From Medicago truncatula (lineage: Eukaryota; Streptophyta; Magnoliopsida; Fabales; Fabaceae), in the NCBI RefSeq assembly GCF_003473485.1, contig NC_053042.1, forward strand, positions 36,298,762-36,362,761: a stretch of DNA of 64,000 nucleotides. Direction: 5' to 3'. The position numbers and the translations under genes were made by a program. The notes under the pieces were generated by a model, which did not search any database, was not told the DNA's origin, and saw only the letters and a list, made by a program, of their open reading frames with translations. Positions 1 through 64,000 of the stretch are shown piece after piece; the stretch's first letter is position 1, and each line of letters opens with the position of its first letter.

Positions 1-494
1 AATATCAAAGAAATAATTCTCACCAGTTGCCAGCATTTTGTGCTTTGGAGTTTAGACAATATTTTGCATTTATATGTCATCGTCCAAGCTCACTTTGCTT
101 CTAGTAAATAAGTTGATGTCAAGATTGAAGTAAACATATGACAAGGGTATGTAGTGATTATGTGGGCTTGTAGAGCTTATTGATCCGTATTGCTCATTAG
201 TTGTCCATGAGTAGATGTCTAGAGCAAAAAGCTCTAGAAGTCTTCTACCATGTCCTTCAATTATGAATATAGAAATAGAAGTTATATATGGCATAACAAG
301 ACAACTACAGCTGACATATCTTCATTATTCTGATAATGATTTTTAGAAATGTTAATAAAAAGTAACCATTTTTTAATTTCATTCCTCACGCTGAAAGATT
401 GCTGCATCGTTTTCATGAACAGATGAAGTACTCTATTTTTCTTGGTTTCTTGATATATAGGAAGCTTACAGTGATGATTTTGCTTCATTTTCAG

Positions 495-3400
495 GGCACA
501 GTTAGTGACATTGCTTCTATAGCAGAAAAGAAAGTCGTACAAAACTTATTTAAGAAGAAGATGTCAGACCTCTTAAAATGTACTCAAAATGCCAACAGAA
601 TAGATGGTTCAGACAGCTCTATGCAGATTGATGCATCAAGTGATGTGTCTCAATCAGTTCTCAGGTGTTGATTATTTTCTATTTCTCTCAATTGTGTCTG
701 ATACTGGAATTATCTTATTTGATTTTTTGGTGTCAGTATTATTTAATAGAATTTCTTTTCATCCCAGGGCGCGGCTTCTTGATTTCGCAGTTTCATTGTT
801 GCCTGGATTAGATACAAAAGATATTGATTTATTATTTCAAGTATTAAAGCCAGCATTGCAGGTTTGTCGGAGATATATAATGCTCCTTGCAAGGAATTTC
901 TGAAATTTTGTTTTCAAATAGAAAAGTTAAGATGGTTATTGCGATCGTTATTTGCAGGATGTTGGTGTCATGCAGAAGAAGGCATACAAAGTTCTCTCGA
1001 TCATACTCAGGGTATTTGTCTTATTTCCTACTATTTGATTTTTCTTACTAATGCAGAAGTTTCAAATTATTTTAATATTTTGGTTAAAATGTTCAATCAC
1101 GGGTGTTGTCATGGTTATGCTTCTTCTATTTGTTTTTATTTATTAGTTTATTCTTCTGCGCTACTTCCATGTTAGAAAAACATTTCTGCTTACTTTTTTC
1201 TCGTTGGATTACTCTTGACAGAGCTCGGATAGTTTTGTTTCATCGAAGCTTGAGGTTCTGCTTGGGCTTATGGTTGAAATTCTTCCTTGCCATTCTTCTG
1301 CCAAACGCCATAGACTTGATTGCCTTTACTTTTTGATACTCCATGTCATGAAGTCCGAGGCAGTCAAAGTTGAGTTCCTTTACTTCTTAACAGTCCAAGA
1401 CTCGAAATCCAAGGTATCCAAAATTGGGTTATTGCATCCATTTTTGTCCCCTTAATGCACACTTTTGTTGTGGTGTATTTGATATGTTCTAAATATTGTC
1501 TTGTCTCATATTATACTTGTACTATTAGCATGAATAATCTGAACTTATGTACTGCCGACAGGATGATTCGATGGCCTGGCCAGAAGTTTTCCTCACTGAG
1601 ATAATACTGGCTCTTAAAGAGGTAATGCAGTGTTAATTGTGGAAACTTAGTTATGCAGTTTTATTTGTCCCTCTCCCTCATAGCATTTATTTTAATAAAT
1701 GAATCAGTGTATTTCTTTTGACTCTGCTCGGTTTTTTCTGGCATCAGTATACTCGTATATTTCTTGGGTATCCAGTATCCACACATTTTTTAGGTTTGGG
1801 GGTGAGTTCTAGGTTGTGAGCCTTCATGAGCCTAACCGGGAACTTCCTGGTCTCTCCACTCCTTGTTGGAAGTAGTGGTGAGCTGTTGCACATACAATAG
1901 CACACTGGGTAATTCAAATAGGCAACCATGTTCACACATTATGAACCTGTTTTTGTTGCTGCCATGTGTAAGACACTAAGATGAATAACATAACTGTTGC
2001 GTGCTACTGGTAACATCCAAAATGATGGTATTCAAGGAGTAAATAAACTCGGGCACTTATGATTCTGTAACGACCATCAAGCGGGTGTTCTCTACATATC
2101 ATGCCGACCCGTACTCTTCTGAGGTTCCAGCAAGCACATATTACTTCAATCACCAAGCACATATCCCCGAGTAAAAGTGATATATCTTTATAGTCGATAA
2201 AAATGCATTACTTTCATTCAACTTTGCTCTGTAATTGTTTTAAGTTTTTAAGTAATAGGATGGGATGGCCATTATTGTGTTTGCTCTGGCAATAAAATAA
2301 ACAGTCACTGATTGTTTTCTATTTGATTTTAGTTATTATGCGGGTATAATGTTCAGAAAGGAATCAAATGATGTTTGTACCAATGTACCTGACATCACTT
2401 TTTGCCCATCTAAATTAACTTCACAAGCTTCCAGAGGTGCTGAATTTTGAAGTTATTTTTACAGGCTAATAAGAAAACCAGGAACAGGGCTTATGACATT
2501 CTGGTCGAAATCGCCCATGCATTTGGAGACGAGGAGAGAGGTGGGAACAGAAATAACCTCTTTCAATTTTTTATCAAGGTAAATTTACAGTTTAATGTCC
2601 GTGCTTTTTCATCTTTATTTTACATATGTACACTTTGCCTTAACCATACCAACAGTAATTTGATTTTGTGCTGTTTTTTGAGCTTAGGTTGCGCGCGGCC
2701 TTGTTGGAAAAACTCCACATATGATAAGTGCAACCGTCAAAGGTTTAGCTCGCTTGGCCTATGAATTCTCTGACCTTGCTTTAACTGCTTTCGATTTGCT
2801 TCCATCTACTTTTGTCCTGCTCGAAAAAAAGAATAGAGAGATAACCAAGGTTTGTTTCATTTTCTATTTTGTTGGTTAAATGCATTGCTTACTGAAGTAA
2901 CATTTCCTTGAGCTATTAATTAAATATTTGTTTTCTCCCCGTAGGCCAATCTTGGTTTATTAAAGGTTTTAGTAGCCAAATCACAAGCAGAAGGATTGCA
3001 AATGCATCTGAAGAGCGTGGTTGAGTGTTTGTTTCAGTGGCAAGATGAAGCCAAAAATCATTTTAAAGCAAAGGTTTCTGTTTTTGTTATGTGATCATTT
3101 TTTAAAGGGAAATAATCATGTGATTTCATTGATTTGTTGAAGATTGTTGTTGTTTTGGAATTCAACCTATTTATTCATATTTTAAATGAGCTGAGATTCA
3201 AATTCTTTTCAGGTCAAACTTCTTTTGGGAATGCTCATCTCGAAGTGTGGATTGGAGGCTGTTAAAGCTGTCCTGCCTGAAGAACATATGAAACTTCTTA
3301 CCAACATACGCAAGGTTAGTTGAACAATATTTTGATGATTCTTTTATGTGAAAGTCTTCACGTAATTTTCAATCCATTGTAAAACAGATCAAGGAGCGGA

Positions 3401-5003
3401 AAGAGAGGAACCGAGGTGCTAAGTCTGAAGAAACTAGGTCTCAGGTTTCAAAGGCAACTACATCCAGGTATTGATCCTGTATTTATTTGCTTTATTCAAA
3501 ATGAAGAGAACTGGTTTTAATTACATAACCCTCTGCGAGATTTTGAATTTATCCACTTACATGTAGTGGCTTTCAAATTTATATGCTAATTTCTTGTATA
3601 TATTGAAGTTTAGTGAACTTCTACGGTTAAAAGTTATCAATATCGATGAAAGAATGGTTTTTAAGTTTGATTCACCGCTAATCTTTTTAAGATATGCACA
3701 GCACAGCCATGTTAACATTACATGCTTGTTGTGGCCAAAAATTGACACACTTTTTCTTCTGAATTTTGCAAGTGACAGAACATATATTAGTCCTATGGTT
3801 AGGGTTAGAACATATATCATGCACTTCTAAAGCCTTAGTCATTCTGTTTTATTTAATATTGTGCTATAATGAATTTGGAAGCTGTATCTTGAGTTGCATT
3901 TGGACAATGTGATGTCTTTTCCAGGAAAAGTAGATGGAACCATACTGATATTTTTTCGGAGTTTGATGGAGACAGCAAAGGTAGTGATGCAGAATACCTG
4001 AACGGCAAGACAATTTCTAGAGGGGGTAAATCTTCCACACATCTCAAATCAGCAGCATCTTCATTCAGGTAAGCTTTTAATTTGTCTGTTCATCTCATGA
4101 ATTTTGCTGTGACACTATGTTATTATTGTAATATACGCGAAGTCTTCATTCTTGGATTTACGTCTGCTTTCTATCTTTTTTTTTTTGGTATTGCATAAAT
4201 TGGCAGTGGTCCTTGATTAGTAATAATCGATCCTGTGATGAGTTATCCAGAACCTACAATAGCATAAAGTGTACTGTAAATCAATTTCAAGTAACATTGT
4301 TGTTACTTGTTCCATCTAGGTCCAAGATGAGACTAAAAAACAATATTCCAGAACCTACAATAGCATAAAGTGTCCTGAAAATCAATTTCAACTAACATTG
4401 TTGTTACTTGTGCCATGTAGGTCCAAGATGAGACTAAAAAACAATATTCCTGAGCACTTGTCTGACGAATCAGATGACGAGCCACTTGATTTGCTTGATC
4501 GGCAGAAAGTAAGGTCTGCTCTTAGATCTGAGAATCTCAAAAGGAAGTCAAGGTCAGACGATGATGAGATGGAGGTAGATTCTGAAGGACGTTTGATTAT
4601 CCGGGAGGAAGGGGAACAGACGGAGGAAAAACCAGCCGATTCAGAATATGATGCTAGGAGTGAGCCTGATAGTCATTTGTCTGCAAGGTCCGGAACTAAA
4701 GCCCAAAAGCGGAGAAGAACAGCAGAGCCTGGTAGGGCTGGTAGGGCTTACACTGGAAAGGAATATGCTAGCAAAAAAGCTGGAGGAGATATTAAGAGGA
4801 AGGATAAGCTTGAACCTTATGCATATTGGCCACTTGATCGGAAAATGATGAGTCGTCGACCACAACATCGGGCTGCTGCAAAAAAAGGTATGGCTACTGT
4901 GGTAAATATGACAAAAAGGCTTGAAGGCAAGAGTGCGTCTGGCGTGCTTTCTATGAAGAGTATGAAACTAAAAAGAACTCAAAAGAAAGGCAGCAAGCAA
5001 TAG
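495..5003 (+). CDS. RRP12: RRP12-like ribosome biogenesis protein, C-terminal half (5' part outside window)
   Basis: RRP12 is a nucleolar/nuclear ARM/HEAT-repeat factor needed for maturation and export of ribosomal subunits. Twelve exons are visible: 495-664, 768-861, 958-1011, 1222-1413, 1562-1621, 2465-2578, 2688-2849, 2945-3073, 3213-3314, 3388-3467, 3925-4068 and 4421-5003. They join in one open frame of 627 residues, equivalent to residue 667 onward of the complete copy at 19658-7287. Every junction is GT..AG and no frame is broken. The last exon encodes the acidic then Lys/Arg-rich tail, with basic clusters such as LKRKSR and QKRRR. Compared with the other copy, exon 4 here has 5 extra codons, exon 5 lacks 2, and the stop comes 3 codons earlier. 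A 101-bp tandem duplication doubles the last acceptor (first copy 4318-4319, second 4419-4420). Bases 1-494 are intron. The N-terminal half and promoter lie off the window, so intactness of the whole gene cannot be judged. Confidence 0.93.
4247..4447 (+). repeat. 101-bp tandem duplication spanning the last splice acceptor of the + RRP12 copy
   Basis: Two units, 4247-4347 and 4348-4447, repeat the end of the last intron and the first bases of the last exon. Each has its own AG acceptor (exon start 4320 or 4421). Splicing to the first acceptor reads into unit 2 and meets a TAA stop at 4366-4368. Only the second acceptor keeps the full tail. The - strand RRP12 copy has a single unit at the matching place (around 7881), so the duplication followed the gene duplication. 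Confidence 0.9.
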
Positions 5004-7286
5004 AAAATGTAGCAGCAGATTGATAGAGCCATGGTTTGCTGTAATTTAGTGTGTATTTATTTGATGATAAAAGAAAGCAGGTTTTTGGGTTTCAGTTTTC
5101 TTATACGGTATACACAAGAGGACTTGTGTTAAAATTTTGAATTAGATGCACCCGGCTTCAAGAGTGCTTATTGTCATAATTGTATTTTTTTTCAAAAAAA
5201 CGAAATATTGTTTAAATTGTACTGTCCAAAACTTTGTATTCTATCTTTGTTTTTTGTGATAAAACTAAAGCAAATTAATATTGAACATTATTTTTGTAAA
5301 ATATCTACGTGGCCGAGTTTTTCAATAGTAGTTAGCTATCCCTACTCGAGTCGATAAAAATTGATTTAGTTTGTAACTCAACTTGAGTTTGGCACTAACA
5401 TATTTTTTTTTTTTTGCTTAAATTCGACTCAATACAATTTTTATTTGTTAGTTTGAAACCCGTAATTCATATGCCAAAATTTAGATACCTGACCTTTTTT
5501 TTTTTTTGTTTTTTATGGTGTGCAAGATTCGAACCTTGGACTTTGCATATATTTTGCATTGTTTATAGAATCTTATAAATTATTTAATGTAAAATTATTT
5601 TTATTTTAATTTGTAATAAATAGATCTTAATTTTAAAAAAATATGAAATTTAATTTGAAACCGGTGACTAGTCAATTTTTTTTTTTTGGTGGTGTTTGGG
5701 ATTCGAACTCCGGACCTTTCTTTCTCCTTCGTTCATCGAGGAGGGGTGGTTTTAGGTCATTTTTTGACTTAGAATCATCCCTCTGCATCTTTTTCCCCTT
5801 TTCTTTCAATCTAAATGAGTGGTTTTCACATCTATCAAGTTTTTCCTTTTGTGTTTTTTGTGATTTCGTCGTTCAAGTGCGGCGTTGTGTTGCTCATCGT
5901 CTTGTGCAACGTTTGATTTCCCGTTTTATCGCGGTGTTTGTTCAGTTCCTATTGAAAGATCTACATCATTCAATTACAAATTCAACCAATGATTTGGACG
6001 TCAACGTTGCAGATTCGAAAGCATGGGTATTTCGGTGACTTAAGTTTTATCATATTATTTATAGGCATTTTGCCGCTGTATGCTATTAACTTGGGTGCTG
6101 TAAGTTTGTTCGCGATTCACCCTTTACGTTTTTAACGGTGTTTGTATTTGATGTACTCTATCGATTTGAATGGATGAATATCGTTTTGTTTTTGTCAAAA
6201 AAAAAAGAGCTAAACTCACGGGGGCCGGTGACTAGTCAATTAATTATGTTGAAGTTGACTTGAGTAAATAAAGTTTTCATTTTCAAAATAAAAATCCGGT
6301 TTGACGTTATAAAATCATCAATTTGTATCTCGACAAAAATTTAGTTTTTATTGTTGGAAAATAAATAATTTGTAAGAGCATCACACTAGTCTTATAAATA
6401 ATTGCTAGAGGAGGAAATAAAACTCCATTATTTTGAAATTTGCTAATCATTATGTAAGAAAATAATTCTCAAATAATTTTTTAGAATTTGCAAGAGGTTT
6501 TTAAATAAGACAGAGGTATTGTATTACACAATAATATAGATACAATTTTTAAATCTAAAAAGAAATGGAAGTTTCCATAGATACATACAAATAACCAAAT
6601 AAGAATCAACAACGACGACGATGATATCCACTCACGAGGTTACACAATCTAGTCTTCAATTACCATCGTCAAAAGTAGCCACCATCAAATTGTCATGAGT
6701 GGAAATCAATCTGATAGGTTTGTTGTACCAAAGATCTGACTCATGGCGGGAGACAGATTGTCAAATGGAGCAAGCCATCCTTAAGGGTAAAATGTAATAT
6801 TGATGCATCTTTTTCATCCCTTCACAACACATTGGGGATTGTTGTTTGTATTATGAATGAATGAGGAGTTTTTGTTTTGGATAAAACAAAATGGCTTCCC
6901 CTATTTGTGATGTATATGTTGGAGAAGCTCTTGGCTTACCTTCAACTCTTGGGTGCATAAATTGAATTTGGTGTCGGTTAATTGAGTTAGATTTCAAGAG
7001 GGTGGTATGATATTACCAAATTTGGTCCTATCATATCCCATTGTAAATCTATCCGTCAGCTAGTTTTCAGATATCGGCGGATAGATCATATTGTATTGAA
7101 TATATTTTAAGTAATGAAATGTTTCTTTCAACAAAAAAGTAATGAAATGTTATAATCCTTTTTGCTTAAAAGAAAAGAAAGAAAGCCGGGGCAAATAATA
7201 TACGACATCACTTGATTAAAAAAATTAACACAAGTGGTCGTGTATAAATACACTAAGTTACAGCAAACCATGGCTCTATCAATCTG
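5004..7286. other. Spacer between convergent RRP12 copies
   Basis: The 3' flanks of both RRP12 copies occupy the two ends, and a short shared stretch containing agccatggtttgctgtaa marks the paired 3' UTRs. Between them lie poly-T runs and a fragment at about 5489-5575 with a tRNA B-box-like ggttcgaatc on the - strand. A compound retroposon fills 5678-6224. From 6242 to about 7215 the DNA is AT-rich, and I recognise no gene in it. Confidence 0.7.
5661..6241 (-). mobile_element. 547-bp compound SINE-like retroposon with 17-bp target duplication
   Basis: The direct repeat ccggtgactagtcaatt occurs at 5661-5677 and 6225-6241 and brackets 5678-6224. Read on the - strand the element starts with a tRNA-like head (gtgagtttagctc) and ends with a B-box-like gttcgaatccc followed by an A-run against the target repeat. 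This is the layout of a retroposed SINE. Its interior is about 500 bp rather than a few tens of bases. It contains a + oriented segment ending in a poly-A run (about 6198-6207), as at a LINE or mRNA 3' end. Confidence 0.7.
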
Positions 7287-10200
7287 CTACATTTTCTTTT
7301 GCCTGCTGCCTTTCTTTTGAGTTTTTTTTTGTTTCATACTCTTCATAGAAAGCATGCCAGAGGCACTCTTGCCTTCAAGCCTTTTTGTCATATTTACCAC
7401 AGTTGCCATACCTTTTTTTGCCGCAGCCCGTTGCTGTGGCCGACGACTCATCATTTTCCGATCAAGTGGCCAATAAGCATAAGGTTCAAGCTTATCCTTC
7501 CTCTTAATATCTCCACCAGCTTTTCTGCTAGCATATTCCTTCCCAGTGTAAGCCCTACCAGCCTTACCAGGCTCTGCTGTTCTTCTCCGCTTCTGGGCTT
7601 TAGTTCCAAACCTTGCAGACAAATGACTATCAGGCTCACTCCTAGCATCATATTCTGAATCGGCTGGTTTTTTCTTCGTTTGTTCCCCTTCTTCCTCACG
7701 GATAATCAAACGTCCTTCAGAATCTACCTCCATCTCATCATCGTCTGACCTTGACTTCCTTTTGAGATTCTCAGATCTAAGAGCAGACCTTACTTTCTGC
7801 CGATCAAGCAAATCAAGTGGCTCGTCATCTGATTCGTCAGACAAGTGCTCAGGAATATTGTTTTTTAGTATCATCTTGGACCTAGATGGAACAAGCAATG
7901 ACATTGTTAGTTGAAATTGATTTTCTCGACACTTTATTCTATAGTAGGTTCTGGATGACTTATCAAGGACCACTGCCAATTTATGCAATACAAAAATAAA
8001 AAGATAGGAAGCAGACATAAATCCAAGAATAATGACTCCATTTATATTAACAATGATTACAGAGTGTACCAACAAAATTCATGTGATGAATAGACAGATT
8101 AAAACCTAAAGCTTTACCCAAATGAAGATGCTGCTGATTTGAGATGCGTGGAAGATTTGCCCCCTCTAAAAATTGCCTTGCCGTTCAGGTATTCTGTATC
8201 ACTACCGGCACTGTCTCCATCAAAATCTGAAAAAATATCCATATGGTTCCTTCTACTTTGCCTGAAAAAGATATCACATTGTTCCAATGCATCTCAAGAT
8301 ACAACTTTAGAATTCAATATAGCACACATATTAACTACAAAAGAATGATGAAGGCTTTAGAAGTGCATGGTTTTAAAAATACAAGACTAACCATAGAACT
8401 AATATATGTCCTGTCACTTTCAAAATTTAGAAGAAAAAAATGACAATTTTTGGGGACAAGTACCAAGCACGTCACTCTAACATGGCTGTGCATGTCTTAC
8501 AACAAAGCTTAGTGGTGAACCAAACTTAAAAACCATTTTAGCATAGCTATTTATTACTTTTAACGGTAGAAGGTCACTAAACCTAATTATACACAAGAAA
8601 TTAGCATATATTTGAATTGAAAGGCCACTACATCTAAGTGCAAGAGGATAAATATTCAAAACCTCAAAGGGTTATGTGATTGAACAGTTTCTCTTCATTT
8701 TGAATAAAGCAAATAGATACAAGATCATTACCTGGATGTAGTTGCTTTTGAAACATGAGACCTACTTTCTTCAGATTTAGCACCTCGGTTCCTCTCTTTC
8801 CGTTCCTTGATCTGTTTTACAAATGGATCGACAATTACACGAAGATTTGAACATAAAACAAAATATGCATTTGGTCCTTGCTAAAAAAAAAAAAATTGAT
8901 TTATACCCTTGAAAGTTTCATTTTTTTTAAAAAAGTTCTTGATGTGTTTTTTTAATCAAAAAATGCCGATGTGGTCAATTTTTGCTGACGTGGCACATGT
9001 AATGTTGCTGAGCTGACCAATTTGTGCAGATGTGGCCCTGATGACAAAAATATGACATGCTAACTTGTAATTTTTTTCATGCTCGTTAGAACTCTTCAAC
9101 TCATACCAAGAATCTTAATCATTCTTTATCTCTAATCCAGAAATTAAAAAACCATCTATCTCTGAGATTGTAATAGTATGCATCTTCCTTCATTTACCTT
9201 ACCATTAGACACACATCACTCCACTATTATTTTGTATGATGAGATGGCAACAAAAATTCATTGGTGAAAACTACGAATCAGAAGAGGATTTTAAAAGTTT
9301 GCAGAAAATGCATGTAACAACAAGAGAGAAGGTCCAGGCAGCACAGCACCACACTTGATGAGAGTAAAGACACCACAAACTTGAGGGTACCTTCCTGATT
9401 TCAGTAAAAACATCACCCACCCGCTTCCTCCTTGTTAATTCCTCCCCCACACGCATCACAGCCTCCATTGTGCTATCCTCATTCCTCGCTATGATACGTG
9501 TGCACTCTCTTTAACCTTCACCCCCCCCCCCAACAGAACATCACACAGCGCCATCGCCGGCCTGATCTTTGCCCTCATCACAACAACTAGTGGTCAGGAA
9601 CTATGATTCCGAGGACAGAGATTCTGACATGCGATAGAGACCGCACAGCGACATTTTGGAGGTCATAGGGTTCAAACTCAGACGAAGGAGAAAAACTAAT
9701 CTAACAACTAATTACTAATATTTGCCATTAAAAAAAAATCCACAAAAGGCTCTCATTTATTCATTTTTGGGGTTCTAGGAGATCAAAGAATGTATGGATG
9801 AAGAAGACTGGGTTAGGTTTTGGAAATGAACAACAAAATGTAGCAATAAATTTGGGTTATTGCAAAACCAACATAGATCTGATATAAAAAATAAGTTCAC
9901 CAATGAGTTGGTTTCAGACTATACGAATGTTAGTGAGATGTTGAGGGGTGGGAGGCGAATTTAGGAGCTGTTGTTGGTGATGTGAATAGAATGTTGTGCA
10001 GGGTTCTGGGTCTAGCTGAAGAAGGTTAAGTTTTTTTTTTTTTGCTTTTTGGGCTTGAAGCTCAACAATGTTCATGAAGATTCAGATTTCTAGTTGATGA
10101 ACCCCTAAATTACTTTTTTACAAATTTGTGTTGATGTTTTTATTATTTGTATTAAAGAAGCTGATTGGGAACGGAAGTGAAACATCAAACCCATAGAATT

Positions 10201-13200
10201 TGTTCTCTTTCAAGTGCCCATCTGGATTTTGATTAATTCGTTCTCTTTCTTCTCCCTTTCAATGTTTTGATGATGGTATGTGATAGCAAGGTGAAATTTA
10301 AATTTTAAAATATGATTTTGACTAATTCGATTGACAATGGTAGTGATTTAGATCTGGAAATTTGTGGGGGTGAATAAGGAGACACTTGGGGTTGAAGATG
10401 AAGACTGATGGACTTTTTATCTTTAATTCATATACTGATTAATTAAATATATTAAAAGAATAATTAAAGGTAATTATTATTTTAATAATAAATAATGCCC
10501 AGTCAGCAATACTTACACAGTCAGCATGTGCCGCATAAGTTTAAATTGGCCAAATCAGCTAAAATTTCACCTTAAGGACTTTCTTAATTATTTTTGAAAA
10601 TTACAGGATATAAATCACATGTTTTTTGCAAGAACCAAAACTCGCAATATTTGCAAGGTCTAAATGCATATTTTAGCCTAAAAGAATTATCAAAATGATT
10701 CAACAAACCTTGTGTATGTTAGACAGAAGTTTCATATGGTCTTCAGGCAGAACAGCTTTAACGGCATCCAATCCACACTTCGTGATAAGCATTCCCAAAA
10801 GAAGTTTGACCTGAAAAGAATTTGGTTCTCACTCGTTCAAAATAAGAATGAATAGCTTGAATTCCAAAACAACAGTCATCCTCAACAAATCAATGAAATC
10901 ACATTGATTCTTTTTCTTTAAGAAACGATCACATAAGAAAACAAAAACCTTTGCTTTAAAATGATTTTTGGCATCATCTTGCCACTTAAACAAACACTCA
11001 ACCACGCTCCTCAGATGCTTTTGCAATCCTTCTGCTTGTGATTTGGCTACTAAAACCTTTAATAAACCAAGATTGGCCTGCAGGGAGAAGACAGATATTT
11101 AATTAAGGGCTCAAGGAAATGTTACTTCAGTAAGCAATGCATTTAACCAGCAAAATAGAAAATGAAACAAACCTTGGTAATCTCTCTATTCTTTTTTTCC
11201 AGCAGGACATATGTGGATGGAAGCAAATCAAAAGCAGTTAAAACAAGATCAGAGAACTCATAAGCCAAGCGAGCTAAACCTTTGATTGTTGCACTTATCA
11301 TATGTGGAGTTTTCCCAACAAGGCCGCGAGCAACCTTAGCTCACAAAACAACACAAATTCAAATTACGGTTGGTATGGGTAATGCACAGATAGTACATTT
11401 TTCTACCAATAAGAGCACAAGATGATATCAAGTGGAACCAAATAAAATAGAAGATGTAAAAAGCATAAATTAAACTGAAAATTTACCGTGATAAAAAATT
11501 GATAGAGGTTATTTCTGTCCCCACCTCTCTCCTCGTCTCCGAGTGCATGGGCAATTTCGACCAGAATTTCATAAGCCCTGTTCCTGGTTTTCTTATTAGC
11601 CTGTAAAGATAACCTCAAAATTTAGCCCCTCTAGAAGCTTGTGAAGTTAATTTAGATGGGCAAAAGTAATGTATATGATTAACATCTCTTGATTCCTTTC
11701 TGAACATTATATCCACATAATGACTAAAATCACAAAGAAAACAATCACAGACTGCTTATTTTATTGCCAGAGCAAACACAATAGTGGCCATCCTATCCTA
11801 TTAAAAACTTAATACAGAGTGAAGTTGAGTGAAAATAATGCATTTTTATTGACTATAAAGATATATTACTTTTACTCAAAAGTGATATGTGCCTGGTGAT
11901 TGTCCGTCATATGTGCATGCTGGAATCTTAGAAGACTATGGGCCAGCTTGATATGTAGAGAACACCCGTCTGATGGTCACTATGAAATCATAGGTGCCCG
12001 AGTTTATTTACTCCTTAAATACCACAATTTTGGATGTTGCCAGTAGCATGCAACAGTTATGTTATGCAACAAAAATAGGTTCATAGTGTGAACATGGTTG
12101 CCTAGTTGCCTTACCCAGTGTGCTATCGTATGTGCAACAACCACTACTTAAAACAATAAATGGACATATCAGGAAATTCCCAGTTAGGATCAGGAAGGCT
12201 CGCAACATAGAACCCACCTCCACACCTAAACATGTGTGGAAATTGGATACCCAAGAAATGTACTGACGCCAGATAAAACCGAGCAGAGCCAAAAGAAATA
12301 TACTGATTCAGTTATTTTAAGAAATGCGACATTGGAAAGGGCAAATAAAACTGCATAACTAAAAATTTCCATAATTAACACTGCATTACCTCCTTAAGAG
12401 CCAGTATTATCTCAGTGACGAAAACTTCTGGCCAGGCCATCGCCATTGACTCATCCTGTCGGCAGTACACAAGTTCAGATTTTTTATGATATACTATAAT
12501 ATGAGACAAATATGGATGCAGTATCCCAACTTTGGATACCTTTGATTTTAATAAGTAAAAGAACTCGTCTTTGAATGCCTCTGACTTCAAGACATGGACT
12601 ATCAAGAAGTAAAGGCAATCAAGTCTATGGCGTTTGGCAGAAGAATGGCAAGGAAGAATTTCAACCATAAGCCCAAGCAGAACTTCAAGCTTCAATGAAA
12701 CAAAACTGTCCGAGCTCTGTCAAGAATGATCCAACGAGAAAACAGTAAGCAGAAATGTTTTTCTAACATGGAAATAGCTCAGAAGGATAAACCAATAAAT
12801 AAAAACCAATGCAAGATAATTTGAAACTTCTGTGTTAATCTGAAAAATCAAATAATATGAAATAGACAAATACCTTGAGCATGATCAAAAGAACTTTGTA
12901 TGCCTTCTTCTGCATGACACCAACATCCTGCAAATAATAATCACAATAACCATCTTAGCATTTCTATTTGAAAAATAAGTTTCCGAAATTCCTTGCAAGG
13001 AGCGCTATATATCTTGGACAAACCTGCAATGCTGGCTTTATTACTTGAAATAATAAATCAATATCTTTCGCATCTAATCCAGGCAATAATGAAGCTGCGA
13101 AATCAAGAAGCCGCGCCCTGGGATGAAAAGAAATTCATTAAATATTACCGACACCCAACAAGCACATAATAGTAAGATGCAGACTGGACTAAAACCTATT

Positions 13201-13965
13201 TCCAATTTCACAAAAAATAATTGAAAAATCAATTAGACACAATTGAGAGAAATAGAAGATAACCAACACCTGAGAACTGATTGAGACACATCATTTGATG
13301 TATCAATCTGCATAGAGCTTTCTGAATCGTCTACTTTGTTGGCATTTTGAGTGCATTTTAAGAGATCCGACATTTTCTTCTTAAATAAGTTCTGTACAAC
13401 TTTTTTTTCTGCTATAGAAGCAATATCACCAATTGTACCCTGTAAATGAAGCAAAGTCATCATTATAAACTTCTTGTACAAATCAAATGTAACAAATAAG
13501 GAGAAATTTAATTCTCAGCTGTCAGGTAATCAAGAAACCAAGAAAAAAATAGACTACTTCATCTGTTCATGAAAAACATTATCAGAATGATGAAGATCTG
13601 TTGGTTGTAGTTCTGTTATGCCATATATAAGTATAAATTCTATTTCTATATTGACAATTGAAGGACCTGGTTGAACACTTCTAGAGCTTTTTGCTCAAGA
13701 TTTCTACTCATAGATAACTAAGGAGCAATACAAACCAATAAGCTCAACAAGCCCACATAATCACTGTTCGAGTTTTTAAACTAAAGATGGATATTTCTTT
13801 AGAGAGAGGGGGGTGTATATTGTCATATATTTACTTCAATTTTAACATTAACTTATTTACTAGGAGCGAAGTGAGCTCGGACAACGACATACAAATGCAA
13901 AATATCGTATAACTCCAAAACCCAAAATGCTGGCAACTGGTGAGAATTATTTTGTTGACATCACA
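7215..13965 (-). repeat. Right arm of the RRP12 inverted duplication
   Basis: This arm matches 1-5150 in reverse complement over exons 7-18 and the introns between them, apart from the transposon at 8863-10679. Beyond about 13965 the partner sequence is outside the window. Within the last exon the two proteins differ at about a dozen positions, most of them conservative. Confidence 0.9.
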
Positions 13966-16900
13966 CATATATGAAAGCTGAAACGTGCACACTGGATGAT
14001 TAAAGAATTGCATAGCACATATGAATGCAACAGAAAAAGAAAAGTGACATAAACAGAAATGCAAACTCTAGTTTTATGTTATACTAACATGCATGCACAT
14101 ATAGAAGACACAATTCATATATTTGGCTCAACTATGGTGCATACTGCAATGAAGAAAAAGTACCTGCAAACAACCACCGTCATCTTTTGTAGATTTCAGG
14201 AACGCGTCTGACAGATCTTTCAACAAATTATTGGCAGATATCTCCAGTGCCCTCAAATTTTTTGTTGCAACCTGTTGCGAGTAATTATACAAGACTTGTT
14301 GTTTGTCCATATCTTGCCTACTATCATCCTTATCATTTGAATCCTTAATGTTCTTGTTTTGTCTAATCAGAAGCTGCAAACTAGTGCATATTATTCCACG
14401 AATATTAGGTTCTTCTTTTAGTTTACTACGTAAATGTTTTTCTAGATCCTTGAAACTTTTAGCTGTGTCTGAAGGATAGTTACAAAATGAAGGCAGCAAA
14501 GACCACAAAGAGTAAACAAGTGTGTCTGCTTTCATCAGTTCTTGCTTCTCAAGCTGCAAAATGCACAACGTAGGAAATGAATACCATGAAGAAAAATAAC
14601 ACTGTATCTAAAAAAAAATATGTCCAATACCTTTTGAGCCTTCTCCCTTGCACGTTCAATCATAGGCAAAATTTCCTCTGTAAAATATTTTAGACGTGCA
14701 CCAACAATATACTGTTTTAGAATTGGAAAAAGCCATTTATTTGAGACAGATAAATCTTCAGCTTCCAAATTTAATGTTATAAGGGACAAAAAAGTTTCGG
14801 GTCCCATTGCAACAAGAGCTGACCCAAGGCATGCATGAAGCTGCACGGCATAGAATATAGCAGTACTTCACGTCAGTAATTTGTAGCACATAAAAAAAAA
14901 TTAAAGATCAAAAAGATTTCCAGATCCTCTAACAAAAATCAACATAATTATGATACTGGCTAAATAACAAGGTTGTTACAGAACGCCTATTGGCTTTTGA
15001 AATCATGAATACCATAATATAATACAATTCAAAAGACATTCAACTCTGTTACAGGTCAGCCCATATGAGAAACTGTTCAAAATAGGGGCATATGGTCCTG
15101 CTGGGAAAGAACATATCAAAACTCATTTTATAAGATTGAGTTTCATATTTGTGTAGTTTGGCAAAAAAAAAAAATGCAACATTGAAAAGATAGTGACCTG
15201 TTTCCTAAAGGGAAAATTTTCATCAGGCAGCTGCTGCATATCTTCCATGTTTTTGAGTATACCTCTCATAAAGTAAGGAGAGTTACTTCCTGCATTAATT
15301 ATAGCAATAATCTAAAAAATAAGTAACAGGAATTGTGTAATGAAATTATAGGAATTTGTACACAAATATTTAAGAGAAAAAACAGGAGAAGTATAACAAC
15401 AGTTGTACGCATTATTATTAGTCAACAACAACAACCAGCCTTATCCCACTAAGTGGGGTCGGCTACATGGATCAAATTACGCCATTATGTTATATCATAA
15501 ACCATGTTTGGATTTAACTCATTAATCTCTAAATCTTTCCTAATAGTTTCTCTTATAGTTTTTGTAGGTCTTCCTCTACCTCTTGTGATATGACTATCCT
15601 CCATCTTCTCTACTCTCCTTACTATAGAATCTACAGGTCTTCTCTCTACATATCCAAACCACCTAAGCCTATTTTCCACCATCTTTTTTACTATAGGTGT
15701 TACCCAACTCACTCTCGAATGTTGTCGTTTCTAATATCTAATCTTAGCTGTCTATTCTTACCACGCATCTAACGCAACATCCTCATCTTCGCTATGCTTT
15801 GCTTTATTCTTGTGTTTGTTTTTACCCGCCCAACACTTCCATACAACAACGCTGATCTGACAATTGTCCGATAGAATTTTCCCTTCAACTTGAGTGGTCC
15901 TTTCGTATCGCATAAAAACACCCGAGGCTCGTATCCATTTCAACCACCTAGATTGAATATGATGATTTACAACTTGAGTGGTAACTTGGGGTATGATATG
16001 ATCTCCAACTTTAACCTCTAAGCTAGAACATTTTTTTAATGGCCCTCTAAGGTAGAACTACTTTGCCTTTTGCTGAAATTACATTCCATATACTCTGTCT
16101 TGTTTCCACTTAAATAGAAGCCATACGCTTCCAAGACTTGTCTCCGACGTCCCATTCAATTTCTCCTTCGACTCTCCACGCATGACTACATCATCTACAA
16201 AAAACATACACCTAGGTGCTAACTCTTGGTTGTGATATGTAAGTGCATCAAACCCCTCCTATTGTTATGAGAAAATCTTCTGTAACCCCATTCTGCATCC
16301 TCAAACTAGTCAAAGCTCCCGCGTACGTATCCTTTATAGCTCTAATATAAGCAATTCTAACCCCTTTCTTCTCTATGGCTTTCCACAAAATCTCTCTAGA
16401 CACTCTATCATACGCTTTTCCAAATCAATGAAAACTAAGTGCACATCTTTTTTATCAGTCTGATATCTCCATCACATGTCGAAGTAAGTAGATTGCTTCC
16501 ATAGTCGACCTTCAAGGCATAAATCCAAATTGATTATTGGTAACTCGAATCTTTTTCTTAGTCTCCGCTCAATCACCTTTTCCCATAACTTCATGGTATG
16601 ACTCATAAGGTTAATTTCCCTATAATTTGCACAATTTTGTATATCGCCTTGTTCTAATAGATCAGAATTAAAGTGTTTCTTCTCCACTCATCCAACATTT
16701 TCTTTGTCCTCGTAATTTCGTTAAAAAGTTTGGTTGGCCACACAATTCCCCTACCTCCAAGAGTTTTCCACCCTTCAATAGGTCTGGTCCAACTGCCTTG
16801 CCATTACTCATCCTTTTCAATGCTTCTTTTACCACATGTTCTTGAATCCGATGATAGTAGTTATAGTTTCGATCCTCCTCTCTGATGTCTAGCATGTTAG

Positions 16901-19658
16901 AGTATGGTAAAATCTCATATCCTTCATTAAATAAGTTATGGAAATATTTCTTCCATCTATACTTTATACTCTTTCCTGAACCAAAACATTACCTCCTTCA
17001 TCTTTAATACACTTCACTTGATCCAAGTCTCTTGTTTTTCTTTCTCATCCCTTAGCAAGCTTATATATAGATTTTTCTCCCTCCTTGGTGCCTAAAGATT
17101 GGTATAATCTGTCAAAAGCTTTTGAGTTTTTGCTTCGCTCACCGGCTTCTTGCTTTCTTTCTTAGCTATCTTGTATTTTTCCCAAGTTTCGGAATTTTTA
17201 CACCTAGACCAATCTTTAAAACATTCCCTTTTGATTCAAACTTAACTCTGAACACTATCATTCCTTTTTGTATAGATTATTAGTCAAATACAATAAATCA
17301 AACTAACAAATGACTCAACCAGCAAATTATATAAATTATAAGTCAATACAATAAACAGAAACAAGACTTGACAACAATCAAAATACCTAATTTGTGAAAC
17401 ATAGAGGAAACAACTTCAAATACTCTGTCCCAGGCAGCAGCGTAGTGATAATCAAGTAGGCTCTCAACAGTTACACATATTTTCTCGATAATGGTTGGTC
17501 CTGACATCCTTGATTCATCCAGAGTTATCTGATCCACTCCCTGTTTAATCAAACTTTCATCAATGCAACAGTTGATCATGCTCTTGAGTGCCTCTGTGGC
17601 TGCAAGTATGGCCTCTTCATGTTCAGATGCCAAAATATCTGCACATTTAAAAGTAAGTACACATATTTCCGTAGTTGCCAAAACAGGTAACTAACTATAT
17701 GCGCAAACACAATTGAAATTCATGATACCTTTGAGGTCATTAAAGACACTAGGAAGCTTAACTACACACATTTGCCTGTTTAGGGAAAAAACTCTCTTCA
17801 TTCCAGCATCAAGCAAGCGAGCAATAAATGTCATACCATCTCCAGAGATCTCAGTTGATGAGGCAGAAAGAGATGATAATGTGCATAACACCTCAAGTAG
17901 TGCTTCAGGGGAAACTTCCGATGTTGGGTTAAGACTGAGAAAATTTAAACCATCCATTATGCGCCTTGTGACTAGGGGTTGACCCATATTTAAAAGAGTT
18001 TTGAAGTGGTTAAGAATGTTGGTCTTGTATTTTAGAGACAAGAAAGGAAGGCATTCTTTCAAGGCATCAAGAATATACAAAACTAGTTGGGCTCCCTTAG
18101 TTCCATCACCATCATTTGCATTTGCTCCCTTAGTTCCATCATCATCATTTGCATTTGCTCCACCGGCCAGCAGTAGAAAACTTTCAAGTAGGTTTTTGAC
18201 CCCTTCACTTGCAGATGCTAATAGCGAAGAATTTTGAAAATTTATCAAGACATTGCGGAGACACAAATGAGATTGCCTTCTTACCTGTTGGAAGAGAACC
18301 AGTCTATTAAACTAACCAAAAGTCATGTAACCTTGCTACAGCTGCCCCTTGCCCCCACAGTTCACAATAGTAATAATTTTTACACAATATAATAATACAC
18401 GAACACACAAGCTTGGCAAATTAAAAAAGTGCAACATGTCCCACTCCCAACTATTACAACCCGTCTTGTGCTCTAACTCGGCGGAATGTTTGAAATGAAA
18501 AGGGCAAATAAGACAAATCCTAGACCATCTCGTTTTAAATAACAATTATATATGTCAGAGCTTTTTCATCAAAAAAATTGTAACCAACCGACCATGATGG
18601 TTGAAGCTGAAGATTGTATACTAGACCGGACCAAACAAAAACAAAAGCAGTGTAAAACTTGTGTTAGGATAGCATCACCTAAGTTTGATAGTCTTACAAA
18701 AATAAAGACATCAATCTAATAATATCCTATAAACTGTAGTATATGCACTAAAGTAATTATCAATATTGCATCTCTATTTCAGGATTTGGATGTTCTAAAG
18801 TGAGAAAATCAAGTTGTTATTCAAACAAGCTCATGAGTCATGATCTGTTATGATGTACCTACAATGCCCACCATTGATTTGTTGATTAACAGCTAATATT
18901 ATTTATAGTACACTCTAAAGTGAGTTGCTCACTTTAGAGGAGCCTGATCCCCAGTTTCACATCTGTTTAGCTCCCGATAGTAACCATCAGATTATTAAAC
19001 GTTTGACTTTAATCATAACTACTTCTAAAGTGACAAATATCATTGTGATTTGTTGACAATGCAAAGCTTTTTACAGCGAGAGTATAACAAGTTAAACTTC
19101 AAACTTAGTTTACAAGTAAAACCCTATCAGATAGAAAATTTGAAATTCACGAATTGTTACCTTCAGTCTCGAATCAGTAAGAAAACCTAACAAGAAATTG
19201 AACAATGTTGATACATCAGACCAATGAACACTATCCCTATGAATCAACAAATGTGAAACACACTTCAATCCATGAACAACAGCGCTCTCTGAACTGGACG
19301 GCAACATAACAACTTTTGTAACAAGCTCCGATAGAAACTCTCGCTTCTCCTTCAACACAGCAACGGGAACTTTAAACATAACAATCGAGAGAAATGTTAA
19401 AAGTGCGTCCATGAGGTGGATAGGTGGATTAGGTTCCGATGCAGTGCGGTCCAGGGAGGAGCATGTGGCACAGAAGTATGCGACAGGTGAAGAAGAGAGG
19501 TTGTGATCTTTGAGTTCCTGTGACATTGCGCCGATGACGGCACAGAGGTGTTGGTGGTTTACAGCGGTGGAGTTTGAGAAACGAGAGAGAATTGAATTGC
19601 ATATATCATCGTTGGATTCGTTGTTGAATGTTGATTCCTCCATCTCGATTCCTTCCAT
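7287..19658 (-). CDS. RRP12: RRP12-like ribosome biogenesis protein, complete
   Basis: Eighteen exons, listed 5' to 3': 19658-19161, 18284-17729, 17638-17387, 15289-15198, 14840-14631, 14553-14164, 13439-13270, 13117-13024, 12927-12874, 12716-12540, 12455-12390, 11600-11487, 11334-11173, 11077-10949, 10810-10709, 8811-8732, 8261-8118 and 7881-7287. They give 1294 residues, the usual size for RRP12. The protein is largely helical-repeat; the family's NUC173 region should fall near residues 400-600 (inferred from the family). From about residue 1097 the tail is acidic, then Lys/Arg-rich with nuclear-signal-like clusters (LKRKSR, QKRRR). RRP12 acts in the nucleolus in pre-40S/60S maturation and export. 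Exon 2 carries an in-frame 33-bp repeat. Intron 3 holds an RTE LINE and intron 15 a TIR transposon; both lie in intron and spare the frame. The start was chosen as the first Met of a long open exon with no upstream coding signal. Confidence 0.95.
8863..10679. mobile_element. 1.8-kb TIR DNA transposon (MULE-like, non-coding) in RRP12 intron 15
   Basis: The intron is about 1.9 kb here but only 73 bp in the + RRP12 copy (3315-3387), which supplies an empty site. The ends are imperfect inverted repeats: atatgcatttggtccttgc on the left, and on the reversed right end aatatgcatttagaccttgc. Subterminal inverted matches (cagcatgtgcc type) lie further in. Flanks show a decayed 8-bp duplication (aaaacaaa at 8855-8862, aaaagaat at 10680-10687). 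No transposase frame is visible. A C-run lies near 9520. Confidence 0.7.
15414..17287 (-). mobile_element. 5'-truncated RTE-type LINE in RRP12 intron 3
   Basis: A perfect 12-bp direct repeat, attattagtcaa, lies at 15414-15425 and 17276-17287, so the insert is 15426-17275. Read on the - strand it carries broken reverse-transcriptase pieces. These are an EALKRMSNGKAVGPD block near 16800, a DIQNCANYREINLMSHTMKL block near 16600 and a C-terminal LRWFGYVERRP block near 15640. The 3' end is a GTT-repeat tail next to the target repeat, as in plant RTE LINEs. Several frameshifts and stops show it is dead. It covers almost all of the intron that separates exons 3 and 4. Confidence 0.88.
18091..18156 (-). 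repeat. In-frame 33-bp tandem repeat in RRP12 exon 2
   Basis: Two 33-bp units, 18091-18123 and 18124-18156, differ by a single base. They encode two 11-residue units (GANANDDDGTK and GANANDGDGTK) in an acidic, probably disordered loop. The repeat keeps frame, and slippage could change its copy number. Confidence 0.85.
18911..18937. repeat. Perfect short palindrome in RRP12 intron 1
   Basis: ctctaaagtga and tcactttagag form 11-bp arms around a 5-base loop. The core tctaaagtga recurs near 18794 and 19023 in the same intron, suggesting a degraded MITE. Confidence 0.7.
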
Positions 19659-22600
19659 GATCGGAGATAGAAATCAAACGGTAAACCCTGGCTAGCTTCC
19701 ACGGCGGCAAGGGTTTAAGCTGTCGCTATGCTGAGCGAGGGAGAATTCTTTCAAAGTTAGGATTGCTAAAGAAAAATAGTAAAATACCCCTGCTATGCAA
19801 AGTTGCGTAGAATCGCAATAATAATTTTTTATATATATATTATTTTTCCTCAAAAATTATATTTATATAAAAAATTTACACCCATAATATTATGAAATCT
19901 TTTAAAATATATTGGATAAAATTTATCGATATTAACATAAAGACGAACACGTTTTTTTAAGGAGAAAAATGGGCATGTTATGAACTACGAACGATGTTTT
20001 TATGAAAAATTTGATTTTGATTAAAAAAAAGTAAAGATAATTAAATGTTTATGAATTTTAAATTATAACAAATCCAACAAATCATATTTATCCTTTTCTA
20101 TTAATAAATTTTTTTATTTTTATGCAAAACACAGTATAAATATTTTCACCGCACTCGTTATGAATTTTACGCGCTTATATCTTTGGAACCAGATTTTTAT
20201 CTATTGATATGAGAAAGTCGATGTAATAATATTTTTGTTATTCTATATGCAAATTAGTGAGATTAAAATAAAAATAAACAATTTTTCCTATATATATACT
20301 AGTATAAGTGATGTGAATAATTTTTTTTTAACCGATAGGTGTAACACCCTAATTTTCGACGGTAATTTTATATAATAATAATCATAGTTTTAACGAAAAA
20401 GGATGTCACACACATTTATTCATCTTTCACATGATAAAATAATAGAGAATCAGATACAACAGCAGAAGATACTTCATAAAATTTCACAATTACAAATGTC
20501 TTGTCTTTAACATTATTTAGGAAAAATAGCTTAAAACATCATAGTGCTTAAATTAACTTTATAATTTAAGGACATTCAACGCTTAACCGAACCCCAGTGT
20601 TACAGATCAGAGCACGTATATATTCGACTACTTAATATCCCAAATAATAGCTACGGTGGTATGTCCCACATCGCCACCTTCTAAGCATCTCGCAAATCTA
20701 AAGCTCCTCGTCCTGAATATATGTACCCCAAGGGTACCGACACCAAAATACACAAACAACAACAACAAAAAAGGGTGAGAATTCACATCATAACATATAT
20801 TGGGATACATGAATAATAAAGTAGATAATTATATCTTCATCGGTCCTTCGTCTCATCATCATCAATCATTCATCATAATATTCACACAATTCATTTCATA
20901 AACATCATTAACACATACATCTTATGCACACCTTTAACACACATATCATATTCAGTTATTCACATCATTAGCACATACCACAGTTCACCTAAAATGACCT
21001 ATATGCAACATACTTCATCCCTAGACCTACATGCATGCCGGTACCGGATCCTATCGTCATAATAATGTAAGTCAGAGGTGTGTTACTGAACTTACATCCG
21101 TCATTCGTCATTATGCAGTATGATATGATGCATGTGGACCCACTAAAACATCATTTAGAAGACACATAAACAACACATCATCTTTACGTCATAGTTACTC
21201 GTCATATTGCTTGTTATTAGAAAACAAGTACGTCATTCGTCATACATCATTCGTCTTTTATAATCATAACATCATTTTACATCATCATCTTACGTCATTA
21301 GCAACTCATCATTATTTTACACCATATATTCGTCTACTTATGTCTAACTCATAATTTTGTCATATTCACATCATATCTAAATCTTACACCCACCATTAGT
21401 TTAATTTTCATTCTCTGCATCTTTTACTCCTGGTGGCACACTTCATCCTTCATCTTATTCGTTCATTTAACCCACCTATCCTTCTCCTCGTTTATATGCA
21501 CCTCATCAACTCTTCAACATTACCGCTTATATTAACTCTTATTCCCTACAACCTAACAGCCTTCCTAAGCTCATTATTATTTAAGGCTATTATGTTTAAC
21601 CTCATCAATTACCCATAATCATCTACTCTATTATTCCCTCCTATCATCGTATTTTCACTTCTTTAACCCATTCATATCTTGTACCTTACTTCATACTTTG
21701 CCACGTCATTAACGTCATTTATTACCTTATTCCTTTACCATCATGTCTCTTTAATTTACCTTAGTTCTTACTCTTCATATAGTCTCATCGTTGCATCTAT
21801 CCTTTACTCTAATTTACTACTATTTTCATCTTCATTAGTTCTTGAATTACCCTCTCACAACTCTCTCTACTTCACTTCTAAGTCCTTCATCGTTTCACTA
21901 CCTAATCTCTTTTGATTTTTGAGATAATCAATCCTAATGACACTTAAGCATACTCTCTCATTTGGTTTAATAGTTTACGACTCTTACCTTTATATTGGGA
22001 ATTCATTTGTCATTGACGACTACCACAACTATCCTTCTGTATTCTCCCGTATAATAGTCATGTCTCCCTCTCACCCAATTATGTTTAAGGCTCATCAAAT
22101 ATTTTCTATCACTACAATCATCGAATAACCCATATCCTTACTTTAGTTCTCCTCTAATACTTTTGATACTCGTATTGTTTTAAATTCATTATGTCTTATG
22201 AATCTACTCTCATAACCTGTATTTAAACTCCTCTCATTTAAGTTTATTGATTTGGGGCCTTACTATACATCTTAAGAACCCTTTGGAGGCATAAAAGTAG
22301 GTCAAAAATCAGTTTAAGTCCATACTGAATCGTGGCACGTTGAGTTCCAATCGTGGCACGTTTCTGACAGCTTAAAAATGTTTTTCGTTCTTGGAAAGAT
22401 TGTGGCATGATTGGGCAGTTTTCAGAACCCAGAAAACAACGTTTTTGCCCTCGAATTTACTCCTAACTTGGCTAGAAATCTTTGTTTTTTACCTCGTTTG
22501 ATCCTAAATTGATAGGAGACATTACCTAGGGTTACCCTATCATCTAAACATTAACTTTTACATTATCTCACCGGATTACCTACTCTTTTCGAGATCAAAA

Positions 22601-25600
22601 TCTTCAATTTATAAACCCTAAATTAATCTCATAAATTCCATTCGTTCAACAACATCATTGCCTTTATGCAGCACCATAATTTCATCATAAATCGCATCAC
22701 AATAACACCTCATACTAAATAAACTATCATAGATTAAACACCCTAAGGTGGTAGGAATCTCCCCCTTACCTCGAATCTTCGAAGTCACAGCTTTCCGGCT
22801 CTCTTCTTCGAAACTAGGATTTTCTCCTCCTCTTCTCTCTTCTTCTCTTGCTTCTACGTTTCAGCAAAAGTGGTAACCTTGATTGTTAATTCTTTATTTA
22901 TATATGAGCTAACCTCATAATATTATTCCTGTCATTCTATTTTATATTATTTTTTACTTCTTCCTCCCCCACTTAATTAAAACTTCTATTCTACACCTCC
23001 CGCCTCTATATTACTTTATTTATTTTTCCCTTTCATCATAATAATCCTCATAGCACGTCATTAATCATCATATTTCTATTTCTTCATAGCTAACATAATA
23101 TTCTAGCATCATAACACCATTATTATAAATAAAAAAATCAAGAATTCTTCTAATTAACTTCATTAAATCATTACATGTAATTTTTGGGGTGTTACAATAG
23201 GCATATATGTTGTTTTAGGGTTAGGTAAACTTCTCGGTTGTACACAAGGCGAGAATGGCTAGACCGAAACCCGATCCTAACTTAGGTAGCCCAATTATTT
23301 AGACTCGAACCCGATCATAAACTTGATTGAATTCGATGAGATACGAGTGCAATAAAAACAAGATGATACAAGGACACAATCGAGTTGATCCATTCCACCT
23401 TAACTAAAATCAATTTAACTTATATCGCGTTCATGTTACGACATTCCACGTTAACTAAAATCACAAACTACGATTTACATTCAAAATGAAAGCTCCAATT
23501 TTAAAGTATTAAACAATAAAACTCACTGCTCAATATATGACGTATATAACAACGTGATAATATTAATTACTGAAAAAGCTATTTTACTAGATAAAACATA
23601 TAAATGAATTAAAAATACAAAAAGGTTATAATAATAATTTAATAATAATAACATAATATAAAATAATATCGTATTTCAATCAATTTGGGACAGGATGGGT
23701 AACATAGATTCATCACTTCTTCTATTGTGTCTCATCTATTGTTCGTGTTTTTTGTCTCTGTTTTTTTCTTTGATCGAATCGAATCACACCCAACCCAAAT
23801 TTTATGGGTTGAGATGGGTTAAAGGTTCAGGTCTGGTTTTGTACATCACTACTTCTCTTTACTGATTGATGGTTAGACAAATGCAAATATAGTTGAATAC
23901 AAGTTATTTGTATCTTTCTTATAAATTGAGTTTTGCAAAGGTTGTGGAGGTGATGGAATCAATTGAGACTTAGTGGAGCGATAATTGGGCATTATACACG
24001 TGTTCAGTATTGTTGGCATCACTAACCAAAGAAACTAAGAGCATGGAACCACTTTATGAGAGTCACACACATGGATAAGGGAACAAGAGAAACGTCAAGA
24101 AGCTCGAAAGATCAAGTTAAATGTGGGTTGCCACATATCCCCACCAACACGAGGATTCGTGCATTACCGCATAAATAGCCAAGAAGGCTGAATTCTATGG
24201 GTTGCGTTGTTTTGGTCAATAGGACTGGTGCTTGCGTATAAATACTAGACCTGTAGATTTTCTCAACTCGCAAACAACCAAACAAGCTTTTATGCATTTT
24301 ATCATTTTTCTTTACTTTACACTTTTATGCATTTCTTAGTCTAGTAGCCTAAAAACATCCAAAAAAATTGAACATAACACTCTTTAGAGTAGCTAAGGAA
24401 CTCGTGGTTCAGGGACAAAGTTCATTCTCAAGTATGGGTTGCTTGAAGAAAATTTAACGATTGCTAAGAGTTGTTATCTAATACATGGGCTAACTTTAAA
24501 GTTCAACGGCAAATTTGACACATCCGATGAGACTTTACAACCATACAATTTGAAAAAATCAATTTGTCGGATTACAACTACATTTGGTGAATGTACTTGC
24601 ATTATAGTAAAGTCTCAGAAACATGGATATACCATTAAGATCGTACAAGTCATCATTTATCTAATAAACCTATATTAACCTCCCACATTGTATCCATCAC
24701 CATTAGCTTATGGAGATATGTCAAATGATCCACCTGAAGCACCAATGACTATGATAATGTCTTTTATCAAACATAAAATTGACATTGACATACATGACAT
24801 CATATATCAAATCTCATAACAACTCGTTGCTATTGTTGAAACCATTGTCACAGCGAGGTTCAACAAGTCGGGGAGTTAAGGCCAATCGAGTCAATTCTAA
24901 TAAGTATTTTTACCACGATTAGCCTTCGGGGTATTAAATTTAATCACGCTAATCACACCAACAAAAGTATCATATCCTATCAAGTGATATTACTTCTTAA
25001 TTTTTATCTTGTTCAAATTCTTTCTCTTCTTTGTTGTCATCATCCAAAGGAATTCGAAGGAGTTCATTTGATTATTTTTTGGTTTACACTCTCTTTCAAT
25101 ATTCACGATGTCTCGAAACCAAAATTGTCTATCCAAATAAAGCATCTTCCCATGTCTCAACTTCTTCTTTTGACTTTTTGGATGGATCATAACATGAAAT
25201 GTGGCGAGTGAATGATATGTAGTACAAGAGTTGCTTGATATAAAGACATGTCTAGAACAACAATTAAGTGCCACAACTAAAGCGACAGTAAAATATCGCT
25301 GGCTTGAGTAAACGATAGTTAACTATTCGTCGGAGATATTTTAGTCGGTTTAAGGTTTACAAGAGCAAATGGTGGGTGCTTAAAAGCAATTTTCTATTAG
25401 TAAATAAGCTAAAGTGACCTTTTTTTTTTTTTTTTTTTGAGGGAAAGCTAAAGTGACCTTGTTGCATATAAAATTAAGATTTAGCGAATTATTAAAAGAA
25501 TAATATAAAAGGGTGTTTGAATGTGTTTAGATATACCATAGACAAAAATCTCTCGGTGCGGAAGAGAGAGAGAGAGAGAGTGAGAGAAGGACAAGGAGGA

Positions 25601-25631
25601 GAAGAAGAAGGAAGAAGAAGATAGAATAGCG
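19659..25631. other. Gene-poor interval upstream of RRP12 and PABN
   Basis: The left end contains the RRP12 5' UTR and promoter. A solo LTR fills 20340-23196. From 23202 to about 25500 I see AT-rich unique-looking sequence. At about 24000-24420 a promoter-like block has a TATA motif (tataaatac near 24238) and could be a decayed retroelement regulatory region. Short open frames at 24439-24678 and 24984-25211 resemble nothing I know. The right end, from about 25540, is the PABN 5' UTR with a GA-rich run. Confidence 0.6.
20335..23201. mobile_element. Solo LTR (2857 bp) with 5-bp target duplication
   Basis: The element 20340-23196 begins TGTAACACCC and ends GGGTGTTACA, the TG...CA termini and inverted ends of plant LTRs. 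It is flanked by atagg at 20335-20339 and 23197-23201. No gag-pol frame, second LTR, primer-binding site or polypurine tract is visible inside, so a recombined solo LTR of a large element is the best reading. The interior is AT-rich with many tcatc/cgtcat motifs. A 5'-UTR-like block near 22760-22870 suggests transcription on the - strand. Confidence 0.8.
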
Positions 25632-28600
25632 ATGGAGCAGGAAGAGCACGAAGTCTACGGTGCTGACATTCCCGATGAAGAGGTTGACATGGATGCCGAC
25701 ATAGATGCTGAACATCAAGAAGGCGATGAAGAACTCGCATCCAATCACACCACCAAGGTTAGGGTTAGGTTTATCGAATTAGGGTTAGGGTTTCTCTATC
25801 TACGTATTCTTTTTAACATGAATCGATTTTGCAGGAATTGGAGGATATGAAGAAGAGGCTGAAAGAGATCGAGGAAGAAGCTAGCGCCCTTCGCGAAATG
25901 CAAGCTAAGGTTGAGAAAGAGATGGGCGCTGTTCAAGGTTTCATTCTTATTATGCTTTTCAATTTTCGAAGATTTGATAAATTTTCGTTGATTGATTCAT
26001 TGTCTGTTTAATTCAGATCTGTTTATCCTTTGGCTCAATTATTGATTTTTTAAGCTTTTTGATTTTTTGATATTAGATCCTGCTGGGTCTTCTGTGTCTC
26101 AAGCTGAAAAGGAGGAAGTGGATGCTAGATCTATCTATGTCGGTAATGTGAGTTTCGCATACCTTTGATTTTATTTATGATTAATTCAGATTTTAGTTTA
26201 TGTTGTTACTCTGTTTTATATGTTTTATATCTGAAGTATGTTATGTGCAAGTGCTCAAGTAGAACGTTTAGGCGTATGATGTTTTTGCTTATATATGATT
26301 TTTGTTACTCAATTCTGCAATCTTTTTGGCGGTTTCCGGGTTTTTGGCGCATCGTTGTTGCTTACAGTTTGAATTTTAGGCTAAGAATTTAATGTTTGGA
26401 TTATTGGGATGGGATGTAAATCGAAATAATAAATGTTGATTTATTTTTTATTTTGGATGGAAGTCAGTCGCATTGCACGTGATCGACTGCACGTGAAAGC
26501 GACAAAGATCATTAACATGTTTCTGAAAAGTTGGACCCTTTTCTAGAGCATTCAACGTCGACAAGCAGTTTTAGTTTTCAAACAATAAATGTCGATTTTG
26601 TTTTTTTGGGGGACGTCAGGCGCACTGCACGTGATTGACTAATATGGGACATATGCACCTGATAGTTGAAAACAACGATCCTGAACATGTTCACAAAACG
26701 TTAGCCCCTCTATTAGAACGTTTGGCCCCAACAGACAGTTTTAGTTTTGAAGTCAAAAGAGATTGATTGAACCAAAAAACCCTGGTATGGTAGGTACCTA
26801 TGGCTAGTTATATAAAGATAAGCACCTATAAAGTAGTTTGGAATCGGTCAAAACAGCCTGTTTCACTTTTCATTAATTTTATTTTTTGAGTGTGGGGAAT
26901 GGTTGAGATGGGAAAGAGGTTGTATGGTCTGGTTTACAAAGTAGTCAATGAGCCTTCCATTTTTTTATTTATTTTTATCATTAAAAAGAGAGCATTTAAT
27001 GTGTGTTGTACATGTAGCCAGTTGGTTTGGTTTGGAGCGGGTTTGGGTAATTTAGTAATTGAACATGGTTTTGTCGAAGGTCAAAACTCTTTGTTCAAAT
27101 ATTTCCTGATATCATCATGTCCTTTAAAGGTGTTTTAGTTTCCCTAGCATTAGTTTGTTTTCCTCTTGGAAGGGACATGCTATCAGGGTGATCTTCAAAG
27201 CTGCCGAATTAAGTGTTGTTAAATAGCAGTATAGTGGCACTATAGCACTATTGCATAGCGGAATATGAACTAATCACTATTGTTCTGTAATACGCAATAT
27301 GATATAGAAGATTATGAAACAGCGGCTATAGCTGTGCTACAGCATTGTTGCGTTGCGGAATTTGTACAAACCGCTATATTCTGCGATCTGTAATTGACAA
27401 CACATTCCATTTGTTCACATATATATATAACCCAAAATGGACTTCGGTTTCAATTTGGAAAGCCATTAAAACTAACAATAACCATTTGGTTGATTACCTG
27501 AATGTTATCCTGAAAACATGTCTGACTTAATTTCAGATCCATATAATGCAAATTTTCTAAAATACGTAAGAAACCAAATTTTTACATCTTTATAATGCTG
27601 CAAAACCGATCATTCGTAAATGTTATGGTAAACTTCTCTTAACTGGACTGCTTGTATCTTTCATCAGCCCTGTACAGCATGGTAATGCTTTTAAGCACTT
27701 AAATTTCATGGGAGTATAGTAAAATAGTTAAAGGAGGAGAGAGACCAAAGAAAACTTTAGGCCGAACCATCAAGATAGATCTAAAATTATATGGCCTATC
27801 TGTATTTATTGTCCATGGCAGAATATGGTGTTGTGTGATCCATGTAGTCGGTTTCACCTTGCGGGAAAAAGCTTTGGTAGTTGTAATCTTTGTCTTCTTG
27901 TCTCTTGCATCACTTAAAAACCACAAAAGTATTTGATGTGTGTTCATCTGGCGACTCACACACATGTCCAATGCATTTTTTTAGTCATTTTATGCGTAAT
28001 TTTCCATGTCATTTAAATCTTAAAAAACTTCAACCGAGTGTTAATTCATCAAACTGGTTTCTAAATTATGAATCAGGTTGACTATGCATGCACACCTGAA
28101 GAAGTCCAACAGCATTTTCAGTCCTGTGGTACTGTGAACAGAGTCACAATATTGACAGACAAATTTGGTCAACCGAAAGGATTTGCTTATGTAGAATTTG
28201 TTGAAGCTGATGCTGTTCAGAATGCTCTCATTTTAAATGAAACTGAATTGCATGGCCGACAGCTGAAGGTAATTTTATCTGATTATATGTGTAAATTCAA
28301 CTAATCACTCCATGTTTCCATTTGGTTTTAATGGTTTTTCCTTCAGGTGTCTGCAAAACGTACTAATGTTCCTGGATTGAAGCAGTACGGAAGAAGACCT
28401 GCTGGTTTCCGCGGTAGGAGGCCTTTCATGCCTGCACCATTCTTTCCACCATATGCTTACGGGTAAGCTATCATTAGAAACTGAATAAAATAAAATATTT
28501 ACCCAGAATTCATTGTTGCTTTTGTTTCTCTATGACATCCAATGTGTAAATTTTGACATTTAAAGAGTAAATATGTATACTTTTTGTTTAAATGGTGGTT

Positions 28601-29767
28601 CACATCGCGACTGTGATATTAAAATAAAACTAGTGGATGGATTTGCTTTTGTGATAGTAATACATCTGATGATAGGTAACCACATAAGCGTGCTTGTTAA
28701 TGTAGCGAACCTCATGTTCTGTATACTTTCCTTTAGACTTTTACCATGATGACCATCTAACAGCACACCAGACTGTTCAAATTGTTTTTCTCCTTATGGA
28801 TATACACACTCCCTTGCACATCCACACATAAACGTAATAAGAAAATGATTAGGATTTCTTGGAAGCTTCAAGACCACAAGTCCTTGCAAGTTTACTTTTA
28901 TGGGCAGGGTAATACAGATATTGAAAATTACACTTATGTTTGTATAACCAAAAACTACATAGGGATGCATGCTATGCCAATGAGTATATATACAGTTTTG
29001 GTATAATTGCCTGCAGCAACAACACTAACTGAATGGTATATAATTAAAATGGATGGATGGCAACTCTTAATTTGTATTTTGTAAATTTCATTTTTCTATA
29101 AAATCTTGTGTGCCTGCTATCACGGCAGATTGTGGTCCATGCATTTAGGGTGGTTTTGGAAGATTTTATACGTGTTTATGACATTTGTGCAAGTGTTTGA
29201 AAGAGCTTAAAAAATAACTTGTATTGTTCTCAGAACTTGTTTTTTAGCTTATTCTGATATAAGAATAGTTTATTGAAAGTTACAAACACACTCATGACAG
29301 GCTTATACATAGTTTATTCTCATTTTATATTTATTTTATATTTCGAAACAACTTGTACGGACGGTTTAAATGATAAGCTTTTATTCAATCAAGTATTTAT
29401 TGTTCGTTCATTCTCTGTAAGAAAACTCTATCATCTAATTTGACATTGCCACATCATTAAATGTGGTAATAGCTAAATGAAAAAGTAATAGTTTCTTAAA
29501 TGATTTTCATTTTATGATTTGGTGGTGTTAAAAATTGACTGTGACTGGATCAACAGTAGGTTTTGGTTCCTCCTAATTGTCATTCTTTCTCTATACGATA
29601 AGATGTTAATATTTCTTCACAATTTGTTTTTTTAATATTAAATTGAGATGATAAAATGTTTTTATTTATTCACAGCCTATGCTTTATGTTTAATTATTAA
29701 AAAAATAATTTTTCCATGCAGAAGGGTTCCGAGATATAGAAGACCCACCCGATACCGGCCATACTAG
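25632..29767 (+). CDS. PABN: Nuclear poly(A)-binding protein (PABN/PABPN1 type)
   Basis: Six exons, 25632-25757, 25835-25937, 26077-26147, 28077-28268, 28347-28462 and 29722-29767, encode 217 residues, typical of plant PABN proteins. An acidic N-terminus (1-42) is followed by a coiled coil (about 43-76), where animal PABPN1 contacts poly(A) polymerase. One RRM follows, with RNP2 IYVGNV at 96-101 and RNP1 KGFAYVEF at 134-141. The C-terminus (164-217) is Arg-rich with aromatic residues and ends in RYRPY. The protein binds nascent poly(A) tails in the nucleus and sets tail length. Intron 3 is 1.9 kb and carries repeats, a MITE and a LINE scrap. The 5' UTR is GA-rich and intron 1 starts with telomere-like gttaggg motifs. 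Confidence 0.96.
25756..25795 (+). promoter_or_regulatory. Telo-box-like motifs at the start of PABN intron 1
   Basis: The stretch has the telomere-like core twice: ggttagggttagg and agggttagggttt. Such telo-boxes near the start of plant translation-related genes often promote expression in dividing cells. That role is family knowledge; here only the motif is seen. Confidence 0.5.
26426..26750 (+). repeat. Diverged tandem duplication in PABN intron 3
   Basis: Units of about 155 and 170 bp (26426-26580 and 26581-26750) share aataaatg..gatt, a gcacgtga core, gaacatgtt-type and gcattcaacg/gaacgtttgg-type blocks, and end in cagttttagttttg/c. The first unit has two cacgtg cores and the second one. 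They are clearly related but not recent. Confidence 0.65.
27213..27403. mobile_element. MITE with GTGTTGT termini in PABN intron 3
   Basis: The ends gtgttgttaaatagc and, reversed, gtgttgtcaattacag are inverted. The interior has repeated gctatag/actattgc motifs. A related shorter copy is at 45745-45838. No clear target duplication remains. Confidence 0.6.
27705..27886 (+). mobile_element. RTE LINE 3'-end fragment in PABN intron 3
   Basis: The sequence matches the C-terminal and 3' end pattern of the RTE LINE at 15426-17275. It has an agtatagtaaaatag start, the conserved gatccatgtagtcgg block and a gctttggtagttgtaa tail. Frames are broken. Confidence 0.65.
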
Positions 29768-30985
29768 TTCTTATTCTCAACTTAATAGGCGGTTACATCT
29801 TTATTATAAAGGACAGATCACTATTAGTTTGTGCCATTATAATAATGTTTATTTGATGGAGCAAGAACATGAAGCTTCTTTTTACACAGGAAGTTAAATG
29901 CCCTTAACTGTTAAGGATGTACATGTACTATATCGACAAAGTAGGTTGATCGCCTCATTTTCCCCGAGTCCTTGAGGTTTACCTGTGCAATAGCGGAGGC
30001 AACTATGCAGGGAAAATTCTCAATAGTTTACTAAGTTTATCGGTTTGAACTACTAGATTAAACTATTCAGTTCAATGTTGGTTTTGTTGTCTTTTTATTT
30101 TCAGAAATTTATATGAATTTCGGTGATCGAATTGGTTATGTGCTGTCGGAATCAATTTTTAAAGTTAGTTTGAAGTAGGTTTACTGTGGCTTATATTAAT
30201 GTTACTGTCTCGAAAATATAGGTCAAAGAGACAAAGAGTTGATTATGTTTCTTGATATCGTGGCGGCCCTCATCTCACACACTTGGGATGGGAATGTATT
30301 CTTTCTATTGGCAAGAAAAAAGAGGCTTTATTTTATTAGACCCATAACAATAAAAGAGGCTTTATTTTATTAGAAAGAAAAAAGATTGCAAGGTTTGAAT
30401 GGTGGGGACTAGTCTAATGAAGAAATATGAGATATTTTCAATGTAGAGAATCAATCCGCGCAATACTGGAAACATACCATTATATGGTTGAACTATGCTT
30501 TTTAAAGATTTTAAAGTTAAAAAATGACCGCAAGTTTGATGAACTATGCTTTTTGAAGTTAATAAATACTTCATAGAAAAATAGTGTTGTGAGAACCACC
30601 AGAGCTATCAAGCATTTGGAGTTAATTTTTGTGAAACATTGATTTTGACTAGGAATTAGGATTGCCTTCACTGCCATTGCTCCAAAGAAATGCAATTATG
30701 AGCAACATTGAGTTACGAATTTGTTTGATAGGGGTTTGATGAACTTCAGCAATAATATGTATTTGGAAATTTCATTTACCTGTATTTTTTTTTTCCTCTT
30801 CTGTGATATGTCAGCTCGATTGGCTATATATTTGATAGCATCGATATTTTCTTTGACATTATGAATAGATCCTACCATAGGGTTGAATGACCTTATTAGG
30901 AGAAACGATACTTAAATCAAGACTCCTTGGTAGTAAAACCAAGATTCTCACTTGAATCTCTATGATTGAAGTCTAAAACAGGATT

Positions 30986-31357
30986 ATATCACAAAGCTAA
31001 AATATGGTTTTGGTCCTTGCAAATATGTCTCGTTTTGGTTTTAGTCCCTGCAATTTTTTTTGTTGTTTTTGGTCCTTACAAATATGCCTCGTTTTGGTTT
31101 TGGACCCTGACCCCACTTTTGTGATGATTTGCACACGTGGCATGACTGAACCCATTTATTAGAAAAATAGTTCCTGTAAAATCTTTGGATTTTTAAAAAG
31201 GTCCCTGCAAAATATTTTACTTTTGAAAATATTCTCTAAGGACTATTTTCAAAAACAAAATATTTTGTAAGGACCAAAAACAAAATTTTTTTTTACAGCG
31301 ACTAAAATCAAAACGAAAAATGTAGTGACCAAAACCATATTTTTATCCATATCACAA
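30986..31357. mobile_element. MULE-type MITE with 9-bp target duplication
   Basis: The element 30995-31348 (354 bp) is bracketed by atatcacaa at 30986-30994 and 31349-31357. The ends agctaaaatatggttttggt and, reversed, ggataaaaatatggttttgg are inverted. Subterminal ggtccttgc / gtccctgc motifs repeat. A 9-bp duplication is the Mutator hallmark. The termini resemble those of the 1.8-kb element in RRP12 intron 15. Confidence 0.82.
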
Positions 31358-31627
31358 TATTCGTTTATTTTATTGACACGGTGTTGTATAATGTAACATT
31401 GCCTTTCCTTTTCTCACTAGTTTGTTGCAACTTAACAAACTTTTCTTTCACTTTGAAAACTTCTCAAACATGTTGCTTGTTTGTCTTGATAAGCACTAGT
31501 AGATCAAGTCTTAGACTTTGAACATAAGTGGTCTGCTAACAATTAGCGCCTCTCTGATCCATTAAATTGTGTTTATTTGGTTCCTACCATGCCTCTTAGT
31601 TTGAACTTGAAGACAACTTCTTTTACA

Positions 31628-31824
31628 CTATTTGATAGAGGTAACAACACTCTCTTTTCAACATTTTAATACCCACTCTTTTGTTGGGTATTAATGTGGG
31701 TCCTACAATTTAAAAATAGGATCCACATAAAGCGGTGATGTTTACATTGATTTCATTCAATAAAAGAGCGAGTGTTGGAGAGAACGTTAAAAAAATAGTG
31801 TTGCTAACACTAGCCTATTTGATA
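31628..31824. mobile_element. 177-bp MITE with 10-bp target duplication
   Basis: ctatttgata at 31628-31637 and 31815-31824 brackets 31638-31814. The ends carry caacactc / gtgttgctaacac-type inverted repeats, with subterminal acccactctttt and aaaagagcgagtg also inverted. A related copy lies at 42568-42703. Confidence 0.75.
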
Positions 31825-32443
31825 TGGGTGAAATTAGGAAAAGAGAAGTTGAAGAGAAAAGGCTCTCGTTTGGTCTAGTAGAGAAATAGAAGAGTGATAA
31901 CTTTTGGGTGGGTCCCACTGAAATATCAATCTTTCCGCTTATGCGAAGAAGATCGACGGAGACGGTGCAACTCATATGATGATTGAATTACGAATGGCTG
32001 ACAATGTTATTAAGTTCAATGAGTTCAACGACAAGGAACTAAAAATCGTTGGACATCACATTTTGTGTGTGGAACTAATCACGGTTTCACTTTTTCATAT
32101 GGACAACGTCAATAGTAGATAAATATTCTTGTAAAAAAAAAAAACTGTAATAAGTATTCGAAAAAAGTATTTGGAATCCTAAATATAATATAATATAAAA
32201 TAAAACATATTGTCTGAGGCTAACAATCATACATTTATTTTTTCTTTTAAAAGAATCTTAAACGTAGCACATCTAAATGGCTTGATTAGGTTATGGCCAT
32301 TGTTTTTGGGAGTTCAGTTTGGTTTAGAACCAAGCAAAACACTCAACTCCAAGTACAGGGGAAGTAAACAAAACAGAAAGTGCAAAGAAGATATTCCACT
32401 CTATCTTGACTCATACTTACAAGAGGAATGATGATAATCTAAT

Positions 32444-34940
32444 CTAATCAAGCAATATTTGATCTAGGCAAAGTGGGCATGAAGTTTCACCATTGACAAG
32501 CATTCTAAGACCAGATTTAAGCTCTGGTATCCCTTCCTCCAAAACAGCACTCACAGCAAAGATAGGAACACCCTGGACCCTTCTCCTTAACTCTTCATAC
32601 ACTTCCTCAGCACCTTCCTCATCAATCTTATTTGCGACTATCAAGGATGGCCGATTGGATAAACCCTCCAGATGGTACTCAAGCTCTAGAACCAAGTCTT
32701 TCAGTTGTTCCCACGGTGAAATTCCTTTTCTTCCCGGTAAAGCAGCAGCCACGTCTACCACATAAGCCAGAACCTTTGTGCGTTCTATGTGGCGCAGAAA
32801 TGCATGACCAAGTCCACGATTTTGGTGTGCGCCCTTTATAAGTCCAGGAATATCAGCCACAATTATCGACATATCATCATAGTTCAAATTCCCTAAATTC
32901 GGCCTAAGGGTAGTGAAGGCATAGTGACCAACAGCAGGCTTAGCTCTCGATATAGCTCCAAGTAACGTGCTTTTACCAGCATTAGGCATTCCCACAAAAC
33001 TAACATCAGCAATGCACTTCAGTTCTAATATAAGAACAGACTCAGAACCAGGTAAACCTGTACTTAAGGAAGAGTTAACACTGTCAGTGTCCTGAAGATT
33101 GGTTACGTGTTGACCTGCCCCTGCCTTCGTAGTCGGAGGCTTCCTAGGATCTTTTTGAATAGACACATTACCGAGACCACCTTCTCCTCCACGAGCAACA
33201 ATAATCTGTTGACCTTCTTCTGTTAATTCAGCAACATTACTAAGGATCTCTGGTTTCCCTTCTATATCCTCTGAACCAAGTTCGGAAGTTTCATTAGATG
33301 ATGAAAGTTGAGAAAGTACATCTGCTGATGCAACACATGTAGATTTTACAGACTTCTCAACATTTGCTTCAGTAGCTTGGGATGAAGAGCAGCCAGTAGG
33401 ATGTATTGCATTGACTTTTTCCTGCATTGTAACGTTGGAAGTAGAACCATCGCGAGGGTCGGAATGATCATCTACAAGTACACCAGGAACATCCCAAGGG
33501 TCTAAATCTGCCGAGGATTGAACTTTTTTGACTATAGAAGGAATATCACCACTAACAAGATGAAGTACAGTGCCAATCGGTACACGAACAACCTATTAAA
33601 GCAAGTTAGTTTGGATAAGGTCAATTTTGTTTTGAAAACACAACCAAATAGAAGAAAATAAAAATATGAAACAATTTTTAAAGGTGAAAGAACAAGTAAA
33701 GATCAATAACCTTATCGGCACCCCTGGTTCCTATCTTATTTTTTGATGATCCATGTCCTCCATTACCTGCTATCTACCATGCACCATTAGTGTCACTGAC
33801 ATGAAAAATCTCATAATTTTTTGACATAATTTTTTTTGGTAAAATATATAAGTGCATACTAGATGACGCTGCAGACCACTGAAATCCCAAACTCTACGAG
33901 AGCATTCCAGAATTACATCACCACCTACCCCACCACTGCCACCTACATTAAGCAAGCACATTGCTATCAGCTCTACAACACTCCATCTAAATTTCTTAAC
34001 ATCAACTGGATGATGGTATTCACAAATCAATAGCATGTTTCTGATTGCTGAATAATTAAATCCGTATATATAGGTTTGTATCGACTTAGTCCTCCACATT
34101 ACTAACAATTCCAAATGTATCCTGAAATTGCAAAATGTTAATAAAGTTTGTTCCTATGCATAGATTGTTATCAAACATATCTCTTATACTATCCACTTAA
34201 TTTTAAATTCATTCCTGATATTACCAACTTAATGTCATTGTCATTATAGCTATTGTAAATATTAACGAGGGGATGAACCTTACTGACATTTTTCAATATA
34301 ACGATCATTTTGAATTATTGATAATGTGAGAGACTAAGCTAATAGAGTCCTATAATTTCAAAGACCAAATTGGTTATTTACTCAATTAAGCATATGTCAA
34401 ATTATTATTTTTTGAATGACAAATGTTAATAGTTAGATTAGATTAATATTTACTCCTTTGTCCGGGTTTGAACCCAAGAACTCCAACTTCTTATCCCTTA
34501 GTTCAAACCAGCTGAGCTACCTGATCCCCCGCATATGTCAAATCTAGTAGATAAAACATAATAAAAAAAGAAGAAGAAAATGCACCATCAGCTATGCTCT
34601 TTCTATCATGTCGACTGCGGCGAGAGCTGGTGCAACCATGACCACCATCTCCTGCTTTTGCAAATATTTTAACTTTGTCAATCATTCTTCTCTCCTAGAA
34701 ACAAAAACCTCAATGCAGTGAGTACTTACAAACAGAAAAGAAATAAATCACAAAATGTCATTTTTTTTTCATGGTGGTAGAAAATGAGTTGGATTGGAGA
34801 TAAACCTGCAAAGGGGCCAGCTTAGATTTGCTGTGAGGAGAATTTGAATAACAAGAATAAAATACAGTAGACCATCTCGATACACAAGTTCGAGTAAAAA
34901 CTTTTACTTGTCGAACATATCTTGCTTCAAACACCAACAT
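32444..34940 (-). CDS. OBG: Obg-family GTPase, probably mitochondrial
   Basis: Five exons, 34940-34806, 34694-34586, 33942-33860, 33773-33711 and 33592-32444, encode 512 residues. An Arg/Ser-rich, acid-poor N-terminus of about 40 residues looks like a mitochondrial presequence. The glycine-rich Obg fold begins near residue 49 (MIDKVKIFAKAGDGGHGC) and is interrupted by a Ser/acid-rich insert (about 145-250). It resumes with GGEGGLGN. The G domain shows G1 GMPNAGKST (331-339), switch I FTTLRPNLG (356-364), G3 DIPGL (377-381), G4 NKID (451-454) and G5 SAV (478-480), all intact. Obg proteins bind the large ribosomal subunit and help its assembly; in an organelle this would be the mitoribosome. 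Plastid location is the alternative. Acceptor choice for exon 4 was set by frame. Confidence 0.94.
34390..34543 (-). mobile_element. tRNA-derived SINE (128 bp) with 13-bp target duplication in Obg intron 2
   Basis: gcatatgtcaaat at 34390-34402 and 34531-34543 brackets 34403-34530. On the - strand the element has an A box (ggtagctcagctgg) and about 35 bases later a B box (gggttcaaaccc). It then has a short body and an A-rich tail (cattcaaaaaataat) next to the target repeat. Related copies are at 51747-51852 and 60345-60415. Confidence 0.85.
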
Positions 34941-37003
34941 TTTTGTCTATGTTTGTTATCAATAATCTGTCAATAAATTTGTAACTTGTTGCTTCACACC
35001 TTCAAAATGAACTGAACAAAGAAGAAAAAAGATTAATGTTAGATCAAAGCAAAGCAAAAAATAGAAAGAAAAAAAAAGAAACTTTATTTATAGGACTTCT
35101 CATTGGGGAATTTTGTCGAGCAGGTGTTATGCATAGCCAAATTTTAAGGGTTTTGCGTTTTTATGAATATTTTGAATAGTTAATTTTGGTACATTTTTTG
35201 TTTAAGAGACAGAATGGATGATAGTAAATGAATGAGTGTCACAATGAAGCTATTTTGAACAAACAAAATATAAGGAATGGAAACTAAAAAATGCGAGCAG
35301 AGAAAGAAGCAACAGAAGAAAACTCACGAATGTGTGATGGATTGGATTCGAATTGGTTAGTGCCGCTGAAACCAATTCTTAAGAGTAGATTTATGCTGTT
35401 TCCTTTCACTTTGATGCAGTGAATTGATTTGGTTTTGTTATCAACTTTTTTTTTTTTAGAAGTGTAATCAAGCCAACCTAAGCAAATATATTTAGCTTAG
35501 TTTGGTTCGGTTCAGTTGATCGATTTATCGAAAAATACAGTTAAAAAAAAAATATTTTTTGCTCAAAAGCATAAAAATTATTAAAGAAAATAAACAATGA
35601 TGGATGTGTCAAAGTACAAATGAAATACAAAATATAATCTTAACAAACACGAATAATGTTGTTTGTTTGTTGTTTTGGTGCGAGGGTGTAAGTAAAATGT
35701 TGACTTTGAACCAAGTCAAAGTGAGTTTGATAAGTTAAGTTAACCTATCGATTCATCGGTTAATTGATTTAAAAATTGAAAACCAAGATTGAAAAAAATC
35801 TAAATTGAACAAGAAAAGATTAGCTAACTTTCAATTTGGTTTATTTGATTTTTCCGTTCCATCGTATTTGTCTTACAATTACACATCAAGATATAACAAC
35901 ATATGTTAGATTTGTTTTTGGCCATACTTGAAGAAAGTAGCATAGAGTACATTTTTGTATATATAGATAAAAAAAAAAAAAAGATTCTACATGACCATGT
36001 TGAACCAAAGTACATTTTTGTGCAAACAGATAAAAATATGTTTCTAAATGACCAAACAATCTCACAATGTAAACGATGTTGAGTCATACTGTACTTGTTG
36101 CCATGATTTTAGTTGCACCGATCGTACCTACATTATATTTGATGGAGATGGTAATGAGACATGGTTAAGAAAACTTGAAGTGTTTCCCCTAATTGATAAA
36201 ACTCAATTACTTCTATCACTAAAGTTAGTCGAACTTTTTACTATACAAAGTTTTACCTACCATGAAAGGAAATTGGTCACACGAATATGCAATAGACAAA
36301 AATTGCTTACAACATACATAGGGGGAAAAATGTCTGAAAACTCGTTTCAACTAACGCAATAAATTTGTTTTTTTAAAGGAATAAATTAGTTTATTGAACA
36401 CAAAAGTTAAATTAAATGAATGACATTTTTAATATACTATCATCAAATAGGATGAAAATAGTTAATTTTTGTTTGAATTTCAATCCAACTTAGATGAATC
36501 AAATTTTGTCTGTATTTTATTATGAAGAGATAATATATATTATTAGAAATACAATTAGCTCTTTTGGTAATCCATGCCTAAACAAATTTGCATTTTTCAA
36601 CTTTCTTATTTTAGCATACAGTTATAATACTGTACATCCTCATTCTTCAGTGTCTGCGGCACGGTCTGACATTTCTAGCTGGAACTTGAAGCATTGTATA
36701 TTAGAGAAAAGTACTTCAATTTTAATTATGGTGATTCTCGACGGAATGAAAGGAATTCAGCTGTAGCTATCAACAATCACATACACATCTCATGTTGTGA
36801 ACAATCCCCATTCTGATAGGTTTATTCGTTTGGTTTTCATTGTCCTAGTTAGTTCAATTTTCAGGAACACGGGTCTTTTGTAGTCTCTAGTTTTCATATG
36901 TATCCAGATGTTTGTGGCAACAATGTTGCTTTGCTTGATCAATGAAGCCAAAATAATTTTGTTTTGTTAAAGAATAGTATTTTTTAACAAAAACCCAAAA
37001 AAA
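34941..37003. other. Intergenic interval between Obg and CtpA
   Basis: The Obg promoter and 5' flank occupy the left end, and the right end is the CtpA 3' flank. The DNA is AT-rich with A/T runs. A short open frame at 36048-36362 has no recognisable domain. I see no other structure. Confidence 0.55.
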
Positions 37004-40000
37004 TCATTTTGAAAATAACTGGACCCTGTTATTATTATTACACGAAGAAGCAGGATCCTGCAGGCAATTGCAAAATGCATCTTCATCCTTAGGAAATGAT
37101 GTTGGTAGAGGATGGTCAGGAATGACACCAACCTACATGCAAATGCAAGGTTTTAAAAGGGGAAGCCGATTATTATTATTTTTTTTAAAAAAAAAAAAAA
37201 CTGGAAATAGAAGAGCAGACCTTGTCAATATCTGTGTGCGCAGGTGTCTCGTAGCGAGCAACTGTAACAACTAGTCCTGAGCCATCTGAGAGCTCAAATA
37301 CTGATTGGATCTTCCTGCAAGATGTGCAGCTCATATTAGGAAAATAATATAAAAATTTGTTTCTTTGAATTGAACCAAACCAAAAGTAATTTACCCTTTT
37401 CCAAATGTTGGCTCTCCGTACACTATGGCCCGCTTGTTATCTTTCAATGCACCCGCTAATATTTCGCTGGCACTTGCAGTTCCCTTGTTTACCTGATTAG
37501 GCTCAAGATATTTAATTACTCATTTTTACCATATACAATTGACAAATTGGAACTCTGAAGGACAGAATTATATTAGCAGTGAATGAACAAGATGTTTAAT
37601 TACTCATTTTTACCAAATACAATTGCATACATTCAACCATGAATTAGATGAGAAAATATGTTATCTACAGTACCGCAATGGGATCACAGGAAAAGAGTCA
37701 ATAGAACTCTTAAACACCCCATACCCAATAACTGCTTACTATCCCCAAATATCCACCCAATACAGAGTTTACGATTCTCTTGAAACCCGTACGAACTGCC
37801 CTAACCCAATACAGGTATCCCTCATTGCGTGCATGTCCTGCAAATCCTATTTTTGTGAAACCAACTAGGACATGAAGAAAACAATAATTTATAATAGAGA
37901 ATCATTGTAACTGTATTATGCGTTTGAGCCAGGCACGATATATGACACCAATGCAATGAGAGGAGAAAGCAAAATAAGAAAATTACCAGCACAGCAAGGG
38001 GTTCAGAAGTTGCTAGAGCACCACTTCCATCTGTATCAAGTATATCTCGAACACCACGACTATCACAAATATACACAATCACACCTTTGTCCAACCTAAT
38101 TGATAGTATCTGTTAGAACTTGAAGCTGGACAAAAGATGAATAATTTAAAAACAAGAAAAAAATAAGGTATGACTGGAGGAGTTCATTTTCGGCTGTTAT
38201 TGTAAGAATTCTTAACAACCCAATTTGCCAATGCAATCTATTTCAAAATGGTAAAAGGTGTTTCTGATTGTATGGTTATAGAACACTTGTGATCCATAAA
38301 AGGTAAGAATACTGGTGTGGTACCATGCTGCAGAAATTAAATAATTGTAACCTGAATGGTAAGATAAAACATTTACTTGAATTTCATGCCCACAAGCCAA
38401 AATTGATATACAATGGATGTAAAAAATGTCAATAGCTGAAAGCCATATCTTACCAAAGCTTGGCAATCTCAATTCCTTCTGGGAAAAGACCACCACTGCA
38501 ACAAATATAAGCTTCAGAAAGCTAGTGATTGAAAGTATATAGAGGCAAATGTTGATTGCTAAATCACCTATTATCTCTGAGGTCCAAAACAAATGCATTT
38601 ACATTATTACTCCTGAACGTATTGATTGCTTCTCTGATAGCACCTGCAAGGATGACGGATTATGGTAATGTGACAAACAAGTATCAAGAATTTCAACATA
38701 ATAAGTCATGCTTAATTTAAATCGTCAGTGAAGTAGATTTTTTTTTATATTTGTCAGATTCAAGTTAAAACTCCAACTAATGACTGAATTTAATACCACG
38801 AGGTTCATAAAAAAAAAGTATCACCACAACCCTAGTCATCGTCGATACATACTATTCACCCAAAAAAAGGCATGAATACATACATTTTTCGCTGAAAAGT
38901 AAAATGTAATATTGGTCAGTCCAGCGAAATAAATAAGACAGCTGCAAGAGTATCAACCCAAATGCCCATTTGCAGTAAGCAGGTTCCTAAATATAAAGAG
39001 AAACAATCCCAACAAGGCAGGGATTCATGCATAGTGCGCTCAATACTTAGTGTGGATGTATTTGGTATGTCTAACTTCAGTCTTTCAAGTAAATGGCATA
39101 CAAATGTAAAAACATTCATGAATGTTTCTATAAAATTTTCATTAACTGGTCAAACTTTATATGGTCATCGGGAAAACGTGACTCTTTACTATACCAAAAT
39201 GTGGATTATAGCAAGTAAGAATTATGGCTTGGAGTACTAGGTAGAGAAAAATGTATGATGCATCACATGATTAATGTATATTGGTTACAAAATCAACCCT
39301 TTTTTTAGTTAGTATAGAAGCAAGAAAAGTCATGCTTGGCCCATCAATTACTACTTACGAGATGCATTTTGGTTGAACGATGTTAATTTTATATAACCAA
39401 CTGTTGGGGAATTATCTCCTGCAGCAGGTAACTTGCACAGTCTTGACTTCACTGGATTGACTGTAACTTTCTCTCGCCTGAAATGCATAGATTCATATTT
39501 TTAGTTGTTTAATTAGAATTGTTTTTTATTAGTAAAAAAAAAGAATTGAAATGATTTTCTTTGTAAAAGAAAAAGGTATCAATTAATCAGGCCTCTCAAG
39601 TAATGGTAAGTTGGTAACAATACTTATGACTAAATCAGCAGAGTTAACAATGGTATCAATAATTAGCCATGAGTGTAATGTAACTAAATATAATGAAGCA
39701 TTATCAAACTGTAAGTTTTTGCATCGTCCTAGGTAACAAGGCACATTCTCTGAGGGTCAAAGCTACAAAACTAGTTCTGCATCGAAAGAATACCAACTTA
39801 CGTTAGAGCTAGATGCTTTACATCAGAACCACTACGTATGGTCAATGCAACGGAGCTTCCATCAGGTCCTCTGTAATTTTCTTTAGAAGGTCAGGCAATC
39901 AAATAGATAAGCTTAAAGCAAATAATGAGAGGTACAATAAAATTTGGTCTATTAAATGGTTGCTTACATTAACTTTCAAGTAATTAAGAACCTCATAAAT

Positions 40001-43000
40001 GGCTCATGCTAGAGTAACGGATAATCTAGAAAGTGTTCAAGCAGATTAAGTCACAATAAATACAGCAACTATCAAAGTGTTCTTCCACCAAGTGGTACTG
40101 ACTACATGGATTTAATGGCGCAACAATACTTTGTCTTGGACCATATCTATATATAGACCATTTAATTCTTGGTCTCTTTTCATAATTCGGCCTATAGTTT
40201 TCTTTGACCTCCCTTTTCCTCTAACTATTTCTCCACATATGTTTGAACCAACTGAGACGAGACACAACCTTTTTATCTACAACAATGGAAGCTATATCAA
40301 TTTTCATTCTAATGACTTCATTCCTAATCCTATTTTAGTATGACTACTTGTCCAAATTAAAATTCTCATCTCAGTAGCACCCAGTTGTATGCAACATTAC
40401 CGTTCTTAAGGCACAACAAGTACTAGTCCAATATTTATATCAAGTTATCAACATAATAGTAGTACTACTTTGAACTTGTTGAGAAACTATTAAGTTTAAG
40501 ACATAAATGCAATCTTATCTGTTGATGTTTTGCACATTATTAACAATGTGTTCTTTTTATTTTAATTTTTTCACATCTGTCTAAAAATATTGATTTTAAA
40601 GCACAAGTGGCATGTAGGATGAAGAGAAACCCACTGTAGGCGTTCAGCTGCATCATACAGCCCCAACTTTTCTGTGCTCATATCATCAATGGCCAGGATA
40701 ACATCTCCAGACAAAACACCAGCTCTATATGCAGGACCTCCTGGAGAAGCTGAAATGACAACAAGTCCATCGGATGGCATGTCTGCTTTGGTAGGGTAGC
40801 CTATTGATATCCCCACACCAGTTAGAGCGCCTTTAGTTCCAGACTGCCTTCAACAAAATTTTAGTTTTTGGTGTTATCCAATATGCATTACACAGTCAGG
40901 ACTATATGTGAAATAAACTAAAGGAAATCTTAAAATGATATAGATTTGTACCCTCAGACTTCTGAACTTCTCAGGCTCTAAAAATCTAGTGAAGCGGTCA
41001 TCCAATGTGGCAAGCATCTTTCTTATCGCCATATCTGAGAACAAATGTAAATTTGTAAACTTTTGACTGTACTTAAAAAAATCTTTCCCGAATCATCAAA
41101 TCCATCTGGATAATTTAGCCTGGTGAATAAGTTGGCAATTTCATCATTTTTGACTTTTAAAGTTGGTCATTATCCACTCCATTTTGATACTTAAAGTTTA
41201 AAAGTGTGAAATATAATTTTCTTAACAGCAAAATCATTCTTCAATCTGTCCAGGACATTCTCGCTGATTTATTTTCTGATCACGCATCACATAGATCAGA
41301 TATATGTGGTGTGACTTATCCTCTCATAATTCACAATGATCAATATTGACGAAAATTTAAGCTATTATACTGCTTCCCATTATTATGGCGAGACTCCAGA
41401 GAATCACTGATGACAATCCATAGTCAAGCTTTCAACCATTCCATTTTTATTTTGTGGAGAGCTGTGTGCATTTAAACTAAAAAACATAGTGCTAGACAAG
41501 GAAAAATCTACTTAACAACTAGCTACGTTTAAATCCATTACCCATGAAGATGTTGTCTTGCATACCAAGAGTCAAGAGGACAGAAAAAGGAAAATCAAAT
41601 CGACCTACTTATCTTCACAAACTTGAATCTAGAACTGAGATTATGATGACCAGACTTCTATCTGAAACCAACTAATCCAAAGCAATTTGATTGGAGATTA
41701 AATCATCAGAAAGTACCAGCATTTAACTATATCAGATAGTTCTGGTTCTAGTTAAGTATAGTCAGTTGCTCAGTTTAACATATTTTGCCATCAAACATAA
41801 ATTCTCTCTACTAAAACTAAAACTTAGACCGATTTCAGTTAAACCATTTTACTCCTCATCAAGCAAGCATGAAACAATTCAGTGAAAAAGTTATATTGTA
41901 ATTCCACTCCTCAATCCTTGGAAGGCAATCATAAATGATTTTCTATGTCAAAACAGAGATAATTTACCATAAAATAGTTTTTGTTCAGCAAGTTGAAAAA
42001 AAAAAGTAAAAAGTAGAAAGTGAAAGTCATACATGTCTCTTCACGGTTGTTCATGGGTTCATTGCGCAATGCATTTTCTCTATACCTAAACCAACTCTGT
42101 CCATTAAAACTCTTGTCGATATATGCTCGGTCAATTGTTCTCCATGCCTCCAGAAAGAGGAGATTCTCTTCCGTCAGGGCCCCTTCAAGGGACAAAAAAG
42201 AATCACAGACATAAATTGAGAGAATAAAGAAGAAATGAAGACGAAATAACACAACAACCAAGCCACTACTAGTATATAGTACTAGGTAAATTTGGGTCCT
42301 CTAAAGTCAACAACCTCAACCTCAATCATTAATAAGAAAATAAAGAGTTGATACATCAACACCATATTCTTTGTTATGCATATGTATGTAATATTAACTA
42401 TTGAATTATTGAACCTCTTAATCTACACAATCCATGAAAGGAAAATGCAAGAGTAAGAGATAAATTTCGGTGTAGAGAACAATGTGTTCTAATCCGTTTT
42501 AGTATTGAATATTCAGAATGAATTACAAAGATAGGCACGAGACCTTATCTACAATGAGAGAAGTAGTGTTAGGGACACTCTTTTTTCAAAACTCACTCTC
42601 TCATTGAGTGAAATGAATGTAGGTCCCACTCTTACTCGTAGGAGTTCCACCTAACGAGTTAGTGAGTGCCAGGGTGAAAGTTGGAAAGAGTGTTTCTAGC
42701 TCGCCTGCACTCCTCAAAATGAGAGACATAACTGAAGAGTGATTAAGTAACTAGACAGATGGTATAACAGACTTCTAACAGTTGGAATAACTAACTAATT
42801 AATTGCAATTAGATTCAACTAACTGAAACTGAATGCAATCGTATAATATACGATTTATTCATCAATGCTTGCTATTACTTAATCAACAGTCAAAAGCAAT
42901 GAAACACCGAAAGTCTGATACAAACATGAACACGGGACACAACACTGACACTAGACATGGATAATAATTTCAGAAAATTGAACTAATCGATGTCTGATAC

Positions 43001-43521
43001 ATGTTGGACACCAGACAACCTTCAATTTGAAGTGTGAGTGCCACATAATCTAATCAAAATTCTAACACAGATTCATCATGACGAATGCATTGACATACTG
43101 ATAAAACTCACAAGAGGGGTTGTTGGAAGCTAAAGAAACCGACACAACCAACATAACTCCAGCAACCAACCGCACAAACAGTAAAGAAGCATGCTTGACA
43201 GAAGAATCCTTGTTCCATTTCCTCCTTTTGCGAAGGAAAGTCCAACTTTGAGGAAAACAAACGTTGCTTACTCTTGGCACCACCCCAATTGAAAATTTAG
43301 TTACTTTCTTCCTCTTATGTGTGAGTGAAAATGAAAACCTTGATTCTGTTATGGAAAAACACTTCCAGTTTGAAACCTGCAGCACAAATATTGTTACTTT
43401 ACGCGGTAAATGATCAGATTGATGAAGAAGGGGAAATTGAGAAGGGGACCTGAGAAACGGAGATTGTTGGGTAACGAAGAGGGAAAGAAGGATTGACTAC
43501 AGAGCTACCAATGATCTCCAT
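37004..43521 (-). CDS. CTPA: D1 C-terminal processing protease CtpA (S41 family), thylakoid lumen
   Basis: Thirteen exons, 5' to 3': 43521-43450, 43376-43112, 42182-42033, 41034-40952, 40843-40635, 39870-39802, 39477-39359, 38643-38568, 38495-38454, 38095-37987, 37492-37395, 37314-37221 and 37132-37004. They encode 504 residues. The N-terminus is Ser/basic (plastid transit), then a hydrophobic thylakoid transfer segment (about 88-107) ending SLAS. The mature part starts near [17 protein letters not shown] domain (about 195-280) precedes the S41 protease fold. The Ser/Lys dyad is present: S405 in TASASEIL and K430 in GEPTFGKG, 25 residues apart as in this family. CtpA trims the C-terminal extension of pre-D1 so that the photosystem II manganese cluster can assemble. 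Two tiny exons (69 and 42 bp) are normal for this gene. Introns hold several MITE and LINE scraps. Confidence 0.96.
40058..40420 (-). mobile_element. RTE LINE 3' fragment in CtpA intron 5
   Basis: On the - strand the 3' end shows the conserved atccatgtagtca block and a ttgatagttgctgta tail related to the GTT-repeat end of the LINE at 15426-17275. Upstream are remnants of the RTE C-terminal coding region with many stops. Confidence 0.6.
42568..42703. mobile_element. MITE related to the one at 31638-31814
   Basis: It has gggacactcttttttcaaaactcactctc at the left and an inverted counterpart (aaagttggaaagagtgtttctagc) at the right, with a central gtaggtccc block. It lies in CtpA intron 2. The target duplication is not clear. 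Confidence 0.55.
42896..43045. mobile_element. Degraded hAT-like MITE in CtpA intron 2
   Basis: The segment begins with atgaaacaccga and contains gacac-rich motifs (acacgggacacaacactgac, gttggacaccagac). It resembles the intact copy at 45556-45712. The right end is decayed and no target duplication is seen. Confidence 0.45.
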
Positions 43522-43975
43522 GGAAGAGTACCACCTCTGCCTCAAACCACTCACTGTCTTGTTTCTTTTACATTATCGTTCTTTTTTTAAATTAAATAAA
43601 ATAGGCAAATAAATGTATTAAATACTAATTTAGAATGTCTTTCTACAAAATATTATATTATATTACATAAAAAAATACGGAATTTTGAGCTGATTTTTTT
43701 TTATATTATCAAACAAGTTTTTTTTATAATAATGTTTATTGTGGTTGTCATTGAACAAAAATAAAAATTTAGTTTATATTATTGATTTTATTGAAATAAA
43801 TAAACACGACTTGTTATAATTTAAAAACCACAAACATTTATATTTATAATTTTAATTAAAATCAAAATTCAATTAAAAATACGGTTCATGTTTACAAACA
43901 TTAAAAGTGTAATTTACCGGTTTATAGTTTAAACATTTCAAATAAAAGCACATTTATGTGTTTATATATATATAT

Positions 43976-44057
43976 TTTTTTGTGGTGGTCGGGGTTCGAA
44001 CCCCGAACCTTATATATTTTATGCATTTTTCATATCGACTGAGTTAAGCTCACGCAG
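43976..44057 (-). mobile_element. tRNA-like SINE fragment
   Basis: On the - strand an A-box-like cttaactcagtcgat is followed about 35 bases later by the B box ggttcgaacccc and a short ccaccacaaaaaaa end. The B box is a perfect consensus. No paired acceptor stem or anticodon arm is seen, so it is not a tRNA gene. Confidence 0.6.
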
Positions 44058-44068
44058 ACATTTGCTCT

Positions 44069-44270
44069 ATCAATCAAAGAATATTTAGAGTTAGACAACT
44101 TGAGACTCAAAATTACCTATCCCCTAAATATTCTAATAAAGAAACTTAAGAACTTGTTGGAAAAGGACCATCAATCAAAGAATATTTAGAGTTAGACAAC
44201 TTGAGATTCAAAATTACCTATCCCCTAAATATTCTAATAAAGAAACTTAAGAACTTGTTGGAAAAGGACC
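44069..44270. repeat. Recent 101-bp tandem duplication
   Basis: Units 44069-44169 and 44170-44270 differ by one base (gagact versus gagatt). The unit ends ttgttggaaaaggacc. It lies in the CtpA/HAD promoter interval and shares no sequence with the 101-bp duplication in RRP12. Confidence 0.92.
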
Positions 44271-45021
44271 ATAAACTAAAGATCTTAATCCTGATAAGTG
44301 AAATAACATCTAAAATATATAACCAACATTAGTGTCCTTAACATTTAACTTAATCCTCCAGTTTTTCCTCTAATTTTTCCTTTTTTTAATAATATATATG
44401 AGCAATTGACAACAGACTACAACAATAGGTGCCAATTTAGTTGGACACTATTATTTTTGATGTCATTTTGCTCTTGACTTATAAAAAAAATTTCCTAAAT
44501 AAAAAAAACATTTTAACTTAACCCACCCTAAAAGAAACATCTAAGTGTGTGTTTGGTTCCGGAATGTGGATAATTGATTTTGATTTTATAAAATTAATTT
44601 TGGTTAAAAATAATTATGATTAAAAATAGTTTATGTTTGAATATATTTATGTAAAAGTGGTTGAATAATATATAAAAATTAATTCTAAAATAAAAATTAT
44701 AAAAGTATAATCAATTCTACTCGACAACATGTGAATCAATTCTAAACCTCTGAATCAATTATGAACTTCCCTAACTTAACTAGCAATTATACTTTTAAAA
44801 CTATGCAATTGTGTGTGTTGACAAAATGTTTCTGATAGTTGGATTAATTTTGGAAATTTCCGTTGGTCACTTCACTTCGTCCCACACAAAAAGCACAACC
44901 TCAGAAAAGTACCAAAACCAGAAATCTGACATCAGCAGCACCCACCCACCCAAAATCATCAGCATCACAAATATTAATCATAATATTCTCATTATCTCTC
45001 TATTCTACTCTACTTCACTAG

Positions 45022-47442
45022 ATGCCATTGCTCTCTTCCACAAAAGCTTTCCTCCTCTTCCCTCGCATCATGTCATCACACTTAACCCCCAAAACGCGCC
45101 TCCGAGGCGTCGTTTTCGACATGGACGGCACACTCACCGTTCCCGTCATCGATTTCCCTTCCATGTACAAAGCTGTACTCGGCGACGATGAGTATCTACG
45201 CGTCAAAGCCTCAAACCCTGTTGGAATCGATATCTTGAAACTCATTGATCATTGGTCTCCTCTTCAACAACGCCAAGCCTATGATACAATTGCTCATTTT
45301 GAAAAACAGGCTCTCGATCACCTCCAAATCATGCCTGGTAGTAGATACCTACTTATCTTCTTCATTTCTTCTTTTTTATATTAGTTAATTGATTAATTAT
45401 GCTGCAGGTGCTGCTGACCTTTGTAATGTTCTTGATTCCAAGAAAATTAGGAGGGGTTTGATTACAAGGAATATGAAATCTGCTGTTGATTTATTCCACC
45501 AACGCTTTGGGGTCAGTTTTACTTTTCTTTCTTATATTTCATACATACTTACAACCCATGAAGCACGAACACTCATCGGATTGGATTAGGCATGTTCTGG
45601 TCGTGTTCGACAAAACACAGACACTTGTAATTACAATGAATTATGTGACTTTTTCAAATTATTAGTTGTGTCGGTGGTGTCAGTGTCCGGTGTCCATATC
45701 CGTGCTTCATAGCTTACAACTATTCAGAGTTGGGTTGGATCAGTCTTGTCAAGCACAAATTGCGAAAAATAGTGGTTTGTTCAAATTTTGCAACACAGCA
45801 GTGCTTTATTGTTGCTATAGCCGCTATTTAACAACATTGGCTTGGATTCAAAACATGCTACTTATGTTGCATTTTCATTATTGTCAACAAAGGTTTGTAT
45901 GGTTTATGACCAAAAAAAACTCCCTTCTTTCATAAACATGCTTTCTGCTGTGCTTATGTTATCAAGTAACTACTATTGGCTGTAGTTTCAATATTGGGAG
46001 TTAAGTTTATAAAGTTTGGTTGTTAACTATTCCATTTTGTTAATCTTTGAGAAAACAAAATCAGTAAAAGGAATTTGAGATTGTGGCATTTGGACAACTG
46101 AGTAATTTTATATGGAAATCTACAACTTGTTTAGATTAATTATGTGCTTATAGCATTAGGGCTTATCATGTATATAATCTATTTCTATAACAAGATAGAA
46201 TAAAATCAAATTGTTTTCGTACAAGTTATAAGTTGTATTCATAAGCTGGAAACAACCTTATGAACATCTTATAAGCTGTTTCCATAAGCTCTCTCAAATA
46301 GTATAAAAGGGCTTATGCCAGTATATAAACCTAAATAAGTCAATTCAAACAAACCCTTAAAAGGTTCATATGCTTTTTTACCTAATTCTATTGGAGGCAT
46401 AATAAATTGAACTAACAGGTTTTTCCGGCACTTTCCCTCCTTTTATTTGTTCATATTCAATGGCTCATCGTATGGTGAAGGAAATCAGTATCTATTTTTT
46501 TCTTTCTTTCTTTTTCAAGTGTTGAACTCTTTCATTATATGTTTTGCCTCGTTGCTGCAGATTACATTTTCTCCCGCATTAAGCAGGGAATTTCGTCCTT
46601 ATAAACCTGATCCAGCTCCACTTCTGCATATCTGTTCTCTTTGGGAAGTTCAACCAAATGAAGTAATAATGGTTGGGGATAGCCTTAAAGATGATGTAAG
46701 TGTTTTGTTTCTCATTAATTTGATTGAATCTTCATGATTTATACGGAAGGCATGCTTGTTCACCTTTGGGTACAAATGAACAATCTATAGAAAAAATTGT
46801 AAAATCAAAGGAAGAAATTCAGAACAGTATATATTTTCACAACAAAATCCAGAAAGGGCATAAAGTAGTAAGATATTTCAAAATTTTCATATAAAGTTGG
46901 TTATGCAATGTTGAGTTCTAACTAGTAGACTGTTTAGTCAGCACAATTTTTTTATCATCATTCTGCAAACCAATAGTGTGTTTGCTTGTAAACGACGAAC
47001 CCTATGACTCGGTCCTTTCACTATGCATTTTGGTATTTACCCATAACTTTAACCGTTTCAATTTTATGCCACTTATAAAACCGGCATTTGATTCGCAATA
47101 AGGATGAGGGTTCTTCACAATCATAAATAAGTGACCTGCACAGGGTAACTTCAACCCAGCTTGAAGCAATATCTTTCCATTCTATGCACTATTTTCCTAC
47201 TTAATATTTGTGGATTCAGATGTATTTGAAATTGGATGGTTAATTGATTGATTTTGCATGTTTTTACCATTTTGCAGATTGCTTGTGGAGGGCGAGCCGG
47301 AGCACATACATGTCTGCTTGATCAAACTGGAAGGTATGATTCTCCCGAATATGCTAATGTCGATTTCAAACCAGATTTCAAGGTAACTTCCCTCGCTGAA
47401 GTTTACTCAATTCTTGAGACAAATTTTGAATTGTCACCATGA
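45022..47442 (+). CDS. HAD-superfamily hydrolase (phosphatase-like)
   Basis: Four exons, 45022-45337, 45408-45511, 46561-46695 and 47278-47442, encode 239 residues. All HAD motifs are present. Motif I is FDMDGTLT with nucleophile D33 and acid/base D35, motif II is T125 in GLITRN, motif III is K155 in YKPDPAP, and motif IV is GDSLKDD (179-185). The helical segment between motifs I and II fits a small C1 cap, giving a small-molecule phosphatase of the phosphoglycolate phosphatase-like subgroup. The substrate cannot be told from sequence. The first 17 residues are hydrophobic and basic and could be an organelle signal. If M17 (MSSHL) is the true start, the protein would be cytosolic. Intron 2 (about 1.05 kb) holds a hAT-type MITE and another MITE scrap. 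Confidence 0.93.
45548..45720. mobile_element. 157-bp hAT-type MITE with 8-bp target duplication
   Basis: cttacaac at 45548-45555 and 45713-45720 brackets 45556-45712. The ends ccatgaagcacg and, reversed, ctatgaagcacg are inverted. An 8-bp duplication fits hAT transposition. It lies in intron 2 of the HAD gene. Confidence 0.8.
45745..45838. mobile_element. Partial copy of the GTTGTTAAATAGC MITE family
   Basis: The right end gctatagccgctatttaacaac matches, reversed, the left end of the element at 27213-27403. The left part has ttgtcaa and aattgcg as in that family. Confidence 0.5.
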
Positions 47443-50400
47443 TCTCAAGTTTTGTTCACGTGAACCATTTATTTTGTGGTTTATGATATAAGAATCTGGA
47501 GGAGGTGACATCTACATTTGGGGGTAGTTTTATTCCTCACCTCATGTAAGGTCATGAAAAAAAGTCCTTGACATTTTTTGGTTGGAGGGTTTCATAGGTG
47601 GGATCTTTTATAATAATGTTGTAACATATCTTGAACAGTTAATGCTGAGTTTTATTGACTTCTTAGGGCATGAATGTCACAAAATAGTGGTAACTTTTGA
47701 AAATTAATGTCTATTGTATTGTAAACAATGTTACCGATCACTAGTTTCTTTGGACCCCGCGGGATTCTATTTTAGATTTTGTAACTTAATTCATCAGGCT
47801 CGTTTGACACGATATTGCGCGTGTTAAGATTTCCAAGGCAGATCATCTGGAAAGAAAAATGAACTTAAAATCATAGCGAGTTCTTAGCATCATCGTATGT
47901 GTTTGGATATACGATTACTTGCCGCTACCATAAGTTTGAACCCATTCACCGTGGAAATGGAGGAGCTACAAACTATAGCTTCTATCAAAACGTGTGTATA
48001 CATTTGGCTAGCCGCTGAAACAAACACATGCATCATTGACTTGGCTTACAACTAATAATCACGACAATTTTCTTGAAAATGATATTTTTTTTTAATTAAT
48101 AGAGAAATATTAGAAAAAGTATTCCCTCCATTAGAGATTGCACTTCCTTGATGATAAACTAGTTTTTTTAACCATCAATGCAATGTAAGTAGTTTCATAA
48201 AAGAGGTTAAGTTAGTAGCACTAGCACCTTAACTTCACATGACTATCAAAGTACGTTTCCTCTACAAATGTATACTTGTGAGTTGTGACTGTACGTGTTT
48301 TGCAAAAGCGACTATCATGTTCAGCATCAAAAGTAGCCTCTTCAGTTGATAAAGAAAAGGGGAAAAAGAAAAGTAGCCTATCAAGTTTCATCCAACTCCA
48401 TTGTACTAGAACTTTTACCCGTGCGACAATGGAGAAGTTAATATAACATCAACAATATTTTAGGATATATAACAGGTGATCACACATTTTCGAATATCTC
48501 TTTATACACTACATTTGAAGTGGTGTAATTACAGTCCCCATTGTCATGCGTTAATAATATCTTCAGACCATCTCTTAATGTAACTCATACTTACTTAAAA
48601 CTGAGTTGATACTAACACTTAATTATTTGAAATTACATGCACGACAAAAGAATATTATTCTGAACAGTTTCCATGAATTGAGCAATTAAAAAATTAGAAC
48701 ACAGGGAAAAACTACTATGCTATATAAATATAAGCAACAAACGATCAACAAAGATAAATTTAATCCATGCCAATGTCGTCAATTGAAGATGTATTTTGAC
48801 ATCTTTTGTTGGATTTATGCATAGGAGAAGTGTGAACCATAATGATTAATAAGAAAGAGAGCTGACATGTAACCCTTAAAGGATTTCGACCTAAACAAAG
48901 GAGGGATGTTGATGCCAATTGAACATGTTTGCTTGCCAATTTGCTGAGAAAAATAAATTATTATTATATATTAGATAATATTACAAATGTTACATTGGCA
49001 TATTAGCCTCTTCCTGATTCACTTTGGCACACTAATATCATATCATAGTTGTTCTAAACCTTGTAGTAAGTAATGGTGCAAACTCCGATATATATGTCTC
49101 AATTTGACTTGTAAAAATACCATAAGATCAGATATCATCCCTTGATCATAAACATGATGGGTGAAAAATGCTACATAAGTTTTGTTAGATCTCTTGTCAA
49201 ATTCTTCAAGTATAGAGTAAAGAGTTGGCTTTCAGAGGGTTGAGTGCCTCAATTCTAAGCTTCATGGCATAGAAAATAGAAATACATTAGTAACATAGCT
49301 ATCCAAGAAAACACATAAGTTTGGAAAACATGTTACTAACCTTGTAAACACAAACCCAACTTGCAGTCTATTATAACAAAAATGAAAATGTGAACCCCCA
49401 CAATAACTCAATTTCCCAAAACCTTGAACTTGGATGAACTATTAATAAACTAAAATTTGCGAATTAAACTTTCTTTCAGTTTTGCTTTGAACATTCATTA
49501 ATAGTTAATACTCCTGAGTACTGGAGGAGCACCCATATGAGTCATCATAGATCAAATAACAAATTCATCCCAATGTTTCTAAAAATAAAGCTTCAAACTA
49601 TTTTTGTTGGTTTAATATAAAGAGTAAGTTTGACAATCTAGATACTAATCTCAAACTTAATACTCCTCTAACTGTATGAAAGTTCCTCTTGCATACCATG
49701 TGGTTGTCCTTATTAGAGTCTCGTCATTTTCTGTTTTAATTAGAGACACATGTGGCTGTCCTTATTGCAAACCCGAACTAAACGAAAGTTCCTCTTGCAT
49801 AACATGTGGATCTAATTTGACGACAGACTGAAATATGACGACAGACTGAAAACAAAAAATGCAATCCGTTAAAACCGATAGATGAAAATAAAAAAAATAA
49901 AAAATCATCATTGGAACAATCCGAACCAATAAATTATTGATAGAGAAGAGTTATGTATCTATAAAGTGTACAAATGAAAATCACACCCAACATATCCCAA
50001 TTGAAGCTACGCATCAAAAAATGACTATATTAATCAGGATCAACAATTAAGTGACTCGTTATCCATGGAAACATGCCACTATTTTATTTTATAACATAAT
50101 ACATTCAACTGATCCTTCACACATTCCAAAAACTCAACTGTATGATCCAATCATCCTTCAAGTTTGTAAAAGTGGAGGATTTGTAAGGCATATCAAAACT
50201 ATACTCAGCTCCTTCCTATACAGCCAAACAGAGGATTTTACCTACAAAGAATGATTTTTTTTTTTAATCTTAAATGCTATGATGAAATTTTAGAATAGAT
50301 CCATAAATACACTATAGTAAAAAAATAACTCGGTTAGTAATAAAACTATTCCCTTAAAGACCAACCTGCAAAGTTATCAGGAAAATAACATTTACCCTTG

Positions 50401-50589
50401 CCAAAGCTTTTATGCTGATATAGTGCAATCAAAAATAAAATGAATATAAAAAATTGAATGGTAAAATTAGAAAATAAAGTGCATCAATAGCACAAAATCA
50501 AAATACATAAACTAAATACATTAGTGAATAAGTTAAGAGAAGAATCAAAAGTTAAACTAATGGAATAGTTTTATTAGTAAACAAAGATG

Positions 50590-51517
50590 ATAATGTGGGA
50601 GCAGAGATGAGTATGGGACAAACAGTTGAGAAAAAAGTTGCTTAAGGACCTCTACCATAACAAAGCCTGCCAACGGCTGCAAATCAAACAAAAATGGTGT
50701 TGAATATCTAAGCTAAATCAGAAATTACAAAAATAAGTAATTAATTGCTCCTAAAATTTTCTGAAACTCATATAATAATAGAAGGATATCGTTGAAGTGC
50801 GAAGATATTCAATTGAATCTACATAGTTTTTTGATATACAAATTTGTAATTGAGTATTTGATATTCAAAGAACAAAGTTATTTTTTTACAGAGATAAACA
50901 TAAAAATCAACTTTCATAGGAAAATTGAAGGGTAAATCGATTTTCATTTATGGAGGCGTGAGAATAGAGTGACGAAGATGAAAGTGTGAGCAAGAAATTA
51001 ACCGTTTACAATTGCTTACCTGAAAAACGTGATTATAGGAAAGTCATTCATCGGAAATCCAATTACATTAGCCGGCGTATTCTCTTTTCTTCTCAGAAAC
51101 TTTGAGATCTGATTTGAATAGTCAATTGATAGGAATTAAGATTGAAGATGATGCTGAAAAGGGAAAACCCAGAATTGGAAGACCCATTGATGAAGAGAAA
51201 AGAGAGAGAGAATATCAACGATTCTGATTTGAGCAAGAAGAAAGTGTTGGGTTGGAATCAAAGACAGCAGCGGCGGAGCTAAAAGGCTTGGTTGTGAGGA
51301 AATGGTCAGAGCTGAAAGGCTTGGGTGAGAATTTGTGGAAGAGGAAAAGAGAGGGAGGAGAGAAAGCGACGATGAAGAGGGTGGGTCGGAGAGGTTGTTG
51401 TTTTACTATATGCATTACATTGGTAACCAAAGCATTGGAATTAACAATGCAAACATTGAAACTATGCACACGTTTCACAAAGTTTGATATAAAGGGCTGG
51501 ATCAATCCAAGGGCCAT
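50590..51517 (-). other. Possible short two-exon transcript, unidentified
   Basis: On the - strand an open frame of 100 codons starts at 51517 and ends at 51215. It is Ser/Phe/Pro-rich and presequence-like, but matches nothing I recognise. Further on a donor-like tttttcag/gtaagc (about 51020) and an acceptor-like tttgcag (about 50680) could join to ccgttggcaggctttg. The stretch is richer in CT (on the - strand) than its surroundings, as 5' UTRs often are. It could be a small gene, a noncoding RNA or chance. Confidence 0.25.
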
Positions 51518-51746
51518 AATTAGTTGGCGCCTAAAACTTTAGGATTAGGGTTTTGGAGTGATAATTGGAGTGTTAACTAGGATTAGGAATAAGTTAGATT
51601 TGGATATCAATTTGAAGTCAATTCATATTTGGAAAAGCACTAATCATATATTTGTTGTTGGCAGTTAAAAGTGCAACTCAACTAAAAGTTCATAATTCTT
51701 TTACCTGACATCAAGTTATTTTATAGTGTTATACAAATAAAGTTTT

Positions 51747-51852
51747 TTTGAATGATAAATGTTAGTATGTTAACCATTGTTAATTTAGTATTTTAACCCC
51801 TTAACTATTTTAATCTCTAGCTCAACGAACCAAGTGAGCTGCCCATCCCCTC
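51747..51852 (-). mobile_element. SINE copy related to 34403-34530
   Basis: On the - strand it begins ggggatgggcagctcacttgg (A-box-like) and ends with acatttatcattcaaaaaaac, the same tail as the SINE in Obg intron 2. The B box is decayed. Confidence 0.65.
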
Positions 51853-52321
51853 ATACCAATGTTAGTAGTAATATAAGCACATTAACTAGCAACACCGCAG
51901 TGTTTAATCTTCCCTGTAGTTGGGAAAACCTACTGATATTTCTTCCTGCATTTATTTGAACAGAGCTATGAGTCATCTTGATAGTAATAGCAAAATATGC
52001 AAGATAGCACTCAAGCTTAGCTAAGAGCCTAAATAAAAAAAATTGAATTAATAATACAAGAACTTTATCCTACAGTGACCCTAACTATTGAATCAACATC
52101 TCCCAACACATGTAGCCAACATTATGTTACTGCTATTACATTTGAAAATGAAGATCCCTGTTATTATCAGGTTGTAATTCAGAATGTGAGCTCCATCAAA
52201 ATCCATATTCTCCTATTCTTACGGGTAGCACCTGTAATGAGGCCAGATTAAAATGAATTGGTTTAAAATGATTCTGGTTCATACAGTTTCTTCTTGAGCT
52301 ATCGGCACCTATAATTTACCC

Positions 52322-53104
52322 GTTGAGGTTTGTTTTCCCCTTCATGATGGCCAGACTATATATAAACATCCAAGCATCTCATCATCTGCATATTGATTAA
52401 CTGCTCAATATTTCAGGGTGGCAAATTGCACTCACCCTGTTCAACAATGCACTCACTCTGCTCAATATCTTTCCAAACATATTTGTATTCATATTTATTT
52501 TTAGGGTCTTGTTAACTTGTGCCCTTAGGGCACATGTTAAGGTTTCCACAAAGAGTAAGTATTTATTGAGAAGCATTAAATTTTAATCCTATGAGAAATA
52601 AATTGGTACAATTTACGATGCATAATTTCCATCTTTGGAACCTTAACATGTGCCATAAGGGCACAAGTTAACATTTCCCTTACTTTTATAATTTCTTCAC
52701 CAAACTCAGTACACCTATCAAACTTAAACAGCAATTTATTTTTTATATTATCAATTCTTATTACACATAAATATTAACACTAGCATTAACATTTGACTTA
52801 TGTAAGCTTTATTTTGAACTTTCCAGAAAATAATTTAAAACAAACTCATGCCCGCGCAAGGGGCGGTCTAAGTCTAGTTTTAAACTAATGACCTAGCACA
52901 TTTCTTTAGATAATAGTATTAGTGACATTCATTTGTTTCCTGTATTACATTTACCATTGCTAAGGTTTTTTTCCCCTTCTTCATGATGGTCAGACTCTAT
53001 GTGAACATCCAAGCATCTCATCTGAACATTGATTAGCCAATCTGCATCTCAGGGCGACAAAAATTGCATTCACCGTGTTCAACAATGCAGTCACCTCATC
53101 AAGC
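52322..53104. repeat. Direct repeat of about 140 bp flanking a MITE
   Basis: 52322-52462 and 52959-53104 share ttccccttcatgatgg, aacatccaagcatctc, attgattaactgc/attgattagcc and gttcaacaatgca. They are diverged by substitutions and small indels, and the copies lie about 640 bp apart. Confidence 0.7.
52507..52681. mobile_element. MITE with long inverted ends downstream of the PPR gene
   Basis: The ends gttaacttgtgcccttaggg and, reversed, gttaacttgtgcccttatgg are nearly identical and continue to catgttaaggtt, about 35 bp in all. The whole element is about 175 bp. The target duplication is unclear. Confidence 0.75.
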
Positions 53105-53299
53105 AGTTTCACTGAAGTCAGGGCCTTTCTACTGTTTTTTCTCACTCAAATTATGATTAGTGTGTCTGACTTTGAGTTTTGAATAAAACATCAGAGAAGT
53201 AGTTCCATAGTTGGATGAGCTACATGGTTGCCCAGTTTTCTTTTCAGTGTTAACTAAACACTTTAAAAGAGAAGATTTTTACCACCAATTTCAGGAGAT

Positions 53300-55183
53300 T
53301 TAAGTTAGAATATCAATATCAGCACAACCATCTGTCATTATTGATACAAGGTCATCAAGCATTTCATAGATTGAACTAGAAGAAGGATGCACTTTGTCGG
53401 CAACAGTGAAAAAATGATTCTTATCACTGATAGTTATCCAACTGATACCAGGAACTTTTCTTAAACCTCTCTCTTTCATCATTGACCTCACCTCAGTTAT
53501 TTCATCCCATCTTCTAGAAGATGCGTAAGTATTTGAAAGCGATATATAATTTGAAGGGTTTTCAGGTTCTAGCTCTAAGAGACACCTATAAGCCAAGTCT
53601 CTAGTCATTGAATTCCCATGTATTACAGAGGCTGTTAAAAGAGATCCCCAAACACTTGGACCGGGAATTATTGGCATTTCTCTGATGAAATCCAAGGCTT
53701 GATCGAGCTGGCCCGATCGACCTAACAAATCTACAACACAACCACAAATTTCAACCGATGGTTTCATTTCATACTCAGTCGTCAGGGAGTTATATATGCT
53801 AATGCCCTCATCTACCAATCCTGACCTGCAACAAGCAGAAAGAACACCAACCACTGTTATCATATCTGGTTTGATCCCTTGCTGAAGCATTTCGTAATAT
53901 GTAGTCAGAGCTTCCTGTCCTTTGCCATGTAATCCATACGCAGAGATAATCGAACTCCAAGTGATAGCATCTTTGGAGTAAGAACCATTATCAAACACTC
54001 GTCTTGCATAATCTAAACTCCCACATTTGGCATACATATCAATCAAAGCATTACGTAGAGAAATATAATCATTAAACTCCATTTTAATTGAAAACGCGTG
54101 GACTTGTTTCCCTCCCATTAATCCAACAAGCAAGCCACAAGCTGGAAGCACACTAACAAGCGATACTCTATTGGGTCGTATTCGATCCTTTCTTTGCATC
54201 TCACGGAAAAGAATCAATGCACCCTCGGGCGCTCCATTCTGTACATAACCATTAATCATTGCAGTCCATACATATATATTTCTGCTTTTCATTTGGTCAA
54301 ACACTCTCCTACTAAGAACAAGTTTATTACTCCTTGAATACATATCAATCAAAGAAGAACCCATATGAACATCCGAACACATTTTCAAATCCAAGCCATT
54401 CTTCACAAGATAACAGTGAAGTTCCCTCCCATGATCAAACTTTCCATCACTATCACAACACATAGGCAAAAGACTCGCAACGGTGAAAGCATCGGCATTA
54501 TAACCTTGACATTGCATCCTTCTAAAAAAATTCCACAAATCAGCATATAAACTAGAATCCAAATTTCCCAAGGCAGCACATCCAGAAATTATAACATTAA
54601 ACGAACCAACATTCCTCTGAGGCATTTCATCAAACACCTTCATAGCATCACCAAACTCACGACATCTAATATACATTGACATGACAGAATTACCAACAAC
54701 AATATCCGACACAAACCCAATCCTCAAACTCTTCCCATGAATCAATTTCCCCAAAACCAAGTCTTGAATCTCACCAGAAACTTTGGAAATGGTAGCAAGA
54801 GTGTAATCATCAGGCAACAAACAACGACCCATTTGGCGAAACAACACAATGGCATTGTCGAATTGATGATTTTTAACATACCCATTAATGAGGGAGTTCC
54901 AGAGATAAACATTTTTGGTATGAACAGAGTCAAAGACGAGTTTTGACATGATCGAGTCTCCAAATGTGGCGTATGCAGAGATGAGCCTGGTGGTGAGGAA
55001 AGCGTTTTGGGAAAAGCAATTTGTGAGGATTTGAGAGTGACATTGTTGGGTGAGTTTGAGAGAGTGAAGGTCGATGCTGAGCTGAAGAAGATGAAGGAGA
55101 TTGTGTGGTGAAAGGGATACAATGGCGGAGGTGTGATAACGATAACGAGAGGTTGTGCGTGAAAATGTTCTCGTCAGAAACAT
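53300..55183 (-). CDS. PLS-class pentatricopeptide repeat protein with E domain
   Basis: One intronless frame of 627 residues, usual for plant PPR genes. The N-terminus (MFLTRTFSRTTSRYRYHTSA) is Arg/Ser/Thr-rich with no acidic residue, which fits mitochondrial or plastid import. PPR motifs of the P, L and S kinds run from about residue 58 to 530; typical cores are NVYLWNSLINGYVKN, RNIYVWTAMINGYVQNG and DAITWSSIISAYGLHGKG. The C-terminus has the E and E+ signature (VWGSLLTASVIHGN ... ELEPENPSNYISLSNTYA ... PGISWITI ... HFFTVADKVHP) but stops before any DYW deaminase domain. E-class PLS proteins usually specify one or more C-to-U editing sites in organelle RNA and recruit a deaminase in trans. 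The target site could be predicted from the motif code. The start Met was chosen because it opens the presequence. Confidence 0.95.
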   Translation of the reverse strand: MFLTRTFSRTTSRYRYHTSAIVSLSPHNLLHLLQLSIDLHSLKLTQQCHSQILTNCFSQNAFLTTRLISAYATFGDSIMSKLVFDSVHTKNVYLWNSLINGYVKNHQFDNAIVLFRQMGRCLLPDDYTLATISKVSGEIQDLVLGKLIHGKSLRIGFVSDIVVGNSVMSMYIRCREFGDAMKVFDEMPQRNVGSFNVIISGCAALGNLDSSLYADLWNFFRRMQCQGYNADAFTVASLLPMCCDSDGKFDHGRELHCYLVKNGLDLKMCSDVHMGSSLIDMYSRSNKLVLSRRVFDQMKSRNIYVWTAMINGYVQNGAPEGALILFREMQRKDRIRPNRVSLVSVLPACGLLVGLMGGKQVHAFSIKMEFNDYISLRNALIDMYAKCGSLDYARRVFDNGSYSKDAITWSSIISAYGLHGKGQEALTTYYEMLQQGIKPDMITVVGVLSACCRSGLVDEGISIYNSLTTEYEMKPSVEICGCVVDLLGRSGQLDQALDFIREMPIIPGPSVWGSLLTASVIHGNSMTRDLAYRCLLELEPENPSNYISLSNTYASSRRWDEITEVRSMMKERGLRKVPGISWITISDKNHFFTVADKVHPSSSSIYEMLDDLVSIMTDGCADIDILT

Positions 55184-56086
55184 AAGAGCTATCGATGGTT
55201 GATCTCAAATTATTAGTACACAAAATTCAAATAAATTACTACGTGAAAAAACCAAAATGATATTGCTCTTGAAGTTCCTATTTTTCTTCTGTGTAGTCAG
55301 TCACAACTTGTTTGTAGCACCCAATAAACTTTAAAAAGACGTAACTTATTTTAGTGTCTTGATGCTTGTAATAAGTTTCACTGATTCTCTTCCAACAATT
55401 ATCTCATTTTTGATCAACTTCAACATTTGAATCATTTGAAATGTTGGAGCCATGATTGAGGCGAATCATAACTTAATACTCCTTTCGTTGGAATCTTGTT
55501 TTCGTATTATTTTTATTCAAATGTTCATCAAAGTAGTCTCATATGGGGACTCAAGTTATTTAAGGACAATTTCTTTAACATTTTGAAAAATCATATTATT
55601 CTTCTTCCTCTTTCTCCTCAAGTGTTATTTTGTTAGGGGAGAAGTTGAACACATAACTTCTTTTTTTTGTTGAACACAGGATTTCTTTATCACTAACTAA
55701 GAATAATAGTTATTCCCAAACCATATTATCACTTGTTTTTTCCAATTACCTTTCCAAAATTTATACATAAAAAATTAATTTGAGACTAAAATTCTCAAGG
55801 ATAAATCAATTGTTTAATATTAAACATTGATTGTTTCATCATTATAGCTTCAAATTCAACAAATCAATTTAAACCATACAAATCTTAAATAACAATTTTT
55901 GTATTCTAGACAATTTTAGGCAGTATCTATCCTTCTTTAATTCTAGATTCTAAAACTGTCATACATGATGATACCATAGATACTAGCAGAATGTAATGTC
56001 CAATCGCTGGAACAAAAATACTTTTGCATACATCTTAAGGGAGGGTATAATCTAGGATCTAGATTCGCTGCTTTAATAAATGCACG

Positions 56087-56140
56087 CAGTTTTCAATCTC
56101 AACGGTTCATCTGAAATAAAACAATTAAGATTGAAAACTG
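56087..56140. repeat. Inverted repeat with 13-bp perfect arms
   Basis: cagttttcaatct and agattgaaaactg form perfect arms around a 28-base loop. The flanking aacggttcatctgaaat and gatcgtacaattttaattgg look like a decayed MITE. Confidence 0.6.
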
Positions 56141-57141
56141 TCTTTTTAATTAAAATGATCTCGATCGTACAATTTTAATTGGACGGCACATATGCCTTAC
56201 ACCATCCTACTTTAACAGAAAAAATCTGCTTCACTATCCACAAGGAAAAAGATGGTATGTGAAATAAAAAATGCAACCGCATGAGATATGCTAGATTTGA
56301 AGAATCCAATTCTATCTTAGTTTAAGTCTAATCCCAATTCCCAAATTTATTCATTTGATAGATATGATAAAAATAAAAGAGCATTTGTAGTATGTGTTGC
56401 TTAAATTAGACATAAAGAATATCAGAACATGATGACAAAGATGTCATTCAAGAATTCCACATGGAATTGTACTAGCTAGTACATTAGGTGTCTTATAATC
56501 TATGCTCAAAAAGGGATTTTCTTTTTGCAATAATGGCATGATGTGGCTTATGCACATAACTTTCCCATCCAAGTGACGCAAACAAAGGAGTCTTTAAGCT
56601 TCCACTTTCTACTTCTGCTTTGGTTTCACACAGTTGCAAGACGAAAAGTAACTGGTATAGAAATCAAACTTTGTTTGATTTGCATAAGTAAAATAACAAA
56701 TGTATTTTTTATTATTGGATCAATAAGTTTTATCTGTTTCAAGAAAAACGGCATTTAAAAAGAAATAAAGAGTGTATATATGATGAAAATTAACTTGTAT
56801 ACAAGCCAACATTTCTCACTTCCCCACCATGACAACAGTAGCCAATAAATCAATTTTTAAAAATAAAATAAGAGATTGAATAAGTGAGACTTCCAACTCA
56901 TGAATCAATTGGTTTAATCGGTTGAACCACAATTGAATAAATTTACTAATAAATAAATAAGTATCTAAAAGGAAATTCAATAAACAAAAAAAACCCGATG
57001 AAAAAAGTAGAGATTTAAAACGAATCGTGGTTGAACCCAACCGCCCGATCCGATTTGGTTCCCAAAACATTGAAAGAAGCATTGTTACTATATATATATA
57101 TGCTTCTATAATAGAGAAGTGTGTAATATAATTTATAATCT

Positions 57142-57610
57142 ATGGTGAATCAATATATATGCTTGTCTTTGGTACATCATAACGATTTACAACAACACTA
57201 CCATCAATTTTGTTATATGTTGGGATTTCCTCGGAGTACTCATGCTTATTTTACAGGTATTTGGTATGCTTCTGTTTGGGTGATATGGAAAGACAGAAAC
57301 AAACGTATCTTCCAAAACGAGGCATCACATTCTCTCGTTCTTATGGAGAAAATTAAACGCAACTCATTTTTTTGGATGAAAGCAAGGAACATATCTTTTA
57401 ATTATTGTTTTTATGACTGGTGGACACATCCGCTCCTTTGTATGGGAGTGCATCAGTAATTTATTTTTTTGGTTACTTGAGGAAGCCTCCCTTTTTTTGG
57501 CATCCAGTAGTCTGTAAATATTTAGCAATGACTCACTTTTTGCACGTCTTGTGCAGGGTATTTCATGTGCAATTTTAATATATCTCATTTTAGCTTGTGA
57601 AAAAAAAAAA
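57142..57610 (+). mobile_element. L1-type LINE 3' fragment (zf-RVT end)
   Basis: An open stretch to 57459 encodes IWYASVWVIWKDRNKRIFQN, which is the zinc-binding end of plant L1 reverse transcriptases. The 3' UTR ends in a poly-A run at about 57600-57610. The 5' part is missing, as is normal for truncated LINEs. Confidence 0.8.
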
Positions 57611-57967
57611 TTATTTGAAAATATTTTGAAACTTTATTAATGACTAATGTTGATCTTGGTAAGTAGGCTTAACTCATAGTATTTCCCGTCTTAATGATCG
57701 AGATTGTGAGCCAATCGGTATCAGTTGGCAAAAAATAAGGAAACAAATAGTTAAGTATTAAAATTCGAATAAATAGTGATATTTGTCTTGTTTACAAGGA
57801 CGTAAAAAATTAAAGCAAAAGAGTAAAGTTGAGACGGTACAAAAAAACTAGCCTTCATTATATGATATGCTACAATGAGTTATGAGTCCACAGTTTATGC
57901 ATCAATTAGTCTTAACACTGAGCTTTTTAGTACTATTCTCAACATAATTAAGGGTTACACAATATTT

Positions 57968-59116
57968 TTAACACACATTGGCTGGCTTTGCTTGTAGCAT
58001 TAGCTGCATTGAATTTCCAAGAGCATCATCCAAGTTCCAAAGTCCATCCCACAAAATTTCTTCATTTGAAGACTCATGTGCATAGACATTACCATTATTA
58101 TCATTGAGCATAGAGTAAAAGCAACCCTGTTGTTCTTGCGTATCTGCATACATGGAAACCATTTCTTGTGTCTCTTGAGAAGTAGAAGGTACACTAGTAC
58201 AGTAGTCATTTTCCTCAAGCAACAAGTCTATGATCCCTTTCATGTCCATGTTGTATTGCAGTTGTTGTTGCTGCATCTGAACTTGTTGCTGTTGTTTCTT
58301 CAATTGTTGTTGTTGCTGCCTCTTGAAATAACGGTTTTTCGCCTTTTCAGCAGCATCAGTGGGGTTTTTGTTCTTTTTCTTGAAATGAGTCCTCCAATAG
58401 TTCTTTATCTCATTGTCTGTTCTTCCCGGCAAGCTTCTCGCAATTGTTGACCACCTGAATTGTTTTATATTTAGTAATAATCAACTAGAAGCATTAACCC
58501 GTGTCGCAACGCAACACGGGTCTGGATAAAGTGTCACGTGTCTAATACAAGAAACATGTAAGTTCAAGGGACATGGTTCAAATTTGTACCTGTTTCCCCA
58601 CCTAGCATGTAGCTCTAGGATTATGCTTTCTTCTTGTTGTGTTATCTGACCCTTCTTGAGGTCTGGTCTTAGGTAGTTCACCCATCTCAATCTACAACTT
58701 TTCCCATTTCTTCTCAGTCCTGTCAAAATAATATATGATCAATAAGAAGTTAAGAATTGTAAAAGAAAAATACCATTTTTCTTTTAAAAATTTTTTTTGG
58801 AACCAATTAATTTTACTTGTTATTTTGCTATAATAATTATGCTCCACTTCTAATGTGAATATGAATTCAATTGGTATTAATTAAACTAAGGTACAAAGTA
58901 CTATGGTAGAAATTAAAATACAAAAATGTGCATAAAGTTTGGTTGTATAATGTATGTACCTGCAAGCCTAGAGACAGAGTTCCATCTGCCTTCACCATGC
59001 AGCTTGACATACTCAATGAGCAATTTGTCTTCCTCAGAAGTCCAAGGTCCTTTCCTCCATCTATCTTCTTCTATTACACTCCATCCAGTGTTTCCTTCCA
59101 TCATTCCTGAATACAT
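57968..59116 (-). CDS. R2R3-MYB transcription factor
   Basis: Three exons, 59116-58960, 58719-58590 and 58454-57968, encode 257 residues. The R2 repeat (about 20-70) begins [18 protein letters not shown]3 (about 73-121) has Ile in place of its first Trp, as usual, and contains [20 protein letters not shown] and [10 protein letters not shown]. Exon junctions fall at the conserved R2R3 positions. After the DNA-binding domain come three glutamine clusters (about 142-166), then an acidic C-terminal part with a WDGLWNLDD motif that could activate transcription. The [17 protein letters not shown] linker resembles the MYB27-like branch, but I cannot fix the subgroup. Target genes are unknown. A TATA box lies about 90 bp upstream. 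Start could also be M5 or M6 (MMEGN). Confidence 0.93.
58497..58521. repeat. Short inverted repeat in MYB intron 2
   Basis: acccgtgt and acacgggt form 8-bp arms around a cgcaacgca centre. It sits in the 135-bp intron between MYB exons 2 and 3. Confidence 0.6.
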
Positions 59117-59207
59117 ATTGAAAGAAATATTCTAAAGTTGGAACTTAGATAAAGTTTGTTTACTAAATTCTATTGTGTTGATTGTCACTGGTGTTTAGTG
59201 TTTGCTA

Positions 59208-59217
59208 TATATTTATA
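59208..59217 (-). promoter_or_regulatory. TATA box of the MYB gene
   Basis: On the - strand the sequence reads tataaatata, about 92 bp before the ATG at 59116, a normal distance for a plant core promoter with a short 5' UTR. Confidence 0.6.
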
Positions 59218-59322
59218 CCTGCAGATGTGACTCAGCTTGTTTCTCTATCAGTCAACCAATCGTTTAATTTCTTAATGTCCCTATCCATTTCAGTGTTTTT
59301 GAAAATGTAATTAACTTGTGTG

Positions 59323-59325
<3 letters not shown>

Positions 59326-59371
<46 letters not shown>
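59326..59371. repeat. AT microsatellite, about 23 units, in the MYB promoter
   Basis: An uninterrupted AT run begins after ttgtgtgaca, about 110 bp upstream of the TATA box. It is likely polymorphic between individuals. Confidence 0.95.
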
Positions 59372-59373
<2 letters not shown>

Positions 59374-59552
59374 GGAATTATTGAGGTTTTGTTTCAATTG
59401 TCTTGTCTAGAAAACTTTTGACAGTATTTTGGAAGAGCTTTATTTTACAAAAATATAATTAAAAAATGGGAAATGTTAACAAGTTCTTTGAGGCACTTGT
59501 TAAAGAATTATAAAAGAAAATATCGTCTTAAAAAAATTAAGGTTTTTCTAAA

Positions 59553-59691
59553 TTACCTTTGAAGAATGGTGGGTAATTTACCCATCAACCAATGAAAATG
59601 AGCAATTTATTTGTGGGGTCAAGATAGTTCATGAATATGTGCTTAAGTGTATTGGTTGGGGTAAATTACCCATCATTCTTTCATGGGTAGC
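59553..59691. mobile_element. 139-bp MITE
   Basis: The inverted ends contain gaatggtgggtaatttaccc on the left and, reversed, gaatgatgggtaatttaccc on the right. Both go on to caaccaat. Outer parts (acctttgaa / acccatgaaa) extend the pairing. Each end also has an internal gggtaatttaccc palindrome. Confidence 0.75.
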
Positions 59692-59749
59692 CTAGTTGTC
59701 GCCAAAAATTAAACTTAACATGTTTGAAGAGTAGTGTTGTTTTATGTTT

Positions 59750-60320
59750 GGTATCACATTAAGTTTGTGAGAATCGCGATGACTCACCGTAATTTTCAAA
59801 AGATAAACTTCTGCAAAATTATAGTGACTCAATGTGATTCTAACATAGTCACTGTGATATCAGACATACAATATTAAGTGTGAGTATAAGAAGTTTCAAA
59901 TTCCCAAAAAAAAAAAAAAAAAAAAAACTCAAATTCGATAAAAATTGTGTTGAGCGACATATAATTGACACCATGTATCAAATACATAAGATTTTAGGTG
60001 AAGATGTATTTTCTGAACTACTTATGTTATGTCATAGATCTTAATCCAATTTACAAAATCTCTTTAGAGCATCTCCAATGCAAATTCTTACATATAGTTC
60101 TTAAATATAATACTAACTTTTTTATTAGAGTATCACAAAAGTATGTCAAATCACGATTACTCACTGTAATTTTCAAAAGCTACACTTTATATCTCCTGCA
60201 AAAATTTACGGTGAGTTAACGTGATTCTGACATATCCATCTTGATACTAAACAAAAAAAACACAAAAAATCTCAAACTCGATAAAAATCCGTGTTGAGCA
60301 ACATATAATTAAACCACCGT
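59750..60320. repeat. Diverged direct repeat of about 200 bp
   Basis: 59750-59970 and 60125-60320 share cgatgactcaccgtaatttt / cgattactcactgtaatttt, then gtgattct[a/g]acat, and further on ctcaaa[t/c]tcgataaaaat and gtgttgagc[g/a]acatataatt. An A-run occurs in both. Confidence 0.7.
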
Positions 60321-60344
60321 TTTTTAACATCAATTTTTTTAATG

Positions 60345-60415
60345 ACAAATATTATTAATTGGTTGAATTTAACTTAATATCTCCAACTTCTAATCTCTTA
60401 ACCGACGCGTTCTTA
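60345..60415 (-). mobile_element. SINE scrap related to 34403-34530
   Basis: On the - strand agagattagaagttggagat and the tail aatatttgtcattaaaaaaatt match the SINE in Obg intron 2. The boxes are decayed. Confidence 0.55.
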
Positions 60416-62009
60416 ATATTTTTGTCTCTTAATCTTTTTCTTCTACAAGTATCACATTTTTGCCACAAAAATTGTTCTTTACCATCTCTCATCTCATTAG
60501 AATGAAGTCTTCTAATTCAATGAGGCAATGTGTGACACACCTACTTAGTTTATTTAGTGTTCTGAGCTTTGTTATCATAGCGTTTTAGCCTCTGCTAGCA
60601 GCCCAATAATTATTACGTCAAACTTTGTTTATCGACATCAAATTCACAAAAATATACACACCCTCCATTATTTACATCTGTCTGATGTTACCATTTGATA
60701 AGCAAAATCTAGTTCCTCACAGCCAATGAAGAGTTGGAAAAGATTACAATCAGTCAATTCATAGAACGAAATCACAAGTGGCATATTAGAAAATCAAAAA
60801 ATGTGCCCAGGTGTTAGGTGACATGTTTAACTAAGGGTTAAATTGAACAAAGCAAGATTATATTTGTTTGACACCAAAACAAGACAAGAAAAATGTTAAA
60901 GGAAATCTTATGGTGCCGACACGTATGAATGAGACTTATGTATCTAGACACTAAGTTACAAATTAAGAAAGCATATATAAGGTATGATACATAAAATATT
61001 AATAGTGGTGAGCTTTTTCAAATATGAAAATTACTAGATCCCCAATGGGTATACCCCAGGTGTTAGATTGCTTACTTCTTTTGGAGGATCAAGACACATT
61101 GTGTGTGTGATATTTCATTAAAATAGATTAAGATTGGATGCCATTTTGGGTATTGGGGAAATTAAATATTAACCTTATGAACGAGTGGATCGTCATGTTA
61201 GGGACAGGTGGTGCCTCGTAAATATATTTTTGGAAATAGGGTGCTAGGTGGACTGATGAGCCATGAAAAATTCCAAAAAATATTTCTTCTTTTTTGGGTA
61301 ATTATATGATTATATTAAGGACTAGGGATTTTTTTGTCTTTCTTTTGATCCCCTTTCCTTGGTTAGAATATAATCTTTCATTTTTAATGTGAAAAAAAAA
61401 TGTTATGTTGTCTTTGTTGCAGCGACATAAGATCAATCGATTTTCAGGATTAAAGTATGAATTTAATTTACGTAAATCACTCTTTGTAATCTTTTGATTG
61501 AATGTTGTATAAAAAAATACAATGCATAAAATTTAATTTCATAAATCATTTTCAAGACTCGTGAATTAAAACCTATTTTAAGGTATTTTGAAGTAGAGTG
61601 GTGCTATTTATAACGACGTCTTTCTCAATGATTCTCGAAATTTTAAGTAACTAATCAAAACTCGGAAATGTTCAGAAATCATGCCGGTAATAGGTTGGAT
61701 TTTTTTAACACATTTCAAAGCTAAAACTCTTACTTGTGACTTCGTCGTGAAATAGCTTTTCGTGAGGTTGAGAATTACCTTTAAAGTATTTTCTACCTTA
61801 GATTGAGACACCATTATTTTTATTTAATTTTTTACTTTTTTCATAGTAATATTTCTTTTGACATCACGAATTAAAACTTGTAAAAGTATAAAACGTCAAA
61901 CAAAAAACTTATAAACGTATGTACATTCATTTTAACTTTATTTTTTTCTTCTTGACATGGTGTGTAAGATCGTATATTTGTTATTAACATTGATCCAACG
62001 TAAATTAAG

Positions 62010-62210
62010 TGTGGCTTGGCACGGTGGAAGGTAAGCATATAGAGTGAATTTGTCTAAATTTGCTATTGATGCTAGTGTTATTGTTTATCCTATGATGTCC
62101 ATGATTTATGTCTAAGAGTTGCTTCATAGGATTCAAAGGTTTCAGAGAGACTTTATTTAGGGAGATGAAAATCACCATCATAAAATTGGGTGGTTTTGCA
62201 ACTTTTTTGA
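62010..62210 (+). pseudogene. L1-type reverse transcriptase fragment
   Basis: One frame reads IVYPMMSMI, then RIQRFQRDFI-stop-GDENHHHKIGW. This matches the plant LINE pattern of IPIYPMMS followed by IQRxQRxFIWGD and ending HxVxW. The conserved Trp codon is now a stop (tag), and other stops occur upstream. No LINE 3' end is seen close by. Confidence 0.7.
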
Positions 62211-62578
62211 AAAGTACCAAATGTGTTTAGAAAATAGTGAACCAAGTTTTCATTTTTTGTTTTGAAATAAGTGAACCATTTCCATAAGAAGAGGTAAAAT
62301 ACCTTTCGCTGTCTTTTAAATAGATGTTTGTATAAGATATTTTTAATATTTTTGTTTTAGCAAATAGGTCATTACCTTATTTTCATCACTCTCATCAAAA
62401 TTGAGGTTCATTGGAGTATTATTAAGTCTTGGTTTCAAACGAAAACGATAAATTATGTGGTTTATAATGTTGTTGATGAATTAAAATTTTTTTTTTTGCA
62501 ATCATGTATTGTGCCATAATAATCATGTATGATGTCATAAGTATGTTTAAGCATGTCACCTCAATGTTAAGCGGTCAT

Positions 62579-62920
62579 AAGAGCATCTACAATGGAGATA
62601 TTTTGAGTTCTTAAATGGGTCTCACGTTTACACATCACTAATTTATAATTTTTTAATAGTAATACCTAATAAGCATTCAATCACTCCAACTCAGATCTCA
62701 CAAAAGTTCTTAAATGAGACCCACTAATAAATTATCAATAACTTTATATCATTGTATTTCATTTTTTTTAATATTAAATGAGTGTGTGTCCTATTTAAAA
62801 GTGGAGGTCTTAAATAAGACTCCATGTCTTATAAGATCCTGAAAAAGATTCTCTCCATTAGGGGTACCTAATATGTACCGGGTCTTAAATAGTTAAGACC
62901 CTCATAATGGAGATGGTCTA
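62579..62920. mobile_element. MITE of the AGAGCATCTCCAATGG type
   Basis: The left end agagcatctacaatggagat and the reversed right end agaccatctccattatgag are inverted, flanked by TA. The interior repeats gttcttaaatg[g/a]gac and gtcttaaat motifs. A short relative (agagcatctccaatgc) is at 60066-60081. Confidence 0.65.
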
Positions 62921-64000
62921 ACCATTTTTTAGCATAATTTGTTAAAAGAAAGAATAATGATGTAAACATTTTATGACTTAAAAGATCAATTTATTACAAT
63001 TTTTTTAAAAAAAAGATCAGTTTATTACACATATCAAACTTAAAAACCTCATGGAATGTTTGGCCTAAAAAGAAAAGAAATAGTGAACCATGCGTGTTTG
63101 ATGAAATGTGGTTGGACCTTGCATTCCAAAAATTAATAATGTTCATTGTATTTTGCAGCCGAGGTCTTTCACGGGTTAATATTGTTCCGGGATATAATTA
63201 AAGAATTTTGCTAACTTATGTTCTAAAAACACATATTAAGGAGCATAAAATTTGAAAGTTTACATTGAAAAAAATCAAATTTTAAATATTTAAAAAATTA
63301 GAATGTACGATTTTTAAAATGAGTATATCTATATTGAGTTTCTCAATATATACCCTAAGGTTATATGTTAGCATTTGCATTAGATTTTACAAGATCTAAG
63401 TATCATCTTTTAATTTTTATCTAAATAGACTTTTAAATTCCACCACCTCACACATACACACTACTTACCTCCGATAACGTTCCCAACTCTTTTAAGTTAA
63501 ATGATGAGATCCTAAGTACAAGTCAAAAGATAAAAGATTTTGAGGTTGTTTTGAAGCACAAATACGAACATACAACACTCATCATTTTCAAACTTATACT
63601 GCGTAAAAGAATCATGACATCAATCATATGACACGATTGTCAAATATTTGAATCTCTTAACCTTTTCGTTTACAACCAATGTTCAATGATCATAAGAGAA
63701 TGAGATATCATATCTCACCCAAAACATTAAAATATTATATGAATCATCTATTTTATGCATTCAACATTTTATTCATTCATAGTGTAAAATTAACAATAAC
63801 AGTTGAATCCAACAATATTTACATATATAAACATGTCTCTCATCAAGATTTTTTTTTTACTCAATCTCTTCTAGATGCTACTTTTAATATCCGTATCTGG
63901 TACGGATTGATCCTATTCATAATTCATACTAAAGTAATAGCTATGATATACTTGTACTAGTTAAGGCACTTTGTTTAACAGCTAAGCTTGTGTGCGCACT

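Follow-up and report, generated by a model that had tools for sequence, protein, structure and literature searches.

The last intron/last exon boundary of the plus-strand RRP12 gene in the analysed window, a stretch of 64,000 nucleotides of Medicago truncatula DNA, carries a 101-bp tandem duplication that is a real, diverged copy of a 3' splice site. The most probable reading (probability of approximately 0.54) is that the upstream copy is a weakened decoy, with 4421 as the main junction and a minor isoform joined at 4320. Among the literature matches listed, this RRP12 duplication was not found.

The window carries two RRP12 genes, arranged tail to tail. The plus copy runs in from the left window edge (12 exons at 495-5003, with an open reading frame), and the second copy lies on the minus strand at 7287-19658, where an 18-exon model encodes 1294 amino acids. 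The minus copy model matched PF25772 (E 3.2e-107) and PF08161 (E 1.7e-80), the N-terminal and central HEAT-repeat domains of RRP12. The domain scan covered this model; the plus copy, which is cut by the window start, was assigned as a paralogue that is close over its visible part (dN 0.045). In the coding sequence common to both copies, dS was 0.168 and dN/dS was 0.27, and the pair has thus been under constraint. Furthermore, a 302-amino acid plus copy query, including 109 residues before the last exon, aligned to the RRP12-like chain 7wts_K up to residue 1270 of that chain (E 3.9e-12), so that the plus copy possesses the conserved C-terminal tail of RRP12. We take 7wts_K to be the human RRP12-like protein. 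The penultimate exon of the plus copy (3925-4068, plus strand) is followed by the donor CAG/GTAAGC, which scored 9.59 (itself in the training set) versus 1.61 to 11.06 in 28 leave-one-out donor scores. The last-intron donor of the minus copy is TGG/GTAAAG (8118, minus strand), with a junction residue of G versus R in the plus copy.

The duplication consists of unit 1 (4246-4346) and unit 2 (4347-4447), both on the plus strand and each made up of 74 nt from the intron end and 27 nt from the exon start, with differences at 5 of the 101 sites. A sequence-only reading of this DNA had already claimed a 101-bp tandem duplication at this boundary, which was confirmed; its start had been placed at 4247, one base inside the start of unit 1. 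The boundaries of the duplication can be shifted by up to 3 nt, as the TCC at 4246-4248 occurs again at 4448-4450, a 3-nt microhomology at the outer edges. The duplication had a TRF score of 375, which is beyond chance. The minus copy has one unit, in a single unduplicated homologous stretch (7855-7955, minus strand; exon start at 7881, CTAAC intact), and the duplication is therefore most likely later than the duplication of the RRP12 gene. The divergence between the units in their intron part was about 0.070 (0.026-0.148), versus 0.163 for the pooled introns of the two genes (introns 1-8 and 10, 2016 sites; intron 9 was omitted because of its size difference and intron 11 as the subject), an age ratio of 0.43 (0.16-0.91). 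The minus copy was rejected as the source of unit 2, given that the two units show 5/101 differences between them, and units 2 and 1 show 11/101 and 12/101, respectively, relative to the minus copy. The last exon itself may have undergone gene conversion, as its dS was lower (0.114 versus 0.193 in the other exons).

Alternative 3' splice site pairs, which include NAGNAG and longer tandem acceptors, join one donor to two acceptors and give two mRNA forms. The plus copy resembles such pairs in having two AGs with an acceptor-like context after one donor. It differs from the usual tandem acceptors in that the two sites are 101 nt apart, the whole acceptor region is duplicated, the frame shifts into a stop and the pair is known from sequence alone. 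The AG of acceptor 1 is at 4318-4319 (plus strand), from which the exon would start at 4320, and that of acceptor 2 is at 4419-4420 (plus strand), with the exon starting at 4421. A scoring matrix was built from 27 further acceptors in the RRP12 pair; it gave the two sites 4.99 and 4.78, the top two values for any AG scored from 4069 to 4500, and a lower leave-one-out score was seen in 4 of the 28 modelled acceptors. These 28 acceptors, and the introns to which they belong (17 of the minus copy and 11 of the plus copy, without its last), are not independent, as they include 11 paralogous pairs. The frame from 4320 reads SKMRLKNNIPEPTIA and then meets a TAA at 4366-4368 (plus strand), after 15 codons; the frame from 4421 remains open up to the stop at 5001-5003, giving a last coding exon (4421-5003, plus strand) that encodes the conserved acidic and basic tail. 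Both the near equality of the two acceptors and their respective outcomes, an early stop and the full protein, had been described correctly in the sequence-only reading. The duplication length of 101 is not divisible by three. When the terminal 74 nt of the 28 introns were read in all three frames, 65 of the 84 frames contained a stop, and the early TAA is thus expected rather than special. The choice between the acceptors may, as that reading proposed, act as a switch, but this role is conjectural.

Using the minus copy as the outgroup, three derived changes were assigned to unit 1 (unit positions 28, 32 and 46) and two to unit 2 (66 and 71). Unit position 46 corresponds to window position 4291, the C of a branch-like CTAAC, which was changed from C to G in unit 1. 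The predicted branch-like motif of unit 1 is accordingly a derived GTAAC (4291-4295, plus strand), and the ancestral CTAAC is retained by the minus copy and by unit 2 (4392-4396, plus strand; predicted). The change at unit position 71 falls on base -4 of acceptor 2. The AG context of unit 1, ccatctag, is still the ancestral one found in the minus copy, and unit 2 was changed near its AG; each unit thus preserves a different half of the original site. The remark in the sequence-only reading that acceptor 1 matches the acceptor of the minus copy is correct for the AG context, and the proposal that the ancestral acceptor has become the decoy is half right: both acceptors descend from one site, and the branch region, with its CTAAC in unit 2, had been overlooked. 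Between -60 and -15, no YTNAY match was present for acceptor 1, while 24 of the 28 introns had one, acceptor 2 and the minus copy having CTAAC. Among the other 28 introns, three had GTAAT as their best match. YTNAY was not enriched over shuffles in the 28 introns (24 observed versus a shuffle mean of 23.3), and the loss of the motif is therefore weak evidence.

The C-to-G change at 4291 is also predicted to complete a perfect 9-bp hairpin with a 4-nt loop (4288-4309, plus strand), in which 4288-4296 pair with 4301-4309 and the GTAAC is enclosed. In a 51-nt fold of the inferred ancestor, this change alone lowered the predicted energy from -7.6 to -13.8 kcal/mol, the local values being -13.8 for unit 1, -8.9 for unit 2 and -6.0 for the minus copy. 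The unit 1 fold had a z of -3.53, with 1 of 200 shuffles equally good; the change at unit position 46 tied as the strongest among 222 single changes, and a fold as good as that of unit 1 was reached by 37 of 3000 units with three random changes. No perfect 8-bp hairpin was seen in any of the other 28 intron ends of 74 nt, and shuffling unit 1 gave one in 179 of 20000 trials; the hairpin statistics are post hoc, having been sought after the repeat output had been seen. The unit 1 motif was unpaired with a probability of <0.01 in a 441-nt context. Folds of the whole 101-nt units reached -16.6 for both (z of -1.61 and -1.40; 17 of 200 shuffles as good, each), and the energy of the 74-nt end of unit 1 (-12.3) was ordinary, with 7 of the 28 intron ends as low or lower.

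In unit 2, the branch A of CTAAC had a predicted unpaired probability of 0.109 in the 441-nt fold and 0.195 in the unit alone, and the first three letters of the motif had values of 0.894, 0.834 and 0.763 in the 441-nt context; for the branch A in the unit of the minus copy alone the value was 0.928. The AG of acceptor 2 was predicted to pair with the first bases of its unit (unpaired probability of at most 0.003 in folds of 101 and 202 nt), yet was half open when 60 nt were folded; that of acceptor 1 was mostly open in the predicted folds. The change at unit position 71 alone does not strengthen the fold (rank 150 of 222). A temperature series showed almost no change up to 60 C; it was not trusted and no inference was drawn from it. 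With the unit 1 motif hidden, and the AG and largely the branch A of unit 2 paired, both acceptors are handicapped in these models, and the winner cannot be told from the sequence. A precedent for the effect of such a hairpin is theophylline-controlled splicing, in which, according to the excerpted text of PMC2275289, ligand-induced sequestering of the branch sequence inhibits splicing. In both systems, a branch sequence that lies within secondary structure would be expected to see less use; that system is engineered and ligand-controlled, whereas the RRP12 hairpin is natural, predicted and without a ligand.

In the preferred reading, a tandem duplication through short homology copied the whole 3' splice site of the plus copy, comprising the branch region, the pyrimidine stretch, the AG and 27 nt of the exon, and full-length RRP12 is obtained from the downstream copy only. 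Unit 1 afterwards lost the C of CTAAC, and the same change closed the predicted hairpin over the motif. Both features point to a weakened decoy upstream, in which case the majority of transcripts would be joined 4068/4421, and a minor 4068/4320 isoform would encode a tail-less RRP12 and probably be lowered by decay. The open, conserved tail also speaks for this reading, although weakly; the equal AG scores, the YTNAY shuffle result, the equal whole-unit energies and the predicted pairing in unit 2 weigh against it.

The product of the 4320 junction would keep 11 native last-exon residues followed by PTIA, and would lose 182 of the 193 exon-encoded residues. The truncation point precedes the stretches of the tail that are common to 7wts_K, namely DEPL..LD, GRLIIREE and a basic region ending PYAY.PL.R. 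In the excerpted text of a study in fungi (PMC13291541), every RRP12 C-terminal truncation made in yeast was cold-sensitive, the truncated RRP12 of a thermophilic fungus still enters 90S and pre-40S particles, and fungal RRP12 without its C-terminal region joins pre-ribosomes and disturbs decoding-centre maturation. The truncated product corresponds to this form with a known ribosome-assembly defect and, by analogy, a tail-less plant RRP12, if made, could be mildly harmful rather than merely absent. The suggestion that the upstream junction yields a nonsense-decay substrate stands in altered form. As the TAA is located in the last coding exon, there is no exon junction 50-55 nt or more downstream of it, as the exon-junction-dependent route of nonsense-mediated decay (NMD) would have, and decay would need a long 3'UTR, barring a 3'UTR intron. 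The stretch between the TAA and the end of the native stop (4369-5003) already makes this 3'UTR at least 635 nt long, which is above the 300-350 nt or more at which plant NMD targets mRNAs, as given in the portion of PMC5040709 drawn on here.

The foremost rival explanation is that both acceptors are used at comparable levels, giving full-length RRP12 alongside a tail-less form, or else decay substrates with a long 3'UTR, in a balance that could be regulated. The equal AG scores fit with this, as does the predicted folding, which would hide an element of each site. A truncation point lying ahead of the shared tail motifs, together with the fungal truncation phenotypes, is likewise consistent with it. 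However, the early stop is at the chance level for intron sequence. We regard comparable use as possible, but on balance unlikely.

A second rival holds that acceptor 1 is the main site, such that the plus copy encodes mostly truncated protein and is covered by the intact minus copy. Acceptor 1 is the upstream site, has the ancestral AG context and an AG that is predicted to be mostly open, and an intact second RRP12 copy does exist. However, its branch motif is changed and enclosed in the predicted hairpin, and the tail of the plus copy is open for 583 nt, with a low dN of 0.024 and a dN/dS of 0.21 in the last exon between the copies. The argument from the tail is weak, with a Bayes factor for a constrained versus a free tail of 1.6-3.7 in an estimate scaled to the last-exon dS, and tail conservation thus weakly favours full-length use. 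This scaling was used because an estimate with the pooled intron divergence, which was rejected, fitted neither the constrained model (P 0.012) nor the free one (0.00014). Predominant use of acceptor 1 is considered improbable.

A structure-gated splice switch, in which the unit 1 hairpin and the paired AG of acceptor 2 would keep two handicapped acceptors balanced, is a decidedly doubtful proposal built on the predicted folds. Opening conditions would then set the dose of tail-less RRP12, with the minus copy as a constant supply, and the tail-less protein would join pre-40S particles and slow decoding-centre maturation.

Intron gain, or two-step splicing, would employ the AG/GT at 4318-4321 as a donor and remove 4320-4420 as a new 101-nt intron, and its product would equal the 4421 mRNA. 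The geometry is that of the potato RdRp gene PGSC0003DMG402000361, likewise a plant gene with a duplicated intron 3' end and start of the next exon, as described in the excerpted text of PMC4974935. In both genes the putative branch site, pyrimidine tract and AG were all copied, and the copies differ at ten nucleotides in the potato gene and at five in the plus copy of RRP12. According to the same excerpts, the upstream exonic piece in potato provided a GTAAG donor, and so an intron was gained, the new intron being spliced out (106 RNA reads). In contrast, the sole GT in the 27-nt exonic piece of RRP12 is a very poor donor (TAG/GTCCAA, -1.23), and the outcome would thus be two competing acceptors. 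The re-formed CAG/GTCCAA scored 1.54, so that both are below all 28 modelled donors (minimum of 1.61), and among the GTs farther downstream within 4320-4420 the highest score was 1.55. Intron gain and recursive splicing were rejected on account of this donor weakness, and both are very unlikely. An assembly artefact is scarcely credible, as the units differ at 5/101 sites, each with changes absent from the minus copy, which argues against a doubled read, although another tandem duplication at 44069-44272, also with a period of exactly 101 bp and with 1/101 differences, could be either a coincidence or a hint of an assembly read-length effect.

The locus constitutes a natural experiment, with one gene that has a duplicated 3' splice site next to a paralogue that has a single one, few differences between them and a simple readout. 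It would test the fate of acceptors made by duplication, whether noise, branch-point silencing or regulation. The contrast between a new intron in the potato duplication and apparently none in RRP12 is worth explaining.

Several further observations were made. The BLAST match between them stops at 5060 and 7244, shortly past the stop codons. A search for hosted RNA genes with Rfam, at gathering thresholds, gave no match anywhere in the window. One intron of the minus copy (8812-10708, minus strand) is 1897 nt long versus 73 nt in the plus copy, a large insertion. Another intron of the minus copy contains reverse-transcriptase-like remnants (15400-17250, minus strand), judged by eye to be an apparently decayed LINE-type insertion. 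In exon 2 of the minus copy (18091-18161, minus strand), an in-frame 33-bp repeat doubles an 11-amino acid acidic stretch (GANANDDDGTK / GANANDGDGTK).
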